A stretch of DNA of 64,000 nucleotides from Acidobacteriota bacterium (GCA_028874215.1 JAPPLF010000080.1:145299-209298); one strand, 5' to 3'. Shown: positions 1-64,000, numbered from the stretch's first letter. The notes: a model not told the origin generated them from the letters alone. A program made the numbers and translations.

Positions 1-814
1 ACCGATCCAAGCCAGGTTGTCCTCCAATTGTGCAAGGGTCTCAAGACCGGCCAGCACGCCGAGGACGCCGGGAAGGGATGCGACATAGCGAAGCGCCAGG
101 GAGGCCAGGCCCTGGTCTCCCGCGATGCGGGCCAGACGGCGGCGGACGGGATGCAGATCCTGAAGAAAGTCGGGCAGGTCGTCATCGGACAGTCCCAGAA
201 CGCCCTGCAGATAGACGCTGCGGACAAACACCGAGATGCCCTGCCGCTCCGCCCGGACCGGGATCTCGCATTTCAGGAAACGCCGGTCCAGGACGTTCAG
301 GGGAACCTGGATCGCTTCGATTCCCTCCAGGGACAGGGCCTCCAGCGCCTGTTCCGGTTCGTAGACCGAAACTCCCACGTGTTCGACGTAACCCTTCTCC
401 TTCAGGGCCAGTGCGGCGTCCAGATAGGGCAGATCGTCGTAGCGGTGAAAAAGGCAGAGGGGCAACCGGTCCAGTCCCAGGTTTCGAAGCGCCCGGACGA
501 TCCCCCTTTCCAGAAACCGGTCGGGATGCTCGTCCCCGGATTGATGGACCCAGGGGAACTTGGTGATCACGAAGGCCCGGTCCCGCAATCCCAGGTCCTT
601 CAGAGCCCGGCCCAGGACCATCTCCGACTCACCGTAGAGGGCCGCCGTGTCCAGGGCGTTCACGCCCCCCTCGAAGGCCCGTTCCAGGATCTTCAAGACG
701 GCGCGGTAGGACGGCTGACCCACCTGGTTGGCGATGCCGTAGTCGTAGCCGAACTGGGCGGTTCCCAGCAGCAGTTGCGAAATCGTGTGTCCGTGAAACC
801 TTACTGTCTTCATG
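1..814 (-). CDS. Aldo/keto reductase, C-terminus beyond window edge
   Basis: NAD(P)H-dependent aldo/keto reductase of the L-fucose/D-threo-aldose dehydrogenase-like type. 271 codons are visible from the ATG at 812-814 and the frame runs off the left edge. The catalytic tetrad can be followed: Asp and Tyr in NALDTAALYG, Lys in ITKFPW, His in CLFHRYDD. The last visible part (ETLAQLEDNL) matches the cofactor-binding C-terminus, so little is missing. It starts 13 nt after the stop of the symporter on the same strand, so the two are probably co-transcribed. The substrate cannot be told. A second member of the family lies at 29900-30889. Confidence 0.85.
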
Positions 815-827
815 GCGCCGCGTGCAG

Positions 828-2318
828 TCACCCCTCCTTGTGCTGGGTCTGAATGGTCAAGCCTTGCAGTCTCCCGGGGGGAATTCGAGTCGTCGCGAGG
901 CTCAGCAGGTAACCCGTAACCAAAGTGACGACACTGCCCAGCGGGGCGTACCAGAGGAAGCTCATGGAGGTCCACTGGGCGGCCGCCACCACGGCGGCAA
1001 CCCCGCAAACGGCGCCGATCACGACTCCGGGGGCCGTCGTCCGGGTCGAGAGCATGCCCAGCAGGAAGATGCCCAGCAGGCTCCCGGTGAAGAATCCGGC
1101 CAGGGTTTTGGAGGCGTTCAGAATGCCGGAGAAAAATGAGTCGACAAATAGGGCGCATACGGTGGCCACACCGCCCCAGAAGACGGTGAAGAGGCGGGAC
1201 ACGTGCAGATTAGTCCTCTCGTCGGCCTCGGCCCGAAAATAGCGCTGGTAGAGATCCTTCATCGTGGAGGTGGAGAGGGAGTTGATGGCGGAGTCGATGG
1301 TGGACATGGCGGCTGCGAACATGGCCGCGATGAAGACTCCCGAGATCCCTGCCGGGAGTTCGTGGACGACGAAATGGGGCAGGACGGCGTCACCCTTCAG
1401 TCCCTCGGCCAAGCGGGCCGGAAACTGCTGGTAGAAGACGTAGAGGGCGCCCCCGACGAAGAGGAGCAGCAGGGCGGCGGGGACGACCATGAATGCGTTC
1501 AGGATCATGGAATTGCGGCCCGCCCGGAGCGTCGGCGTGGTCAGGTACCGCTGCAGCGTGATCTGATCCGCTCCGTACATGGACAGATGAATGAAGAAAC
1601 CGTTGATCAGTACCGCCACGAGTGTCACTTCCGCCCAACTGTTCCAACTGAGCTCGACGTGGAAGGGGCCTCCCTGGGAGGCCACCGCAACGATTTCTCC
1701 CAGGCCGCCGTCGACCCGGAGGATCAGGACGGCCGTCACGAGAATGAGTCCACCGAACAGGACAGCCGCCTGAACCACGTCGGTCCAGATGACCGCCTTC
1801 ATCCCGCCCAGGAGGGTGTAGAGCGTCGCCAGACCGCCGATAAGCAATATGGTCCAGCGTAGCTCCATTCCGGTCACGGTGGAGAGGACCAGAGAGGGTG
1901 CGTAGATGACGACGGCCAGGTAGGTTCCCCTCAGGAAGAGGAAGAGCAGGCAGGATGCGAGCCGGACCGAGGGATCGAATCGGCGTTCCAGGTACTCATA
2001 GGCGGTGAAGACCCGGAGCCGGTGGTAGAAGGGCAGGAAAACCCAGATGACGATGGGGGTGACGATGGGAATGGTCACCAGGGTCAGTCCCAGGGTCAGA
2101 TCGTTCTCGTAGACCCAGCCGGGGCTGCCCAGCAGGCTGATGGCGGAGAACAGGGTCGCGAAGATGGAAACCCCCACCGCCACCCAGGGCATACGCCGGC
2201 CGGCCAGGAAGTAGTCTTCGGTGTTGTGCTGTCCCCGGAAGAAGAAGGACCCCATCCCCACGACGAGGACGATGTAGAAGATGAGGACGGCGTTGTCGAG
2301 AGCTGTAAATCCCTGCAA
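828..2318 (-). CDS. Sodium:solute symporter (SSS family)
   Basis: Na+-coupled uptake transporter of the SSS family (TC 2.A.21), an inner-membrane protein with about 12-13 hydrophobic helices. The family signature near the N-terminus, EDYFLAGRRMPWV, is present, and so is the first helix (ALDNAVLIFYIVLVVGMGSF). The frame is open to an ATG at 2432, but that adds a charged, non-hydrophobic 38-residue leader. The TTG at 2316-2318 follows a GAGGT ribosome-binding site with 4-nt spacing and gives a normal N-terminus, so I use it (496 aa). It precedes an aldo/keto reductase by 13 nt, which suggests import and reduction of a sugar or carboxylate. Substrate unknown. Confidence 0.88.
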   Translation of the reverse strand: MQGFTALDNAVLIFYIVLVVGMGSFFFRGQHNTEDYFLAGRRMPWVAVGVSIFATLFSAISLLGSPGWVYENDLTLGLTLVTIPIVTPIVIWVFLPFYHRLRVFTAYEYLERRFDPSVRLASCLLFLFLRGTYLAVVIYAPSLVLSTVTGMELRWTILLIGGLATLYTLLGGMKAVIWTDVVQAAVLFGGLILVTAVLILRVDGGLGEIVAVASQGGPFHVELSWNSWAEVTLVAVLINGFFIHLSMYGADQITLQRYLTTPTLRAGRNSMILNAFMVVPAALLLLFVGGALYVFYQQFPARLAEGLKGDAVLPHFVVHELPAGISGVFIAAMFAAAMSTIDSAINSLSTSTMKDLYQRYFRAEADERTNLHVSRLFTVFWGGVATVCALFVDSFFSGILNASKTLAGFFTGSLLGIFLLGMLSTRTTAPGVVIGAVCGVAAVVAAAQWTSMSFLWYAPLGSVVTLVTGYLLSLATTRIPPGRLQGLTIQTQHKEG

Positions 2319-2801
2319 TCGGACCTCGAGCCTGCGGTTCTCAGTCCAGTCGGCACAAGACCTCGCGGCCTCGGACCTGCAGGCAAAAAGTAAGCGAACC
2401 CGCCATCCGCGCGGGCTGGACGGAGCCGACAATAAAGAGCCTCACAAAGACTGTCAAGAAGGGACAAATGCCGCGTCACGAGCGAGTCAGGCTGCCGGCG
2501 CAAATGACCGATGTTGGACCCGGTGGGTAGTTGGAATCCGCAATTGTCTCGGCCTCGACTGGAATCTCCCGTCAACGGACCAGTCTGAGATCTCTCGATT
2601 GGGAGCGCCAGGTATTCGATCAAAACAGCCTTCTGGGTTGCCGTTTCCTTGAGATGTCACCGGAAAGAACAGCCCCAGGAAAGAGTCTGGTTTGAAACTG
2701 CATCGAGTCGGCGATAAATTGATTGGAAGTACTCGCCGCCAGCGTGCTGTCGGCTCAGGGGCTGCTCTTCGGAGCGGCCCTTGCTTTTTCTGGCTGTATT
2801 T
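2319..2801. other. Noncoding divergent gap between symporter and NYN gene
   Basis: About 480 bases with no convincing gene; the small open frames here are shadows. It must hold the divergent promoters of the minus-strand symporter and the plus-strand NYN gene. I see no strong sigma-70 hexamer pair, no tRNA and no clear hairpin. Confidence 0.5.
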
Positions 2802-3563
2802 GTGAGAACCAGAGTCTACGTCGACGGCTTCAATCTGTACTACGGAGCGCTCAAGGGTACGCCGTTCAAGTGGCTCAATCCTGTCGCGCTTGCCTGCCGT
2901 CTACTCCCTGCGGGTTGCACCGTCGACAGACTCAATTACTTCACCGCCCGGGTATCAGGAAAATCGAACCCTCAAGCTCCAGCGCGTCAGCAAATCTACC
3001 TGAGAGCACTCAACACCCTGCCCGAAGTGAAGGTCCATTTTGGTAGCTTTCTGGCCAAAACGACCTGGCGCCCGCTCATCAATTTGCCCGTCGCCGACAG
3101 ACGAATTCACACACCAAACCCGATTACGATACCGGCGGGTCATCACTTGGTGGGAGGACAGATTTTGCCTGTGGGCAACTATCCGATGCATGGCATCAAC
3201 AAGAAAAAACGGAGGAAGAGATACAGATTGTTGTCAGATGCAGTGATCGCCGAGATCCATACGATGGAGGAGAAAGGTTCGGATGTGAATCTCGCGGCCC
3301 ATCTCTTAAACGATGCCTGGAAAGGATTGTTCGAAGTGGCGGCCGTCATCTCGAACGATACGGATCTGGTGACACCTATCCGTATGGTGGCCATCGAGCG
3401 AAAGAAACCTGTATTTGTGATTTGTCCAGGGCGTTGGCAGATCGCCCCCAAATTGGCGAATGTTGCGAGCCATGTGCGGCACATCCGCCGAACGATGTTG
3501 AAAGCCTTGCAGTTTGCCAATCCTATTCCAGGAACGATGATCTCAAAACCGGCAGACTGGTGA
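2802..3563 (+). CDS. NYN-domain (PIN-like) putative RNase, LabA/DUF88 family
   Basis: 253-residue protein of the NYN/LabA superfamily, PIN-fold Mg2+-dependent ribonucleases. The acidic active site is visible: Asp in RVYVDGFNLYYG close to the start, Asp in KGSDVNLAAH, and the paired Asp in VISNDTDLVTPI. The frame is open to a TTG at 2781, but the GTG at 2802 places VRTRVYVDGFN directly at the N-terminus, as is usual, so I prefer it. It stands alone with no recognisable partner. Members of the family have been linked to RNA processing and to toxin-like functions; the role here is unknown. Its codon choice is less GC-biased than that of the metabolic genes nearby. Confidence 0.8.
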   Translation: MRTRVYVDGFNLYYGALKGTPFKWLNPVALACRLLPAGCTVDRLNYFTARVSGKSNPQAPARQQIYLRALNTLPEVKVHFGSFLAKTTWRPLINLPVADRRIHTPNPITIPAGHHLVGGQILPVGNYPMHGINKKKRRKRYRLLSDAVIAEIHTMEEKGSDVNLAAHLLNDAWKGLFEVAAVISNDTDLVTPIRMVAIERKKPVFVICPGRWQIAPKLANVASHVRHIRRTMLKALQFANPIPGTMISKPADW

Positions 3564-3636
3564 GGTGGTGATTTATGGGTGGCGAGTCCCTGCGGGCACC
3601 TCGGAATGGTTGCCCAGCCACCGCTTCCGCCGGATC

Positions 3637-3655
3637 CGGATCCGATTCGGATCCG
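3637..3655. promoter_or_regulatory. Perfect 9+1+9 palindrome upstream of the BKACE operon
   Basis: Arms CGGATCCGA (3637-3645) and TCGGATCCG (3647-3655) around one central base, with one more CGGATC immediately to the left (3631-3636). It lies about 80 nt before the proposed start of the BKACE gene, a sensible place for an operator. Function inferred from position and symmetry only. Confidence 0.35.
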
Positions 3656-3735
3656 CACCGATCCTATCTTGACCCGTTACCGGGCCTGTGATTGACTCGC
3701 AAACCGGCCGCCGAAGCGGGGAAGGAGGGAATGGA

Positions 3736-4749
3736 TTGATCGGTCCCCTGGATTCTCGAACCCCTCTGGTATCCGCATCTCCCGGACGTTCCGTCGATTC
3801 CGACCTGACTTGGGACTATCTGAACGCGGTCCAGTACCGGAGGCGACTGGCCACCGGCATGCCCCCCTTGATCATCTCCTGCGCCACCACCGGCGGCCAT
3901 CAGAAGGCAGAGAATCCGGGCGTGCCCGTCACCGCGGGAGAACAGGCCGAAACCGCGCCGCAAGTGGCCGCTGCCGGGGCCCAGATCATTCACATCCACG
4001 GACGCGACCCCGAAGATCCCACCCGGGAGACCGACCGGGCCGAGCGGTACCTGGAGATCAACGCCCGGATCCGGGCCCAGGACCCGGACATCATCATCGA
4101 CAACACGCAGGCGGTCGCACCCATCGAGTCCACGGACGACGAGTTGGGGGGGACGGTCTTCCGTTACGAATCGCTTCCGTTGGAGGCCCGTCCCGAGATC
4201 ATGGCCCTCAATCCGGGTCCCATGACCTTTCGGGGCGGAGGAGATTCTCCCAGCGTGGTCCTGGCGACCACCTTCGATCACACTGAACGGGCGGCGCACG
4301 CGCTCCGGGAGCGGGGAATCAAGCCTCAGGTGTTCCTTTACCATCCGGGTCACCTGGATCTCCTGGAGTATCTGATCACCCGCGACGCGTTGGACGAGCC
4401 CTACTTCGTCCAACTGGTCTTCGGGCAGCAGAGCGGAATCCCGACGAGTCCCGACAACATCCTCTCCATGGTGCGGAACCTTCCTCCGGGTTGCGTCTTC
4501 CAGACCTGCGCCCTGGGACTGGAGGCGGTCCAGGTCAATACGCTGGCCATCCTGCTGGGAGGCCACGTGCGAACCGGCATGGAGGACTGCATCGACTATC
4601 AGCGGGGTGAACCGGCGCGCGGCAACGCCCAACTGGTCCGGCGCGTGGCCCGAATCGCCCGCGACCTGGGACGCCGGGTGGCCACGATTCAGGAAGCCCG
4701 GCAAATGTTGGGACTGGGACCGCCCAGCCAATACCCTTCGGCAACCTGA
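3736..4749 (+). CDS. Beta-keto acid cleavage enzyme (BKACE, DUF849)
   Basis: BKACE enzymes condense a beta-keto acid with acetyl-CoA to give acetoacetate and a new CoA ester, using Zn2+; the founding member is 3-keto-5-aminohexanoate cleavage enzyme. Visible hallmarks are the Zn-binding pair in IIHIHGRD (about H86 and H88), NPGPMTF, and the C-terminal GMEDCIDY with the conserved Glu. The frame extends to a GTG at 3688, but a GGAGG at 3724-3728 lies 7 nt before the TTG at 3736, so I choose that start (337 aa). An amidohydrolase and a C45 peptidase follow closely, which suggests breakdown of an amide- or peptide-like compound to a keto acid. The actual substrate is not evident. Confidence 0.85.
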   Translation: MIGPLDSRTPLVSASPGRSVDSDLTWDYLNAVQYRRRLATGMPPLIISCATTGGHQKAENPGVPVTAGEQAETAPQVAAAGAQIIHIHGRDPEDPTRETDRAERYLEINARIRAQDPDIIIDNTQAVAPIESTDDELGGTVFRYESLPLEARPEIMALNPGPMTFRGGGDSPSVVLATTFDHTERAAHALRERGIKPQVFLYHPGHLDLLEYLITRDALDEPYFVQLVFGQQSGIPTSPDNILSMVRNLPPGCVFQTCALGLEAVQVNTLAILLGGHVRTGMEDCIDYQRGEPARGNAQLVRRVARIARDLGRRVATIQEARQMLGLGPPSQYPSAT

Positions 4750-4763
4750 GGGAGGTGGGTTTC

Positions 4764-5990
4764 ATGTCCGACTCTTTTCTGATCCGGAACGCACGGATCG
4801 TCGACGTCTCCGGCGGGTCTATCGAAGTGGAGCGGTCGGTCCTGGTTCGGGGGGATCGCATCGAGGCCGTGGGCCGGTTTCCAGCGTGGAGCGGGGCCAC
4901 GATGGAGGCCGATAACCGGTATCTGTGTCCCGGTCTCATCGACTGCCACGTCCACTTCTTTTTGGATGCGGGGCCCGATCCCAGAGGATCGTACCTCCGG
5001 AGCGATGATGAGGAGCGGATGGTCACGGCGGAGAAGAACGCGCGGTTGGCCATCGAGGCCGGCATCACCACCATGCGCGATTGCGCCGCACCGGGACACC
5101 TCATGGTCCGGTTCCAGCGCCAGGTGGATGCGGGCGAAGTTCCGGGCCCCCACATCATCAGGTGCGGGTACGCGCTCATGCGCCCCAAGGGGCACTGTCA
5201 TTTCCTGGGCGGCGAGGTGGCCACGGTCCGGGAATTGAGTAAGAGAATCGAGTGGAATCTGAGCCACGGGGCCGGATTCGTGAAGCTCATGGCCTCCGGC
5301 GGCGGTCTCACTCCGGGAACGGTTCCCCACGAGGCGGACCTGCCTTTGGAGATCATGAAGGCTGCCGTCCGGGAGGCCCACGCCAACGGCGTCCACATCA
5401 CGGCGCATTGCCATGCCACCGACAGCATCCAACGGGGAATCGAGGTCGGGTTGGACATGATCGAGCACGTCAGCTATGTGGAGGCGCCGGGGCGGTACCG
5501 GTACGACGAGGAGTTGACGCACCAGATCCGGGACGCCGGCATCATCGTCAGTCCGACGGTCTACTCGGCGCTTCAGACGGCGCGGCAATTCCGCGCGGCG
5601 GGGGCGGCCCACAACCCCGGCGACGTGGCCGCCGTCGAGCGTCTGGAGGGGCGGTTGGTCAACACGGGGCATTTCCACCGCCTGGGCATGAAGATCATCG
5701 GGGGAACCGACTGCGGCGCCACCAACACTCCGTTCGACAGCTTGGTGGATGAGCTGGAGAGCTACACCGAGGCCGGCCTCACCCGGCATGAGGCCCTCCG
5801 CACGGTCACCGACATGGGCGCCGCCTACCTCGGGCTCTCTCGAGTGGGCCGGATCCAACCCGGTCATCGCGCCGACCTGACGTTGCTGGATAGCAATCCC
5901 CTGGAGGACCTGGAGGTGCTGAGGCGACCTCTCAAGGTCTACAAGTCGGGGATCCTCGTCCACGAGCAAAACGGCGGGGACCCGGCCTGA
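4764..5990 (+). CDS. Amidohydrolase family protein (metal-dependent, prolidase/imidazolonepropionase-like)
   Basis: 408-residue TIM-barrel metallohydrolase of the amidohydrolase superfamily. The first metal motif CHVHF (H62, H64) follows the strand CPGLID; later ligands are in HITAHCHA and MIEHVSY, and the Asp in IIGGTDCGA closes the set. The C-terminus GRIQPGHRADLTLLDSNP is the usual beta-sandwich return. The ATG at 4764 is chosen because GGAGGT at 4751-4756 sits 7 nt upstream; an in-frame GTG at 4755 would overlap that site. Its TGA overlaps the next ATG by one base (TGATG), so translation is coupled. It probably hydrolyses a cyclic or linear amide or dipeptide. Confidence 0.85.
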   Translation: MSDSFLIRNARIVDVSGGSIEVERSVLVRGDRIEAVGRFPAWSGATMEADNRYLCPGLIDCHVHFFLDAGPDPRGSYLRSDDEERMVTAEKNARLAIEAGITTMRDCAAPGHLMVRFQRQVDAGEVPGPHIIRCGYALMRPKGHCHFLGGEVATVRELSKRIEWNLSHGAGFVKLMASGGGLTPGTVPHEADLPLEIMKAAVREAHANGVHITAHCHATDSIQRGIEVGLDMIEHVSYVEAPGRYRYDEELTHQIRDAGIIVSPTVYSALQTARQFRAAGAAHNPGDVAAVERLEGRLVNTGHFHRLGMKIIGGTDCGATNTPFDSLVDELESYTEAGLTRHEALRTVTDMGAAYLGLSRVGRIQPGHRADLTLLDSNPLEDLEVLRRPLKVYKSGILVHEQNGGDPA

Positions 5991-7060
5991 TGGCCGGATC
6001 CGGCAGCTCCACGCTCCACGTCGTCGAGCTCACAGGAGACAGCCGGCAGCGGGGGCTTCAGCACGGCCGGCAGTTGAGAGATCCGATCCAGGCGGCGGTG
6101 GACTTCTATCGTCACTTCTTCAAGGAACACCTGGGATTGACTGCCGAGGGCATGGCCCGGCGCGCCTCGGCGTTCGTCGAACCGACGGCGCAACTCAATC
6201 CGCTCCTGATGGAGGAATACGAAGGCATAGCCGAAGGGTCCGGCCAACGGCTGGAGGACATCCTGGCCCTGACGGGGCGTTACGAGATCACCTTCGAACA
6301 GGTGGCCCTGGGGGACTGCTCCAATCTCTTCGTAGGACCGGAGCGCTCGCAAGACGGTCACACGCTACTGGGGCAGAGCTGGGACTGGCGGCCCGAGGTC
6401 ATGGACTTCCGCGCCGTCCTGATCTCTCGGTGCGACGACCAGCCGGATCACGTCATGGTGACCGAGTGCGGTCAGCCGGGGAAGTACGGCTTCAACCAGG
6501 ACGGCCTCGGCGTCGTTTCGGCCGGCCTGCGTTGCCGCGAGAAGGCGGCCACGGGCCGGCAGCTCTTCACCGTGCTGGGAAGAACGATCCTGGCTCAGAC
6601 TGGGTTCGACGCGGCGTGCGAGGTGCTGGAGGAGAATGCGCCGCTGGCGACGGTGAACGTCCTGGTGGCCGACGATCAGGGCAGGGCAGCGGATTTCGAG
6701 GCCACGGCAGGAGGGATCTGCCGCCACGATCTGGGACGGGACGAGGTCTACTGGCACACGAATCACTGCCGGCACGTCCTGGAACCCAATCACTTCGAGA
6801 ACAGCCGGGTTCGGGGTCTACGCTGGGAAAGACTCACCACCGCGCAGGGACCAGTGGAACCCTTGACAGTGCAGAATTGGCTGGCCGATCGGAGCGACGG
6901 AGGAAACTCCATCAGCCAGCATGCCGACCCGGACAAGGCCCACACCGCCAGTTGGCTCCAGACCCTCTGTGCCATCGCCATGGACCTGAACCAGCGCCAA
7001 CTCTGGGTCAGCGACGGCCCGGCGTCGTTGAGTTCCTACCTGAAGATCGGTCTGGACTGA
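5990..7060 (+). CDS. C45 family peptidase / acyl-CoA:6-aminopenicillanate acyltransferase-like Ntn hydrolase
   Basis: 356-residue protein of MEROPS family C45 (isopenicillin-N acyltransferase, carcinine hydrolase). These are N-terminal nucleophile enzymes that cut themselves just before a Cys. The expected nucleophile is C110 in ALGDCSNLFVG, followed by GHTLLGQSWDW, a typical C45 continuation. The N-terminal QRGLQHGRQL matches the family propeptide. It is the last gene of the BKACE operon and is coupled to the amidohydrolase. A role as an amidase on an N-acyl amino compound is reasonable; beta-lactam chemistry is not implied. Confidence 0.83.
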   Translation: MAGSGSSTLHVVELTGDSRQRGLQHGRQLRDPIQAAVDFYRHFFKEHLGLTAEGMARRASAFVEPTAQLNPLLMEEYEGIAEGSGQRLEDILALTGRYEITFEQVALGDCSNLFVGPERSQDGHTLLGQSWDWRPEVMDFRAVLISRCDDQPDHVMVTECGQPGKYGFNQDGLGVVSAGLRCREKAATGRQLFTVLGRTILAQTGFDAACEVLEENAPLATVNVLVADDQGRAADFEATAGGICRHDLGRDEVYWHTNHCRHVLEPNHFENSRVRGLRWERLTTAQGPVEPLTVQNWLADRSDGGNSISQHADPDKAHTASWLQTLCAIAMDLNQRQLWVSDGPASLSSYLKIGLD

Positions 7061-7135
7061 GACCGGACTGTGACCCGGATAGTCAGAAGCTGAGGAAGAC
7101 GTGAGGTAGATCTCGCGAATGTTTCTACCTTCATT

Positions 7136-7522
7136 TTACACGGCGATTTTCAGGCCCGTGTGCCGCGCCAGTACGCCGAAATCGGAATCATTATTGAGAA
7201 CGGGCACACCGGCCCGAATTGCGATCGCCCCAATCAAGCAATCAATCAACCGGCGCACGGTCTCTCCTTTCAGGCGACAGATCCGGTACAGCGTGGCCGC
7301 ATCATCGTAGTGAGTTGGTTCAGTCGGCAAGACGGTTGCCCGCGCCAACAGGCGACGGAGATCGTTCAGGTGTCTTTCGTTGCGGGCGCCGGCAAGTACT
7401 TCCATGCGGATGGCATCACAGATGGCTATCTCTTCCTCGAGTAATGCGTCGACACGATTGCAGGTCGCCGAGCCCGTGTCGCGCAGGTACTCGATCCAGG
7501 CAGAGGTATCGACAAGTGTCAT
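7136..7522 (-). CDS. vapC: VapC-type PIN-domain toxin
   Basis: 128-residue PIN ribonuclease, the usual VapC length. The acidic catalytic residues are in place: Asp in TLVDTSAWIEYL, Glu in IRMEVLAG, Asp in LIDCLIGAIA and Asp in LNNDSDFGVLA. VapC toxins cleave tRNA or rRNA unless bound by VapB. Its ATG overlaps the end of the VapB gene by 4 nt (7519-7522), the standard coupled arrangement. It is the first module of an accessory region rich in toxin-antitoxin genes. Confidence 0.92.
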   Translation of the reverse strand: MTLVDTSAWIEYLRDTGSATCNRVDALLEEEIAICDAIRMEVLAGARNERHLNDLRRLLARATVLPTEPTHYDDAATLYRICRLKGETVRRLIDCLIGAIAIRAGVPVLNNDSDFGVLARHTGLKIAV

Positions 7523-7722
7523 TGCGAGCGTCCGGCGCGCATCTCATCGAGGTCGCCTTCCCAACCAGATCCACGAAGACGCCGGGCCTCCTCCACGCTC
7601 AGGGGTTCCGCAGCAAGGGATCGGAGCGCAAAATTGATGGCCTCACGCTTTGTCCTCAAGTGGTAACGGCGCATGACTTCTGCACACGACACGTCGTCGA
7701 TGTCTACGTTTGTGCGTGTCAT
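7519..7722 (-). CDS. vapB: VapB-type antitoxin (DUF2191-like)
   Basis: 67-residue antitoxin. The N-terminal MTRTNVDIDDVSCAEVMRRY and TKREAINFALRSLA form the ribbon-helix-helix DNA-binding fold of the VapB/DUF2191 family. The C-terminal RRLRGSGWEGDLDEMR is the toxin-wrapping tail, with the Trp commonly found there. The frame is open to 7773, but the ATG at 7720-7722 gives the family N-terminus. It should bind VapC and repress the operon. Confidence 0.88.
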   Translation of the reverse strand: MTRTNVDIDDVSCAEVMRRYHLRTKREAINFALRSLAAEPLSVEEARRLRGSGWEGDLDEMRAGRSQ

Positions 7723-7740
7723 ACACCTATAATACACAAT
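7720..7740 (-). promoter_or_regulatory. Candidate vapBC promoter/operator
   Basis: Direct repeat ATACAC at 7721-7726 and 7732-7737 on the plus strand, next to the vapB start. A TATTAT reads on the minus strand (7734-7729) and a TATAAT on the plus strand (7728-7733). The repeat spacing of 11 nt (one helical turn) suits a ribbon-helix-helix repressor. If the minus-strand TATTAT is the -10, the vapB transcript would be nearly leaderless. Confidence 0.3.
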
Positions 7741-7746
7741 TAGTCC

Positions 7747-7968
7747 ATGCCGTCGATGGACGTCCTTGATCAATCGGATCCAGACGCCTTGCTCGACGAT
7801 TTTGGACCTGAACCTGCGTCAGGTCCCGGAGTGCGATGGACCCGCCTCAATGAATTCCTACCGGTAGTTCCGGTCAATATGTGGTGTGCGGCGAACTCCC
7901 ACGATTGGCCCGTTAGATTCTTGGTCGATGTCCGCCGATTGCTGGAACTACACGCGGAATCACGTTAA
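7747..7968 (+). CDS. Small hypothetical protein upstream of Xre antitoxin
   Basis: 73-codon frame between vapB and the Xre gene, on the Xre strand, ending 28 nt before it. The product is acidic at the N-terminus and contains EFLPVVPVNMWCAANSHDW. I do not recognise a family. Codon use looks ordinary and no opposing gene explains the frame, but there is no clear ribosome-binding site. It could be a remnant of a longer gene. Confidence 0.3.
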   Translation: MPSMDVLDQSDPDALLDDFGPEPASGPGVRWTRLNEFLPVVPVNMWCAANSHDWPVRFLVDVRRLLELHAESR

Positions 7969-7996
7969 AATACGTGACAAATAACGAGGTGCTTGA

Positions 7997-8347
7997 ATGT
8001 TATTCCAGAATTTCGTGGAAGAACAGGTGTTTTCTCCGAATCTCATCGCGGCCGAACTCCGCACGACCAAGACCGAAATCGCGGGAACCTTGGGCCTCGG
8101 AAAGGACGCGTTTTCCCGTAGATCGCGGATCCGCGCCCGAAAAACGCAGGTTCGTTTGCGTCAGATGCTGGAGATTCTGAATCGGGTCGAGGTGGAGACC
8201 GGTTCGGCTCTCGCCGCTTATGCCTGGTTCAGGGCCGAACCGTTGCCGGGCTTCGGTGGCGCCACGCCGGATCTGTTGCTGCGGGAAGGCAAGGCCGACC
8301 ATGTCCATGCCTATCTGGACCGGATCATGGCAGGTGGTTATGCCTGA
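7997..8347 (+). CDS. Xre/MbcA/ParS-type antitoxin of a RES-Xre system
   Basis: 116-residue antitoxin. The N-terminal half is a helix-turn-helix (LGLGKDAFSRRSRI) and the C-terminal half is the DUF2384 domain (ILNRVEVETGSALAAYAWFRAEPLPGFGGATPDLLLREGKADHVHAYLDRI broken here by reading as LPGFGG-TPDLLL). This family neutralises RES-domain NADases by covering their active site and represses its own operon. GAGG at 7986-7989 is well spaced from the ATG. The RES toxin starts 15 nt downstream. Confidence 0.88.
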   Translation: MLFQNFVEEQVFSPNLIAAELRTTKTEIAGTLGLGKDAFSRRSRIRARKTQVRLRQMLEILNRVEVETGSALAAYAWFRAEPLPGFGGATPDLLLREGKADHVHAYLDRIMAGGYA

Positions 8348-8362
8348 TTCGATCCCGTCGTG

Positions 8363-8872
8363 ATGCGGTTCCGGGGAGTGGTTTACCGGGCGCACAACCC
8401 CGAATGGGCCTGGAAACCTCTCTCCGGCGAAGGCGCGCGCCGCCACGGCGGACGGTTTAACCGGCGCGGCGTTCCCGCGCTCTATACGTCTCTTTCCCCC
8501 CTGACGGCCATACGGGAGGCGCAACCGTTGGGCCGGCGCATGCAGCCTCTGACGCTTTGTGCCTACGACGTCGATTTGGAGCCGGTATTCGATTCACGGG
8601 ATGGGGCCGTAAGGGCCGCACTTCAGGTAGACGATCACGAACTTGATTGCCGCTCGTGGGCGGCTCAAATGCTCGACGGCTCGGTGCCAGCCTCACAGGC
8701 TCTGGCTGATCGCCTGGTTTCAGATGGCTATGTTGGGATGCTGGTCAGGAGCTTTGCCGTGGCAGCCGGGCCCGGGGATATCAATCTTGTGGTTTGGAAA
8801 TGGGGCTCCCAACGGCCGTGCCGTGTCGATCTGATCGACGATGAAAGTCGTCTTTCGACCAGCTCCCGATGA
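8363..8872 (+). CDS. RES-domain toxin (NAD+-degrading)
   Basis: 169-residue RES-domain protein. RES toxins deplete cellular NAD+. The domain starts at FRGVVYRAHNP, continues through ARRHGGRFNRRGVPALYTS, and the conserved Arg, Tyr and Glu (LTAIREAQ) are all present; the C-terminal DINLVVWKW fits the fold. The domain looks full length and intact, in contrast to the second RES copy at 14922. A GTG at 8360 directly precedes the ATG at 8363; either could serve. It pairs with the Xre antitoxin just upstream. Confidence 0.88.
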   Translation: MRFRGVVYRAHNPEWAWKPLSGEGARRHGGRFNRRGVPALYTSLSPLTAIREAQPLGRRMQPLTLCAYDVDLEPVFDSRDGAVRAALQVDDHELDCRSWAAQMLDGSVPASQALADRLVSDGYVGMLVRSFAVAAGPGDINLVVWKWGSQRPCRVDLIDDESRLSTSSR

Positions 8873-8893
8873 AGAGCTTGGAGTCGGGAAAGG

Positions 8894-9166
8894 TCATGGT
8901 CCATTGAGACGGGGGACCGTGGACTTCGCGATCATCCGTTTGTGTTCTGGCCAATCGGGCTCTTGATACCCCTTTTCACGGCTTTCGCACTCGGCATTGA
9001 ACCGTCGCAGGTCCGCAAGCGTGAATGGTGCTGAACCCGTTGCCGCTACGAGCTTCTGCTCTGCGGCTTCTCTTAGCCAAGCGCTTAGGGACTTCTTCTC
9101 CCGTTGCGCTTGACGTTGATAGCGAGCCTTGTCCAACTCCGTCACGACAAAATCGATTCGTGCCAT
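8894..9166 (-). CDS. Orphan CopG/ribbon-helix-helix antitoxin-like protein
   Basis: 90-residue protein starting MARIDFVVTELDKARYQRQA, with KKSLSAWLREAAEQKL typical of CopG-like antitoxins of PIN toxins, and a C-terminal tail (YQEPDWPEHKRMI) of the sort that wraps a PIN toxin. The frame is open to 9292, but the ATG at 9164-9166 gives the family N-terminus. A toxin would be expected directly downstream on the minus strand, but only 21 nt separate this stop from the end of the convergent RES gene. The toxin therefore appears to be lost. Confidence 0.7.
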   Translation of the reverse strand: MARIDFVVTELDKARYQRQAQREKKSLSAWLREAAEQKLVAATGSAPFTLADLRRFNAECESREKGYQEPDWPEHKRMIAKSTVPRLNGP

Positions 9167-9353
9167 GGTGTTCCCGGTAGCACCCAATATACGCCACAGA
9201 CGCGTCATGGTTTCAGAACTGATGGTGGCTTCTGAATCTGACATCCGGAAGTTATTCCTCAGTCGATGATCTGAACCGGCCCCGGTACACAAGGTAAAAG
9301 GGGGTCGGAAAGCTGTTATACTCCCTCCTCAAGGGGTTCGGAACACGATCAGA

Positions 9354-12300
9354 ATGAGTTGGTTACAGGTAGGGAACTCGTCGCGTTGCGGCGAGGCCGG
9401 CAGTTATAGGCCTAGGCGACGATCTAGCGGAGTCTTTAGTCTGCCGGCGTTGGTCTTGGCGGTCAGCATTTCAAACCTTCTGGCCATTCAGGAAGAGTCT
9501 GCGCCCGATTTCGAGACCCACATTTTTCCCCTCTTCGAAGCTCACTGCCTGTCCTGCCATGGGGCGTCGCAACCGCAGGGCGAACTGGACCTGACGACCC
9601 ATGAGACCACTCTGGAGGGCGGGAAAACCGGTCCCGCGCTGGTTCCCGGTTCACCGTTGGAGAGCTTGCTGCTGGAGAAGCTCCACTCTGGAGCGATGCC
9701 GATGGGAGCCGCCAGGCTGAGTGACGACCAGATTAACCTGGTCCGTCGCTGGATCGAAGACGGTGCCCGCCGCGCGGAAGCGGAGGCCGAGGCTGTTGCT
9801 GTAGCGGCTTCAAACGTGGTCGCCGGGCCCGAGACCGTGACCACCATCCTCAACGTCAAGTGTCTCCTCTGCCACGGCCGCCGCAACCAGGAGGGGGGCC
9901 TCGACCTGCAGACCCGGGCGAGTCTGCTCAAGGGAGGCGCCTCGGGATCCGCCATCGTCCCTGGAAAACCGGATGAAAGCCTGCTCATTCAACGGATCGA
10001 GAACTCCGACATGCCCCCGCTGAAGGATCAGGCCAGGCTCTCGGTGCGCGCCGTGACCTCGTCGGAGCTGGAACGCCTTCGGGCCTGGATCGCCGCCGGG
10101 GCGCCCTACGATGAGCGGAAGCCGGAGCCGGTCGTCGCTTCGTCGGACGCCCTCGTCAGCGACTCGGACCGCGAATTCTGGTCGTTTCGCACGCCGGTTC
10201 GGCCGCCGGTCCCGAAGGTTCAACACCAGGGTCGGGTTCGCACCCCCGTCGACGCTTTCCTTTTGGAAAAGCTGGAAGCAGAGGGACACACCCTGTCGGC
10301 CGATGCTCCGCCCCTGACCCTGCTGCGGCGGGCCTACTTCGACGTGACGGGATTGCCGCCGACGTCCGAAGCCGTCCAGGCCTATGAGGGCACGCCGGAA
10401 GCCTACGAGAAGCTGGTGGACGAACTCCTGGACTCTCCCGGATACGGCGAACATTGGGGCCGCCGCTGGCTGGACGCCGCCGGCTATTCCGACTCGGAGG
10501 GGCAGGTGTCGGCCGACGCGATTCGTCCCAATGCCTGGCGCTACCGCGATTATGTCATTCGCTCCCTCAACGCCGACAAGCCCTACGACCGCTTCCTGCA
10601 GGAGCAGATCGCCGGCGACGAGTTGTTCGACTACAAGGCGGCGAAAGAGCTGAGCCCCGAGCAGCGCGACCTGCTGGTGGCGACGGGATTCATGCGCATG
10701 GGTCCGGACGGGACCTACAGCGTCTCCCAGGCCTTCGTCCCTGAACGTCTGGAGGTTGTGGCCAGCCAGGTGGAGATCCTCAGTTCCTCGGTGATGGGGA
10801 TCACCATGGCCTGCGCGCGCTGTCACGATCACAAATACGATCCCATTCCACAGCGCGACTACTATCGATTCAGCGCCATCCTGCGCTCCGCTTTCGATCC
10901 CTACGATTGGCTCTCTCCCAGCGAGACTCCCGTCGGCCCGGAGGCGGATTGGAACGACAGCAACATGCGCGTACTGCAGGGAGCGCCTGTGGAGGAGGTC
11001 CGGGAAGCCGACGAGGCCAACGCTCCCGTTCAGCGTGAGATCGAGGAAATCGAGCAGGCCTTCGAGGAGAAGGCGAACGTCCTGCGCCAGAAGCTCTTGA
11101 AGGAAAAGAGAGCCGCAATCCCGGATTTGGTTCGGGAAGAGGTGATCGCGGCGGAGAAGACACCGGTTCCGGAACGGACTCCAGTACAGGAGTACCTTGT
11201 CGAACGCTTTCGGGACCAGTTGCAAATCCTCCCCGAGGAATTGGAGAAGCGCTTCCCATCCTTCCAGAAGGTGGCCAAGGAGAAGAGGGATGCCGTCCAG
11301 GAGGTCAAGAAACGGCTCAAGGGGAATCCCAGGCTCCGGGCCCTGTTCGACATGGGTGGCCGGCCCACAGCAGTACACGTCCTGGGCCGGGGACAGTACC
11401 AGAACCCCCTGGAGCCGGTAGCACCGGGTATCCCCTCCGTCCTGGGCGTGGGTCTCGAGCCCTACCGGCTGGAAAAGCCGAAGTGGACGACTGACACGAC
11501 CGGCCGTCGATTGGCCCTGGCCAAATGGCTCACGCAATCCCGGCACCCCCTCACCGCCAGGGTTCTGGTCAATCGCATCTGGCAGTACTACTTCGGCTCC
11601 GGTCTGGTGAAGACGGTGGGGAACTTCGGCCGCACCGGCGCCCCTCCATCGCACCCCGAGCTCCTCGACTGGCTGGCCACGGAATTCGTCCGGAGCGGTT
11701 GGAGCATGAAGGCGCTGCACCGGATGATCCTGACCTCCACCGCCTACCGTCAGAGTTCCCGCCGGAATCCCGGGATCGACGGCGACCCCGACAACCGTCT
11801 GCTCTCCTACTTTCCCATGCGCCGGCTGGATGCCGACGCCGTCCGCGACTCCATCCTGAAGGTGTCCGGGCGGCTGGACACGACACCGTTCGGCCCCCCC
11901 GATTCCATTGAGGAGAAAGCGGACGGAGAAGTGGTGGCCAAGGAGTCGAAGCAGGGATACCGGAGAAGCATCTACCTGATGCAACGGCGCTCGACCCCGG
12001 TCACCATGCTGGACACCTTCGACGCGCCCCAGTTGCGGCCCAACTGCCTGGTGCGGAACCGTTCCACCGTCTCGTCCCAAGCCCTGCAGTTGATGAACAG
12101 TCAGACGGTCCGGGCCAGTTCCCGTTTCATGGCGGGAAGAGTGATCGACACTGTCGGCCGTGACCCGGAGGCGCAGGTGAAGAGAGTCTACCTGGCCGCC
12201 CTGGGCCGTCCGCCGTCCCCGGAGGAACTGAATTGGAGCAAGTCGACGTTGGCGGACATGACTGAGGAATGGAAACGGGATCTGGACCAGGACCGTTCCC

Positions 12301-12392
12301 CCGAGCCTCGGCAGGGCAGGGCGCAATGGCTGGCGCTGGGCGCCTTCTGCCATACCCTGTTCAACACCGCAGAATTCCTCTACATCGATTGA
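9354..12392 (+). CDS. Secreted PSD1 protein: two cytochrome modules, DUF1549, DUF1553
   Basis: 1012-residue protein of the planctomycete-type cytochrome family (PSCyt1-PSCyt2-PSD1). After a signal-anchor-like stretch (about residues 27-46) come two separate heme-type modules, CLSCH at 65-69 and CLLCH at 170-174, each followed by a family-typical G-x-LDL strand (GELDL and GGLDL). DUF1549 follows, with CARCHDHKYDPI at about 487, and DUF1553 with SRHPLTARVLVNRIWQYYFG. A charged coiled-coil segment (about 560-670) lies between the last two. Two N-terminal heme modules instead of one is less usual. The partner DUF1501 gene follows after 11 nt. The function of this family is not established; a periplasmic redox role in sugar or sulfated-polymer metabolism is often proposed. 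Confidence 0.88.
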   Translation: MSWLQVGNSSRCGEAGSYRPRRRSSGVFSLPALVLAVSISNLLAIQEESAPDFETHIFPLFEAHCLSCHGASQPQGELDLTTHETTLEGGKTGPALVPGSPLESLLLEKLHSGAMPMGAARLSDDQINLVRRWIEDGARRAEAEAEAVAVAASNVVAGPETVTTILNVKCLLCHGRRNQEGGLDLQTRASLLKGGASGSAIVPGKPDESLLIQRIENSDMPPLKDQARLSVRAVTSSELERLRAWIAAGAPYDERKPEPVVASSDALVSDSDREFWSFRTPVRPPVPKVQHQGRVRTPVDAFLLEKLEAEGHTLSADAPPLTLLRRAYFDVTGLPPTSEAVQAYEGTPEAYEKLVDELLDSPGYGEHWGRRWLDAAGYSDSEGQVSADAIRPNAWRYRDYVIRSLNADKPYDRFLQEQIAGDELFDYKAAKELSPEQRDLLVATGFMRMGPDGTYSVSQAFVPERLEVVASQVEILSSSVMGITMACARCHDHKYDPIPQRDYYRFSAILRSAFDPYDWLSPSETPVGPEADWNDSNMRVLQGAPVEEVREADEANAPVQREIEEIEQAFEEKANVLRQKLLKEKRAAIPDLVREEVIAAEKTPVPERTPVQEYLVERFRDQLQILPEELEKRFPSFQKVAKEKRDAVQEVKKRLKGNPRLRALFDMGGRPTAVHVLGRGQYQNPLEPVAPGIPSVLGVGLEPYRLEKPKWTTDTTGRRLALAKWLTQSRHPLTARVLVNRIWQYYFGSGLVKTVGNFGRTGAPPSHPELLDWLATEFVRSGWSMKALHRMILTSTAYRQSSRRNPGIDGDPDNRLLSYFPMRRLDADAVRDSILKVSGRLDTTPFGPPDSIEEKADGEVVAKESKQGYRRSIYLMQRRSTPVTMLDTFDAPQLRPNCLVRNRSTVSSQALQLMNSQTVRASSRFMAGRVIDTVGRDPEAQVKRVYLAALGRPPSPEELNWSKSTLADMTEEWKRDLDQDRSPEPRQGRAQWLALGAFCHTLFNTAEFLYID

Positions 12393-12403
12393 GGAGCCTG
12401 AAG

Positions 12404-13885
12404 ATGGACAACGTGACCGGAATGAGAGATGGGACTCCGAACCTGTCGAGCGCAGAGCTGCCGCGGAGAACTTTCTTCTCCCGGGTCGGAGACGGACTGC
12501 ATGGCGCTGCCCTGGCATGGCTGTTGGGCCGGGACCTGGTGTCCGCCACACCGGCGCCGGACGGAGGCCGGAATCGGATCTACGATTTGCGGCCGCGCCA
12601 GCCCCACTTCGAGCCCAAGGCGACCTCCGTGATTCAGTTCTTCATGAACGGCGGGCCCAGCCAGGTGGACCTGTTCGATCCCAAACCCGCCTTGGAGCGT
12701 TACGCGGGCAAACCACCGGGACGGGATCTGGCCAGCACCATCGAATTCATCAACGAAGCGGGCGGATTCATGCCCTCGCCCTTCAAGTTCAAGCGGCGCG
12801 GCCAATCCGGTCTCCAAATGTCCAACATGATGCCGCACCTGGCCGAGCAGGTGGACGACATCGCCGTGATCCGCTCCATGTTCACCACCCACTTCAACCA
12901 TGAACCGTCCATCTTCCTGATGCACAGCGGGCGGCCCTTCTCCAACCGTCCCAGCCTGGGGTCCTGGGTCGTGTACGGGCTGGGCAGCGAGAACCAGAAC
13001 CTGCCGGCCTACGTGGTTCTGGACGATCCCAAGGGATTGCCCATCAACCACATCCAGAACTGGCACTCGGGGTGGCTTCCGCCGGTGTACCAGGGAACGA
13101 GGGTGCGCGCCAAGGGGACGCCGATCCTGAACCTGAAGGCGAAGAAGGAATACCCCGATCCGGTGAGGGACCTGGCCCGAACACTGCAGGGTCGCCTGGA
13201 CCGGCGCCATCGGGACCAGCGCCCGGGTGAGACGGAACTACAAGCGCGAATCACCAACTACGAGTTGGCGGCCCGGATGCAGTTGGCGGCCAGCGACGCC
13301 CTGGACCTTTCCCAGGAGAGCGCCAAGACGCGGGAGATGTACGGCATCGGCCAAGAAGAGACCGACTCCTACGGGCGGCGCTGCCTGATGGCGCGGCGCC
13401 TGGTGGAACGGGGGGTCCGGCTGGTCCAGCTCTATATCGAGGGCCAGATCTGGGATACCCACCAGAACCTGGAGCAGATGCTCGCGTACGCCTGCGGCAA
13501 GACCGACCAACCGGTGGCCGCCCTGCTGAAGGACCTGAAGCAGCGGGGCCTGCTCGACTCGACGCTTCTGGTCTGGGGCGGGGAATTTGGACGGCTGCCC
13601 CTCTCCCAGAGCCGGCAGGGGAACCTGGCGGGACGCGACCATGGTCCTGCCGGATTCTCCGTCTGGCTGGCCGGCGGAGGAGTCAAGGGCGGCACCGTCC
13701 ACGGCGCCACCGACGAGATCGGATTCCGGGCAGTGGAGAACCGGGTCAGCGTCCACGACCTGCACGCCACCATCCTGCACCAGCTCGGCTTGGACCACCG
13801 CCAACTGGTCATGGTCCGCGAGGGCCGCAGCGAGCGCCTCACCGACGAATTCCCGGCCCGGGTGGTGAAGGAGATCCTGGCGTAG
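12404..13885 (+). CDS. DUF1501 protein with Tat-like signal
   Basis: 493-residue DUF1501 (sulfatase/alkaline-phosphatase-like fold) protein. The N-terminal LPRRTFFSRVGDGLHGAALA is a Tat-like signal. The family motifs FFMNGGPSQVDLFDPKP, HPSLG-like SNRPSLGSWVVYGLG and VWGGEFGRLP are all present. The ATG at 12404 is preferred over a longer open frame (from 12269) that would overlap the PSD1 gene. It forms an obligate pair with the PSD1 gene, as in many Planctomycetes, Verrucomicrobia and Acidobacteria. The substrate is unknown. A 30-nt part of this gene (13429-13458) recurs at 15102-15131. Confidence 0.88.
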   Translation: MDNVTGMRDGTPNLSSAELPRRTFFSRVGDGLHGAALAWLLGRDLVSATPAPDGGRNRIYDLRPRQPHFEPKATSVIQFFMNGGPSQVDLFDPKPALERYAGKPPGRDLASTIEFINEAGGFMPSPFKFKRRGQSGLQMSNMMPHLAEQVDDIAVIRSMFTTHFNHEPSIFLMHSGRPFSNRPSLGSWVVYGLGSENQNLPAYVVLDDPKGLPINHIQNWHSGWLPPVYQGTRVRAKGTPILNLKAKKEYPDPVRDLARTLQGRLDRRHRDQRPGETELQARITNYELAARMQLAASDALDLSQESAKTREMYGIGQEETDSYGRRCLMARRLVERGVRLVQLYIEGQIWDTHQNLEQMLAYACGKTDQPVAALLKDLKQRGLLDSTLLVWGGEFGRLPLSQSRQGNLAGRDHGPAGFSVWLAGGGVKGGTVHGATDEIGFRAVENRVSVHDLHATILHQLGLDHRQLVMVREGRSERLTDEFPARVVKEILA

Positions 13886-13934
13886 AGTCGCCTGCAGCGA
13901 CTGCTTCCGCACTCGGCGGAGTGGCTTGAACCTG

Positions 13935-13967
13935 TCTCCTTACTGTTTTACAGTTCTAGTAAGGAGA
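13935..13967 (+). promoter_or_regulatory. 10-bp inverted repeat covering the AbrB ribosome-binding site
   Basis: Arms TCTCCTTACT (13935-13944) and AGTAAGGAGA (13958-13967) are perfect complements around a 13-nt loop. The right arm contains the AAGGAG ribosome-binding site of the antitoxin gene that starts at 13976. A second, nested repeat, ACTGT-TTT-ACAGT (13942-13954), is mutually exclusive with it. It may be an operator for the AbrB-type antitoxin, an mRNA hairpin that hides the ribosome site, or both. Confidence 0.5.
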
Positions 13968-13975
13968 TCGGTGCT

Positions 13976-14218
13976 ATGGTCGTCAAGATCACTTCGAAGC
14001 GACAAGTTACTTTTCCAAAGCGGGTGCTGGAGGTCATGGGCGTGGGTCCGGGTGACCAGCTTGAACTGAACGAAGGGCCTGACGGTTTCACGATACGCCC
14101 GAGACGCGTCGACTATTCTCGCCTGGGGACATTACGCAACAGGATCCCGTCGGGACATCCGCCGTTCGATATCGAGAGCTTCAGGAATCAGGCGTATGAC
14201 CCGGCGTTTCGGGATTGA
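13976..14218 (+). CDS. AbrB/MazE-like swapped-hairpin antitoxin
   Basis: 80-residue SpoVT/AbrB-fold protein: MVVKITSKRQVTFPKRVLEVMGV is the classic swapped-hairpin DNA-binding start, then GDQLELNEGPDGFTIRPRR. The C-terminal tail (GTLRNRIPSGHPPFDIESFRN) would bind the PIN toxin encoded next. The PIN gene starts 23 nt before this gene ends, so the two are translationally coupled. The upstream inverted repeat is a likely autoregulation site. Confidence 0.88.
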   Translation: MVVKITSKRQVTFPKRVLEVMGVGPGDQLELNEGPDGFTIRPRRVDYSRLGTLRNRIPSGHPPFDIESFRNQAYDPAFRD

Positions 14219-14591
14219 TACCTCGATCCTGGTCCGTCTCCTTACCGGACATCCGGAATCGGACTTTGAGTATTGCGTGAGCCGGCTGCGCCGTATGCTC
14301 AAACAAGGCTGTGAAATCTTCGCATCGAATCAGGTCATCGGGGAGGCGTATATTGCCGTGCAACACCACTACGGGGTGTCCAAGGCCGAGGCCCGCGCGG
14401 CGATGCTTGATGTACTGAGTAGTGGACTGGTCGCCCCCGAGAACGGTCGATCCGTCGTGGCAGCGCTCGAGGCGTCGGGTGGTCCTGGCCTGTTCGATCG
14501 GTTGATCGCAGATGATTACGCTCGAGCCGGTCTAGAGGTCCTTAGCTTGGACCGTAAGATGACAGGGCTGGACCAGGTCCGTCTACTGTAG
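14196..14591 (+). CDS. PIN-domain toxin paired with AbrB antitoxin
   Basis: 131-residue PIN ribonuclease. Acidic residues are visible in RFGIDTSILVRLLTG, QVIGEAYIAV, GLFDRLIADDYARAG and VLSLDRKM. The pairing with an AbrB-type rather than a ribbon-helix-helix antitoxin sets it apart from the VapBC pair at 7.1-7.7 kb, so it is an independent acquisition rather than a duplication. The likely target is structured RNA such as tRNA. Confidence 0.87.
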   Translation: MTRRFGIDTSILVRLLTGHPESDFEYCVSRLRRMLKQGCEIFASNQVIGEAYIAVQHHYGVSKAEARAAMLDVLSSGLVAPENGRSVVAALEASGGPGLFDRLIADDYARAGLEVLSLDRKMTGLDQVRLL

Positions 14592-14670
14592 ATGGGAGCC
14601 GTGCCTCCCGGACGACAGGAACCTGCAAGAGTGAACCCGCTGAGACGTATCCGCAGCCGAATCTTGTCCC

Positions 14671-14895
14671 ATGGTTCCATCAGATCATAGTGAGCGGGTC
14701 TATGATGTCGGACCCGTGGTGGACGCCCTGGACCGCGCATTCCATGGGGACCGGGAGGCTATCGTTGGATTTCTGAACCGGCCACACCCTCTCCTGGATG
14801 GTGAGACGCCTTTCGACATGACGCGATCCAGTTCGGCCGGTGCGGCAGTAGTATTGAAACTCATCCGTCGCGCCGAGGCCGGATTTGCTCTCTGA
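14671..14895 (+). CDS. Short Xre/MbcA/ParS-type antitoxin (DUF2384 C-terminal domain only)
   Basis: 74-residue protein made of the DUF2384 toxin-binding domain (ALDRAFHGDREAIVGFLNRPHPLLDG, ETPFDMTRSSSAG), without the helix-turn-helix half seen in the 7997-8347 antitoxin. It precedes a RES-like toxin by a few codons, the normal order. Either it is a short antitoxin lineage or the N-terminal half has been lost, since about 80 nt upstream show no gene. Its partner toxin is broken. Confidence 0.72.
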   Translation: MVPSDHSERVYDVGPVVDALDRAFHGDREAIVGFLNRPHPLLDGETPFDMTRSSSAGAAVVLKLIRRAEAGFAL

Positions 14896-14921
14896 TGCAT
14901 CCGTGAGTGCTGCCGGAAACG

Positions 14922-15221
14922 ATGCGGGCGTACCGGATCGGCGACCCTTCGGGACAGTTCTCGGTGTGGAGCACGGATGGCGCCAAGCGTACGGCCGGAA
15001 GATGGCATGAGGCAGGCGCGGAAGTCATCTATGCGTCGGAGAACTATTCGACGGCGATGCTGGAAACGACGGAAGAAACGGGGACAGTCACATTCTCGCG
15101 CGCTCTATATCGAGGGCCAGATTTGGGATACGTGCATCTCAAGCCACGGCTTGGAACCGTTCGAACCGCTGGGCGAGGCGGTCTCTATCCGGTCGATCCT
15201 GGATCCGTCTCGGCAGGTTAA
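14922..15221 (+). pseudogene. Truncated RES-domain toxin
   Basis: Starts like a complete RES toxin: MRAYRIGDPSGQFSVWSTDG, then AKRTAGRWHEAGAEVIYASENYSTAMLET. After about residue 50 (near 15072) similarity to RES stops abruptly, and the rest of the frame (TEETGTVTFSRALYRGPDLG) is unrelated. The expected remaining 90 or so residues are missing. A 30-nt stretch inside the tail matches a DUF1501 gene, so the break looks like a recombination scar. The remaining frame ends at 15221, inside the convergent HNH gene. The product is probably inactive. A GTG at 14907 is an alternative start. Confidence 0.75.
15102..15131 (+). repeat. 30-nt fragment of a DUF1501 gene
   Basis: Positions 15102-15131 match 13429-13458, inside the DUF1501 gene, at 29 of 30 bases. 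The single difference (C to T) is silent in the DUF1501 frame, where both copies encode LYIEGQIWDT. Similarity ends sharply on both sides. It marks the foreign tail of the broken RES gene. Confidence 0.8.
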
Positions 15222-16065
15222 TGGTTCCGCCATTAAGTCCCTTTAAGGCTTCCAGGACCGGGCCGTCCTTCAGGTCGAGCAGTCGGTCAGAGACATGCAG
15301 TTGGTAATCCGGGTCGATGCCGATCAGATGTGCATCAAAGGCGGCATGATGGATTTTAGATAGCGGGATGCCGTTCGGAATCACGGGCTGTCCCAGGTGC
15401 TCGTCCTTGTCCGAGATGATATGCGCGGCGTCCAATAGCAGGGGTTCGGACAACCCCGAAAATGCGCATCTGTCGTTATAGGCACTGATAACGGCTTCCC
15501 GAAACGATACTTGGTGCAGGCGGTGTTTGACAGTCCGCAGAGCATACCGTCGTTCCAGAGTAGTTTCCGGTGGTTCCAATGATTCTTGTTCGGGGATTCC
15601 GAATGAAACGCTGGCGTTCAATGCATCGGGGTCCCAACCGGAGATAAATGCCGGCACGATGGCCTGATAGCGGCCGGGAGCTATTCCGAGAAAATAGATT
15701 ACGGGTATCCGGTTCTCGAATGCTTCCCGTAGCCAGCGATTGTCCGCAGCCTCAGGATTCCGTCCCATGAAAGCGTAGTCGATGGTCTCGTCTCCTTCGT
15801 AGATCTGGCGGTGAACCTGCCGTTGATCGTCGTACCAGACCCGGCCGCCAGGCTTCGGAAAAACGGTCCTGATTGAAAGCAAGAACCGCATCTGCCTGGG
15901 CTTGAAAATTCCCCGTTGCGGATTGACCAATGGAATCCGTTTGTTCTCGAAAACCAGACCGGGCTTCAACTCTTTAGCGGTCAGTTGACCGTGGACCTCT
16001 TGCAGTCTTCGAACATGTTCGAAGGCCGCTATGCGAATCGCGGTGTCACGGTCACTTTGGGCCAT
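15139..16065 (-). CDS. HNH endonuclease with ScoMcrA-like sulfur-binding-type N-terminal domain
   Basis: 308-residue protein. The N-terminal two-thirds contain IPLVNPQRGIFKPRQMRF, LSIRTVFPK and PVIYFLGIAPGRYQAIVPAF. From memory of the family, this resembles the DNA sulfur-binding domain of ScoMcrA/SprMcrA type IV restriction enzymes. The C-terminal HNH_2 nuclease has the motif DAAHI ... PNGIPLSKIHHAAFDAHLI with a Cys in NDRCAFSG. The frame is open to 16107, but the ATG at 16063-16065 avoids a 31-nt overlap with the upstream HNH gene. The two genes form an operon. A role in cutting phosphorothioated or otherwise modified foreign DNA is inferred. Base composition is less GC-rich than the flanking genes. 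Confidence 0.8.
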   Translation of the reverse strand: MAQSDRDTAIRIAAFEHVRRLQEVHGQLTAKELKPGLVFENKRIPLVNPQRGIFKPRQMRFLLSIRTVFPKPGGRVWYDDQRQVHRQIYEGDETIDYAFMGRNPEAADNRWLREAFENRIPVIYFLGIAPGRYQAIVPAFISGWDPDALNASVSFGIPEQESLEPPETTLERRYALRTVKHRLHQVSFREAVISAYNDRCAFSGLSEPLLLDAAHIISDKDEHLGQPVIPNGIPLSKIHHAAFDAHLIGIDPDYQLHVSDRLLDLKDGPVLEALKGLNGGTINLPRRIQDRPDRDRLAQRFERFQAVA

Positions 16066-16076
16066 ATTAATCCCGC

Positions 16077-16997
16077 TCAACCTCTGAAACAGTGGTCGTT
16101 GTGCCATGCCAAGGCCCGGGAGGCGGGGCGTAGCTCCGGTTTCTGTGGGACTGCAATCCTTTTTCCATGAAGTGCGTAGTAGTCCCTGCCGTTCTCGAAC
16201 TCTTCCCGAATGCGACGGCTGACTTCGAAGTGGAGATCAGGAGAGACCGTAACGTAACCCCTGTCGAATAGCCGGTGAATGTCACTGCGAAGCAGCAGTC
16301 CGTTGGGTGGCTCGTGCTTGCCGCCGTCGCGATAGGGTCGAATATGGGCGGCATCCAACGCGGGCAAAGTCCGTTCCCGTGTAACTGCACATCGGCGCGC
16401 ATAAATTTCGGTCACGACCACGCGAAATGCCCCTTGGCCGAGCCGCGGCTGAATAATCTGGGGGTTGCCGTATCGTGAGCCTGGCTCCGCGATTCCACTT
16501 GGCGTTAGTTTGTTCAGCCGTTCATTGATGTCGTTCCAAAGCTGGAGGCCCTCAATATCGGCAGTGTTGTAGGTTTTTAGGGCTACGATGTTGGGGGACC
16601 AGCTCTTCGGCGCCGGAATCCAATCGGATTCGTCGAAAAAGAAGGGTTGGGTCAGAATACGGCAACCGATGTCAAAGTCACTGTGACCATCGGTCACCGT
16701 TCTTCGATACTTGGCAATGCGAAACCGCATTTGCCGCGCGGAACGCGCCCCGTTAGCTTCCCCAAATGCTTCCCAAGCAAGTGAGCATGGGAGTGTGCTG
16801 GCGTACGCGAAAATCCCACCGCCGACAATTACGTTTCTGGGGGCATGTAACTTGAAGAGGAAGAACTCGCCTTGTTGGAGGGCTCGAAAATTCTTGGGTG
16901 AGGGGGACCAGAAATTGACTTCCGGAAGATCAGGTTTTCGGCGGAGCATCTCGAACCAATCGTCGTCTGTAACAGCGACAACGAGTTTGATGCCCAT
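16077..16997 (-). CDS. HNH endonuclease with EVE/PUA-like N-terminal domain
   Basis: 306-residue protein. The N-terminal half (TDDDWFEMLRR, VNFWSPSPKNFRALQQGEFF, LFKLHAPRNVIVGGGIFA) has the strand pattern of a PUA/EVE-like modified-base reader. The C-terminal half is an HNH_2 nuclease: RRCAVTRERTLPALDAAHI, PNGLLLRSDIHRLFDRGYV with the His-Asn-His set complete, then EVSRRIREEFENGRDYYALHG. It is a widespread but poorly characterised family. It is first in a two-gene operon with another HNH nuclease carrying a different reader. Modification-dependent restriction is the likely role. Confidence 0.8.
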   Translation of the reverse strand: MGIKLVVAVTDDDWFEMLRRKPDLPEVNFWSPSPKNFRALQQGEFFLFKLHAPRNVIVGGGIFAYASTLPCSLAWEAFGEANGARSARQMRFRIAKYRRTVTDGHSDFDIGCRILTQPFFFDESDWIPAPKSWSPNIVALKTYNTADIEGLQLWNDINERLNKLTPSGIAEPGSRYGNPQIIQPRLGQGAFRVVVTEIYARRCAVTRERTLPALDAAHIRPYRDGGKHEPPNGLLLRSDIHRLFDRGYVTVSPDLHFEVSRRIREEFENGRDYYALHGKRIAVPQKPELRPASRALAWHNDHCFRG

Positions 16998-17185
16998 TAG
17001 AGTCTATCTCTGTCCCATAAGTTGCACACGAGCAAATCCAGCATAACTTTCTAACAATTTAGTAAATTAACGGATATGGACGCAAGTGTATGTTCGTAAT
17101 ATCCAGTTTCGGGTTATGGTAATTTTTGCCTCATTTTAGGCTGAGATGTTAATTGTCCGGGATTCGGAAACGTGGATAAAAACAC

Positions 17186-19711
17186 TCACCGGCTGGCGGC
17201 AACCAACATCGGATGATCCAAAGTATCCCCATTGGCCTGGAATCCGTGTCCGTCAGTATCCACGTAAATTGGATTCGTGAACGCCACCGGGTGCATCTTT
17301 GACTCGGGGCTCCGGCCCCAGCCTTTCTCCAGATTGGAGTTCTCGCCGGTGGCCACCACGATCAGGTGGGTGTCCCGCTCCAGTTCCACCTGGATCTCTT
17401 CGTCGAAGTTCACGACTCCATTCCGGAACATGCCGGGATGAGTATTACGCGTGTAGTTGTACCGTGGGTCCTGGCGGCTGTTGACCAGAACCTGGACCCG
17501 GTCGACGTCCAGCCAGTTGGGCGTCTGTACTCGGACCTTCAGGACCACCGACCCCTCTGAGATCACGCTGGACCCGATGGGCAGCCCATCCCCGGTCTCG
17601 ACGTGCAGGAAGGGCCCGTTGGTGATCATCATGCGTCCCGCCTTGGAGTTGGCGATGACCTCCGCCGTATCGATCTTCCCTGGATCGTCGGTCGAACTGG
17701 GCACGTAGGTCCTCCAATTTCCCACGCCGTTTCCGCCGAAGACCCGGTGGGCGTCGCTCACGGCGACGCACCACATGTGGCGTCCCTGGTTCAGCATCTG
17801 GAGCCAGCCGAAGGTCCGGTTCTCCCGTTGGGCGATCCCGCGCCGGTTCCGCACCGGATATGTGGGGTTCGGGTTCAGGATCTCGGCGCTCCAGATCTCG
17901 GCCGCGTCGATGAGTTCTTCGAAACCGACGAATCCTCCATCGCCCCGGCCGTCCCGGTCCCGGTCGTTGAAGACGTAACCCACGGTCGGGTGATTGGCCT
18001 GGACCCAGCGGTCGGGTCCGCCGCCGAATATATTGCGCAGGACGATGGCGTTGAGGCGGGGGTCATACTGCCAGACCGGAGCACCGCCGTCCTGGGTCAG
18101 CGGCGAGTACTTGAGGGGGAAGGAGTTGAAGTGCTGACCCTGCCCCGTGAGCTCGATACCGGGAACGGTTCGCAGCAGATCGGACAGGCCCAACTCGTCG
18201 ATGTAGGGCTGCCAGTCGTAGATGCGGTTGTGTTCCGTGGCCGGGATGAACTCCAGTTGCTCGGCGGCGAAGTTGATGATCCGGTCGTAGGTGTTGCAGT
18301 GGTTGTCGCCGCTGGGAGAGGAGTGGGCGTGGTAGTCGGTGCTGATCCAGCCGGTGGTGTCCACGGAACGTTCAAGAGTAGCTTCCACCGCCACGGTCTC
18401 TCCCGCGGGGACGGCAACCCGGCGTTCCACCAGGTTGAACTCGGGCCCCCGCGTGATCCGGATCAGGTAGTCGCCCGCAGGAACCTGCTGAGTGAAAGCT
18501 CCGTCGTGGGAGTGGTACTGGTGATCGCAGCCATGGGCCCGATAGTCCGTGCCGAAGTTGGGCGTTTCGGTCCCGTCGACACCCAGAAACTGGACCTTGG
18601 CCGGGGACGGATTGCCCCGGGAGTCCCGGACCCGGAAGCTTATAGCCGAGGCCACCGGCGGGGACAGGTCTAGATTGGCGGTCTTTCCTGCCGATACCTG
18701 GAGGTTCAATTCCTGATCGGGCCGTCCCAGGTCGGTGAAACGGATCGAATGATTCCCTGGAGGAAGCGGGAATGAAAACCGTCCTTCCGCATTGGGATAG
18801 AGGGGGAGATCGGTTCCACCGACGTTGAACAGCAGAGAGGATCGAATGGCCGGGTTCCCACTCTGGTCCACGGCGCTCCCCGTCACAGTCCCGGTCGGGC
18901 TCAGGACGGACGCAACCTGACCGTAGGCGGCCAGGGGGCTGTCCGCCACCGCCAGTGCAATCCCGAACTTTTTCTTTTCCCCAGGCCCCAACTCGACCTC
19001 TGCATCCAAGCTGGACAGCCCCTCCCTCTCCAGAGGCGCCCAGGCGTAGGATCGTTTGTCGAACGGATCGATGCTGTCGGCGACTCGAATCGCGCCGGCT
19101 TCCCACGTTGTTGAGAACTGAGCGAGGCGCTCGTATGCCGGTGGTGATTTCCAGACCGGTTGCGGCTGAATCTTCCGGGCCTCGCCGGACTGATTGTGAA
19201 ACGTCGAAAGGATCTCGACATGCTGCCACTCCGGCGCCAACCGGTAGACGTGGCGCTGGTAGAGTCCGTCCCCGCTGGCCGCCGTGCGGACGGTTTCGAT
19301 CTCGGCCCGGCCGCTGCTGCCGTCACTCACGATCCGGACGTAGCTGACGGGACCGGAAAGGTGTCCGGGCCGGAACGAGGTGATCTGGTCGTTGCCGGCG
19401 CCGGCCAGATCCAGGTCGAACAGAGTCCCCGGAATAATTTTGTACCGGTCATGCATCATGTTGGCCCGGCGTTCGGGCAGGTTTCCCCCAATGAGGGCGT
19501 GGATGCGATCGTTCCGAAGCACGAAGTCGCCGATGATGCCGTCCGCTTCCTTGCCGGCCGGCAGAAGATCCGTATTGTGCCGTCCGATCTCGACGGCTTC
19601 GGCTCCTCCTTTCTGGGCGACGAGAATGGCTGCCAACCACACGGCCATGCCGGCAACGAAGAGCAGCGGGATTCGGGGAAGACGCGAAAGTATCGAGGAG
19701 TTTGTAGACAT
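17186..19711 (-). CDS. CehA/McbA family metallohydrolase (PHP domain), exported
   Basis: 841-residue secreted protein. The N-terminal hydrophobic stretch RIPLLFVAGMAVWLAAILVA is a signal sequence. The middle part has carboxypeptidase-regulatory-like beta domains. The C-terminal third is a PHP-type metallohydrolase: GWISTDYHAHSSPSGDNHC, FIPATEHNRIYDW, PGIELTGQGQHFNSF and WCVAVSDAHRVFGG supply the metal-binding His and Asp residues. The family includes carbaryl- and carbamate-hydrolysing enzymes, but most members have unknown substrates. The frame is open to 19762; the ATG at 19709-19711 gives the signal peptide. It is divergent from the GHL10-like gene at 19838. Confidence 0.85.
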   Translation of the reverse strand: MSTNSSILSRLPRIPLLFVAGMAVWLAAILVAQKGGAEAVEIGRHNTDLLPAGKEADGIIGDFVLRNDRIHALIGGNLPERRANMMHDRYKIIPGTLFDLDLAGAGNDQITSFRPGHLSGPVSYVRIVSDGSSGRAEIETVRTAASGDGLYQRHVYRLAPEWQHVEILSTFHNQSGEARKIQPQPVWKSPPAYERLAQFSTTWEAGAIRVADSIDPFDKRSYAWAPLEREGLSSLDAEVELGPGEKKKFGIALAVADSPLAAYGQVASVLSPTGTVTGSAVDQSGNPAIRSSLLFNVGGTDLPLYPNAEGRFSFPLPPGNHSIRFTDLGRPDQELNLQVSAGKTANLDLSPPVASAISFRVRDSRGNPSPAKVQFLGVDGTETPNFGTDYRAHGCDHQYHSHDGAFTQQVPAGDYLIRITRGPEFNLVERRVAVPAGETVAVEATLERSVDTTGWISTDYHAHSSPSGDNHCNTYDRIINFAAEQLEFIPATEHNRIYDWQPYIDELGLSDLLRTVPGIELTGQGQHFNSFPLKYSPLTQDGGAPVWQYDPRLNAIVLRNIFGGGPDRWVQANHPTVGYVFNDRDRDGRGDGGFVGFEELIDAAEIWSAEILNPNPTYPVRNRRGIAQRENRTFGWLQMLNQGRHMWCVAVSDAHRVFGGNGVGNWRTYVPSSTDDPGKIDTAEVIANSKAGRMMITNGPFLHVETGDGLPIGSSVISEGSVVLKVRVQTPNWLDVDRVQVLVNSRQDPRYNYTRNTHPGMFRNGVVNFDEEIQVELERDTHLIVVATGENSNLEKGWGRSPESKMHPVAFTNPIYVDTDGHGFQANGDTLDHPMLVAASR

Positions 19712-19837
19712 GACGCCAATTATCCGGCGTTTGGCGTCAGAATCAAGTATGGAGAACGTCAAACAGTTGAGAATATTGCAGTTGTGACGATTGGGGTATG
19801 GCCGCCCCGGATGTGGTAGCCTGTGCCGGTTTCAAAT

Positions 19838-21481
19838 ATGTCCGTATTTCGTCCTGATTCCCCGATAAAGCGCCGGAGTTTCCTGAAAAGGGCCATGGCT
19901 GGGTATCTCCTGGCGCCCGGAATCCCGGTTCTCGCCGAGTCTCCGCTGACACTGTCCCGCGAGCATGTCAAGGCGGTTCACCGCAAGCGCCGGATCGTCA
20001 TGATGCAGGACGCCTACGGCGACGGCCACGGAGCGACTCCTTTTGGGGGCGATTTCGCCTCCTGGCTCCGCTACCGGTTCTCCTATCTGGACGAGCTGGA
20101 GACCCAGATCGACGCCATCTGGTGGGACATGGCCGCCCTGGCCGTCTATCCCAACCAGGGATTTCCGGCGGACGTCCAGGCGCGTTACGATGCCTTGGCC
20201 GCCGCAGGGACCGACCCTCTGAAGGCGCTGGTGGACGGTACCCACAGCCGGGGGCTGGAAGCCTTCTTCAACCACCGGATCAGCGAGGTGGAGTTGGACG
20301 GCAAGACCTTCCGGCTGAAGTCCGAGAACCCCGACTGGGTGATTCCTACCTGGTGGCCCCACGGCATGTGGAATCTGGCGGCCCCGGGACTGCAGGACTT
20401 CAAGCTCAGGAATTTGCGCTATCTGGCGGAGAATTACGACTTCGACGGCCTTCAGATCGACTTTGCCCGGCACACGCCCATCCTGCCCCCCGGGCGGCAA
20501 TGGGAGCTGCGGGGGCGGGTCACGGATTTCATCCGCCGGGTCCGGCTCATGCTCCTGGGTGTCGCGAAAAAACGCGGCCGTCCCTTCCTCCTGGCGGTGA
20601 GAGTGCCCAAGAGCGTCGAAGGCGCCAAGGTGGACGGCTTCGACCTGGAATCGTGGGCTCGGGGCCGCCTGGTGGACATCTTCACCATCGGCACCCGCTC
20701 CCAGGAGGTGGACGTGGCCTCCTTCCTGGCCATCGCAAAGGGCCGGGACATCAAGGTCCAGCCCTGCTGGGACGACCACCACGCTTCGGACGCCTACCAG
20801 TGGCAGCCCATCGAGTTCCTGCGCGGCGTGTACAGCAACTGGTGGCGCCAGGGCGCCGACAGCGTGGTCACCTGGAACTGGAGCAACGCGACGCGGAAAA
20901 CTTGCGTGCGTATGGGCATCCGTCCGGGTCCCGGCTCCCACGGCCAGGGGTATCGGGAGCTGGGAAGCCTGGAGAGCATGCGCCTTCGGGACAAGATCTT
21001 CGCCCTGGACCGGCGCGGGGCCTTTCCCTGGGCGGAAGGTTTCTTCAGCCGGAACGCCGATGCCCGCTTGCCGTTCCGCCTGAAGGAGGGAGGGAAACCG
21101 GTTCGTCTGGATCTCAGGATCGAAGAGGCCGTGGCGGCCGCGTCTGATCGCGTCGACTCCCTCAAGCTCCGGATCGTGCTTTTCGGCGCCGGACCGGAGA
21201 CGATGGTCCGGGCCCGTTTCAACGGCGGCGCCCTGACTCCGGTCCTCAGGGATGCCGAGTGGAAGGATGTCCAGATTTTCTCGCCCCGTCCCCAACCCAA
21301 TTCGGGGAGGGCGGCAAGGCAACGCGTCGACCCGGACCAGAGGCTGCTCAGGATCGAATACGAACTCGATCCCAGCACCTGCAGGGTCGGCCTCAACACC
21401 ACCGAGTTGGCCCTTTCGACTGAAGGGGCAGGCGAGGTGGTCAAACTGGAGAAGGTGGAGGTCCACCTCAACTATTCATGA
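19838..21481 (+). CDS. Tat-exported GHL10-like TIM-barrel protein
   Basis: 547-residue protein with a twin-arginine signal (IKRRSFLKRAMAGYLLAPG). The body is a TIM-barrel related to family-10-like glycosyl hydrolases (GHL10): VDGTHSRGLEAFFNHRIS, NYDFDGLQIDFARH with an acidic residue at the end of a strand, RPFLLAVRVPKS and VDIFTIGTRS. A beta-sandwich domain of about 130 residues ends it. It is a paralogue of the 23094-24731 protein. The start at 19838 is preferred to a GTG at 19823. The nitrilase-like gene downstream overlaps by 4 nt, so they act together, perhaps on a secreted glycan or amide. Substrate unknown. Confidence 0.78.
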   Translation: MSVFRPDSPIKRRSFLKRAMAGYLLAPGIPVLAESPLTLSREHVKAVHRKRRIVMMQDAYGDGHGATPFGGDFASWLRYRFSYLDELETQIDAIWWDMAALAVYPNQGFPADVQARYDALAAAGTDPLKALVDGTHSRGLEAFFNHRISEVELDGKTFRLKSENPDWVIPTWWPHGMWNLAAPGLQDFKLRNLRYLAENYDFDGLQIDFARHTPILPPGRQWELRGRVTDFIRRVRLMLLGVAKKRGRPFLLAVRVPKSVEGAKVDGFDLESWARGRLVDIFTIGTRSQEVDVASFLAIAKGRDIKVQPCWDDHHASDAYQWQPIEFLRGVYSNWWRQGADSVVTWNWSNATRKTCVRMGIRPGPGSHGQGYRELGSLESMRLRDKIFALDRRGAFPWAEGFFSRNADARLPFRLKEGGKPVRLDLRIEEAVAAASDRVDSLKLRIVLFGAGPETMVRARFNGGALTPVLRDAEWKDVQIFSPRPQPNSGRAARQRVDPDQRLLRIEYELDPSTCRVGLNTTELALSTEGAGEVVKLEKVEVHLNYS

Positions 21482-22353
21482 AAATCAGAATTGCGACTTG
21501 CCAATTTCCCGTGACCAGCGACATCCGGAGCAACCTGGGCTATGTGAAAAGACAGATGAAGGCGGCCCGCGACAAGGGAGCCGACCTGGCCCATTTTTCC
21601 GAGTGCTGCCTCGGCGGCTATGCCGGTGTCGACCTGCCTTCTCTTGAGGGTTACGACTGGGACCTGCTCCAGCGTTCAGCTCGGGAAGTGACCGAACTGG
21701 CCCGGGAATTGGGTCTGTGGGTGATCCTGGGGTCGAACCATCGCCTGAGCGGCGGTCATCTTCCGCACAACAGCCTCTACCTCATCGATCCCCAGGGGAG
21801 GGTCGTGGACCGTTACGACAAGCGGTTCTGCACCGGTTCCAGGACCCAGGTCCAGGATGACCTGAGCCACTACAGTCCGGGCAACCGGTTCGTGGTCTTT
21901 GAAGTCAACAGTGTCCGTTGCGGCATCCAGATCTGCCATGACTTCCGCTATCCGGAGCTTTACCGGGAGTACAAGCGGCGGGAGGTTCAGCTGATGTTCC
22001 ACTCCTACCACAACGGCGGAATGACGCTGGAGCACAAGCGGAAATATCACGACGTCTGGAAGGTGCTGGTGCTCGCTACCATGCAGACTTACGCCGCCAG
22101 CAACTACATGTGGATCAGTGTCAACAATACGACGCGCCGCCACAGCAGCGGCTCGAGCTTCGTTGTGCAGCCGGACGGTCTGATCGCCGGGAGGCTGCCG
22201 CTGCACCGTGCGGGAGTCCTGATATCGACCATCGATACCGAAGCGCCCTTTTACGACGCGTCGAAGGAATGGCGGTCCCGGGCGATGCGTGGCGTGTTCC
22301 ACAGCGGCACGCCGGTGGACGATCTCCGGTCCAAAGACCGGACCTGCCTATGA
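21478..22353 (+). CDS. Carbon-nitrogen hydrolase (nitrilase superfamily)
   Basis: 291-residue cytoplasmic amidase of the nitrilase superfamily with the full catalytic set: E42 in AHFSECCLGGY, K115 in DRYDKRFCTG and C153 in CGIQICHDFRYPE. The ATGA overlap with the GHL10-like gene shows translational coupling. The first line of the protein, KIRIATCQFPVTSDI, is standard for the family, so the start is secure. It is likely an omega-amidase or N-carbamoyl-type hydrolase acting on a product of the exported partner. No signal peptide. Confidence 0.9.
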   Translation: MKIRIATCQFPVTSDIRSNLGYVKRQMKAARDKGADLAHFSECCLGGYAGVDLPSLEGYDWDLLQRSAREVTELARELGLWVILGSNHRLSGGHLPHNSLYLIDPQGRVVDRYDKRFCTGSRTQVQDDLSHYSPGNRFVVFEVNSVRCGIQICHDFRYPELYREYKRREVQLMFHSYHNGGMTLEHKRKYHDVWKVLVLATMQTYAASNYMWISVNNTTRRHSSGSSFVVQPDGLIAGRLPLHRAGVLISTIDTEAPFYDASKEWRSRAMRGVFHSGTPVDDLRSKDRTCL

Positions 22354-22451
22354 CCGGTTCCGTTGGTTTGTGACAGACAACGGAAACGCGGGCGTCTCAC
22401 TCGAACTCCCGTTGGATTCAGCACCCAGGTTTTCTCAGCGGATTTTTGGAG

Positions 22452-22649
22452 TCAGACTTTCCTCGCGCTTCCGGCAGCTTTGAGGATGGCGTTTGCCGTG
22501 TGGCGGCTCTTCAAGTTTCGAGGAATCACCGGAATTTTGCCGTTTTTCAGACGTTTCCATTTTTCGTGGGAACCCTTTGCGTTTTTCCAGTACGCGAAAC
22601 CCCGTTTTGATATTTCTCTGGTTACGGAATTGTAGAGACTGCCAGGCAA
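22452..22649 (-). CDS. hicA: HicA-like mRNA interferase toxin
   Basis: 65-residue double-stranded-RNA-binding-fold toxin. The catalytic His is in NAKGSHEKWKR, followed by KIPVIPRNLKSRHTANAILKAAG, both diagnostic of HicA/YcfA. It starts with TTG (22647-22649), one base after the stop of the DUF1902 gene, so its translation probably depends on read-over from the partner. HicA toxins cleave mRNA independently of ribosomes. Here the partner is a DUF1902 protein instead of a classic HicB. Confidence 0.8.
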   Translation of the reverse strand: MPGSLYNSVTREISKRGFAYWKNAKGSHEKWKRLKNGKIPVIPRNLKSRHTANAILKAAGSARKV

Positions 22650-22650
22650 G

Positions 22651-22905
22651 CTATGCGGTCGCCCTTCCCATATCTGGATGCTGCCACAGAATTGCTGGGA
22701 TCAAGTCCTTGAAAGAATGCTCAGCGATCTCTGGAGCAGTCCAGTGGTTCACAATAATCAATTCAGGGGCCACGTCCATCATGATGGTCTCGAACTCCTC
22801 TAGATCGGCTGCCTCGATATGTAAGCCTTCTATATCGCTTCGGGAGTAGAAGACCTCTGCTTCGGCATCCCAAACAGCTTGCACTCTAAAGACCCGCTTC
22901 ATCAT
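22651..22905 (-). CDS. DUF1902 protein, probable HicB-like antitoxin
   Basis: 84-residue protein matching DUF1902: KRVFRVQAVWDAEAEVFYSR, SDIEGLHIEAADLEEFE. This short alpha-beta fold is similar to the N-terminal half of HicB antitoxins and lacks their DNA-binding tail. It lies directly upstream of a HicA-like toxin with a single base between stop and start. It is therefore the probable antitoxin. Who represses the operon is unclear because no DNA-binding domain is visible. Confidence 0.75.
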   Translation of the reverse strand: MMKRVFRVQAVWDAEAEVFYSRSDIEGLHIEAADLEEFETIMMDVAPELIIVNHWTAPEIAEHSFKDLIPAILWQHPDMGRATA

Positions 22906-23093
22906 TCGCTCTCCTGTTCGAAGAATCTAACCGAAGTCTACCACCACTTTTCGTCAGGAATGTTGTTCGGTGGCATGAGTTAACGATCCCAGGCCGCTTG
23001 CCGCCAAGAGTCGTAGCGAAGGCATCATTCCCCAGATGGAAAAATGGCGATGGTACTCACCACATCTTCTTGGACTCCTTCGGGTTTGCTCCG

Positions 23094-24731
23094 TCACCCA
23101 TACCGGATCCAGACTCTCAATTCCTCCAGCGTCAGCAGTTCGGAAGGGTCTCCGGCGTCAGGAGGCTGAACCGTCACGAGGAAGGAATTCTCGCCGTACC
23201 GCAGGTCGCGGGTCTCCCAACTGGACCAGCCCGGCAGGTCCGCGCCTGCGGCGCGCGGACGAGGTTGACCCTCTCCATTGACCCGCCAAGTGACACGGTC
23301 ATCCGCGGTGGAGTCGGCCCACCGCGTCTCGACCCGGACGCTGCTGGCCCGTTTCGGCCGGTCGGCGATCTTCAACTTCAGTTCGAATCGGGCGGACCCC
23401 GCCTGGGTGGCGAAGGAGAGGGGCAGTTGTCCCGGCCAGAGGCTCTCATTCATGTACCCGACCCGCTTCCGGTCCAGGTCGATCTGGTACATCTTGTCCA
23501 GGCCTGCCAGCACCTCCGGCTCACCGATCTCATGGAGGGAGTCGAACCGGGCGGGGTCGAGGAAGTTGAAGGCGTGCAGGCCGTCCACCCCTTCGTTCCA
23601 GAGCCGGTAGGCGGCCCCCCGGATCGCCTCCACGTGATCGAAGACGAACTTCCAACTCAGGCCGCCGTAAACCGGGATGCCGTGGTTCCGGCCCATTCGG
23701 ATCCATTCCTGCACCGGAAAGGAGTAGGGGAGGGAACCGAAACCGGCGATCAGGAAGTCCACCCAGCCGCGGGCGACCCACTCCTCCACGTCCAGTCCCA
23801 CCGAGAGGGCCAGATCGGGGGAGTCGGGGACTCTCATGGACAGGAGAATGGGCCGTCCCCTTTGTTTCCCGCGCTGCTCCAGGACTTGGTGGATGCGTTG
23901 GATGAGGTCGGTCATCACCGGCAGGTGGCGCCGCTCCTGTCCGTAGCGGAAGAGCAGGGGATGCCGGCACCAGTCCAGCTCGATCCCCTCCAGGTCGTAG
24001 CGCCGGCAGGCTTCCCGGACCACGCCCAGGAAATGGTCCCGCACCTCGGGGCGGACGTAGTCGTATGCGGGCCAGGAGAAGGAGATGGGGCCCAGCGAAC
24101 TGTTGCGAAAACGGTCGATGGTGCGCCTGCCGCCGTTGCCCCAATACTCCAGCAGCGCGTCGTGAGGATGATCTGCGGATTCACCGTTGATCCAGGGCAG
24201 GAACGTTTCCTGGAACCGCTCGGGACTGATGCGGGACTGGAGGAGATGGGGGTTCTCCAGTTTGAGCGGAGTCCAATACTGGATCCCCGAGTAAACGGCG
24301 CAATGGACGTCATTCATGCGGATGGAGAAGAAAAACTCCATGTTGTTGTCGTGGGCGAACTTCACGGCGGGCTGGACCGGATCGGGGCCCAGGGCCTGGA
24401 TGTTCTTCCGGGGCAAATCCCAATGAGGGATGGTGGCGAGGCCGCAGTGGGCCAGTCCGTTGACGTGGGTCCCCTTGAGATGGTTCATGCGCAGGGCGAG
24501 ATACTCGTCGACAGAATCGAACCGTTTCGGCCAGTGAGGGCGCCGTCCCAGATCCTGGGCTATCCCCGCCAGGTCGTCGGCGTCGTTGTTCCAGATGATC
24601 CGTTTCTTGCGGCTGCTTTGCTTGGATTGCTCTTGGCCCGGGGAGCAGCCGGATCCAGCGAGGGCGGGCAGCAGCGTCGTGGCGGTGGTAGCCGCCGCCG
24701 TGTTTTTGAGGAATCGTCTTCGGTTCTGCAT
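23094..24731 (-). CDS. Tat-exported GHL10-like TIM-barrel protein, paralogue of 19838-21481
   Basis: 545-residue protein with a Tat signal (NRRRFLKNTAAATTATTLLP) and a Cys soon after (AGSGCSPGQ), so it may be a lipoprotein. The barrel has YDLEGIELDWCRHPLLF, RPILLSMRVPDSPDL and WVDFLIAGFGS, which line up with NYDFDGLQIDFARH, RPFLLAVRVPKS and VDIFTIGTRS of the paralogue. The C-terminal beta-sandwich ends LLTLEELRVWIRYG. It is followed after a REP-containing gap by nothing on its own strand until 22905, so it is probably monocistronic. Glycoside hydrolase activity is inferred from fold only. Confidence 0.78.
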   Translation of the reverse strand: MQNRRRFLKNTAAATTATTLLPALAGSGCSPGQEQSKQSSRKKRIIWNNDADDLAGIAQDLGRRPHWPKRFDSVDEYLALRMNHLKGTHVNGLAHCGLATIPHWDLPRKNIQALGPDPVQPAVKFAHDNNMEFFFSIRMNDVHCAVYSGIQYWTPLKLENPHLLQSRISPERFQETFLPWINGESADHPHDALLEYWGNGGRRTIDRFRNSSLGPISFSWPAYDYVRPEVRDHFLGVVREACRRYDLEGIELDWCRHPLLFRYGQERRHLPVMTDLIQRIHQVLEQRGKQRGRPILLSMRVPDSPDLALSVGLDVEEWVARGWVDFLIAGFGSLPYSFPVQEWIRMGRNHGIPVYGGLSWKFVFDHVEAIRGAAYRLWNEGVDGLHAFNFLDPARFDSLHEIGEPEVLAGLDKMYQIDLDRKRVGYMNESLWPGQLPLSFATQAGSARFELKLKIADRPKRASSVRVETRWADSTADDRVTWRVNGEGQPRPRAAGADLPGWSSWETRDLRYGENSFLVTVQPPDAGDPSELLTLEELRVWIRYG

Positions 24732-24762
24732 GGTCCCTCCTGGCGGACGGGCGACTGTCTTG

Positions 24763-24870
24763 TCGCAGGAGGGGCGATTTCTAATCGCCCAATCTTCGTT
24801 GCTGAATTGGCATTGTGAAGATCGGCGGTTGGAAACCGCCGCTCCTTCGGCGGCAAGAAAGCCGCCGCTC
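24763..24870. repeat. REP-like palindromic cluster, three units
   Basis: Three related stem-forming units lie in the gap between two minus-strand genes. Unit 1 (about 24767-24797) and unit 2 (about 24818-24846) are inverted to each other; both follow the pattern AGGAG-sGGCGrTTTC-AACCGCC-ATCTTC. Unit 3 (about 24846-24870) is a shorter stem, GGCGGC/GCCGCC, flanked by the same GAGC edge. A two-unit version occurs at 38227-38304. The pattern is that of BIME/REP elements spread by RAYT transposases; no RAYT gene is present here. Confidence 0.75.
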
Positions 24871-24875
24871 CCTGA

Positions 24876-26276
24876 TCACTCGCTGATGCAATAAAGAGCG
24901 TCCTGGCTGCGCAGAAAGAGCTGGTTGTCAACGATTACCGGCGACGAGATGAAGAAGTGGTCCGGCATGGAGTTGACCGCCTCGACGTTGTATTCCTCAC
25001 CCATTTTGAGAACGATGACGTCACCCTGTTCGCTGGCCAGGTAGAGCCGGCCCCCGGACCCCACCGGCGAGGCCTTGAACTGGTAAGGATTGGGCAGGCG
25101 CTGCTGGTGGTAGAAGGGTTTGCCCGTGTCGGCGTCGAAGCAGCTGATGAGTCCCCGGTCCGTCAGCACGTAGAGCTTCCCGTCGGCATAAACGGGACAG
25201 GCGGTGTAGGCGTTCCCCCGTTGGTTGGTCCAGAGGACCGCGTCCGTATCGGTCAGGTCACCCGTTCGGTCCAGTCGAATGGCCAGCATGTTGGGACTGC
25301 GGTGCCCCGTCATCACGATCACCGTGTCCCGGTGGCGGACCGGTATGGGGACCGGGTTCAGTCCCAGCCCGCCGCATTCCCAGATCAGGTCGCCGTTGGC
25401 GATGTCGTAGCTGCGGACCCGGTTGTCTCCGGTCACAATGACCTGGGTTTTTCCCGAGTGCTCCGTGACCAGCGGAGTGGTCCAGGTGCTCCGCTCGTCC
25501 CGGTCGCGGCGCCACAGTTCTATCCCCGTATTTTTGTCCAGAGCCATGATGAAGGACTGGCCTTCATGGTCGAAGTTGAGAATCAGAGTATCGCCGTGAA
25601 GGACCGGCGCCGTCCCCTCACCGAAACCGTTGCGCATTCTCATTTTCACGCCGAAGTTCTTTTTCCAGGCCAGATTCCCGTCCAGGTCGTAGACGAAGAG
25701 GCCCCGGGAGCCGAAGAAGGCGTAGAGGTGGCGGCCGTCGGTGGCAGCGGAATTGGAGGCGAAGCTGCCGTAACGCCGGTGGTAGCCCTCGTGAGGCGTC
25801 TCTTTGGTTGCTGTCTGCCGCCACAGGATCTTTCCCGTCTCCTTGTCCAGGCACAGGACCTCGAACTTGTGCTCCACCAGGGTCATTTGCATGCGGCGCC
25901 GGAATCGTTCCCGCAAGCGCCGCCGCCGTTCCGGGTCGGGCCTGCCCTCGCCTCCTCTCTCCGCTCGCGGCCGCCGGGGAGGCCGATTCGGACCGCGTCC
26001 CGTTGCGTCGGGGATGGGGGACGTGGGGATGGCGGTGGTCAGGTAGATCCGGTCTTTCCAGATGATGGGTGTGGAATGCCCCTTCCCGGGGATGGGAGTC
26101 ATCCACTTGACGTTTTGGGTGGTGCCCCACCGGACCGGCGCTCCCGTGCGGGCCATGCCGGTGTTGTCGGGACCGCGCCAGTTGGGCCATTGGTCATCGA
26201 AATCGGCCGGGGGCGGAGACGCGGCGGCCAGCGACAAGCCCAGGATACCGGCAAAGATCAAAGATGTTCTTTTCAT
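24876..26276 (-). CDS. Exported PQQ-type beta-propeller protein
   Basis: 466-residue secreted protein. The signal peptide is MKRTSLIFAGILGLSLAAAS. It has repeated propeller blades of the PQQ/BamB type: GKGHSTPIIWKDRIYLTTA, VLCLDKETGKILW, IMALDKNTGIELW, LYVLTDRGLISCFDADTGK. The opening WPNWRGPDNTG is the standard start of this Planctomycete/Acidobacteria family. An Arg/Pro-rich insert (about residues 93-130, containing RRRRLRERFRRRM) separates two blades and is unusual. It is a paralogue of the 52859-54208 gene. No quinoprotein dehydrogenase residues are evident, so a scaffold role is as likely as an enzymatic one. Confidence 0.85.
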   Translation of the reverse strand: MKRTSLIFAGILGLSLAAASPPPADFDDQWPNWRGPDNTGMARTGAPVRWGTTQNVKWMTPIPGKGHSTPIIWKDRIYLTTAIPTSPIPDATGRGPNRPPRRPRAERGGEGRPDPERRRRLRERFRRRMQMTLVEHKFEVLCLDKETGKILWRQTATKETPHEGYHRRYGSFASNSAATDGRHLYAFFGSRGLFVYDLDGNLAWKKNFGVKMRMRNGFGEGTAPVLHGDTLILNFDHEGQSFIMALDKNTGIELWRRDRDERSTWTTPLVTEHSGKTQVIVTGDNRVRSYDIANGDLIWECGGLGLNPVPIPVRHRDTVIVMTGHRSPNMLAIRLDRTGDLTDTDAVLWTNQRGNAYTACPVYADGKLYVLTDRGLISCFDADTGKPFYHQQRLPNPYQFKASPVGSGGRLYLASEQGDVIVLKMGEEYNVEAVNSMPDHFFISSPVIVDNQLFLRSQDALYCISE

Positions 26277-26467
26277 GAATTCTCCCTCCCAGCATCGTCA
26301 GGCTTGGTACCGGTTCCAAGAGACGGCGGGTCTGTTCGCGACAATAGCAGTCCCTGGCGAAAGTCGCCACGCCGGTCCCGCGGTTTTGGCGACCCGTATA
26401 ATTCGGGCTGCTACAATACGGCGCTGCGATTGCAACGATTGAGGATTGGAACCGAGGAGAACTCGAA
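26277..26467. promoter_or_regulatory. Divergent promoter region
   Basis: 190 nt between the minus-strand PQQ propeller gene and the plus-strand GH32/43-like gene. TATAAT at 26397-26402 and TACAAT at 26412-26417 are possible plus-strand -10 boxes, without a convincing -35 at standard spacing. GGAG at 26456-26459 is the ribosome-binding site of the next gene. Confidence 0.35.
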
Positions 26468-27901
26468 ATGAATCAGATCTACACCCTGTTCACCGTCATG
26501 ACTCTCTCTCTGGCCACCGCCATCGCCGGCGTCATCGACATCGGCTCGCGCCGGGAGTTGTTCGTGGACCAGCACATGATCCACGAGATCACGGGCGACG
26601 CCCGCCTTCAATTGCATCGGCCCGAGCCACAGGAAGTGGTCCTCGTGACGGGCGAGCCCTGGGAGGGGAACACCAGCGCCTACTACACCATCTTCCAGGA
26701 CGGCGATCTGTACCGTATGTACTACCGCGGATCGAACTGGGATGTGGAGGCCAGGAAGGCCACTCATCCGGAGGTGACCTGTTATGCCGAGAGCCGTGAC
26801 GGGATCAATTGGACCAAGCCCAATCTGGGGATTGTGGAGTACGAAGGATCGAAACAGAACAACATCATCCTGGACGGGATCGGCACCCATTGTTTCGTTG
26901 CCTTCAAGGACGGCAATCCCGACGCTCCGCCGGAGGCGCGTTACAAGGGGATCTCCCGGGGCCGTCCTCTGGGAAAGAAGGGACTCTACGTCTACCAGTC
27001 TCCCGACGGCATCCATTGGAAACTGATCCGGAACGAGCCGGTCATCACCGAAGGGGCATTCGATTCTCAGAATCTGGCTTTCTGGGATCCCCGAATCGGC
27101 AAGTACCGCGAGTACCACCGCATCTTCGTCAACCGGGTACGCGCCATCATGACCGGCACCTCCGACGACTTCGTCAACTGGACCGACCCAGTGCTCCTGA
27201 AATACCCGGGCGCGCCCAACCAGCACCTCTACACCAACGCCATCCAGGCCTATCACCGGGCGCCCCACATCCTCATCGGATTTCCCACGCGCTATCTGCC
27301 TGACGAGGGGCAGCGGGTGGAGCCCATCTTCATGGCCAGCCGCGACGGGCTCACCTTCCACCGTTGGAACGACCCGGTAATTCCCGAAACCGCGCCCAAG
27401 GACCGCGCGGGGAACCGCAGCAACTACATGACTTGGGGCCTCCTGGAACTGCCGGACCGCCCCGGCGAGATGTCGGTGTACGCCTCCGAGGCGTACTACG
27501 AAGGGCCGGACACGCGGCTGCGGCGTTTCAGCTTTCGCAGCGACGGTTTCGTGTCGGCCAGCGGCGGCCCCGGAGGCGGGGATCTGGTCACCCACGCGCT
27601 CAAGTTCTCGGGCAGCCGTCTCGAGGTGAATTTCCGGGCCCGCCCCGGAGGTCAGCTTCGGGTGGAGTTTCAGGACCAGGAGGGCGCTCCGATACCGGGC
27701 TATTCCCTGGTCGATTGCCCGGCCCTGACCGGCGATTCAACCCGGATCATCGTCAACTGGAAACAGTGTCCCTGCAGCCAGGAAACTCCCAGCGAAGAAG
27801 AGACGATCCAGCCCGACGTTGGATCCCTGGCCGGACAGACGATCCGGATCCGGTTCCGCCTGGAAAACGCGGACCTCTACTCCTTCCGCTTCAGCGACTG
27901 A
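26468..27901 (+). CDS. Exported GH32/GH43-like five-bladed propeller protein
   Basis: 477-residue secreted protein with signal peptide (YTLFTVMTLSLATAIAG). The repeats FQDGDLYRMYYRGSNW, YAESRDGINWTKPNLG, VYQSPDGIHWKL, FMASRDGLTFHRW are the blade ends of the five-bladed beta-propeller found in GH32, GH43 and GH62 families. A C-terminal beta domain follows from about residue 370. Proteins of this type are common in marine and soil polysaccharide degraders, but enzymatic activity is often unproven. It is transcribed alone; a terminator-like hairpin follows at 27926. Confidence 0.8.
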   Translation: MNQIYTLFTVMTLSLATAIAGVIDIGSRRELFVDQHMIHEITGDARLQLHRPEPQEVVLVTGEPWEGNTSAYYTIFQDGDLYRMYYRGSNWDVEARKATHPEVTCYAESRDGINWTKPNLGIVEYEGSKQNNIILDGIGTHCFVAFKDGNPDAPPEARYKGISRGRPLGKKGLYVYQSPDGIHWKLIRNEPVITEGAFDSQNLAFWDPRIGKYREYHRIFVNRVRAIMTGTSDDFVNWTDPVLLKYPGAPNQHLYTNAIQAYHRAPHILIGFPTRYLPDEGQRVEPIFMASRDGLTFHRWNDPVIPETAPKDRAGNRSNYMTWGLLELPDRPGEMSVYASEAYYEGPDTRLRRFSFRSDGFVSASGGPGGGDLVTHALKFSGSRLEVNFRARPGGQLRVEFQDQEGAPIPGYSLVDCPALTGDSTRIIVNWKQCPCSQETPSEEETIQPDVGSLAGQTIRIRFRLENADLYSFRFSD

Positions 27902-27925
27902 GGGTTCAGGGATGCCAGCGAGCGC

Positions 27926-27950
27926 AGGGGCGGCCCTCGTGGCCGCCCTT
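27926..27950. terminator. Hairpin between convergent genes
   Basis: Stem of 8 perfect pairs GGGCGGCC (27928-27935) and GGCCGCCC (27941-27948) with loop CTCGT, extendable by G-T and A-T pairs, followed by TTT. It sits 24 nt after the GH32/43-like gene and just before the end of the convergent hydroxyacyl-CoA dehydrogenase. It is a likely terminator for the plus strand. Confidence 0.6.
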
Positions 27951-27956
27951 TGCCGT

Positions 27957-28904
27957 TCAGGCCGATCGGTCGGTGTGCAGCAGGTCGACCAACTGAAGAA
28001 AAAGGCGATCGCGGCGCGACTGCCGCTCCTCGATCCGTTCGGGAGTGTATTCGTAGATTCCCCGTCCGCTCTTGACTCCATAGTGCCCTTCCTGCACCAG
28101 GCGGCCCACGGCGGGCGGCAGCTTCCGGCTTGACGCGATCTCCTTCAGCAGGACGCCGAAGACGTGCCCGGTGATGTCGAGGCCGGCGAAGTCCGCGATC
28201 TCGAAGGGTCCGGCTGCGGCCAGGCGGAGCCCGATGCTGGCGCTCACCGCCTGGTCGACCTGTTCCGGGGTGGCGACGCCCTGTTCCACCAGATCCCAGA
28301 TCTCCCGGAAGACGGCGGCCTGAATCCGGTTGACCAGGAACCCGGGAACTTCCTTGTGAAGCCGGATCGCCAGCTTGCCGTTCCGCTCCAGCAGGGCCAT
28401 GGTCCTCCCAACGGTTTCCTCATCGGTCTCGCGGCCGGGCACGACTTCCACCAGGGGGATGATGTGGGGCGGATTGAACCAGTGGGTGACCAGCGTCCGT
28501 TGGGGATGCCGGAGACTGCGGGCCATCTCGGTCATGGGAAAGGTGGAGGTGTTGCTGGCCAGGACCGTCTCCTGGGAAACGAGATCCTCCAGCCGTTTGA
28601 ACAGATCCTTCTTCGTGGGAAGATCTTCCCGGATCGCCTCCACGACGAAATCGGCTCCCTGGACGGATGGTTCCAACTCGGAGACAACCTCGATCCGGCC
28701 GAGCACCACCTCCGGGTCCAGTCCCGGGGGGAGACCCAGCCGGGCCTTCTGTTCCATATTGCCGCGGATCCGGTCCTTCAGCGTGTCCCGCGCCCGGGCT
28801 GCGGAATCGTAGCAGCGGACGCGATGGCCGGTTGAGGCGAAGATCTGGGCGATCCCGTGCCCCATGGTTCCCAGGCCCAGTACGGCGATACGTTCGGAAC
28901 CCAT
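27957..28904 (-). CDS. 3-hydroxyacyl-CoA dehydrogenase family protein
   Basis: 315-residue NAD-dependent dehydrogenase. The N-terminal Rossmann motif is IAVLGLGTMGHGIAQIF; the catalytic His lies in LVTHWFNPPHIIPLVEVVPG; the C-terminal domain ends with SGRGIYEYTPE. The size and motif fit the group that includes L-gulonate 3-dehydrogenase, carnitine dehydrogenase and single-domain hydroxyacyl-CoA dehydrogenases. The frame is open to 29078, but the ATG at 28902-28904 gives the Rossmann start 5 nt after the upstream stop. It is the last gene of a three-gene operon. Confidence 0.88.
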   Translation of the reverse strand: MGSERIAVLGLGTMGHGIAQIFASTGHRVRCYDSAARARDTLKDRIRGNMEQKARLGLPPGLDPEVVLGRIEVVSELEPSVQGADFVVEAIREDLPTKKDLFKRLEDLVSQETVLASNTSTFPMTEMARSLRHPQRTLVTHWFNPPHIIPLVEVVPGRETDEETVGRTMALLERNGKLAIRLHKEVPGFLVNRIQAAVFREIWDLVEQGVATPEQVDQAVSASIGLRLAAAGPFEIADFAGLDITGHVFGVLLKEIASSRKLPPAVGRLVQEGHYGVKSGRGIYEYTPERIEERQSRRDRLFLQLVDLLHTDRSA

Positions 28905-28909
28905 GGGAC

Positions 28910-29896
28910 TCAACTCGTTCCGGCGCCGGACGCGACAGTCGCCCGTCCCATGATCTGACCGATGATGTCCAGGCCGACCTTCTCGCTCCAGGCGTCCATG
29001 AGGCGGTGGAAAACAGGTCCGCCAGCCTTGCCGTCCCCGATGACCGCCCCGTTGATCCGGGTCACCGGAGCAAGGCAATAGGGTGTGGTCAGAAGGAGCG
29101 CCTCGTCGGCGTTCATCACGTCGTAGACTTGGAAGTCCCGCTGCTCGAAGGGAATGCCCAACTCCCGGCAGAGCTCGGAGACGGTCAGCAGGGTCACTCC
29201 CGGCAGAGTGTTGCGAGAGGTGGGAGCGACGACTGCGCCATCCTGCACGATGGCGAAGTTTGAGCCGCTGGTCTCAGTCACGTTTCCGTCCAGATCCAGC
29301 AACAGAGTGATTCCCCGGGGATCCACCTGTTGGGTCTCCTGGTCCGCCAGCCACATGTGCATTCGGCTGCGATGTTTGATCTTGGAGTCCACGCATTGAG
29401 GAGGGTAGTGGCGGATCGAGGGAGTGACCACGTGAGCCCCCTCCGTGAAGAGATGGGTGAAGGCCTCGAACGGAACGGGGAAGGTGTGGATGCATAGGGT
29501 GGGCACCATCTGCTTGGGGGTTCCAGGCAGTGCGGAATAGGAGGCGATCTCCCCGGCCGTCATGAAGTGAACCAGCGATAGTTCCCGGTCGGGAGGAAGG
29601 AGCCTCGTGTTGTGGCGGACCAGTTCCCGGGAGATCTCCTCCGTCCGGTCCCGGCCGAAGGGAGGCTGGATCCGGGTGTACCGGGCTGACCGGTAGAACC
29701 GGTCGACGTGATCTTCCAACCGGAAGGGTTTGTGGTGGAACGTACGCGTCATGTCCGTCACGGTGGCTCCCAGGATGATTCCTGCGTCGAATATGGCAAT
29801 GGAGGCCTGGGAAGCCGGGACCATTCGGTCCTTGAGGAAGACCAGCGGTTCCTGGCCGGCGCCGGAGTCCGGAATGAGGGAAATCTGGCTTGACAT
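28910..29896 (-). CDS. Class IV aminotransferase (BCAT/D-amino acid transaminase fold)
   Basis: 328-residue PLP enzyme of fold type IV. The Schiff-base Lys is most likely K174 in VDSKIKHRSRMHM, and the PLP-N1-binding Glu is E208 in VTETSGSNFAIV. The N-terminal VPASQASIAIFDAGIILGATV is typical. It starts 3 nt after the aldo/keto reductase stop and ends 5 nt before the dehydrogenase start, so the three share one transcript. It could supply or consume a keto acid of the same pathway; the amino acid is unknown. Confidence 0.88.
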   Translation of the reverse strand: MSSQISLIPDSGAGQEPLVFLKDRMVPASQASIAIFDAGIILGATVTDMTRTFHHKPFRLEDHVDRFYRSARYTRIQPPFGRDRTEEISRELVRHNTRLLPPDRELSLVHFMTAGEIASYSALPGTPKQMVPTLCIHTFPVPFEAFTHLFTEGAHVVTPSIRHYPPQCVDSKIKHRSRMHMWLADQETQQVDPRGITLLLDLDGNVTETSGSNFAIVQDGAVVAPTSRNTLPGVTLLTVSELCRELGIPFEQRDFQVYDVMNADEALLLTTPYCLAPVTRINGAVIGDGKAGGPVFHRLMDAWSEKVGLDIIGQIMGRATVASGAGTS

Positions 29897-29899
29897 GGT

Positions 29900-30889
29900 T
29901 TAGAGCTCCGTTCCTATGTGTTGTTCCTGAATCTCCTGAACGCGAACGATCGATGACGGGTCAAACTCCAGGCCGGCCGCCTGCAGATTATCCTCCAGCT
30001 CGGCGATGGTCATGGCGCCAGGAATGGTTGTCGCGACCTGGTCCTGGGAGACGCAGTAGCCCAGAGCGGCTTGTGCCGGAGAGCAACCCAGTTTGCGGTG
30101 GAGGAAGTGGAAGCGTTCCGAAGCTTCGACCAGTGACAGATGCCTCTCACGCGGCCAGGTGGATCGAACGTCCGAAGTGGAGTCGAATACCGTATCCTGC
30201 GTGAATCGGCCGGTCAGATAGCCAAAGAAAAAGGGCTCGCGGCAGACGACGCCCACATCCAGTTGCTTGAGCCTGGGGAGGATACGCCGGCGGGCGCTCC
30301 AACTCAGCAGATTGAACCGGAGTTGGACGACTTCCACTTCTTCCTCTTCGCAAAGCGGCAGGAAGAAGGATTCGCTCTCCGCGTGGGATGCGGGGAACGA
30401 GATCCCGTAGGCGCGAATGATCCCCCGCCTCTTGAGTTCCTTGAGGGCCGCCAATCCCGAAGGTTGGTAGAGGCCGGCTTCGGGGGAGTGCAGGACGTAG
30501 ACGTCGATGTATTCGGTGCCGAGGCGCTCCAGGGACTCTTCGTAGTGAGCCATGATGTAGTCACCCGAGTAGTCGCTGGTATAGCGCTTGTCCTTCAGGA
30601 ATATTCCCACTTTGGTGGAGACGATGACCTCTTCCCGGCGGTTCCGGATGACCTCTCCCACCAGCCGCTCTGAATGGCCGTCGCCGTACCAGGGGGCCGT
30701 GTCCAGGAAGTTGACTCCCTGATCCAGGGCTTGGCGGAGCATTCGCAACGATTCGGCATCGTCCACCTGGCCGTACCCGGAGATGGTCCCGTCCCGCTCC
30801 ATGGGCCCCCCGATCCCCCAGCATCCCAGGCCCACGACCGAAACCTGCATGCCGGTCCTGCCCAGCCGTTTGGTCCTCAGTCGGCTCAT
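29900..30889 (-). CDS. Aldo/keto reductase
   Basis: 329-residue NAD(P)H-dependent reductase. GVNFLDTAPWYGDGHSE gives Asp and Tyr, STKVG the Lys, and IDVYVLHSPE the His of the catalytic tetrad; TIPGAMTIAELEDNL is the cofactor end. The frame is open to 31123, but the ATG at 30887-30889 starts MSRLRTKRLGRTGMQVS, the normal N-terminus. It is first in an operon with the class IV aminotransferase and the dehydrogenase, and divergent from the ferredoxin reductase gene. Confidence 0.9.
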   Translation of the reverse strand: MSRLRTKRLGRTGMQVSVVGLGCWGIGGPMERDGTISGYGQVDDAESLRMLRQALDQGVNFLDTAPWYGDGHSERLVGEVIRNRREEVIVSTKVGIFLKDKRYTSDYSGDYIMAHYEESLERLGTEYIDVYVLHSPEAGLYQPSGLAALKELKRRGIIRAYGISFPASHAESESFFLPLCEEEEVEVVQLRFNLLSWSARRRILPRLKQLDVGVVCREPFFFGYLTGRFTQDTVFDSTSDVRSTWPRERHLSLVEASERFHFLHRKLGCSPAQAALGYCVSQDQVATTIPGAMTIAELEDNLQAAGLEFDPSSIVRVQEIQEQHIGTEL

Positions 30890-31040
30890 GATCCGTAAGT
30901 GTAGCAGTCCGGAGCGAAAGTCTCGTCTCCTGGCGATGGACCCGCGACGGTCCGATCCGGACGCTTCGCGGCGGACCGAATTGAATCGGATGAGCCGCCG
31001 AAATAAAATGGGTAGCAGCCGTTCGGGCGGTCGGAACAGC

Positions 31041-32495
31041 ATGACTGTCGGCGGAAAGATCGCGATGAGGACCCGCACACACTTTCCCCTCGGCAGCGCT
31101 GAGCGCCCCCTCCGCGTTGCCATCGTCGGCTCGGGGCCATCCGGTTTCTACGCCGCCGACGCTCTCTTCAAGCAAAAGGGTGTGCATCTGCGCATCGACA
31201 TGTTCGAGCGCATGGCCATGCCGTACGGGCTGGTTCGTTACGGAGTGGCGCCGGACCACCAGAGCATCAAGCGGGTCATCCGCAGCTACGCGATGACGGC
31301 GCGTGACCCCCGGTTCAGGTTCTTCGGCAACGTTCAGGTGGGGCACGACCTGCCGGTGGAGCAGTTGCGCAAGCACTTCGACCAGGTTGTCTACGCTTTT
31401 GGTTGCAGTTCGGACCGGCGGTTGGGCATCCCGGGGGAGGACCTTCCGGGCAGTCACACGGCGACGGAATTCGTGGCCTGGTACAACGGGCATCCCGATC
31501 ACCGCAACGACCGGTTCGACCTCTCCGGCAGCCGGGTGGCCGTGGTGGGTGTCGGCAACGTGGCCATGGACGTGACCCGGATTCTGGTCAAGGATCCGGA
31601 GGAGCTGGCCTCCACCGACATCGCCCACTACGCTCTGGACACCCTGCGCATGAGCAGAATCAAGGAAGTCCTGGTATTGGGACGCCGGGGACCGGTCCAG
31701 GCCAAGTTCACTCCCAAGGAAATCCAGGAGATCGGGAGTCTGCCGGACGTGGACGTGATGGTGCGTAAGCGTGACCTGGAGCTGGACGACTGCTCTCTGG
31801 ACGAGATGCGGGCGAAAAAGCCGGCGCACCGCAACGTGCAGTACATGATGGAGCGGGCCCGGCTGGGGGCCCAAGGGGGGTCGCGCCGCGTCCTCTTGCA
31901 GTTTCTTGCTTCGCCGGTAGAGATCCTCTCCACCAATGGGAGGGTGAGTGCGGTACGGGTCGAGCGAAATCGTCTTGTGGCCGACGAGCAGGGCTGGATC
32001 CGGTCCGTGGGGACGGGAGTCAGCGAAATCGTCCCCGTGGATCTGGTGTTCCGATCCGTGGGTTACCGCGGTGTGCCCCTTCCGGGAATCCCGTTCGATG
32101 ATCGTAAAGGGGTCATTCCCAGCGCCCATGGACGTGTCCTGAACCGCCGCGGTGAAGCGAACGGCACAAGCGAGTACGTCGTCGGTTGGATCAAGCGCGG
32201 TCCCACCGGGCTCATCGGAACCAACAAGGGAGATTCGGCGGAAACCGTTCGGAGCATGATGGAGGATATCCGCGGCAGGGAAGCCCTGCCGCTTTCCGAA
32301 GGTGCGGACGAAGCCGTGTCACGCCTCCTGCTGGAACGGGGAATCCGTCCGATTCGGTTCTCGGACTGGAACATCATCGACCGGATAGAGCTGGAGCGGG
32401 GCCGTCGCCGAGGCAAGCTGAGAGAGAAGATCACCGATCCGACGGAAATCGCCAGTTTGCTGGACGGCCGGCGCCGGCGTGTAGCGGTCGGCTGA
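31041..32495 (+). CDS. FprA-type ferredoxin-NADP+ reductase (adrenodoxin-reductase-like)
   Basis: 484-residue flavoprotein that passes electrons between NADPH and ferredoxin. FAD motif LRVAIVGSGPSGFYAADAL; MPYGLVRYGVAPDH is diagnostic of the adrenodoxin-reductase family; NADPH motif VAVVGVGNVAMDVTRIL; C-terminal GWIKRGPTGLIGTNKGD. The frame is open to 30783 but only the ATG at 31041 or 31065 is plausible; the second has GGAAAG at good spacing. No ferredoxin or P450 gene is near, so the redox partner is encoded elsewhere. Confidence 0.9.
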   Translation: MTVGGKIAMRTRTHFPLGSAERPLRVAIVGSGPSGFYAADALFKQKGVHLRIDMFERMAMPYGLVRYGVAPDHQSIKRVIRSYAMTARDPRFRFFGNVQVGHDLPVEQLRKHFDQVVYAFGCSSDRRLGIPGEDLPGSHTATEFVAWYNGHPDHRNDRFDLSGSRVAVVGVGNVAMDVTRILVKDPEELASTDIAHYALDTLRMSRIKEVLVLGRRGPVQAKFTPKEIQEIGSLPDVDVMVRKRDLELDDCSLDEMRAKKPAHRNVQYMMERARLGAQGGSRRVLLQFLASPVEILSTNGRVSAVRVERNRLVADEQGWIRSVGTGVSEIVPVDLVFRSVGYRGVPLPGIPFDDRKGVIPSAHGRVLNRRGEANGTSEYVVGWIKRGPTGLIGTNKGDSAETVRSMMEDIRGREALPLSEGADEAVSRLLLERGIRPIRFSDWNIIDRIELERGRRRGKLREKITDPTEIASLLDGRRRRVAVG

Positions 32496-32562
32496 AACGC
32501 CGGCAGGTCCGAGGCGGATTTCCCAGCCGAATAGCAGTTCCCTAAAAAGAGAGGATGAGGAC

Positions 32563-33654
32563 ATGGGAACCATTCGCCGTCGCGAGTTCGGGCAAGTCCT
32601 GGCGGCCACCGGGTTGGGGCTCGCGACCGGAACTTCCCGTTCCGAGGCCGCCGGCCGGAAGGAACACCGCATCCCGCTGGGGTTCGACAACTACTCCATT
32701 CGGGCGCTGGAATGGAAGGCGCCGCGCCTGATCGAGTATGCCGCCGAGTTGGAGTTGGACTCCTGCCTGCTCTCGGACCTCTACGTCTACGACAGTCACG
32801 ACGAGTCCTATCTCGGCGAAATTCGGGCGCAGGCGAACGGTGCGGGCATCCAACTTCACGTCGGGACGGGAAGCATCTGTCCCACCTCTTCCAGTTTCAA
32901 GACCGATTTCGGCAGTGCGGAGGAACATCTGGCGCTCACCATCCGGATCGCCCGGATTCTGAGGTCGCCGGTGGCCCGCTGCTTCCTGGGCAGCCGCCAG
33001 GATCGCCTGGGGCCCGAGGGAATCGAACCCCACATGAAAAGCACCGTCCAGGTGTTGCGGAAACTGCGGGGCCCGGCGCTGGAAGCGGGAGTCCGCATCG
33101 CCATCGAGAACCACGCCGGCGACATGCAGGCCCGGGAAACGGTCCGGGTCATCGAAGAGGCGGGGACCGATTTCGTGGGCGCGACGGTGGATTCGGGAAA
33201 CGCCACCTGGAGTCTGGAAGATCCGGTCCGGAATCTGGAGATCCTGGGTCCCTACGCCGCCTCCAGCGGCATCCGGGATTCCATGGTCTGGGAGGACGAA
33301 TCCGGTGCCCGGGTCCAGTGGGCGGCGATGGGGGACGGCTGCGTCGACCTGGAGACCTACATGGAACGGTTCGCCCGGCTCTGTCCCGGCGTCCCCATCC
33401 AGCTGGAGACCATTTCCGGGGTGCAGAGATCCGTTCCCTATCTGCAGAGGGACTTCTGGAATCCGTACCCGGCGGCCCTGGCCCAGGATTTCGCCGCCTT
33501 CGTGGCCCTGGCCAGACGGGGCACGCCGTTGAAGCCTTTTGCGGTTCCGGAGGACGCCGATGCCCAAAAGGCCACTGCCGCTTTCCAGAAAGCGGAGTTG
33601 GAACGCAGCGTGCGATACTGCAGGGAGGTCCTGGGGCTGGGCTTGAAGTCATAG
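32563..33654 (+). CDS. Tat-exported sugar phosphate isomerase/epimerase-like TIM barrel
   Basis: 363-residue AP-endonuclease-2-like TIM barrel. The N-terminus IRRREFGQVLAATGLGLATG is a twin-arginine signal, so the protein is periplasmic. Barrel motifs: LELDSCLLSDLYVYDS, VRIAIENHAGDM with the metal-binding Glu and His, FVGATVDSGNATW and IQLETISG. A metal-binding sugar isomerase or epimerase role is inferred. It is followed after 32 nt by an enolase-superfamily gene and is probably co-transcribed with it, which suggests a sugar-acid pathway. Confidence 0.83.
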   Translation: MGTIRRREFGQVLAATGLGLATGTSRSEAAGRKEHRIPLGFDNYSIRALEWKAPRLIEYAAELELDSCLLSDLYVYDSHDESYLGEIRAQANGAGIQLHVGTGSICPTSSSFKTDFGSAEEHLALTIRIARILRSPVARCFLGSRQDRLGPEGIEPHMKSTVQVLRKLRGPALEAGVRIAIENHAGDMQARETVRVIEEAGTDFVGATVDSGNATWSLEDPVRNLEILGPYAASSGIRDSMVWEDESGARVQWAAMGDGCVDLETYMERFARLCPGVPIQLETISGVQRSVPYLQRDFWNPYPAALAQDFAAFVALARRGTPLKPFAVPEDADAQKATAAFQKAELERSVRYCREVLGLGLKS

Positions 33655-33686
33655 TTGCGATCCGTCGAGGAGGTGTGAACCGGAAA

Positions 33687-34868
33687 ATGCAGATCACCAA
33701 AGTCGATTCCTACATCGTGGAAAATCCCTGGAACCCCTGGTTTTTCGTGCGAGTGGAGACGGATACGGGAGTCGTCGGCGTCGGCGAGGGGATCGGGTAC
33801 CACTGGTCCCTGGCGGCCCAGGCCTACCTGCGCCAGAACGGCGAGCATCTCTTCCTGGGGCGGGACCCACACGACATCGAGAAGATGGTCCTGGACACCC
33901 GCCAGATGCTGGGGATCGATCGGGGTCTGGGGATGGTGGAGAGGAGCGTTCTTTCGGCCGTGGAGCAGGCCTGCTGGGACATTCTGGGGAAGCACTACGG
34001 AGTCCCGGTCTACAAGTTGCTGGGCGGCAAGGTCCGCGACCGGATCCGGGTCTACGCCAACGGCTGGTACAACGACTTCGACGTCCGTGATGCCGGCCAA
34101 TGGGCGGCCAAGGCCAGAAAACTGGTGGATCAGGGCTACACGGCGCTCAAGTTCGATCCCTTCGGGGCCGCCTACCGGCGTCTCGAACCGTCCGAGTTCC
34201 GCCTGGCCGTGGACATCGTCGCCGCCGTGCGCGAGGCCACGGGGCCCGACACGGGTTTGATCGTGGAGGCGCACGCCCGGTTCCATCCCGAAGCCGCGAT
34301 TCAGTTCGGCAAGGCCATGGAGCCGTACGACCTGCTCTGGTACGAGGCGCCGACTCTCGGATACCTGGGTCCGGCACCCCTCAAGGAGGTGGCGTCCCGG
34401 GTCAATATTCCCATCGGGACCGACGTGGCCGGAATCAGCGACCTGGTCCAGGCCAGCCAGTACCTGCCCGGCCGGGCGGCCGGCGTCTACCAACCCGACG
34501 TGGGTTACTCCAGCGGGATCCTGGAAGTGAAGAAGATGTCCGCCCTTGCCGACGCCCTGGGTGTTTTCTTCGCTCCCCACATGTCCCTGGGGCCCATCTG
34601 CATGGCGGCTTCGATCCAGGTCAGCTTCACCGCGCCTGCCTTCCTGATCCAGGAGGCGTTCGCCGAATTCGCGTATCCCTCCTGGACCCGGGAACTGGTC
34701 ACCGGATCAGCCCCCATCCGGGACGGATACATCGAGTTGCCGGATAAACCTGGCCTCGGTGTGGAACTGGACGTCTCGGTGGCCCGCCAGCACCCCCTCA
34801 AGGGAGACCGGGTGATCGATCTCCTGGCCGAAGGCTGGGAGGGACGATCTGATGTGCTAAAGGCGTAA
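33687..34868 (+). CDS. Enolase superfamily (mandelate racemase/muconate lactonizing) protein
   Basis: 393-residue enzyme. The N-terminal capping domain starts MQITKVDSYIVENPW; the barrel carries YTALKFDPFG (acid/base Lys), LIVEAHARF, WYEAPT and PIGTDVAG (metal ligand positions), and FFAPHMSLGP (His). The His at the end of the barrel suggests the mandelate racemase or sugar-acid dehydratase subgroup. The VDxN ligand usual for the first metal site reads VEAH here. The ATG at 33687 is 13 nt from GGAGG (33669-33673); a GTG at 33675 is too close to it. The substrate is probably a sugar acid. Confidence 0.87.
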   Translation: MQITKVDSYIVENPWNPWFFVRVETDTGVVGVGEGIGYHWSLAAQAYLRQNGEHLFLGRDPHDIEKMVLDTRQMLGIDRGLGMVERSVLSAVEQACWDILGKHYGVPVYKLLGGKVRDRIRVYANGWYNDFDVRDAGQWAAKARKLVDQGYTALKFDPFGAAYRRLEPSEFRLAVDIVAAVREATGPDTGLIVEAHARFHPEAAIQFGKAMEPYDLLWYEAPTLGYLGPAPLKEVASRVNIPIGTDVAGISDLVQASQYLPGRAAGVYQPDVGYSSGILEVKKMSALADALGVFFAPHMSLGPICMAASIQVSFTAPAFLIQEAFAEFAYPSWTRELVTGSAPIRDGYIELPDKPGLGVELDVSVARQHPLKGDRVIDLLAEGWEGRSDVLKA

Positions 34869-34916
34869 CCCTCAGAGGAGCGCAGCTCCGTTTCGAAGGT
34901 CTTTGGCCGCAAACAG

Positions 34917-35135
34917 ATGCACATGCGAATCAATTTGGACATCCCGGATCGTGAACTTAAGGATGCTATTCGATTCACCGACGCCACGGCTGAATCGGAG
35001 GCTGTCGTTCGAGCTGTGGCAGAATTCAACCGCCTCTCCCGCATGGCGGCGCTCACCCGATTCTCTGGAACCTGTGTCGACTTGATCACACCGGAAGAAC
35101 TTCAGACCTCACGCCGGGCAACGGATCACGAATAG
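34917..35135 (+). CDS. Orphan VapB-like antitoxin
   Basis: 72-residue protein. MRINLDIPDRELKDAIRFTDAT and SEAVVRAVAEFNRL form a ribbon-helix-helix of the VapB type, and the tail (LTRFSGTCVDLITPEELQ) resembles a toxin-binding end. No PIN toxin follows: the next 128 nt are noncoding and lead to the MetE-like gene. It is either a solitary antitoxin or the remnant of a lost pair. An internal ATG at 34923 is an equally good start. Confidence 0.6.
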   Translation: MHMRINLDIPDRELKDAIRFTDATAESEAVVRAVAEFNRLSRMAALTRFSGTCVDLITPEELQTSRRATDHE

Positions 35136-35263
35136 GTCCAACTCCTTGAGGATTCCAACGCCCCCACGAACTATGGTGTTGTAGGTTTCCCAACTGCTCC
35201 GCTTGTTATGATCCCGCAAAGAAAACACAGGAGGGCCGGTGTCCAACCAGTCTGAGGATTCGT

Positions 35264-36277
35264 ATGGTCAAACCATTTCGCACGACGGTGACCGGAAGCT
35301 ATCCTCGCCCGGTCCAACCCGCTGACACTCTGCGCAAGCCGAAACTCAGCCGTGAGGAGGCCGATGAGATCATCCGGTGGGCGGTGCGCGACCAGGTGGA
35401 CGCCGGTCTGGACATCGTCACCGACGGCGAGGGCCGGCGCGAGAACATGTACTATTTCGTCCAGAAGCGGGTGGACGGCATCAGCTTCGAAGAGATGAAC
35501 TACCGGAAGTTCGGGACCGCCGGGTTCGGAATCGAGTTGGCGCAGGCGGTCGGTCCCCTCTCCAACCCCAGCGTCGGGCTGGCTCACGACTGGCGGGTGG
35601 CCCGGGATGCCGCTCCCGTAGGCGTCGAGGTCAAGCTCACCTGCATCGGCCCGCACATGCTGGCCAAATTCACGGATAACCGCCGGCCCGACCTTTACCC
35701 GGACGATGCCGCGCTCGCGGCCGGCTACGCCCGGATCCTGAACCAGGAGTTTCGGGAGGCGGTCCGGGCCGGTTGCGAGTTCATCCAGTTCGACGAACCG
35801 GCGTGGACCGCATTTCCTGAAGACGCGGTCTGGGCGGCGCAAACCCTGAAAATTGCCACCGAGGGACTCGGCATACGATTCGGCCTCCATGTCTGCGGGG
35901 GGAACGCGTACCGCAAACGGGTCTATTTCGCACGCTATACGGACATGGCCGAAGCCTTTCGCGCCGCTCCCGTCGACCAGGTCTCCCTGGAGCACTGCAC
36001 CCTGGAATACGACATGATGCCTCTCTGGGAAAAACTGGACTTTCGGGGGGAGTTCGCCGTGGGAGTGCTGGATCAACGAAGTGACGAGATCGAGCCACCG
36101 GAACTGATCGTCGAACGGACCCGGCCGGCCCTGGAGCATTTCCCTCCCGATCGCCTGCTGCTGGCGTCGGAGTGCGGCTTTCAGCACGTCCCGCTGGAGA
36201 TCACTCGCCAGAAGCTGAGGACTCTGGTGGCGGGAGCCGAACGGGCTCGAAGTGTCCTGGTCCGTCCATCCGGCTGA
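35264..36277 (+). CDS. MetE C-terminal-like (cobalamin-independent methionine synthase family) enzyme
   Basis: 337-residue stand-alone barrel homologous to the catalytic half of MetE. The Zn ligands are visible: His and Cys in FGLHVCGGNAY, Glu in VSLEHCTLEYD, Cys in LLASECGFQHV. TTVTGSYPRP at the N-terminus and IQFDEPAW complete the signature. It is too short for a full MetE (about 750 aa) and lacks the N-terminal folate half. Such proteins transfer methyl groups from substrates other than methyl-folate or act in demethylation. A solute symporter starts 15 nt downstream, so a methylated solute may be imported. Confidence 0.87.
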   Translation: MVKPFRTTVTGSYPRPVQPADTLRKPKLSREEADEIIRWAVRDQVDAGLDIVTDGEGRRENMYYFVQKRVDGISFEEMNYRKFGTAGFGIELAQAVGPLSNPSVGLAHDWRVARDAAPVGVEVKLTCIGPHMLAKFTDNRRPDLYPDDAALAAGYARILNQEFREAVRAGCEFIQFDEPAWTAFPEDAVWAAQTLKIATEGLGIRFGLHVCGGNAYRKRVYFARYTDMAEAFRAAPVDQVSLEHCTLEYDMMPLWEKLDFRGEFAVGVLDQRSDEIEPPELIVERTRPALEHFPPDRLLLASECGFQHVPLEITRQKLRTLVAGAERARSVLVRPSG

Positions 36278-36292
36278 GGAGTCGAGCAAACC

Positions 36293-38224
36293 GTGGGCAC
36301 CGTCTTCACACCTCTGGACACCGGCGTCTTCTTCGCCGCCCTGGCTCTGGTGATGGGCATCGGCCTGTTGGCGTCGCGGCGCGAAAACACGGCGGAGGCC
36401 TATTTTCTGGCGGGCCGCAACATCCCCTGGTGGGGCGTGGCCGGTTCCATCTACGGCAGCAACGTCAGCGCCAATCACATGATCGGGATGATGGGCATCG
36501 GCTTCAGCGTCGGTTTCGCTCAGAGCCACTTCGAGCTGGGAGCCATCGCCGGCCTCATGCTCCTCTGCTACGGGTTCCTCCCGGTCTATCGAAAGTTGAG
36601 GATCTACACCCTCTCCGAATACCTGGAGCGCCGGTACGACCAGCGCAGCCGGGCCGCCTACGCCATCATCCTGGTCATCACCATGGCTGTGGTCCAACTG
36701 GTGCCCGCGCTCTACATCGGCGCCCGTTCGAGTTGCGTGCTCATGGGCGGAGCCGCGCTCGAGGAGATCGGTCCGGAATCGATTCCTGGAGAGTTGCAGG
36801 ACGGGGAGGCGGGGTCAGCCGGTTCGTCCGGCGCGCCGGCCAAGTCGAAGCTGGGCGTGAATCGTTTTCATTACAGCGTCTTCGTTCTGATCCTGGCCGC
36901 CATCGCCACCAGCTACACCATTTTCGGGGGACTCAAGGCGGTCATCTGGACGGACGTGATCCAATCGGTCCTGCTGCTGTTGGGCGGCATTTTACTGGCG
37001 ATCCTCACCTTTGACCGGCTGGGAGGATGGAGCGCGCTGATGGACCTGGATCGAGCGGGGGCGGGAAAGATGCACCTCTATCTGCCCAGCGACCATCCGG
37101 ACCTGCCCTGGACCGGGGTTCTGACCGGCCTGATGGCTCTGCACATCTTCTATTGGGGAACGAACCAGTTCATCGTCCAGCGTGCGCTGAGCGCCCGGAG
37201 CGACTCGCAGGCGCGGCTGGGCATCGTAGCGGCGGGGTTCCTCAAGTTATTGATCCCCTTCTTTTCCATCGCCAGCGGAGTGGCTGCCTTCTATCTGTTC
37301 CAGTCCGAGCTCCCGAATCGTTCCGTGGCCCCCGACACCGCCTTCACCGAGTTGATCGTTCTGGTGATACAGCCGCTGGGATTCGGGCTCATCGGCGTGA
37401 TCGCGGCCGGCGCCGTGGGAGCCATCCTGTCCTCCATCGATTCCATGATGAACTCGGCCGCCACCATCGTCAGCATGGACCTCTACCGCCGGTATCTCAA
37501 TCCGCAGGCCAGCGACGCCCAGATGATCCGGGTGGGACGATGGTCCATCCTGGGGTTTGTCTCCCTCGCCAGCCTGTTCGCGCTTTTCGTCATCGATCCC
37601 AACTCGGAGAAGAATTTCTTCCTTCAGATCGTCGACTACCAGGGCTACCTGACCCCCGGGCTCCTGGTGGTCTTCCTGCTGGGGTTGTTCTGGCGGCGGA
37701 CGACGCCCACCGCGGCCTTCGTCACCATCGTCCTGGGCGTTATCTATTCCTGGGCCGTGGAGTGGATCTACGTCGCGTACCTGGCGCCATTGCCCGCGGT
37801 GGCGGCGGTGACCGGCGAGGTGCTCAACTTCTTTCACCGGGTCGTCGCGGTCGTTGTGCTATGCACGTTGACAGCGGTCCTGGTGAGCCGCTTGGGAAGT
37901 TGTCCCGAGGAAAAAGCGAAGCTGACCTGGGCTGGAGTGCTCGCCATTTCCCCCGAAGCAGTCAGGAATCTGCTGGCAGGCCTGGTGGCTTGGCTGGGGA
38001 TCATGGCGGCTCTGGCGGCGGCTGTGGCCGGCGGCGGACTGTCCCCGGTAGCGGCGGCCCTTCTCGGTTCGGTCCTGACCCTGGGGATGTTCTGGTTGCT
38101 GCTGAGGCGCCGGGCCCGGAGCCGAGGGCCCGTGAACCTGGTGTCCTGGGCCGTTCGCCAAGACCGATGTTGGGCCGGTTGCCTCTGCGCGGCCGCCGTC
38201 TTCTTCCTCTTCTATTTTTATTGA
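36293..38224 (+). CDS. Sodium:solute symporter (SSS family), long form
   Basis: 643-residue inner-membrane transporter, longer than the usual 480-550. The signature AEAYFLAGRNIPWWGVAGS and the helix LGLFWRRTTPTAAFVTIVLG are those of SSS proteins close to the SGLT/SglT branch. A hydrophilic insert of about 40 residues (near 160-200, SIPGELQDGEAGSAGSSGAP) and extra C-terminal helices account for the added length. Start GTG at 36293. It is in an operon with the MetE-like gene. Cargo not determined. Confidence 0.88.
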   Translation: MGTVFTPLDTGVFFAALALVMGIGLLASRRENTAEAYFLAGRNIPWWGVAGSIYGSNVSANHMIGMMGIGFSVGFAQSHFELGAIAGLMLLCYGFLPVYRKLRIYTLSEYLERRYDQRSRAAYAIILVITMAVVQLVPALYIGARSSCVLMGGAALEEIGPESIPGELQDGEAGSAGSSGAPAKSKLGVNRFHYSVFVLILAAIATSYTIFGGLKAVIWTDVIQSVLLLLGGILLAILTFDRLGGWSALMDLDRAGAGKMHLYLPSDHPDLPWTGVLTGLMALHIFYWGTNQFIVQRALSARSDSQARLGIVAAGFLKLLIPFFSIASGVAAFYLFQSELPNRSVAPDTAFTELIVLVIQPLGFGLIGVIAAGAVGAILSSIDSMMNSAATIVSMDLYRRYLNPQASDAQMIRVGRWSILGFVSLASLFALFVIDPNSEKNFFLQIVDYQGYLTPGLLVVFLLGLFWRRTTPTAAFVTIVLGVIYSWAVEWIYVAYLAPLPAVAAVTGEVLNFFHRVVAVVVLCTLTAVLVSRLGSCPEEKAKLTWAGVLAISPEAVRNLLAGLVAWLGIMAALAAAVAGGGLSPVAAALLGSVLTLGMFWLLLRRRARSRGPVNLVSWAVRQDRCWAGCLCAAAVFFLFYFY

Positions 38225-38226
38225 CG

Positions 38227-38304
38227 AGGAGCGGCGGTTTCCTAACCGCCGATTCTTAGACCGTCAAGGACCGCTGCGCACGGGTGGTTGGAAATCGCCG
38301 CTCC
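38227..38304. repeat. REP-like inverted pair between convergent genes
   Basis: Left unit AGGAGCGGCGGTTTCC... (38227-38257) and right unit (38281-38304) whose reverse complement reads GGAGCGGCGATTTCCAACC. Both match the units at 24763-24870. Each can fold into a GGCGGTT/AACCGCC hairpin. The location, right after the symporter stop and before the end of the convergent SDR gene, means it may also act as a transcription stop. Confidence 0.75.
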
Positions 38305-38321
38305 GCACTCTTTGCTCGGCT

Positions 38322-39149
38322 TCACCCCTTGGTCTGTTTCCGGACGGCCCTCCGGACGCCGGCCCGGAGCAGAGACGGAAACAGGAGTTTGACCAGAGGG
38401 AGGAATCCCATGGCCTTGGGGATGTAGAGGTTCCCTCCCGGTCCCGGAAGCGCTCCTGTGATTCGGCGCGAACACTCGCGGACGCTCACGCCACGCTCCC
38501 GCCGGGACCGATGCGAGGCGGAGCCCAGGGGTGACCCGTCGGCCGAGAGGGCGTGAGCCCGGAGCCGGGTGCTCCGGATCCATCCCGGCATCACGTTCAG
38601 AATGCGGACCTGGCCGTGCAACTCGGTCCGCAACGTCTCCAGGAGACCGTCCAGGGCGTGCTTGCTGGCGGTGTAGCCGCTGTGAAACGGCACGCCCACC
38701 CGGCCCTGGACGGAGGAGATGGCCACGATCATGCCGTGTTGCTTCTTCAAGGCCGGCAGCGCGGGATGGATGCAGTGGACGGCCCCCAGGTAGTTCACTT
38801 CCATGAGCGTTCTGTAAATCTCGACGTTGCGAACCTGGTCGAAGAGGGTCCACATGCTCAGGCCGGCGCTGAGGATGAGATAGTCCAGGGCTCCGAATTC
38901 GCCGGTCACCTTCGAGACCATTTCGCGGCACTGCCGGGCGTCGGTGACGTCGGTGGGGACAACGAGGCAGCCGGCTCCGGCTCGCCGGACTCCGGCGGCC
39001 GTTTCCTGCAGCGAATGCTCCGAGCGGGAACCCAATCCCAGGTTCATTCCCTGGGCGGCCAGATCAAGAGCCAGTCTCTTCCCCAGGCCGGAGGAGGCGC
39101 CGGTGATGAGTCCCGTCTTGCCGTGGAATTTGGATTTTCCTTTTGGCAT
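38322..39149 (-). CDS. Short-chain dehydrogenase/reductase
   Basis: 275-residue NAD(P)-dependent SDR. Cofactor motif GLITGASSGLGKRLAL, catalytic Ser in VAISSVQG and YTASK for Tyr and Lys. The C-terminal RRITGALPGPGGNLYIPKAMGFLPLVKLLFPSLLR has a hydrophobic, positively charged tail like those of membrane-associated lipid reductases. It lies 47 nt downstream of the alkyl-DHAP synthase on the same strand, so it is a candidate 1-alkyl- or acyl-DHAP reductase or fatty aldehyde reductase. That role is inference from context. Confidence 0.87.
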   Translation of the reverse strand: MPKGKSKFHGKTGLITGASSGLGKRLALDLAAQGMNLGLGSRSEHSLQETAAGVRRAGAGCLVVPTDVTDARQCREMVSKVTGEFGALDYLILSAGLSMWTLFDQVRNVEIYRTLMEVNYLGAVHCIHPALPALKKQHGMIVAISSVQGRVGVPFHSGYTASKHALDGLLETLRTELHGQVRILNVMPGWIRSTRLRAHALSADGSPLGSASHRSRRERGVSVRECSRRITGALPGPGGNLYIPKAMGFLPLVKLLFPSLLRAGVRRAVRKQTKG

Positions 39150-39196
39150 GGATCAAGTCGTGAGGTATCTCGTCCCGGCTGCGCGCGGGTGGGCAC

Positions 39197-40939
39197 TCAG
39201 TCGCCCAGGACGTTGTTTCGAATGCCGAAGATATTGTTGGGATCGGTGGACCGCTTGATCTCCTTCAGGAGCCGAATACCCCGGGAAGAGAGAGTGTGTT
39301 TCATGAACCCACTGCGGAGTTTACCGACTCCGTGGTGGTGGGAAATGGACCCGCCCGCATCGATGATGGCCTGGCGCAGTGAATGCTCGATCTCGCTGAA
39401 AACGGTTTCCGGGTCGTCCACGCCCTTGGCGTAGAAGCCGAACATGAAGTAGATACAGACTCCCGTGTGGTAGACCTGGGTGATTCGATAGGAGACATAG
39501 GGGCGTCCCGGCAGTTCCAGCTCTTGGTGCCGGGCCTGAGCCCGGGCCACGACGGCGTCGCAAACCTGGTGTATTCGGTTCCAGGGCACCGAGGTCTCGA
39601 AGGTCTCTCCCAGGATGTGGAAGTCCGACAGGAAGTCCCGGATATAGGCGATGGCGAAGGTGAGCCGATAGCCGCGGCGGCCGTTCTCGGCGCCGCCCGG
39701 CAGGCCTCCGTACTCATTGGCCAGTTTGTAGAGGCCCTTTTCCTGAAAGGCGACCTCTTCCCGGGATCCTTCCATGAGGATGGTGGCGGCGGACATCTGA
39801 TGGGGATCGAACCCCTTGACCTTGAGCACAAAGAATTTCTTCAGCTTGTCCAACCAGGCGGCCGATCCGGTGGGCCTCGGCTTCAGGGCCTGGCCGAAAC
39901 GGAATTGCACGTTGTCCACCAGACGGATGCTGGCGGGTACGAATCTGGTTTCAGCCAAGCTCCGAAGGAAGGCGACACCCTTGGCAAAGTCAGGAAAAAC
40001 GAGGGAGCCATACTTGCGGACCTGGGGCCGGGGATGGATCTTGATGATGGCGCTGGTGATGAGACCCAGGTTGCCTTCGCTTCCAAAGAAAAGACTCTGG
40101 GGCTGCATTCCCATGGAGACGCGGGGAGAGGCCGTCAGATGCTCCACCCGGCCGGTGGGCGTGATCAGCGTCACTTTTTCGACAATGTCCTCGATGTTGC
40201 CGTATCGATTCTTCTTCATCCCGCTGGCATTGGTGGCGATCCATCCTCCCAGGGTGGAGAGCTCGATGCTGTCGGGTTCGTGACCGGAGACGAAACCGGC
40301 CTTCCCGAGCTGGCGTTCCAGTTCCTCCCCCGTGATGCCCGCTTGGACCAGCGCCCGCTGGTTCTCGCGATCGATCCATTCGACGCGATTCATCCGCCTC
40401 ATGTCGACGGAAACGATCATGCGTTCTTCCGACGCCGGAAGTTTCAACGCGCAACTGACGCTGGTGCCGCCGCCGTAGGGAACGAGGCAGACATCTTGTG
40501 TCCGGGCCAGCGCCACCAGCATCGCACAATCTTTCTCCGCTTCGGGGTAGATGACCATATCGGCGACACGGTCCAGTTGGGAATAGACGACCCGGAAGAC
40601 TTCGTCGGCACTGGTCTGCCCGTGGCTGTGGATGAGTCTCTCGCGGTCGTCGAAGGTGTATTGATCGGGACGGTAGAAATTGGCCAGACGACGGCAGAAC
40701 CGGGTGTTCTTTCTGGGGGCGGGAACCGGTTTCGGATCGGCCTCGGGCCGTTTTTTCTTGAAATCGGGATCGAGTCCCAGGACTTCTCTCACGTACGGGA
40801 GGAAGTCTCGCATCTTGTAGCCGCACAGCTCGTAACGGTCACCGGTGAGTGTCACCGAGTCGTCGTCGTTGAGCACGAATCGGGTGTCGGCGAATCCCCA
40901 ACGGTGCCCCCAGATCGGATCGTTTTCTCGACTGGTCAT
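39197..40939 (-). CDS. Alkyldihydroxyacetonephosphate synthase-like FAD enzyme (ether lipid)
   Basis: 580-residue flavoprotein. The N-terminal part (GHRWGFADTRFVLNDDDS, LTGDRYELCGY) aligns with the KWxGWG...LTGKRYPLSG opening of eukaryotic AGPS. FAD domain: CLVPYGGGTSVSCAL, DSIELSTLGGWIATNASGM. The active-site motif SISHHHGVGKLR near the C-terminus has the triple His of AGPS. AGPS swaps the acyl chain of acyl-DHAP for a fatty alcohol, the step that makes ether lipids. A lactate/glycolate oxidase is less likely because of the N-terminal match and the HHH. It is upstream of an SDR; candidate operators lie in front. Confidence 0.87.
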   Translation of the reverse strand: MTSRENDPIWGHRWGFADTRFVLNDDDSVTLTGDRYELCGYKMRDFLPYVREVLGLDPDFKKKRPEADPKPVPAPRKNTRFCRRLANFYRPDQYTFDDRERLIHSHGQTSADEVFRVVYSQLDRVADMVIYPEAEKDCAMLVALARTQDVCLVPYGGGTSVSCALKLPASEERMIVSVDMRRMNRVEWIDRENQRALVQAGITGEELERQLGKAGFVSGHEPDSIELSTLGGWIATNASGMKKNRYGNIEDIVEKVTLITPTGRVEHLTASPRVSMGMQPQSLFFGSEGNLGLITSAIIKIHPRPQVRKYGSLVFPDFAKGVAFLRSLAETRFVPASIRLVDNVQFRFGQALKPRPTGSAAWLDKLKKFFVLKVKGFDPHQMSAATILMEGSREEVAFQEKGLYKLANEYGGLPGGAENGRRGYRLTFAIAYIRDFLSDFHILGETFETSVPWNRIHQVCDAVVARAQARHQELELPGRPYVSYRITQVYHTGVCIYFMFGFYAKGVDDPETVFSEIEHSLRQAIIDAGGSISHHHGVGKLRSGFMKHTLSSRGIRLLKEIKRSTDPNNIFGIRNNVLGD

Positions 40940-41032
40940 CGCTATTTTCCATTTTACTGCTTGTGCCCGGTCATTTGCTGAAGTATGGCCGTGGATCGGG
41001 ACACCGATTCCCGTGTTCTCGTGTGCGAGTGG

Positions 41033-41068
41033 TCACACCGAAAGTGATTTTTCACACTGAACGTGTGA
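41033..41068. promoter_or_regulatory. Two tandem TCACAC operator-like sites upstream of AGPS
   Basis: TCACAC-TGAAC-GTGTGA (41052-41068) is a perfect 6+5+6 palindrome. A degenerate copy, TCACAC-CGAAA-GTGA, lies at 41033-41047, in phase 19 bp away. The sites are about 95-130 nt upstream of the AGPS start codon, in a 230-nt gap. They look like binding sites of a dimeric regulator; the regulator is unknown. Confidence 0.45.
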
Positions 41069-41170
41069 TGCGCAACTCCGGGCGCTTCGAATCAGGAGAG
41101 GCCGTCCGGTCTACCATGGTCATCACACTGCCGCCGTCCGCCAGCGCCCGGATCGGCTGGCGCCATGCGT

Positions 41171-42037
41171 TCAACGGACGAATCGAAACCGGATTTCCCG
41201 GCGGGAGCGCGCGTGCCACCAGGTCTGGAAGTCCTCCGCGGGTCGAATTTCCGGGTTCAGGATACGGGCTCGAAGGGTGACCGGCAGCGGGTCCTGATCG
41301 AAGGGGTACGGATCGACGGCGACTCGGCGTTCGCCTGTCGGAAGAACACGGAGTGAGACTCGATCGTTCCAACACCTGCGCGGAATCTCCCGGAGAGTTC
41401 GCTCCTTGTCTCCACCGAAACAGAGGTGGAGCGACAGCGCGTCGCAGAGTTGCAGCAGGCGGATGTGAGGGTTCAGGTGGCGCGGCTTGACGGCGGCGGC
41501 CCATTCGGGAGCGCGCTTGATGCGTTCCGTGAGCAATCCCTGCAGAGCGTTTTGTTCGGCAACGAACTCCTTGGCTTCTTCCAGTTCTCTGCCTTTGGGT
41601 GGAGGCCACTCAGCGGGGATTCCGAACAGGGGATGGAGGAATGCCGGCGTGTGCCCGGACTGGACGCGTGGCGCGTGCAGCCAGTAGGCGTGCAAGCTGA
41701 TGAGCAGGGCGATATAGGGATGGTGGTGCCGGAAGCGGGATACGCCCAAGTGCCACCGCCGGAGGCCGTCGGACTGTTTGAGGCTCGTCAGATCCAACGG
41801 GAGGCCGTCGGAGGGGTCGATTTGGGGGTCGGCCTCCCACTCCCACCAGCCGTTGTCGTGCTCGGCGATGGCGAGGACGGTTTCGGCTCGCAGCGCTTCG
41901 GGGTCGCGGAAGGGTGCGTATCGACCGGGGCGGGCGAATTCGTGGTTGCCCCAGTGGGCGGCCAGGTAGCCGGCGGCCGCAGCGTGCTCCGGCTGCGAGA
42001 TGCACCAGAGTTCGCCGCCCACCGTGCGCTTGAGCAT
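41171..42037 (-). CDS. DUF3891 family protein
   Basis: 288-residue protein of DUF3891. It has HD-like His-rich motifs: AIAEHDNGWWEWE, SRFRHHHPYIALLISLHAYWL and LLQLCDALSLHLCF. The pattern suggests a metal-dependent hydrolase related to HD domains, but no activity is known for the family. It is on the same strand as the lipid block, 36 nt after the small membrane protein gene. ATG at 42037 gives the standard N-terminus (MLKRTVGGELWCISQPEHA). Confidence 0.82.
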   Translation of the reverse strand: MLKRTVGGELWCISQPEHAAAAGYLAAHWGNHEFARPGRYAPFRDPEALRAETVLAIAEHDNGWWEWEADPQIDPSDGLPLDLTSLKQSDGLRRWHLGVSRFRHHHPYIALLISLHAYWLHAPRVQSGHTPAFLHPLFGIPAEWPPPKGRELEEAKEFVAEQNALQGLLTERIKRAPEWAAAVKPRHLNPHIRLLQLCDALSLHLCFGGDKERTLREIPRRCWNDRVSLRVLPTGERRVAVDPYPFDQDPLPVTLRARILNPEIRPAEDFQTWWHARSRREIRFRFVR

Positions 42038-42073
42038 GGTTCCTCGGAACGGGTGAATCCTGAGGCCGGAAGA

Positions 42074-42277
42074 TCAGCCTTTCGAAAGGCGGCCGGCCCT
42101 CCAGAGCAGGAAGCCTGCCGCTGAAAGCAGGAACAGCGTCAGCAGCAGCTTCACCGGCCAGAGATCGAAGGTGTAGTAAAAGGAGGCCAACAACAAGAGG
42201 CCCACAAGCAACAGGAGCCAACCGCTGTATCGATACTCGCCGCGCCGTTTCCGCTCCTGGCTATCTCCGGTTTCCAT
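42074..42277 (-). CDS. Small two-helix membrane protein
   Basis: 67-residue protein with a charged N-terminus (ERKRRGEYRY) and two hydrophobic helices (GWLLLLVGLLLLASFYY and LLLTLFLLSAAGFLLW). No family recognised. It lies between the START-like and DUF3891 genes on the same strand, so it probably belongs to the same transcript. The clean amphipathic layout supports a real gene. Confidence 0.65.
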   Translation of the reverse strand: METGDSQERKRRGEYRYSGWLLLLVGLLLLASFYYTFDLWPVKLLLTLFLLSAAGFLLWRAGRLSKG

Positions 42278-42368
42278 GCCTTTGGCAGCCTAGCAGCCTG
42301 AAGCCCAAGTCTCTACCGCTCCACCGGTGGCGCGGCGACTCCGTTGTCGGAACCGGGATTCCGCCGAG

Positions 42369-43259
42369 TCAGGATCCCGGAACCGGTTGCAGGCGTTCCC
42401 GCGCCACGCCGGTCAGGAGAAGTCGATGCCGGAGCGAGGCCAGCGTCCGCTTCATGGATGTTCGGGCGATGGATTTCACGAGGGGAGCCACGATCGGCTT
42501 GAAGATGCCGGGGTAGCCGCGGCTCAGGGACAGCGATTCGCATTCCACCACAACGCCGCCGTCGATCTGCTGATATCTCCAGTAGGAATTGAGGCCCCAC
42601 AGGAATCCCCGGTCGTGTCCGGGAACCTTTTCACGCTCTTGGGGAGTGTGGAGTTTCTCCAGCTCGGCGATACGGGTGGCAATGCTCCGGCTTGAGGCCC
42701 GGAACGGATCGTGCCAGCGGTAGTGGACCAGGTGTTCCGTGTTGTAGGCGACGGTGACGATTTTCTTGCGAACCAACTTCAGGTAGATGCGCAGGGAGTT
42801 ATCGTCCCGTTCCAATATTTTCGTTTCCAACACGTCTTTCTGCGGTGGCACATTGGGGTCCGGATAGCGCAGGCGATGGATGACCTGTTCCAGACGGACG
42901 GAAGGAATCAGAATGGTTCCCCGCCAGTGGTGGATCATTCCGCCGGGGACTTTGACGGTTTGGCCCCGGGCATCCTCCGTTTCCATCCGGGCGACCGTGA
43001 CCTGACCCGAACGGACCCGTTGCCAAGTCACCCGCGCTTCGTTCATCCGACCGAATTCGTGCCCGAGGAACCTCTTCTGCGATGCCAGCTCGTTGCCGAT
43101 TCTTTCCTCGGTGAGCCGAACGTATTTGTCCCAGGCCAGCAGGGTCTCAGGTTTCAACTCGGCTCCGTGAACCCTTGAGCCCGGGAACAGGGGATACCCC
43201 GCGGCCAGGACGATGGTTGCCAGCGCCAACCACACCTTGATCGATGAAATTGGTCTCAT
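42369..43259 (-). CDS. Exported START/SRPBCC-like protein (paralogue 2)
   Basis: 296-residue secreted protein; signal peptide SIKVWLALATIVLAAGYPLF. It is paralogous to the 46647-47606 product: both have LKPET at the mature start, then a long alpha-beta domain with KKI-TV-NTEH, and the shared block DRGFLWGLNSYWRY (DRGFMWRLNAYWHL in the other). The fold pattern resembles START/SRPBCC lipid-binding proteins, and the late amphipathic helix VKSIARTSMKRTLASLR fits that. Lipid binding is inference. It starts 1 nt after the GtrA stop. Confidence 0.72.
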   Translation of the reverse strand: MRPISSIKVWLALATIVLAAGYPLFPGSRVHGAELKPETLLAWDKYVRLTEERIGNELASQKRFLGHEFGRMNEARVTWQRVRSGQVTVARMETEDARGQTVKVPGGMIHHWRGTILIPSVRLEQVIHRLRYPDPNVPPQKDVLETKILERDDNSLRIYLKLVRKKIVTVAYNTEHLVHYRWHDPFRASSRSIATRIAELEKLHTPQEREKVPGHDRGFLWGLNSYWRYQQIDGGVVVECESLSLSRGYPGIFKPIVAPLVKSIARTSMKRTLASLRHRLLLTGVARERLQPVPGS

Positions 43260-43260
43260 T

Positions 43261-43686
43261 TCATTTCTCCTTGGCGGCCTGTCCGAAGACCAGCCAATGG
43301 CTGGAAAAGTAGTTCAACGTGGAGCAGGAGGCGATGGCCATCAGGTTGGCCGGCAGGTAGTGCACATTCAGGCTGGCCACCAGGAGCTCCATCAGAAACA
43401 GGTTTTGGACGATGGAGACCGTGCCGACGGTCATGTTGAAGCGGAGCAACCGGCCCAAGACGCTCGTTTCCGCCGTTGCGGTGCGGTCCGACCACGTCCA
43501 ACGCTCATGCCACCAGAAGTTGTGCAACACCGCCATCTCCACGGCCAGGGCGGTGGCCGGCAGGTAGTGCAGGTTCCAGACACTGCGCACAAACATGAGA
43601 ACGGTGATCTGAACCAATACTCCCATCAGGCCGACGGCGTTGAATCGGGCCCATCGGATCAAGTGTTCCATCTCGGGATTCCTCAT
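43261..43686 (-). CDS. GtrA family membrane protein
   Basis: 141-residue protein with four hydrophobic helices, the GtrA/flippase-like family that moves polyprenyl-linked sugars. RWARFNAVGLMGVLVQI, EMAVLHNFWWHERWTWSDR, GRLLRFNMTVGTVSIVQNLF and LNYFSSHWLVFG are typical. The ATG at 43684-43686 overlaps the stop of the CDP-alcohol transferase gene (ATGA). A later ATG at 43671 is possible. Coupling to a phosphatidyltransferase suggests lipid-linked glycan handling. Confidence 0.87.
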   Translation of the reverse strand: MRNPEMEHLIRWARFNAVGLMGVLVQITVLMFVRSVWNLHYLPATALAVEMAVLHNFWWHERWTWSDRTATAETSVLGRLLRFNMTVGTVSIVQNLFLMELLVASLNVHYLPANLMAIASCSTLNYFSSHWLVFGQAAKEK

Positions 43687-44459
43687 TTCCGGTTGCGGTG
43701 AGATCCGGTGAAGGCCGATCTCATGGGACCAAATCCGGTGGAGGGGAAACGTGGCAGGCTGATGGGAAGGGGCCGCTGGAAACGTGGCCTGGGTTCGGCG
43801 CGGCACAGCCTTCGCGTGTGCCGGAGGGCGGAGACGGCGAATGTCAGGGCCAGACCCAGGATGCCGGCCATACCGCCGACGTCGAAGAGGTTGAAGGACC
43901 CCAGTTCTCCAAGTCCGACCACCGGCTTGTAGAAGAGAAGGACCGTGCCTGTGGCCAGCAAGAGTCGCAGCTCCGTCGGTCCGACCTTCAGGAAGGAGAG
44001 CCGAAATACGCCGAGGACATGGGTCGCGAGATAGATCTCGGCGGAGACCAGCAGATACGCGATCAGCAGAGCGAGTCCGACGATGGGGCTCATGAATTCG
44101 GATGCCGCCAGGCCTCCCAGCAGAAACAAGGTTCCGGCCAGATCCAGGACGTGATCGACGTAGTACCCGTAACGCGGCCTCTGCTGGTTCCGCACCCGGG
44201 CCAGCGTGCCGTCCAGACTGTCTCCGAACCAGTTCAGAACGAGGCCTGCCACGACCAGGAACAAGGCCCGCCGGTCCCAGGAAGCCGCGCAGTAGGAGAG
44301 GCCCACTCCCAGCATGGCCAGGACTCCCAGAAGGCTCAGATGATCGGCGTTGACCCAGGCCGGGAGCCGCCGGGCGATCCACACCAGGAGTCTCCTTTCG
44401 GCGGAGGCCAGGATGCTGTCGTGATGCCGTACGTGTTTGAAACCCTTTTGTCTCCTCAT
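43683..44459 (-). CDS. CDP-alcohol phosphatidyltransferase
   Basis: 258-residue inner-membrane enzyme. The diagnostic motif D-x2-D-G-x2-A-R-x8-G-x3-D-x3-D is complete, in FGDSLDGTLARVRNQQ and GYYVDHVLD. It joins a CDP-activated lipid to an alcohol head group. Six or so helices follow the motif. A strong GGAGGAG lies 5 nt before the ATG at 44457-44459. The head-group alcohol is unknown; inositol phosphate or glycerol-phosphate types are the usual options. The C-terminal tail (from RRLCRAEPRPRFQRP) is basic and extends past the last helix. Confidence 0.88.
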   Translation of the reverse strand: MRRQKGFKHVRHHDSILASAERRLLVWIARRLPAWVNADHLSLLGVLAMLGVGLSYCAASWDRRALFLVVAGLVLNWFGDSLDGTLARVRNQQRPRYGYYVDHVLDLAGTLFLLGGLAASEFMSPIVGLALLIAYLLVSAEIYLATHVLGVFRLSFLKVGPTELRLLLATGTVLLFYKPVVGLGELGSFNLFDVGGMAGILGLALTFAVSALRHTRRLCRAEPRPRFQRPLPISLPRFPSTGFGPMRSAFTGSHRNRK

Positions 44460-44563
44460 GAAGCTCCTCCGTGATTCACTTCCGCAGCCGAAAACCCGGC
44501 GGGTGCGTCCCGGCAGATATCGGCCGCACTGAGAGGGAATGTGAGAACGGCGAGAAAAAGGGC

Positions 44564-46084
44564 TCAGGAGGATCGGTCGGATGAAGGTGGGACCGGTTCG
44601 AAGACGGCCCGTTCGGTGGCCGGCTCGACCAACAGGAAGACGACAGTGTAGCTGACGGCCACGGCGGCCAGGCATCCGGCCAGGAGTTGTTCGTGGGTGA
44701 CGATGAGGGCGGCGCCGAGGAGGAGGCAGAGGGAGAAGAGTCCATCGACCCGCCGTTTCCATCCGCGGACCCGGTTCAGTTCCGCGTCGATGGCGGAACG
44801 GTTGAACCTTGCCGTGAACAGGAGGTGGGTACGGATGGTGCCGTTGCAAAGGGCACAGCCCAGCACCAGAAAGAAAAGACCCAGGGGCAACGCCGTGGCG
44901 ACCGGCGCCTGGGAGGCGGCCTGCTTGAACTTCCAGGCGCCGAAGACCATCATCGCGTAAAAAAGGACCACGGCTGACTGGTGGAACACCCACCAGCCGC
45001 CGTGAAGCGATGTACGGGATCCTGGAGTGTCCCTGGGTTTGCCTGCGATCTTCGATTCGAGGCGCTGCAACTGCGCCAGGAGTTCTTCGGTGGATTGAAA
45101 ACGGCCGTCCGGATCCTTCTCGAGACAGCGCGCGAGGATCGGTTCCAGCATGGACGGCGGCCCGACGGCGTCGGATCGGCCGGGTCTGCCCTCCAGGATC
45201 CTGGCCACCGTCACCAAAGGTGTCTTGCCTTCGAACGGGTGGCGGCCCGTTGCCAGTTCGTACAGCAACATTCCGAAAGAGAAGAGGTCGGAGCGGAAGT
45301 CGGCTTCCTGTCCCTCCAACTGCTCGGGAGACATGTAGACCGGGGTGCCGAGAACGGTTCCTTCCTGCGTCAGGCGCTGGCTGTGGGAGGGTTCCAGCGT
45401 GGGAAGCGCCAGACCGAAATCGACGATTTTCAGATTCCCCTGCGCATCGAGTAAAACGTTTTCCGGTTTGAGATCCCGATGGACCACTCCGTTGGAGTGG
45501 GCGGCCCTGAGGCCCTGGCACACCTGAGTCGCCACCCGGAAGAGTTCGGGGAGGGGAACAGGGCCCTGCTCGATCCGCGATCGCAGATTCTCCCCCTCGA
45601 CGTACTCGCCGGAGATATAGAGCCCACCGTCAATTTCTTCCAAGGCATAGACGGCCGCGATGGCGGGGTGATTGAGGGAAGCCGCGACCTTGGCCTCGCG
45701 GCGGAGCCGCCGCCGTTGTTCGACGTCGCGGCCCACAAGTGGAGAGACTGCCTTGAGAGCCACGGTACGGTCCAGCCGCGTGTCGACGGCGCGGTAGACG
45801 ACCGCCATGCCACCCCGTCCCGCCTCGCCGAGAATCCGGTACGGGCCCAGGGTGTCCCCTGCCGTCAGGAGACTGGCGGCCGTTTCGACGCCGGCGGGTT
45901 GAAACAGGTTCCCATCCAGGAAGGCGGTTTCAGGGTCGTGGTGAGACAGAAGCGACAGGACCTCGCGGGTCAGCTCCGTGTCGGGGGAACATTCCCGCCG
46001 GACAAAGTCCTCCCGCGATTCCGAATCGTGTTCCAAGGCGGCCTCGAAGATCTCCTTGACTCGCTGAAACGTTTTCGGGTTCAT
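44564..46084 (-). CDS. Ser/Thr protein kinase with C-terminal membrane helices
   Basis: 506-residue kinase. The domain spans about residues 81-340: P-loop GEAGRGGMAVVY, catalytic Lys 111 in VALKAVSPL, HRD at 202-204 (VVHRDLKPENV), DFG at 222-224, and TPVYMSPEQLEG. After about residue 360 come four hydrophobic helices with no PASTA or other sensor domain, and the N-terminal 70 residues are the leader common in acidobacterial kinases (FQRVKEIFEAALEHD). It overlaps the sigma factor gene by 4 nt (ATGA). The pair is expected to control a nearby or extracytoplasmic response. Confidence 0.9.
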   Translation of the reverse strand: MNPKTFQRVKEIFEAALEHDSESREDFVRRECSPDTELTREVLSLLSHHDPETAFLDGNLFQPAGVETAASLLTAGDTLGPYRILGEAGRGGMAVVYRAVDTRLDRTVALKAVSPLVGRDVEQRRRLRREAKVAASLNHPAIAAVYALEEIDGGLYISGEYVEGENLRSRIEQGPVPLPELFRVATQVCQGLRAAHSNGVVHRDLKPENVLLDAQGNLKIVDFGLALPTLEPSHSQRLTQEGTVLGTPVYMSPEQLEGQEADFRSDLFSFGMLLYELATGRHPFEGKTPLVTVARILEGRPGRSDAVGPPSMLEPILARCLEKDPDGRFQSTEELLAQLQRLESKIAGKPRDTPGSRTSLHGGWWVFHQSAVVLFYAMMVFGAWKFKQAASQAPVATALPLGLFFLVLGCALCNGTIRTHLLFTARFNRSAIDAELNRVRGWKRRVDGLFSLCLLLGAALIVTHEQLLAGCLAAVAVSYTVVFLLVEPATERAVFEPVPPSSDRSS

Positions 46085-46641
46085 GCGTTCAACTCGCGTC
46101 GCAACCAAGCTCGGGAGAGCGCCCACCAGCGTTTGGTGGTGGCAGGGGAGATACCCATGACCTCGCTGGTTTCCGCCAGTGTCAGGCCTCCGAAGAACCT
46201 GAGCTCGACGAGTCGGGCCTGTTTCGGATCCAACTCGGCGAGAGCCCGCAGTGCTTGGTCCAGAGCCATGAAATCGATGGATCGCGCATTCTGGCCCAGA
46301 GTCTCGTCGATGAGAGTCACCGCATGCTGCCCGCCGCCCCGCTTCCGGGCCATTCTCGCTCGTGCCCGTTCCACCAGGATCTGCCGCATGGAACGGGCCG
46401 CGATACCCAGCAAATGGGCTCTGTCTTTCCAATGCACCTGCTTCTCGCCGAGGAGTCGAAGGTACGCCTCATGGACCAGGGCCGTGGCGGGCAGCGTCTG
46501 GCGGGCCTCCCGGCGCATGTAGTTGCCGGCCAGCCTTCTCAGTTCCTGATAGACAATGGGGAAGAGTTGAGAAAGGGCGTTCCCATCTCCGGATCTCGAC
46601 TCGTGGATCAGCCGCGCCATTGCCTGGGGATTCTCAGGCAC
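46081..46641 (-). CDS. ECF sigma factor (SigK/Rhodopirellula-type, Sigma70_ECF)
   Basis: 186-residue sigma factor. Region 2 lies near RRLAGNYMRRE and LVHEAYLRLLG; region 4 helix-turn-helix is LRFFGGLTLAETSEVMGIS, ATTKRWWALSRAWLRREL. This subgroup is regularly encoded next to Ser/Thr kinases without a classic anti-sigma factor. It starts 5 nt after the START-like gene and is coupled to the kinase, so signal input through phosphorylation is the likely control. Confidence 0.9.
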   Translation of the reverse strand: MPENPQAMARLIHESRSGDGNALSQLFPIVYQELRRLAGNYMRREARQTLPATALVHEAYLRLLGEKQVHWKDRAHLLGIAARSMRQILVERARARMARKRGGGQHAVTLIDETLGQNARSIDFMALDQALRALAELDPKQARLVELRFFGGLTLAETSEVMGISPATTKRWWALSRAWLRRELNA

Positions 46642-46646
46642 TACCG

Positions 46647-47606
46647 TTACTCCTGGCCGCCGGGGATCGGTGGCGCATTGCCCCCTTTGAACCGACGGCC
46701 CGCGGGAATCATATCAACCGGTGTGACCGTCGCAGTCGCGTGGGACCTCGCTTCACCACGGATATACGCCCAATCGACCCATCGTTCCGCATTCCCCGCT
46801 CCGCTTCGGAGTCTGTCCGTCACGGCCTGGCGAGTGCCTCGCAGCGTGTTTCGAAGAGCCTGGCGGGGGACGCTTGTCACGAGCGGTTTGAGCATCCAGC
46901 GGAGCGCAAAGGGAATCTTCCGGGAGAGAGAAACGGCCCAACACTCGGTGGCCACCCCGCCCTCCCGCTCCTCCAGGTGCCAATAGGCGTTCAGTCGCCA
47001 CATAAAGCCTCGGTCGTCGCCTACCGGCAATTCCCGCTCCTTGGGTTTTCCCGCATCCTTGACCTCGGCGATTCTTGTGCTGCGCGACACACCACGCCAG
47101 CGTTTCGGAGACACCTGCGAATAGACGACCTCGTGTTCGGTGTTGAAGATCACGGTCAGGATCTTCTTCATTCTGAGGCGCTGGTAACCTCGGAGACTGT
47201 ACCCGTCGCGACTCAGGAGTCTGGAATCCAGAACTTCCGGGTACCATTCCCGGTGGCGGTCGAAATCCATCAGCACCGACAGGACGTCGGCGGAAACCGC
47301 GCCGGGAATGAAGACGGCTCCCAGCCAGACGTTGATCCTGGCGCCTGGGACTTCAGGCAGGTCTTTCAGTTCGTCGATCAGGATCCGGCCCCGCTTCAGC
47401 GCGGCCCGGTTCTCGAGGTCCTGGTCAGACCAGAGGAACGGCATTTCCCCGCTGAATCGCTTTTCAAGACTCGCCTCCAGGTCTTGGACATACCGGTCGT
47501 AACCCCGGACTGTTTCGGGTTTCAGCTTGGCCCCGGCTTGCGCCGATTCCCCCAGGGACACGAGGAGAATGACGGCCGGGAGAAGCCGCAGACATCTCGA
47601 AATCAC
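46647..47606 (-). CDS. Exported START/SRPBCC-like protein (paralogue 1)
   Basis: 319-residue secreted protein. The GTG at 47604-47606 begins a clear signal peptide (VISRCLRLLPAVILLVSLGESAQAG); the frame is open further to 47759 but that part is not signal-like. The body has DFDRHREWYPEVLDSRL (typical of START/SRPBCC proteins), KKILTVIFNTEHEVVY, DRGFMWRLNAYWHL and a C-terminal helix MLKPLVTSVPRQALRNTLRG. Paralogue of 42369-43259. It is the first gene of the sigma-kinase operon, so it may be the sensor or main target of this module. Confidence 0.75.
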   Translation of the reverse strand: MISRCLRLLPAVILLVSLGESAQAGAKLKPETVRGYDRYVQDLEASLEKRFSGEMPFLWSDQDLENRAALKRGRILIDELKDLPEVPGARINVWLGAVFIPGAVSADVLSVLMDFDRHREWYPEVLDSRLLSRDGYSLRGYQRLRMKKILTVIFNTEHEVVYSQVSPKRWRGVSRSTRIAEVKDAGKPKERELPVGDDRGFMWRLNAYWHLEEREGGVATECWAVSLSRKIPFALRWMLKPLVTSVPRQALRNTLRGTRQAVTDRLRSGAGNAERWVDWAYIRGEARSHATATVTPVDMIPAGRRFKGGNAPPIPGGQE

Positions 47607-47806
47607 AGAATCCCGCTCCCGAAGACGATGCTGACGTTCTCCTGCCCGCAGCCGGTGCGCCAAGCCTGGGCTTTCAGCGGAAATAGTACGATATTCTTCC
47701 GAAGCGGGGATGCAGGATCGACGCTTAACTGCCAGCCGCCGCGTCTGCGCATCCACCATTGGAACGCTTCGGTCGAGTGTGTGATGATTTCCATTGCGGG
47801 TTGCCC

Positions 47807-50800
47807 ATGCCTCTCAGCCGGTTTTTGCCCAGCCTTCCCCTGATTCTCGCTTTGGGGCCCGCGATTGGCGGGTCCCGACCCGAACGAGTCGATTTCAACC
47901 GCGACGTGGAGCCCATTCTCAAGAAGAACTGCCACACGTGCCACGGGGAGCGCGTCCAGTCGGGTGGGCTGCGGCTGGATTCCCGGAAGGCGGCCTGGCA
48001 GGGCGGAGCATCGGGCCGGGCGCCCATCGTACCGGGGCGTAGCCGGGACAGTTTTCTGATCCAAGTGTTGACCGCAAGCGATTCCTCCACGACGCGGCGG
48101 ATGCCGGCCTTTGCGGATCCGCTTCCCGGAAGCGAGATCGAACTCATCCGGCGTTGGATCGACCAGGGCGCCGAATGGCCCGAGGGGAAGGCATCCCGGA
48201 ATCAGAACCACTGGGCCTTCGTCCGGCCGCAGCGTCCGGCGTTGCCCTCAGGCGAACCTCGGGAATGGATCCGGAATCCCATCGACAGTTTCATTCTGGA
48301 ACGGCTTGAAGCCGAGCATCTGAGCCCGTCTCCGGAAGCGTCGCGGGCGACCCTGGCGCGGCGCGTTCACCTGGACCTGATCGGGTTGCCTCCCACCCTT
48401 GCGGAGCTGGACCGGTTCCTGGGAGACGGCGAACCAGGCGCCTACGAACGGATGGTGGACGGGTTGATGGCGTCGGAGCGATTTGGCGAGCGTTGGGCCC
48501 GCGACTGGTTGGACGTGGCTCGGTATGCGGATACGAACGGATACGAGAAGGACCGGGTCCGCTCCATCTGGCCGTACCGGGACTGGGTGATCCGGGCGCT
48601 GAACAGAGACCTTCCATTCGACCGCTTCGTGGTGGATCAACTGGCGGGGGACATGCTTCCCGGCCGGGGCCTGGAAGGGCGGATCGCCACTGGATTCCAC
48701 CGCAACACCATGCTCAACGAGGAGGGCGGAATCGACGTGGAGGAATTCCGGTTTGCCTCCGTGGTGGACCGGGTCAACACGACGGCGGCGGCATTCCTGG
48801 GTCTGACGCTGGCCTGCGCCCAGTGCCACGACCACAAGTACGATCCCATCACCCAGACGGAGTACTACAGGTTTCTCGCCTTTCTCAACAACGCGGACGA
48901 ACCGGAAATGAAGGTCCCGGACCGGAGGGTCGGCGAGAAACGGAAAGAGATCCAGGGCCGAATCCGCTCCCTGGAGTCTCAGCTCTCCGGGAAGTTTCCT
49001 CCGTATGGCTTCCGGAGCGTCTGGGACACGACGCCGCCTCGCGTGGTCACGTCGTCGGGAGGTGCGCACCTCACCCGGCGCCCGGACGGCTCCATCGAAG
49101 CTTCGGGTCCCAATCCGGAGCAGGAGGTCTATCGCTGGGTCGTCCGCCCGTCGTCTGCGGTGGACCTGATCCGGCTCGAGGTCTTTCATGACCCGGACGG
49201 CTCACCGCAAGGTCCCGGACGCGGGAAAAAAGGGGAGGCCGTTGTCTCCGAAATCGAGCTGCATGTGAAGGGCCGAGCAGACGGCTCGCCGCGCCGGTTG
49301 GTCCTGGGAGAACCGACGGCGACCTTGTCGCGCCAGGGGTTCGAGGTTTCCAAGGCTCTCGACGGTGATCCCGAGACGGGCTGGGGGCTGTCCAGGACTT
49401 ACGGCCACCACAGGGCCGTCTTCCGCCTGGATGAACCTCTGCGCTTGGCCTCCGGCGAGGATCTGGTCGTCACCGTGAAACAACTGGCCGGGGCCGGAAA
49501 AAACCTGGGCCGTTTCCGGATCTCTCCGGGGCAGGAGCATCGTACCCACGATCGCCCCGACCTTCCGGAGCAGGAACAGCGCGGCCGTCATATGGCGGCG
49601 AAATACGAGGCCTGGGAAAAGGAGGCTCGCCGCCTGGTTCGATCCTGGTCGATGCGCCGTCCTCTGAAACTGGTCTCGGAGAAATCGGCGACGCTCACCG
49701 TGCTCGACGATACGTCGGTTCTGGTGAGCGGAAACCATCCCAACTCGGACACGTATACGTTCGAGGTCGAACCGGGTCTGCCCACCGTCACGGGTCTGCG
49801 GATCGAATTCCTGGGTCATGAGAGCCTGCCCGGAGGAGGACCGGGCCGCGGGACCGTCCTGGAAGAGGGCAACTTCATGCTCAGCGAGGTCACGGTCCAA
49901 GGAATTTCCGCCTCGGCGCCGGAGGGATCGACCCCATACGCTTTCCGGCGAGCCACCGCAGACTCGTTTTATCGCCATTTGCATCCGGGCATGACCCTGG
50001 ACGGAGACACGCAGACCGGCTGGTCTCCCGACCGGGAACGGGGGATGCCGCAGAGCATCGTCTACGAGTTCAAGGAACCGGTCACCGTGGCCGGTGGCGA
50101 GCGGTTCAAGGTGACACTCGTCCAGAACCACATTCACACCCATACCATCGGACGTTTTCGGGTATTCCTGTCGGCCGGAAAATCCCCCCTGTCGAGTTCG
50201 GGTCTGCCGTTGCGCATCGAGTCGATCCTGTCGGCTTCGCCTGATTCCGCGACGCCCGATGACCGGGAGGCTCTCCTCCGGCACTTCCTTTCGGTGGCTC
50301 CGGAACTGCGGGAGGAGCAGCAGGAGATCCAGGCGCTCCGGAAGGCGATGCCCCGCCACCCCACGACTCTGGTCATGGCGGAGCGCGCCGGTCCGCGCAC
50401 CACCCGGGTCCGTCATCGCGGGGAATTTCTCGAACCTCGAGAGCAGGTGAGTCCGGGAGTCCCGGCGGTACTCCATCCCTGGCCGGCGGACACGAATCGC
50501 GATCGGATCGCCTTCGCCCGCTGGTTGGTCAGCCGGGAGAATCCGCTGATGGCCCGCGTCGTCATGAATCGTCTCTGGTCCAGCTACTTCGGGCGGGGAC
50601 TCGTGACCACCATCAACGATTTTGGCCTTCGGGGCAGCCGCCCCTCCCATCCGGCATTGCTGGATTGGCTGGCGGACGAATTCATGTCTCAGGGTTGGAG
50701 CATGAAGGCGATGCACCGGCAGATCGTCCTGTCTTCCACCTACCGGCAATCGTCGAGAGTGACGCCGGAACTGCTGGGGAAGGATCCGGAGAATGCCCTG

Positions 50801-51427
50801 TACGCACGGGGGCCCCGATTTCGGGTCAAAGCGGAAACGATTCGAGACATTGCCTTGGCTGTGGGTGGACTGTTGAGCCAAAAAGTCGGAGGTCCCAGCG
50901 TGTTCCCTCTCCAGCCCGCCGGCGTGGCGGACCTGGTCTTCGGCGAGAAGAAGTGGGAGGTGAGCGAGGGCGAGGACCGGTACCGGCGGGGACTGTATAC
51001 CTTCTGGAAGCGGACCGTTCCCTATCCGGCCTTCACCACGTTCGACGCACCCCAGAGAGAGACCACCTGTCTTCGCCGGGAACGTTCCAACACGCCGCTG
51101 CAGGCCCTGACGCTGCTCAACGACCCGGTGTTCGTGGAGGCGGCGCGGGGATTCGCTCTCAGGATTCTGCAGGACGCGCCGGAACCGGGACGAATCGACT
51201 ATGCTTTCCGGCGATGCCTCTCCCGGCCACCGGATCGCTTCGAGTCGGACCAGATCCGGTCCTACTACGAGGCTCAGATGGAACGGATTCGGGCCGTTGG
51301 ACTGACTCCGGCTCAAGGGTCGGAGATGGGACCCGTTCCGGTGGGCGTGAACCGGGAGGAACTGCTGGCGTGGACTGCGGTGGCACGGGTGCTGTTGAAC
51401 CTCGACCGGACCATTTCCAAGGAGTAG
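47807..51427 (+). CDS. Secreted PSD1 protein with long insert: cytochrome, DUF1549, DUF1553
   Basis: 1206-residue protein of the same family as 9354-12392 but with one N-terminal heme module (CHTCH at 42-46) after a signal peptide (RFLPSLPLILALGPAIGG). DUF1549 carries CAQCHDHKYDPI at about 337. Between about residues 390 and 790 is a large insert of beta-rich sequence, with two similar blocks (EQEVYRWVVRPSSAVDLIRL and DTYTFEVEPGLPTVTGLRIE) that look like carbohydrate-binding discoidin-type modules. DUF1553 (NPLMARVVMNRLWSSYFG) ends it. The ATG at 47807 gives the signal peptide. Next gene begins 4 nt after the stop. Confidence 0.88.
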   Translation: MPLSRFLPSLPLILALGPAIGGSRPERVDFNRDVEPILKKNCHTCHGERVQSGGLRLDSRKAAWQGGASGRAPIVPGRSRDSFLIQVLTASDSSTTRRMPAFADPLPGSEIELIRRWIDQGAEWPEGKASRNQNHWAFVRPQRPALPSGEPREWIRNPIDSFILERLEAEHLSPSPEASRATLARRVHLDLIGLPPTLAELDRFLGDGEPGAYERMVDGLMASERFGERWARDWLDVARYADTNGYEKDRVRSIWPYRDWVIRALNRDLPFDRFVVDQLAGDMLPGRGLEGRIATGFHRNTMLNEEGGIDVEEFRFASVVDRVNTTAAAFLGLTLACAQCHDHKYDPITQTEYYRFLAFLNNADEPEMKVPDRRVGEKRKEIQGRIRSLESQLSGKFPPYGFRSVWDTTPPRVVTSSGGAHLTRRPDGSIEASGPNPEQEVYRWVVRPSSAVDLIRLEVFHDPDGSPQGPGRGKKGEAVVSEIELHVKGRADGSPRRLVLGEPTATLSRQGFEVSKALDGDPETGWGLSRTYGHHRAVFRLDEPLRLASGEDLVVTVKQLAGAGKNLGRFRISPGQEHRTHDRPDLPEQEQRGRHMAAKYEAWEKEARRLVRSWSMRRPLKLVSEKSATLTVLDDTSVLVSGNHPNSDTYTFEVEPGLPTVTGLRIEFLGHESLPGGGPGRGTVLEEGNFMLSEVTVQGISASAPEGSTPYAFRRATADSFYRHLHPGMTLDGDTQTGWSPDRERGMPQSIVYEFKEPVTVAGGERFKVTLVQNHIHTHTIGRFRVFLSAGKSPLSSSGLPLRIESILSASPDSATPDDREALLRHFLSVAPELREEQQEIQALRKAMPRHPTTLVMAERAGPRTTRVRHRGEFLEPREQVSPGVPAVLHPWPADTNRDRIAFARWLVSRENPLMARVVMNRLWSSYFGRGLVTTINDFGLRGSRPSHPALLDWLADEFMSQGWSMKAMHRQIVLSSTYRQSSRVTPELLGKDPENALYARGPRFRVKAETIRDIALAVGGLLSQKVGGPSVFPLQPAGVADLVFGEKKWEVSEGEDRYRRGLYTFWKRTVPYPAFTTFDAPQRETTCLRRERSNTPLQALTLLNDPVFVEAARGFALRILQDAPEPGRIDYAFRRCLSRPPDRFESDQIRSYYEAQMERIRAVGLTPAQGSEMGPVPVGVNREELLAWTAVARVLLNLDRTISKE

Positions 51428-51431
51428 TCGA

Positions 51432-52862
51432 GTGCGGGATCGCTGGCTGCGAGATCTGACGCGAAGGCATCTGTTCCAGGAATGCGGCATCGGCCTGGGC
51501 AAGATTGCCCTGGCCGCCCTCTTGGCCGGGCCTCGAAGTCTGGCCTCGGGTGCGGCGCGGTCCCATCCCATGACGCCCCGGAAACCCCACGACGCGCCCC
51601 GTGTGGACCGGGTGATCTTTCTGTTCATGGCAGGGGCCCCGAGCCAGCTCGACCTCTTCGACTACAAGCCCGAGCTCCTCAAGTACGACGGGACTTCCGT
51701 CCCTCAGGAAGTCGTGCGCGATCAGCGATACGCTTTCATTGAACGGGACGCCAACCTCATGGCCTCCCGCTTTTCCTTCAAACGCTACGGACAATCGGCA
51801 GCCGAACTCTCGGAGATCATTCCCCGCATCGCCGGGATCGCCGACGACCTGGTCTTCATCAAATCCATGACCACCGACGTCTTCAATCACGCCCCCGCCC
51901 AGATTTTCATGAACACGGGCACTTCACAGCTTGGACATCCCAGCCTGGGTTCGTGGGTCACCTACGGGCTGGGAAGCGAAGCGGAGGATCTCCCCGGATT
52001 CGTGGTCCTGAGCACGGGGAACGGGACCAGTGGCGGACAGGCCAACTGGAGCTGTGGATTTCTGCCCACGGTGTTTCAGGGCGTGCCCTTCCGATCCCAG
52101 GGAGATCCGGTTCTCAACGTGAGCAATCCACCCGGAATCGACGATCGGCTCCAGCGGGACACTCTGGACCTGCTGCGGAATCTCAACCGCCACCATGCCG
52201 GCATCATCGGCGATCCGGAGATCTCCACCCGCATCAACTCTTACGAATTGGCCTACCGGATGCAGAGCAGCGCCCCCGAACTCATGGACCTGTCGCAGGA
52301 GAGTCCGGCGACGCTGGAAATGTACGGGGCCGAAGTCGGAGAGCCGTCGTTCGCCGCCAACTGCCTGCTGGCGCGGCGGCTGGTGGAGCGTGGAGTCCGT
52401 TTCGTCAATGTCTATCATTCCGGCTGGGACCACCATACGGACGTCAGAGGAGGCCTGATTCGGCAGTGTGGACTCACCGACCGGGCCTCAGCGGCACTCG
52501 TCCGGGACCTGAAGCAACGAGGGCTGCTGGAGCGGACCCTTGTGATCTGGGGGGGCGAGTTCGGCCGGACGCCCATGGTGGAAAGCAACGTGGCGTTGGG
52601 CCGGAAAATGGGCCGGGATCACCATCCCCAGGCCTTCACCATGTGGATGGCGGGGGGAGGGCTCAAGGTCGGCCAGACCATCGGCCGCACCGATGATCTG
52701 GGATTCCACATCGTGGAGAATTCCATCCATGTGCACGACCTTCAGGCCACGATCCTGCAACTCCTGGGGTTCGACCATACGCGTCTGACCTTCCGCTTCA
52801 AGGGACGGGACTTTCGCTTGACCGACGTGGGAGGGAGAGTCATCCAAGAAATCCTGGCATGA
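51432..52862 (+). CDS. DUF1501 protein with Tat-like signal
   Basis: 476-residue partner of the preceding PSD1 protein; start GTG. The Tat-like signal is LTRRHLFQECGIGLGKIALA. Motifs: FLFMAGAPSQLDLFDYKP, GHPSLGSWVTYGLGSE, WGGEFGRTPM, GRDHHPQAF. It is clearly paralogous to 12404-13885. Metal-binding His residues of the alkaline-phosphatase-like fold are in the DHH stretch. Overlaps the next gene by 4 nt (ATGA). Confidence 0.88.
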   Translation: MRDRWLRDLTRRHLFQECGIGLGKIALAALLAGPRSLASGAARSHPMTPRKPHDAPRVDRVIFLFMAGAPSQLDLFDYKPELLKYDGTSVPQEVVRDQRYAFIERDANLMASRFSFKRYGQSAAELSEIIPRIAGIADDLVFIKSMTTDVFNHAPAQIFMNTGTSQLGHPSLGSWVTYGLGSEAEDLPGFVVLSTGNGTSGGQANWSCGFLPTVFQGVPFRSQGDPVLNVSNPPGIDDRLQRDTLDLLRNLNRHHAGIIGDPEISTRINSYELAYRMQSSAPELMDLSQESPATLEMYGAEVGEPSFAANCLLARRLVERGVRFVNVYHSGWDHHTDVRGGLIRQCGLTDRASAALVRDLKQRGLLERTLVIWGGEFGRTPMVESNVALGRKMGRDHHPQAFTMWMAGGGLKVGQTIGRTDDLGFHIVENSIHVHDLQATILQLLGFDHTRLTFRFKGRDFRLTDVGGRVIQEILA

Positions 52863-54208
52863 GGTCCGTCGTTCTGTTAGCTATGCCCCGAACCACCCTG
52901 GCGATCTTTTTTCTGCTCCTTTCCGTTGCGTGGGCCGAGGACCGGAAATCGGGAGAGGCGGACCGCTACTGGCCTCAATGGAGGGGGCCTCTGGGGACCG
53001 GAGTCGGGCCTGAAGCCGATCCGCCGGTCGACTGGAGCGAATCCCGGAACCTCCTCTGGAAGAAGGAACTTCCGGGACTCGGGCACTCGACGCCCATCGT
53101 CTGGGGGAACCGGATCTATGTGACAGCCGCCGTTCCCGTGGGAAAGGCGCTTGGCCCCATCTACGATGACGCGCCCGGTTCCCATGGAAACCTTCCCGTG
53201 ACCCGCCGCCAAGCCTTCACGGTTCTGGCTCTGGACCGGGGCAGCGGAGAGGTGGTTTGGAAACGGGCCGTGCGCACCAGCCTGCCCCACGAGGGAGGGC
53301 ACTACACTGCAAGTCTGGCCTCCGCCTCACCGCTCACCGACGGTCAGCGGGTGCTGGCGTACTTCGGCTCCCAGGGGATCTACTGTCTGAGCCCGGACGG
53401 CGAGGTGCAGTGGAAGAAGCAACTGGGGGTGATGAGGACCAGACACGGCCATGGGGAAGGGAACTCTCCAGTCCTGCACGGAAACACGTTGGTCGTCAAC
53501 TGGGACCACGAAGGCCAATCGTTCGTCGTCGCCCTGGACAAGCGGACCGGAAAAGAACGTTGGAAGATCCCCCGTAACGAGGTGACCTCGTGGGCGACCC
53601 CCATTGCCGTCGAGCAGAACGGCGTGGTTCAGGTCATCGTCGCCGGCACTAGCCGGGTTCGCGGATACGATCTGGAAACGGGCGAGGTGATCTGGGAGTG
53701 CGGCGGTTTGGCAGCCAATATCGTGGCCTCTCCCGTGGCGGGCGGCGGAATGGCCTTCGTGGGGAGCAGCTACGAGAAACGTGTCCTGCTGGCGATTCGC
53801 CTGGACGGCGCGCGGGGAGACGTTACGGGAACGGACCGGGTGGCCTGGACTCGGCAACAAACCACACCGTACGTTCCCTCACCCTTGCTGTATGACGGCA
53901 CCCTGTATTTCCTGGCGCACTACCAGAGCGTGTTGACACGGGTCGAAGCCCGGACCGGACAGGATCGGCCCGGTCCGATGCGGCTGGGCGGGATCGGCAA
54001 CGTCTACGCGTCGCCGGTGGCCGCATCAGGACGGGTTTACGTCACGGACCTGAAGGGGACGACTCTGGTGCTGAGTCATGAGGAGACGCCCCGTGCCCTG
54101 GCGGTCAATCAGTTGGAGGACCGCTTCAACGCCTCGGCGGCTCTGGCGGGCCGCCAGCTCTTTCTGCGGGGCGAAAAATACCTCTACGCCATCGGTGCGG
54201 CTCCTTGA
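52859..54208 (+). CDS. Exported PQQ-type beta-propeller protein
   Basis: 449-residue secreted protein; signal peptide RTTLAIFFLLLSVAWA. Opening WPQWRGPLGTGVGPEADPP and blades LALDRGSGEVVWKRAV, VALDKRTGKERWK, GYDLETGEVIWECGG, PSPLLYDGTLYFL. Paralogue of 24876-26276, but without the Arg-rich insert. It is the third gene of the PSD1-DUF1501 operon, coupled by ATGA, which is a stronger link between these families than seen at the first locus. Confidence 0.87.
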   Translation: MRSVVLLAMPRTTLAIFFLLLSVAWAEDRKSGEADRYWPQWRGPLGTGVGPEADPPVDWSESRNLLWKKELPGLGHSTPIVWGNRIYVTAAVPVGKALGPIYDDAPGSHGNLPVTRRQAFTVLALDRGSGEVVWKRAVRTSLPHEGGHYTASLASASPLTDGQRVLAYFGSQGIYCLSPDGEVQWKKQLGVMRTRHGHGEGNSPVLHGNTLVVNWDHEGQSFVVALDKRTGKERWKIPRNEVTSWATPIAVEQNGVVQVIVAGTSRVRGYDLETGEVIWECGGLAANIVASPVAGGGMAFVGSSYEKRVLLAIRLDGARGDVTGTDRVAWTRQQTTPYVPSPLLYDGTLYFLAHYQSVLTRVEARTGQDRPGPMRLGGIGNVYASPVAASGRVYVTDLKGTTLVLSHEETPRALAVNQLEDRFNASAALAGRQLFLRGEKYLYAIGAAP

Positions 54209-54289
54209 TCTCCTGTCGGAGTATTGGCGAACCGCCGTGAATTTCGGCTACACTGACGGCAAAAAAAGCCTCCAATCATCCAAATCATC

Positions 54290-55564
54290 GTGAAGCCGTT
54301 TCGCTTCGTACACTCTGCCGATCTGCATCTGGACAGTCCTTTCACCGGGTTGAAGTCCAGCGTTCCGGAGCATGTCGCCAAGAGCCTTCGGCAAGCGACA
54401 TTCGACGCCTACGAAAACATCGTCGATCTCTGCATCACCGAAGGAGTTGACGCACTTCTCATTGCGGGGGACGTCTACGACGGAGCCGACCGCAGCCTCC
54501 GCGCTCAGCGCCGGTTCATTGAAGGGCTCGACCGGCTCCACCAAAACGGGATCCGTTCCTTCGTCTGCCATGGCAACCACGATCCCCTGGACGGATGGGA
54601 GGCGCGACTGCGGTACCCGCCGAGCTGTCATCGATTCGGCTCCAAATTCCAGGCGGTGGAGGTCTTCGAGAATGAGCCGGGACGCGCCGTGGTACATGGA
54701 GTGAGCTATCCGACCCGCAACGTCAAGAGGAACCTGGTCCGCCGGATGGGCCGGGTCGATCCCCTGTTTTTCAACGTCGGTCTGCTGCACGCGAACGTGG
54801 ACAACGACGCGAACCATTTGGCCTACGCTCCCTGCACTCTGAGCGACCTGGCCGACACGGGGGTCGACTATTGGGCTCTGGGGCATGTCCACACCCGGCG
54901 CGTGCTGAATACGCAGAGCCCGACCGTGGTCTACCCGGGGAATCCACAGGGCCGGCACCTGAATGAGACGGGGGCCCGCGGAGTGTACCTGGTGACGGTG
55001 GACGAATCGGGCCGGATCGGGCTCGAGTTCCGTCCCGTCGACACCGTCCGCTGGGAGCGGTTGATTGTCGATATCGCCGAGACCGACACGGAGCAGAATC
55101 TGCTGGATGATCTGCACCGGCGTGTCGGGGAAGCTCTCGAGCAGGGAGAGGGCCGTTCATTGGTGTTGCGGATGACGCTGAGCGGTCGTGGAGGCCTGCA
55201 CCGGTTCCTCCGCCAACCCGGATCCATCGACGACTTGACGGACGAATTGAATCGCGCGTCCGCCGATTTGCACCCCTTCGCCTGGTGCGAGCGAATCGAG
55301 GACCGGACGGCGGGGCCGTTTGATCGGGAGGAGAGGCTTCAGGGCTCCGATTTCGTGGCGGATCTGCTCCGCCTCTGCGACCAGGCCAAGAAGGATCCCG
55401 AGTTGCTGGGGAAGTTGAGGGAGAGCCTCTCGGACCTCTTTCACCATTGGAAGTACCGGCGTTACCTCAAGGATGCCGTTCCGGACGATCCCGCTCTCTC
55501 CGGCCTGTTGGACGAGGCCGAGTCCATGGCCTTGAATCTGCTGGTCGAGGACGACGTGCCGTGA
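54290..55564 (+). CDS. DNA repair exonuclease subunit, YhaO/SbcD-like metallophosphoesterase
   Basis: 424-residue calcineurin-like phosphoesterase. Metal ligands are visible: Asp and His in RFVHSADLHLDSPF, Asp in LIAGDVYDG, Asn-His in CHGNHDPLD and the GHVH motif in WALGHVHTRR. YhaO/SbcD proteins nick and trim DNA ends in complex with an SMC-like ATPase. Start GTG at 54290. Overlaps the ATPase gene by 4 nt (GTGA), so the two form one complex. Confidence 0.88.
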   Translation: MKPFRFVHSADLHLDSPFTGLKSSVPEHVAKSLRQATFDAYENIVDLCITEGVDALLIAGDVYDGADRSLRAQRRFIEGLDRLHQNGIRSFVCHGNHDPLDGWEARLRYPPSCHRFGSKFQAVEVFENEPGRAVVHGVSYPTRNVKRNLVRRMGRVDPLFFNVGLLHANVDNDANHLAYAPCTLSDLADTGVDYWALGHVHTRRVLNTQSPTVVYPGNPQGRHLNETGARGVYLVTVDESGRIGLEFRPVDTVRWERLIVDIAETDTEQNLLDDLHRRVGEALEQGEGRSLVLRMTLSGRGGLHRFLRQPGSIDDLTDELNRASADLHPFAWCERIEDRTAGPFDREERLQGSDFVADLLRLCDQAKKDPELLGKLRESLSDLFHHWKYRRYLKDAVPDDPALSGLLDEAESMALNLLVEDDVP

Positions 55565-58500
55565 GGATTCAGGGGTTCCGGATCGACGGCTTCGGGCGAT
55601 TTGCCGATCACTCCGTGGGGCCGTTGGACAATCCGCTCACGCTGATCTACGGCCCCAACGAAGCGGGTAAGAGCACCTACCTGGCGTTTATCCGCACCAT
55701 TCTCTTCGGATTCCCCCGGCGGCTCGGACACCGCCACTATCCGCCGTTGTCCGGGGGCCGTCACGGCGGAAGTATCGACCTGGTCGGAGGCGACGGCGGA
55801 CGCTACGTGGTCCATCGCGTTCAGGGCCGGGGCGCCGGTCCCGTGACGGTCACTGGCGGGAACGGAGAAGTCCTCGACAAGGGAGTCCTGGCCCAGTTGT
55901 TGGGACACCATGGCCGCGACGTCTTCGAAAGTGTCTTTGCCTTCACCCTCGAAGATCTCCACAGCGGCGACCTGTTGGGGAAATCCAGCGTGAACAGCCA
56001 GATCTACAGCGCCGGCATGGGAGTCACCAAGCTTCCCCAGGCCGTGAAGAAACTCCAGGCGGAGCGTGCAACGCTGTTCCTCAAAGGGGGCAGCGTCAAC
56101 CGGATTGCGCGGACCGCCAGAAAGTTGGATGAAGTCGAGGCGAGACTTCGAGACGTCGCCAACAATGCCGTCGAGTTCGGACGCCTCACCACCCGTCTCC
56201 AGGAGGTCGAGTCAAGGCTCTCGGACCTGAAGCGGGTCCGGCGCCGGGGCCAGAGCCGTCTCGATCATCGGCGCCAATTGCAGGATGCCTGGGAGGATTG
56301 GAACGACCTGATCGGCGTCGATCGGCAATTGGTCGAACTTCCGGTAATCAAGGATTTTCCGGTCGACGGAATACGCCGCCTGGAAGCCCTGGAGGAGCGT
56401 TTGAGGGGCGCCAGGCGGGAATACGACTCCGCCCGTACCGGCGTCGAGGAAGCCAGAGCAAAGACGACGGTCCGGATCGAGCATGCCGCCATCGTTGACA
56501 GCGCAGTAGAAATCAGGAATCTGGCACGGCTCCGAGGGGCGTTCGACAAATCGGTGCGCGACCTTCCAAAGCGTCAGGCGGAACTTGAGAACTACCGGAA
56601 CGATCTGCTCAAGACCATTCAGGAGTTGGGACCGGACTGGGACGAACAGCGGCTGGAACACTTCGACCTGTCGCTCGCCGTCCGTGAGGAGATATCCGAG
56701 CACGAAGAACGGCTGCGGCGGGCACGGGAAGGGCTGAGGCGAAGTGAATCGGCCCATGAGCAGGCGGAAGGGCTGCTGAAGGAGGCGTCCCAATCGGTCG
56801 ATAGAGCGAAAAAGGAGTTGGAAGCGGACCCAAGGCCGGAGTACGACGCCGACGGGGTCAGAAGGCGCCGATCCGAGGTCCGCAGGGCCAGGGCGCAGTT
56901 GAACCGGTATGAGCGTGAGGTGCAGCGGGCTTCGGACCTGAAGCGGCAACTGGATGGCGTTTATCGAGCGGGTTCACCGGCAGCCGGGAACGCCATGATG
57001 TGGCTCGCGGTGCTCTGCGCGGCTATTGGCATCGTCCTTGCCGTGGCGGGAGTCATGGGGGGCGGGGCGATTCTGGTCATGGGCGTGGTCACGAGCCTGA
57101 TCCTGATCGCCCTGGCCGTCTACTTCCTTGTCCGGAACCGCGCCGGCGCAGGGACGGCGGAATCGCCGATTGCGGATCCGATCCGGCGTTCGCTGGAAGA
57201 TGCCCGCCGCCGGCACTTGGACATGCGGGCCGAGCTGGGTGAGACCGCCCTCGAGATGGGGCTCAAGGAGATCAATGAGTCCGTCCTCACCGATGCCGAG
57301 GAGTCTTTGGATGCAGAGAACCTGCGACTCGCACAACGGGAACGGTTGCGTCAGGTCTTGAAGCAGGCGAAGGAGTCCATGCGGGAGCGAGCGGCCAGGA
57401 AGGACGAAGCGGGAGAGAACGTGGCGCGGGCGCGGGCGCGGGTCGACGCTGCGAGAATGGCCTGGCGCGCCTGGCTTGAAGAGCGCAGTTTGCACACGAC
57501 CTTCACGCCGGAAGCCATGGGAGAGCTCCGAGGACAGATCGAGTTGGGGAGAAACCGATTCGCCGAGGTTCGAAACTGGCGCCAGCGCATCGCGGGCATT
57601 CGCGAGGATATCGATTCCTACGCGGCGATGGTGGGGCCGCTGGCTTCCTCTTTCGATGTCGATTTCGATCCTGGCGACGCCCATGCGGTCGGCGGGACGG
57701 CTGACGCCTTGATCGACCTTGACGAACGGGTCCGCCGGAAGTTGCGGGATCGGGCCAACGCGACCACGGAGTTGCACACGGCGGAGTCGGAGCTGAAAGA
57801 GCGGGAAAAACGGCTCGCTGCCGCGGAATCCGAGTTGAGGCGGCTTCTTGGGTCCGGCGGCGCCACGGATGCCGAACACTTTCGGAAGCGCGCCGAGCGC
57901 TTCCGGCAGCGCGCCGAGTTGGGCGAGCGGAGGCGAGAGGTTCTGAGCCGGCTCCAGCGCATCAGCGGCCCCGGAGAACGCCTGGACTCGCTGATGCAAA
58001 GACTCGAAAATATCGACCTTCAGTCGATCCTGGCCCGGATCAACCAGGTCCGGGATGAACTCGACGAAGCCGACAAGGAAATCCAGTCCCTGTCCACCGA
58101 GCGTGGCGGCATCCGCAGCGATCTGGATCGGCTCATCGGAGAGGAACAGTCCTCAGGATGGCGGATGGAACGGCACCTGCTCCTGGAACAGATCCGGGGC
58201 CATGCCCGGGAATGGGTCATTCGAACGCTGGTCCAACAACTGCTGGAATCGGCGCAGAGCAAGTTCGAGAAGGAGCGGCAGCCCGGCGTTGTCCGGCATG
58301 CGGAGAGATTCTTCGATCGCATCACCGGGAACCGGTACCCTCAGGTCTACGCTCCCCTGGGCGAACGGACCATCATCGTCACCGAAGGCGCGGGTCACCG
58401 CAAATCGCCGGACGAGTTGAGCCGGGGCACGCGGGAGCAGTTGTTCCTGTCTTTGCGTTTCGGATTGATCCGGGAACTGGGCCTGCGGACGGAGCCGTTG

Positions 58501-58683
58501 CCTGTCGTCGTGGACGAAGTTCTGGTGAACTTTGATCCCGACCGTGCCCTGCGGGCGGCCCGGGCCTTTGTGGAGTTGTCGCGGACCAACCAGATCCTGG
58601 TCTTCACCTGTCACCCCGCAGTCGTTGAATTATTCCAAAAGGCGGCCGGGGAGAAGAGCCCGGACCTCATCTGGATTGGTTAG
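55561..58683 (+). CDS. SMC-like AAA ATPase, YhaN/SbcC-like
   Basis: 1040-residue ATPase. Walker A GPNEAGKST at 31-39; signature DELSRGTREQL and Walker B LPVVVDEVLVNFD near the C-terminus; long coiled coils in between. In the middle (about residues 478-525) lie two hydrophobic helices (WLAVLCAAIGIVLAVAGV, ILVMGVVTSLILIALAVYF), the feature of YhaN that separates it from SbcC and suggests membrane attachment. Start is the GTG that overlaps the YhaO stop; the open frame to 55447 is overlap only. Confidence 0.87.
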   Translation: MRIQGFRIDGFGRFADHSVGPLDNPLTLIYGPNEAGKSTYLAFIRTILFGFPRRLGHRHYPPLSGGRHGGSIDLVGGDGGRYVVHRVQGRGAGPVTVTGGNGEVLDKGVLAQLLGHHGRDVFESVFAFTLEDLHSGDLLGKSSVNSQIYSAGMGVTKLPQAVKKLQAERATLFLKGGSVNRIARTARKLDEVEARLRDVANNAVEFGRLTTRLQEVESRLSDLKRVRRRGQSRLDHRRQLQDAWEDWNDLIGVDRQLVELPVIKDFPVDGIRRLEALEERLRGARREYDSARTGVEEARAKTTVRIEHAAIVDSAVEIRNLARLRGAFDKSVRDLPKRQAELENYRNDLLKTIQELGPDWDEQRLEHFDLSLAVREEISEHEERLRRAREGLRRSESAHEQAEGLLKEASQSVDRAKKELEADPRPEYDADGVRRRRSEVRRARAQLNRYEREVQRASDLKRQLDGVYRAGSPAAGNAMMWLAVLCAAIGIVLAVAGVMGGGAILVMGVVTSLILIALAVYFLVRNRAGAGTAESPIADPIRRSLEDARRRHLDMRAELGETALEMGLKEINESVLTDAEESLDAENLRLAQRERLRQVLKQAKESMRERAARKDEAGENVARARARVDAARMAWRAWLEERSLHTTFTPEAMGELRGQIELGRNRFAEVRNWRQRIAGIREDIDSYAAMVGPLASSFDVDFDPGDAHAVGGTADALIDLDERVRRKLRDRANATTELHTAESELKEREKRLAAAESELRRLLGSGGATDAEHFRKRAERFRQRAELGERRREVLSRLQRISGPGERLDSLMQRLENIDLQSILARINQVRDELDEADKEIQSLSTERGGIRSDLDRLIGEEQSSGWRMERHLLLEQIRGHAREWVIRTLVQQLLESAQSKFEKERQPGVVRHAERFFDRITGNRYPQVYAPLGERTIIVTEGAGHRKSPDELSRGTREQLFLSLRFGLIRELGLRTEPLPVVVDEVLVNFDPDRALRAARAFVELSRTNQILVFTCHPAVVELFQKAAGEKSPDLIWIG

Positions 58684-58923
58684 GTTGTTGACATTCGGTG
58701 TCCACTACCTGTTCAATGTTGTTCCCGACGAGAACACAGTTGGACAGTCGCGGAGTGGGCGACTCGAAGATCCCTCCGGCAACTTGATCATCGACTCGCC
58801 GGACATCTTCGTATTCTCGTGCCGGTCCGCCCCGTTCGGCTTCAACGGTGAATTTCTCTACGCTCGCTACAGTGTTCGGCGCTAATTAGTCTTACGTGTG
58901 AACGTGGAACGGAGTTGCAGCTT
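58684..58923. other. Noncoding gap before the TorF-like gene
   Basis: 240 nt without a credible gene. TTGACA at 58687-58692 resembles a -35 box, but no good -10 follows at the right spacing. GGAACGGAG near 58905 is the probable ribosome-binding site of the next gene. It must contain its promoter. Confidence 0.4.
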
Positions 58924-59754
58924 ATGAAGAAGAAAATCACCTCTCTCGCCATCCTGGTGTTCGGGTTTCAGGGAATGGCGGCGGCACAGGATTCCATCTA
59001 TTCGGCGGGCGGCGACGTCGCCATGGTCAGCAAGTACCTGTGGCGCGGGCAACGGTTGACCAACGACTGGAGTATGCAACCGGCGTTCACACTGGGCATC
59101 GGCGGTTTCTCCGCCAATATCTGGGGAACCATGGATCTGACCGCCGTGAACCCGGGTGATGCGTTGCCGATCCAGCCGGGTGACGGATTGAAGGGAAAAT
59201 TTTCCGAGGTCGATTACACGTTTTCCTACGATCATTCCGTGGAAGGCGCCACCATCAGCGTCGGTACGATCTTATATACGTTTCCCGAGCGCTCGGCTTC
59301 ACTGGCGTCGACGACCGAGATCTACGGGGGAGTGACCTTGGACAATGCGCCGCTGGCCCCTTCGTTCACTCTTTACGTCGACGTGGACGAGACGAGCAAC
59401 GGCGGCAGTACCGGGCTGTATTTTCAGATGGCTGCCGGACACAGTTTTCCCCTCAACCACGACGTCTTCTCCAGCTTCGATCTGTCGGCGACGTTGGCGA
59501 TGGTGAACACCGGATTCACCGACTTCTACTACGGCGTGAGTTCCGGCGGTCTTCATGACGCCAGTCTCACGGCGACTCTTCCCATCACCATCAACGACAA
59601 CTGGTCCGCGGGTTTCTTCGTCACCTACAGCGGCCTCATCGGTCAGGAGATTCGCGACAGCCAGTTTCAGGATCCTCGGGAAGTGCCCAAGGCGACCGGC
59701 GCCGACCTGGCGGACACGCTCTGGGGCGGGTTTACGCTGAGCGTGGCGTTCTAG
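58924..59754 (+). CDS. TorF-like outer-membrane beta-barrel protein
   Basis: 276-residue protein. Signal peptide KKKITSLAILVFGFQGMAAAQ. The body alternates polar and hydrophobic residues in strands (GDVAMVSKYLWRGQRLTND at the start is the TorF family motif) and ends in a final strand with terminal Phe (GGFTLSVAF), the outer-membrane insertion signal. It may be a porin or structural barrel; the cargo is unknown. The ATG at 58924 is preferred over a TTG at 58915. Confidence 0.8.
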   Translation: MKKKITSLAILVFGFQGMAAAQDSIYSAGGDVAMVSKYLWRGQRLTNDWSMQPAFTLGIGGFSANIWGTMDLTAVNPGDALPIQPGDGLKGKFSEVDYTFSYDHSVEGATISVGTILYTFPERSASLASTTEIYGGVTLDNAPLAPSFTLYVDVDETSNGGSTGLYFQMAAGHSFPLNHDVFSSFDLSATLAMVNTGFTDFYYGVSSGGLHDASLTATLPITINDNWSAGFFVTYSGLIGQEIRDSQFQDPREVPKATGADLADTLWGGFTLSVAF

Positions 59755-59858
59755 CCACTCCGCATCGTAGCGAACTTCCGTGCGGTTTTCGGGGGCGGTC
59801 CAGTTCCTGCTTGGGGGGCAGGTCTTCCTTCAGGCGCCTGTCGACTCCGTCCCCGCCG

Positions 59859-60689
59859 TCAAAGCTCCAGCTTGCCGTCAAAGACCATGTCCTTGAGCTT
59901 GAACTTCTTGGACACCTTGCGGCCCATGAGCCGGGTGACGAACTCGATGTTCTTTTCCTTCAAGGTAATTGGATTCGACGTGGGCCGCGGAAAGACGAAG
60001 ATCAATTCGAAGCCGGACTGCCCGGTTCGTGCGTTCAGAAGGTGAACCTGGTCCTTTTGCATCTGGACGGCCTCGAGTGCAATCGGCTCGCGGCCCTTGA
60101 TCTTGAGGAAAGATTCGGACCTGAGCCTTTCTACGACGGCCTGCCGCCGGTCGGCCGGAATCCGGGTCATGCGGGCCGGCAGTCCTGAAACGCCGATGAT
60201 GATGTAGTTCACCTCCGGTGCCAGGAACTCGGCCAGTTCGGCTGTCGACTCCGCCTGTTCGCCGAAGCGGGCCCGCGCGAAAGCCTGCTTGATGGGCAGG
60301 GCGCTGTACCAGCGCAGCGTCAAATTCACGGCGGGGGGGAAGCCCCTGCCCATGCCGCGGCCGCCGAACCCTCTGCCACCGCCACGACCGCCACCGCCAC
60401 GACCGCCACCGACTCCCCCGCCGCCGCCGAGACCGCCACCGGACCCGAAACCCCGGCCCGACCGGTTGGGTCCGTCGCGGCGGCCCGTCCTCATGGTGGT
60501 TCCCGTGACGCCCCGCGACCGCTGCAAGCTGATGGTCATCTCCTTCGCCCAGGGAGACTTGTTGAGCATCCGCATCACTTCCTTCTCGGACCAATCGGAG
60601 TACGCGGATTCCTTCCAGAATTTTCGGGGCCAGACCGGGGCGGTGGTCAGCAACAGGATGCAGGAAACAAGCAGGATCGATTTCCTCAT
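59859..60689 (-). CDS. Secreted glycine-rich protein, GWxTD-associated type
   Basis: 276-residue exported protein. Signal peptide KSILLVSCILLLTTAPVW. DWSEKEVMRMLNKSPWAKEM is a block I know from acidobacterial secreted proteins found beside VWA and GWxTD proteins. A Gly/Arg-rich linker (about residues 80-117, encoded by a short-period repeat at 60356-60460) splits the protein; the C-terminal half (NYIIIGVSGLPARM, FELIFVFPRP) is a folded domain. It follows the VWA gene by 35 nt. The function is unknown. Confidence 0.72.
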   Translation of the reverse strand: MRKSILLVSCILLLTTAPVWPRKFWKESAYSDWSEKEVMRMLNKSPWAKEMTISLQRSRGVTGTTMRTGRRDGPNRSGRGFGSGGGLGGGGGVGGGRGGGGRGGGRGFGGRGMGRGFPPAVNLTLRWYSALPIKQAFARARFGEQAESTAELAEFLAPEVNYIIIGVSGLPARMTRIPADRRQAVVERLRSESFLKIKGREPIALEAVQMQKDQVHLLNARTGQSGFELIFVFPRPTSNPITLKEKNIEFVTRLMGRKVSKKFKLKDMVFDGKLEL

Positions 60690-60724
60690 GAGTGAACCTC
60701 GATGATCAACGGACGGCCACGAAT

Positions 60725-62812
60725 TCAGACCCCATCGGGGACGATCTGGAAGTCCTCAGCCAGACGATGGCCCTGAGATTCGGAGAAGCGCACCTCCACC
60801 ACGATCCGGTACTTGCCATGACCGAGCTGTTGCAGCGGAAGCCGTGCATTGACGCTGGCGGCACTCTCAAATCCCCCGGGAAGGGCCTTCCATGCTCCTT
60901 CGTATATGTTCGTTCCTCCGGCGTTCAGAATCAAGATCCTGTATTCCCCGCCACGGTTTCCGGCGGTCTCCACCTGGCCGTGCACGTAGAGGGTCTCGTG
61001 CGGGTGGAAGCGGGACCCGACCCGGGGAATCAGAACACGGGCTCCGATTTCCAGGGGATTGGCGATCTCGGCCACCTGCTTGCCCGTCTTGATCCGGTAG
61101 CGGGACTGAGCCGTCGATTCCTCCAGCTTTCCGGCCAACACCAGGGAACTGGACCGGACCTCGCGGTGGGACGGAAGGTCCAACCGGTGGTCCATCTGGG
61201 ACAACAGCCCGGACCGGTTGTCCCGAAGCAGCACCCGGAGCACGTACTGGCCGGGTCCCAGGACCAGAAGGTTCTGGTAAACGAAGCGAGTATCCTTCTC
61301 TCCCTCGTTGCGGCGCCGGATTTCCACCCGGTCCCGGAGTCCGGCCCGCGCCACGCCCTTCAGGTCGCGCGCCAAGATGATCACTTCCAGGTTGAGCCGT
61401 CCGGATTCCGCGAAAGACGGGAACTCGGTGCGATCGAACGCCGCCAGGACGGGAACCCGGAACCCTCCCTCGAAGCCGGGGAAGTATTCCGCCGAGATCT
61501 CCACGGGAAACTCAACCTTGGGGTCACCCTCCAGGACGGTCTGGAGCAGCTTGAATTCCCTTTCGGGATTGCTCAAGGCCGCGTAAGGCTTGTCCGCATA
61601 GTAACCCTGCCGGTAGGCCAGGCGGATCCCGGGACGGCTGACGGTGACCTCGACCTTGCGGAAACGGCCGTCGCGGGGCGGGGCCGGAGCGTAGTACCCC
61701 AGAAGGTAGTAGTGGCTCGAATCCTCCTGGGCCTTGCGGAAGATCTTCCCCAGGTCGTTGTCGTCCAGGAGCACCGCACCGCCGGTATCGGCGGCCAGGG
61801 TGATCAGCCCCTCGCGCGACTGGCTGAGCCGGACCAGTTGATTGAGGTCCGCCCGGCCCGTGAAGATGCCCTGTCCCCCTCCCGAACGCTGCGCTCCGCC
61901 CCCGGGGGAGAGGGCCACCAACCCTCGGGCGTCGACGGCGTAGATGCTGATATTGGCCCGATTGCAGAGATCCGCGGTCCAACGGAGCTGGTCGTCGTTC
62001 TCGATTCCGCGGCTGGTGAGTCCGGCAGAGAAATAGACCAGGGCCTTCCTTCCGGGCACGTCCCGGAAGGCGTCGGCGATGGCCTGGATGGCGCTGAGCT
62101 GGTGATTGCTCTCGAACAGGGCGAACTCGGTCTCGTCGGCCAGAAACTCCCCGTCGGCGGCCGCGTCGGAATCATCATCCGGCAACGACACGTCGCTTTC
62201 CCGATCCCGTTGGGACAGGCCTCCCAGGACCCGGGACAATTCTCCGGGGTCGGAGGTGAAATCCACGAGAAGCTGGAGTCCCTGGTCGTAGGCCAGGACG
62301 GCGACAGCGTCTTGCGGCGTCAATTGCCGGTCCAGGAACCGGAGAGCCGACTCGCGCATCATTCGCGAGTCCTGGATGTTGGCGTTGGAGAAGTTGAAGA
62401 GGACGATCAGGTAACGCTTCTCGGGCGTGGCCGGATAGTCGTCGCCGGGTCCGGTGGGAGAGGTCGCGGGCGCGGTCTCGGGTTCGGCCCGGGCGAAGGC
62501 GACGCGCTCGCTGGTGAGCGGCAGGAACACCTCCTGAAAGTACCCGATCTTCTGCGAGACTCCCTCCTCGATCAGGGTGAAGTCCTCCGCCTTCAGGCCC
62601 CGGACGGGGCGCCCGTCCGAATCCCTGACCTGGACGTCCACCAGGATCAGATTTGTCCTCACCCGGAAGCGGATGGGGGAGTCCTGGCTCCAAAGGACGT
62701 TCCAGGCGAGAAGACAGGCGATGGCGGAAGCGACCAACCGAGCCGGGCGCCGGGCGCCGGACGCGGACCGGTTCGGACAGCGCCTGGTACGAGTTACGGC
62801 AGTTCGCTTCAT
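60725..62812 (-). CDS. Exported VWA-domain protein, acidobacterial type
   Basis: 695-residue secreted protein. Signal-like LVASAIACLLAWNVLWS; then the DVQVRDSDGRPVRGLKAEDFTL module that always precedes the VWA domain in this group. The VWA domain (about residues 108-300) starts RYLIVLFNFSNANIQ where the metal-binding DxSxS is expected, so the first Asp is missing and the site is probably dead. Further beta domains follow (FRKVEVTVSRPGIRLAYRQGYY). ATG at 62810-62812 (GTG at 62818 just before). Operonic with the receptor and the glycine-rich protein. Confidence 0.85.
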   Translation of the reverse strand: MKRTAVTRTRRCPNRSASGARRPARLVASAIACLLAWNVLWSQDSPIRFRVRTNLILVDVQVRDSDGRPVRGLKAEDFTLIEEGVSQKIGYFQEVFLPLTSERVAFARAEPETAPATSPTGPGDDYPATPEKRYLIVLFNFSNANIQDSRMMRESALRFLDRQLTPQDAVAVLAYDQGLQLLVDFTSDPGELSRVLGGLSQRDRESDVSLPDDDSDAAADGEFLADETEFALFESNHQLSAIQAIADAFRDVPGRKALVYFSAGLTSRGIENDDQLRWTADLCNRANISIYAVDARGLVALSPGGGAQRSGGGQGIFTGRADLNQLVRLSQSREGLITLAADTGGAVLLDDNDLGKIFRKAQEDSSHYYLLGYYAPAPPRDGRFRKVEVTVSRPGIRLAYRQGYYADKPYAALSNPEREFKLLQTVLEGDPKVEFPVEISAEYFPGFEGGFRVPVLAAFDRTEFPSFAESGRLNLEVIILARDLKGVARAGLRDRVEIRRRNEGEKDTRFVYQNLLVLGPGQYVLRVLLRDNRSGLLSQMDHRLDLPSHREVRSSSLVLAGKLEESTAQSRYRIKTGKQVAEIANPLEIGARVLIPRVGSRFHPHETLYVHGQVETAGNRGGEYRILILNAGGTNIYEGAWKALPGGFESAASVNARLPLQQLGHGKYRIVVEVRFSESQGHRLAEDFQIVPDGV

Positions 62813-62833
62813 TCGCACTCGGAAACCATGGCG

Positions 62834-64000
62834 TCAGAACATGAATCTCAGCCGCAACTGGATCCGCCGCATCTGTGAGACCGACGTGATTTGCCCGAAC
62901 CCGCGGGAGTTCACGATGGTGTTCAACCCCGTGTAGTTGACATGATTCAGCAGGTTGGTGGCATCGGCCTGCAGGATCAGCCGCATCCCTTCGCCTCCCA
63001 CCGGGATGGATCTGGCCAGGCTCAGGTCGATGGTCCAGGATCCCGGACCCTGGATGGTGTTGCGTCCGGCGTCCCCGAAGCTCCCCGGGTCGGGAAGACG
63101 GAATGCCGCGGTATTGAACCAGGCTCCGGTGGAGCGTTGGGAAGCGTCCAGCATGACGGGAAGCCCCGTCACGCTGGCCCGCTCGCTGGCCTGGGAGGCG
63201 CTGCCGCTGTTGTTGATCTGGTTGCCCAGGACGCGAGCCGTCAGGAAACGGCCGCTGTTGACCGTGAGACTCGTGTTGACAAACCAGTTGCTGAAGATGG
63301 AACTGAGGATTCCCCGGTCCCGGAGCCAACGGTGGCGGTCTCCGAAGGGGAGTTCATAGAAACCGCCCAAGCGCAAGCTGTGGCGCCGGTCCAAGTTGGA
63401 GGGTCCCCACTCCGAGTTCAGGTCGTCGTCGTTTTGGGCCACCACGCGGCCGCCTCCCGAAAGCGTGGCCGCGTTGTCCAGCGACTTGCCGTACTCGTAG
63501 CGGAGGTTCAGCGTGAAGCCGGACCGCACCCGCCGCACCGCCAGCACCTGGAGCCCGTGGAAATAGGAAGAGGCCCCCGGAGTGAGAAACAGGAACTGGG
63601 CCGTGTCGTGGATCCGTTGAACCCCGTCCAGGAGCCTGTTGGGGGCTCGGAGCAGTTCCAGGCCCGTCCCCCGCGAGCCGGCGTACCCCAGGCTGAGGAA
63701 GAAGTTGCGGGGGAGCGACTGTTGCAGGCTCAGGTTCCAGGTCTGCACCGTGGGCAGGCGGAAGTGGGGGTCCACCGCGTAGGTATTGGGGACGTCCTCC
63801 TCAAGATCGCTGGAGAATGCCGATTCGATGGGAAGAAAGTCTTGTCCGGCCACCGTTTCCTGGATCGCGAATCCGAAGGGAGGCTGCGAGATCAGCTCTC
63901 CGGTCAGGGCGGCGTAGGACTCGTGGGGATGGAAGATCCCGTAGTTGGCGCGGAGGACGGACGCCCATTGGCCGGACCTGAGCCGGAGGGCCAGCGCGAC
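62834..64000 (-). CDS. Oar-like TonB-dependent receptor, C-terminal part
   Basis: 389 codons of a protein that continues past the right edge. Strands of a large outer-membrane barrel are clear: VQTWNLSLQQSLPRNFFLSL, GFTLNLRYEYGKSLDN, RRHSLRLGGFYELPFG, SWTIDLSLARSIPV, and the end IQLRLRFMF with terminal Phe. GASSYFHGLQVLAVRR and DATNLLNHVNYTGLN are typical of the Oar/carboxypeptidase-regulatory TonB receptors expanded in Acidobacteriota. It ends 21 nt before the VWA gene starts. The cargo is unknown. Confidence 0.87.
   Translation of the reverse strand, partial: VALALRLRSGQWASVLRANYGIFHPHESYAALTGELISQPPFGFAIQETVAGQDFLPIESAFSSDLEEDVPNTYAVDPHFRLPTVQTWNLSLQQSLPRNFFLSLGYAGSRGTGLELLRAPNRLLDGVQRIHDTAQFLFLTPGASSYFHGLQVLAVRRVRSGFTLNLRYEYGKSLDNAATLSGGGRVVAQNDDDLNSEWGPSNLDRRHSLRLGGFYELPFGDRHRWLRDRGILSSIFSNWFVNTSLTVNSGRFLTARVLGNQINNSGSASQASERASVTGLPVMLDASQRSTGAWFNTAAFRLPDPGSFGDAGRNTIQGPGSWTIDLSLARSIPVGGEGMRLILQADATNLLNHVNYTGLNTIVNSRGFGQITSVSQMRRIQLRLRFMF

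Follow-up and report, generated by a model that had tools for sequence, protein, structure and literature searches.

A conserved START, CDP-alcohol transferase and GtrA gene set with an adjoining kinase/sigma pair in Acidobacteriota, and its AGPS–SDR neighbour in one genus

Introduction

Ten genes that follow one another on the minus strand of an Acidobacteriota genome raise the question of whether they encode one regulated system for an unusual lipid or more than one. An earlier note, made from the sequence alone, had read them as a single ether-lipid system, with START-like proteins, a CDP-alcohol phosphotransferase, a GtrA protein, alkyl-DHAP synthase (AGPS) and an SDR under the control of a sigma factor/kinase pair. 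We find instead that the block consists of two systems, i.e. a core lipid module and AGPS with the SDR: the lipid module and the sigma/kinase switch of that proposal are supported, but its ether link through AGPS and the SDR is not. According to published work, what elb and agps genes do in Acidobacteria has not been demonstrated conclusively (PMC11868695). No paper naming the present gene combination was found in a literature search, most subscription journals being beyond its reach; the constituent protein families are already known.

Results

The analysed stretch (hereafter the window) comprises 64,000 nucleotides of contig C80 of a 5.7 Mb genome. Genes were called by codon bias and named from Pfam, NCBIfam and PDB, which recovered all ten genes in the order and on the strand previously given (Table 1). 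The earlier note had also described most steps between them as tight. ATGA overlaps occur at two junctions only (ECF/kinase, 46081-46084; transferase/GtrA, 43683-43686), GtrA is separated from START B by 1 nt, and START A from the ECF gene by 5 or 26 nt, depending on the start codon. However, the widest gaps are 104 nt (kinase/transferase) and 231 nt (DUF3891/AGPS), and others measure 91, 36 and 47 nt, so the wording was generous. Scans for sigma-70 promoters and terminators gave no signal above that of shuffled sequences. Elsewhere in the window, an AbrB-like/PIN-like pair (13976-14591) and a lone PIN-like gene (7136-7522) were picked out by eye.

Table 1. Features of the ten-gene block and its candidate control sites, in window coordinates
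Feature	Position	Strand	Evidence or remark
Candidate promoter GGAAGAATATCGTACTATTT	47681..47700	-	Upstream of START A; near-invariant across the genus (four genomes)
START A, secreted START-like protein, 319 aa, with a hydrophobic segment at the N-terminus	46647..47606	-	36% identity to START B; same family across Acidobacteriota
ECF sigma factor, ECF43-like	46081..46641	-	PF07638/TIGR02999, 198 bits; alternative ATG start at 46620
Membrane Hanks-type Ser/Thr kinase, 506 aa	44564..46084	-	PF00069; HRD and DFG intact; C-terminal hydrophobic segments
CDP-alcohol phosphotransferase, 258 aa	43683..44459	-	PF01066; DSLDGTLAR...GYYVDHVLD motif intact; CEPT1/CPT1 closest to its model
GtrA family membrane protein, candidate flippase	43261..43686	-	PF04138, 1e-19; conserved partner of the transferase
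START B, secreted protein with predicted START fold, 296 aa	42369..43259	-	Model pLDDT 89
Small membrane protein, 67 aa, two-helix	42074..42277	-	No family match; in this position in the genus only
DUF3891 protein	41171..42037	-	PF13030, 4.6e-49; in this position in the genus only
Palindrome TCACAC-N5-GTGTGA followed by AAAAATCAC, candidate separate control site	41044..41068	-	In the 231-nt gap before AGPS
AGPS, alkyl-DHAP synthase	39197..40939	-	5e-166 to guinea-pig AGPS
SDR, PRK06181 type, 11beta-HSD1-like, candidate alkyl-DHAP reductase	38322..39149	-	PF00106; NF004825; pairs with AGPS in other genera

Neither START-like paralogue reaches the gathering score of any Pfam family, and a search of the START B sequence against PDB returned nothing significant. 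The START fold, which had previously been assumed, is supported by the confident START B model, which resembles CERT (Foldseek 4e-8; VIA Z 13.2, rmsd 3.7-3.8 over 191-197 residues) and the bacterial Xanthomonas protein 3QSZ (VIA Z 14.4, rmsd 3.0 over 164 residues), in VIA lists that leave room for other families; lipid binding is putative. The predicted fold is common to these proteins over about 160-200 aligned residues. Unlike CERT and 3QSZ, members of the Acidobacteriota family have a signal-like N-terminus and are coupled or fused to GtrA. We infer a periplasmic site for the START protein.

The transferase carries the CDP-AP motif D1xxD2GxxAR...GxxxD3xxxD4. Its nearest solved structures are CEPT1/CPT1, both by profile (8.7e-8) and by comparison of its model (pLDDT 86; Foldseek 1.7e-5), in which they lie ahead of PIPS by a small margin (8ERO, VIA Z 18.4, rmsd 3.1 over 212 residues; PIPS 5D92, VIA Z 17.1, rmsd 3.0 over 195 residues). 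Residue H103 is invariant in 26 sequences and aligns, as a base after D3, with His155 of CEPT1, which, like one other base, has been proposed to activate the DAG hydroxyl. In contrast, the CEPT1 choline/cytidine contacts Glu65, Asn86 and Glu151 are replaced by Ala-like, Asp and Tyr/Phe residues, and the bacterial core spans about 220 residues compared with about 370-400 in CEPT1/CPT1. As these three contacts are not kept, we call the transferase CEPT-like rather than file it as a CEPT; judging by sequence, its chemistry may be CEPT-like. No gene for CDP-head-group synthesis was seen within the module.

We rejected a reading of this enzyme as a PI-phosphate synthase in view of a distinct PIPS-like transferase encoded elsewhere in the genome (PDB PIPS 7e-20; NCBIfam PIPSynth 126 bits). 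The window transferase has no PIPSynth match at 0.01 (its best relative reaches 33 bits, with a cut-off of 170) and shows a weak match to archin_ph_syn (37 bits). The host genome also encodes PssA and MIPS. The PIPS-like gene is located between lolA-like and mlaD-like genes (L213:7676-10549, contig C61), i.e. in a lipid-synthesis/transport neighbourhood. Two further kinds of transferase locus were observed among the relatives: an SDR takes the place of START after the transferase–GtrA pair in L107 and L108 (genomes G042 and G057), and the transferase match ends ~110 residues in, beside ECF-like fragments, in L228 and L229 (G111 and G075), where the shortened gene reflects either a broken gene or an assembly fault.

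We compared the distribution of these genes across genomes. In a GTDB scan, 188 stretches encode START relatives, of which the best 80 were kept, giving 78 loci; the records are nearly all Acidobacteria. A transferase or GtrA gene lies within 1.5 kb of START in 43 of the 78 best loci, and an ECF gene plus a kinase gene within 4.5 kb in 15, all of them among the 43 (Fisher 6e-5); these counts are lower bounds, as contig ends truncate loci, and related genomes do not count as independent observations. Neither partner is near START in the other 35 best loci, of which some are cut by contig ends and some are paralogues, and many transferase–GtrA pairs occur without START. Among 120 genomes, relatives of START B are present in 29 and the transferase in 61 (42 of them strong), with the transferase in 25 of the 29 START genomes versus 17 of the 91 others (Fisher 7e-11, not corrected for phylogeny). 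Neighbourhoods rebuilt from contigs place transferase–GtrA pairs phylum-wide, often with START. The module genes are repeatedly found together within Acidobacteriota, in several layouts: the ECF–kinase pair lies upstream on the same strand in G010 and G013 and is convergent in G030, G032, G037 and G101; in G034 the kinase is visible on the shorter locus. Among the loci inspected, the conserved core contains no recurring glycosyltransferase. The proposed lipid-handling unit of START, transferase and GtrA, adjoined by the ECF/kinase pair, is conserved far outside the host genome. Of the neighbours expected for START, the transferase is often found near it, but AGPS in one genus only.

GtrA itself is clearly assigned (71 bits, with a PF04138 gathering cut-off of 26). 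GtrA and START lie in a single stop-free frame at 13 of the 78 best loci, and about eleven of these 13 carry at the joint a hydrophobic stretch that resembles a former signal peptide; two such cases also occur in the first set of relatives. These one-frame genes are the strongest link between GtrA and START. They suggest that START lies outside the inner membrane, provided that the number of GtrA helices is even. GtrA proteins are known from work on surface glycans, not on phospholipids, and deletion of the GtrA gene BT_1524 in the inositol-lipid cluster of B. thetaiotaomicron left inositol lipids unaltered (PMC9246714). No outer-membrane partner of the module was found.

The sigma factor lacks the acidic DAED motif in sigma2.2 and has PATA instead, with Thr53 (segment TLPATALVHEAYLR), and the adjoining Ser/Thr kinase gene overlaps its gene by 4 nt. 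All 15 module sigma factors inspected in the GTDB loci retain the Thr, and 14 of them have xxTA; the equivalent Thr is the phosphorylated position in EcfP and EcfK (PMC8999054, PMC13147305). Our ECF43-like label combines TIGR02999/PF07638 matches over cut-off, the kinase neighbour and the sigma2.2 features. The ECF43 pairs EcfP–PknT (Vibrio) and EcfK–PknS (Xanthomonas) have the same kinase neighbour, absence of the acidic motif and conserved Thr (PMC8999054, PMC13147305), but their targets are polymyxin resistance and T6SS, whereas the window pair adjoins a lipid module as its candidate regulon. A generic sigma/kinase kit is rejected for the host genome because the window sigma factor is its only TIGR02999 member over cut-off. 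The promoter word did not define a sigma regulon: GGAAGAATATCGTACTATTT occurs only once in the genome even when up to 3 mismatches are allowed, and no shared promoter word was found ahead of the transferase gene. The sigma factor may regulate its own expression. On genome context, a conserved lipid module and a kinase/sigma switch that looks dedicated to it are well supported.

AGPS matches guinea-pig AGPS with 557 bits over 566 residues, and its conserved R339, R434, Y497 and H534-H536 align with R419, R515, Y578 and H615-H617, which we take to be the catalytic residues of the guinea-pig enzyme. The SDR, a candidate alkyl-DHAP reductase of the DHRS7B type, has only 11beta-HSD1-like and FabG-like matches in PDB. 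Sequence comparison makes a convincing case for the two as a putative alkyl-DHAP-synthase pair. AGPS is present in 12 of 297 genomes of the phylum and stands beside the module only in the window's genus (four close genomes, in which the flanking genes are also syntenic); likewise, it lies near START in three of the 78 best GTDB loci, all of this genus. The SDR follows AGPS in G006, G007, G009, G011 and G016, the AGPS–SDR pair stands apart from the module in other genera, and G007, G009 and G011 have AGPS without the transferase. We rejected AGPS as a core member of the module for its rarity and its lack of linkage outside the genus. AGPS–SDR is a separate, rarer pathway, and the ether link to the module is one genus's neighbourhood. 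A genome search with the TCACAC-N5-GTGTGA pattern gave a single other match, with three mismatches. In two members of the genus, the repeats before AGPS are partly degenerate.

An ElbD-architecture protein of 1481 aa, with the order FAR-ACS-ACP-acyltransferase, is encoded on contig C66 (L236:5591-10036, minus strand), unlinked to the window; the relative G016 has an ElbD-like gene some 1.5 kb upstream of its AGPS–SDR pair. By its sequence, the ElbD-like protein supports a putative ether-lipid capacity of the host. No GNPAT/PlsB-type acyltransferase (PF19277) was found in 40 genomes. The Myxococcus AGPS operon MXAN_1676-1674 likewise contains AGPS with a reductase-type gene, and Myxococcus ElbD is matched by the ElbD-architecture protein (PMC9131029). 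Unlike these Myxococcus genes, the window holds the AGPS–SDR pair only, the ElbD-like gene being unlinked.

Discussion

The recurring gene set is probably responsible for making a membrane lipid, moving it to the far side of the inner membrane and passing it to a carrier outside. That the core is such a make-flip-carry line, switched by the kinase/sigma pair and with AGPS–SDR as a second unit, has in our judgement about an even chance of being correct. The catalytic, flipping, transport and regulatory steps, all of which we infer, would be as follows: (i) the CEPT1-like transferase would join a CDP-activated head group to an acceptor of the diacylglycerol or ceramide type, giving a phospholipid in the inner leaflet; (ii) GtrA would bring this phospholipid or a precursor to the outer leaflet; (iii) periplasmic START, fused to GtrA in some genomes, would pick up the lipid and ferry it towards the outer membrane; and (iv) the membrane kinase would phosphorylate the ECF43-like sigma factor at Thr53, whereupon the sigma factor would bind RNA polymerase and direct transcription of the operon. 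In the second unit, AGPS would put a fatty alcohol in place of the acyl chain in acyl-DHAP, the SDR would subsequently reduce the ketone, and the ElbD-like protein encoded elsewhere would carry out alcohol and acyl steps.

Other readings of the block have to be weighed against this line. It could be an envelope-glycan or sensing unit, in which the transferase would provide a lipid anchor, GtrA would flip a polyprenyl-phosphate sugar, and START would sense or store a lipid and report to the kinase. The GtrA proteins described so far serve surface polysaccharide synthesis (PMC9246714), and a kinase-coupled ECF factor responds to envelope stress, i.e. polymyxin (PMC8999054); yet no glycosyltransferase recurs in the conserved core of the loci inspected, and the fusion partner of START is GtrA, not the kinase. 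We consider this reading improbable, at most marginally ahead of the two that follow. An inositol-lipid unit resembling BT_1523-BT_1524, which is about as improbable, would have the transferase make PI-phosphate, GtrA aid inositol-lipid export and START act as carrier. It draws on the published adjacency of a CDP-alcohol transferase and a GtrA gene in the B. thetaiotaomicron cluster BT_1522-1526 (PMC9246714), on the presence of MIPS in 81 of 120 relatives, on PIPS structures almost as close as CEPT1 and on the weak archin_ph_syn match. However, the window's genome, unlike that cluster, has the separate and clearly PIPS-like gene, MIPS is unlinked to the module, and the relative G005 has the transferase with no MIPS match; moreover, the window block contains START and the kinase/sigma pair instead of a MIPS, AUR1-like or PgpA-like gene.

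About as improbable, too, is a single ether-lipid regulon, in which AGPS–SDR would build the backbone, the transferase add the head group and START transport the product, with the sigma/kinase pair governing all ten genes. The biochemistry would fit, because eukaryotic ether lipids likewise pass from AGPS to CEPT-type enzymes. The genus is uniform in strand and gene order across its four genomes, and the transferase is present in 9 of 12 AGPS genomes versus 33 of 108 others (p 0.004, not corrected for phylogeny). Against this stand the rarity of AGPS in the phylum, its adjacency to the module in one genus where the flanks are syntenic as well, the AGPS–SDR pairs apart from the module in other genera, the three genomes with AGPS and no transferase, and the 231-nt gap with its own palindromes that precedes AGPS.

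For the ether-lipid side, the separate AGPS–SDR–ElbD-like set offers a route that can be tested in Acidobacteriota. This phylum has been linked to the brGDGT climate proxies, whose pathway has been described as unclear (PMC11868695). The make-flip-carry line, taken at its widest, would be an undescribed phylum-level export line in which GtrA acts as a phospholipid flippase and passes its cargo to periplasmic START, as a fusion or as a separate partner, under the switch of a kinase-phosphorylated sigma factor; we regard this wider claim as possible but rather unlikely. The natural one-frame GtrA–START genes make a direct test of flip and hand-off feasible. The proposal bears on two wider questions, namely by what route lipids pass through the Gram-negative periplasm and what cargo GtrA proteins move. 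If true, a START-based periplasmic shuttle would exist alongside Mla/Lpt-type systems.
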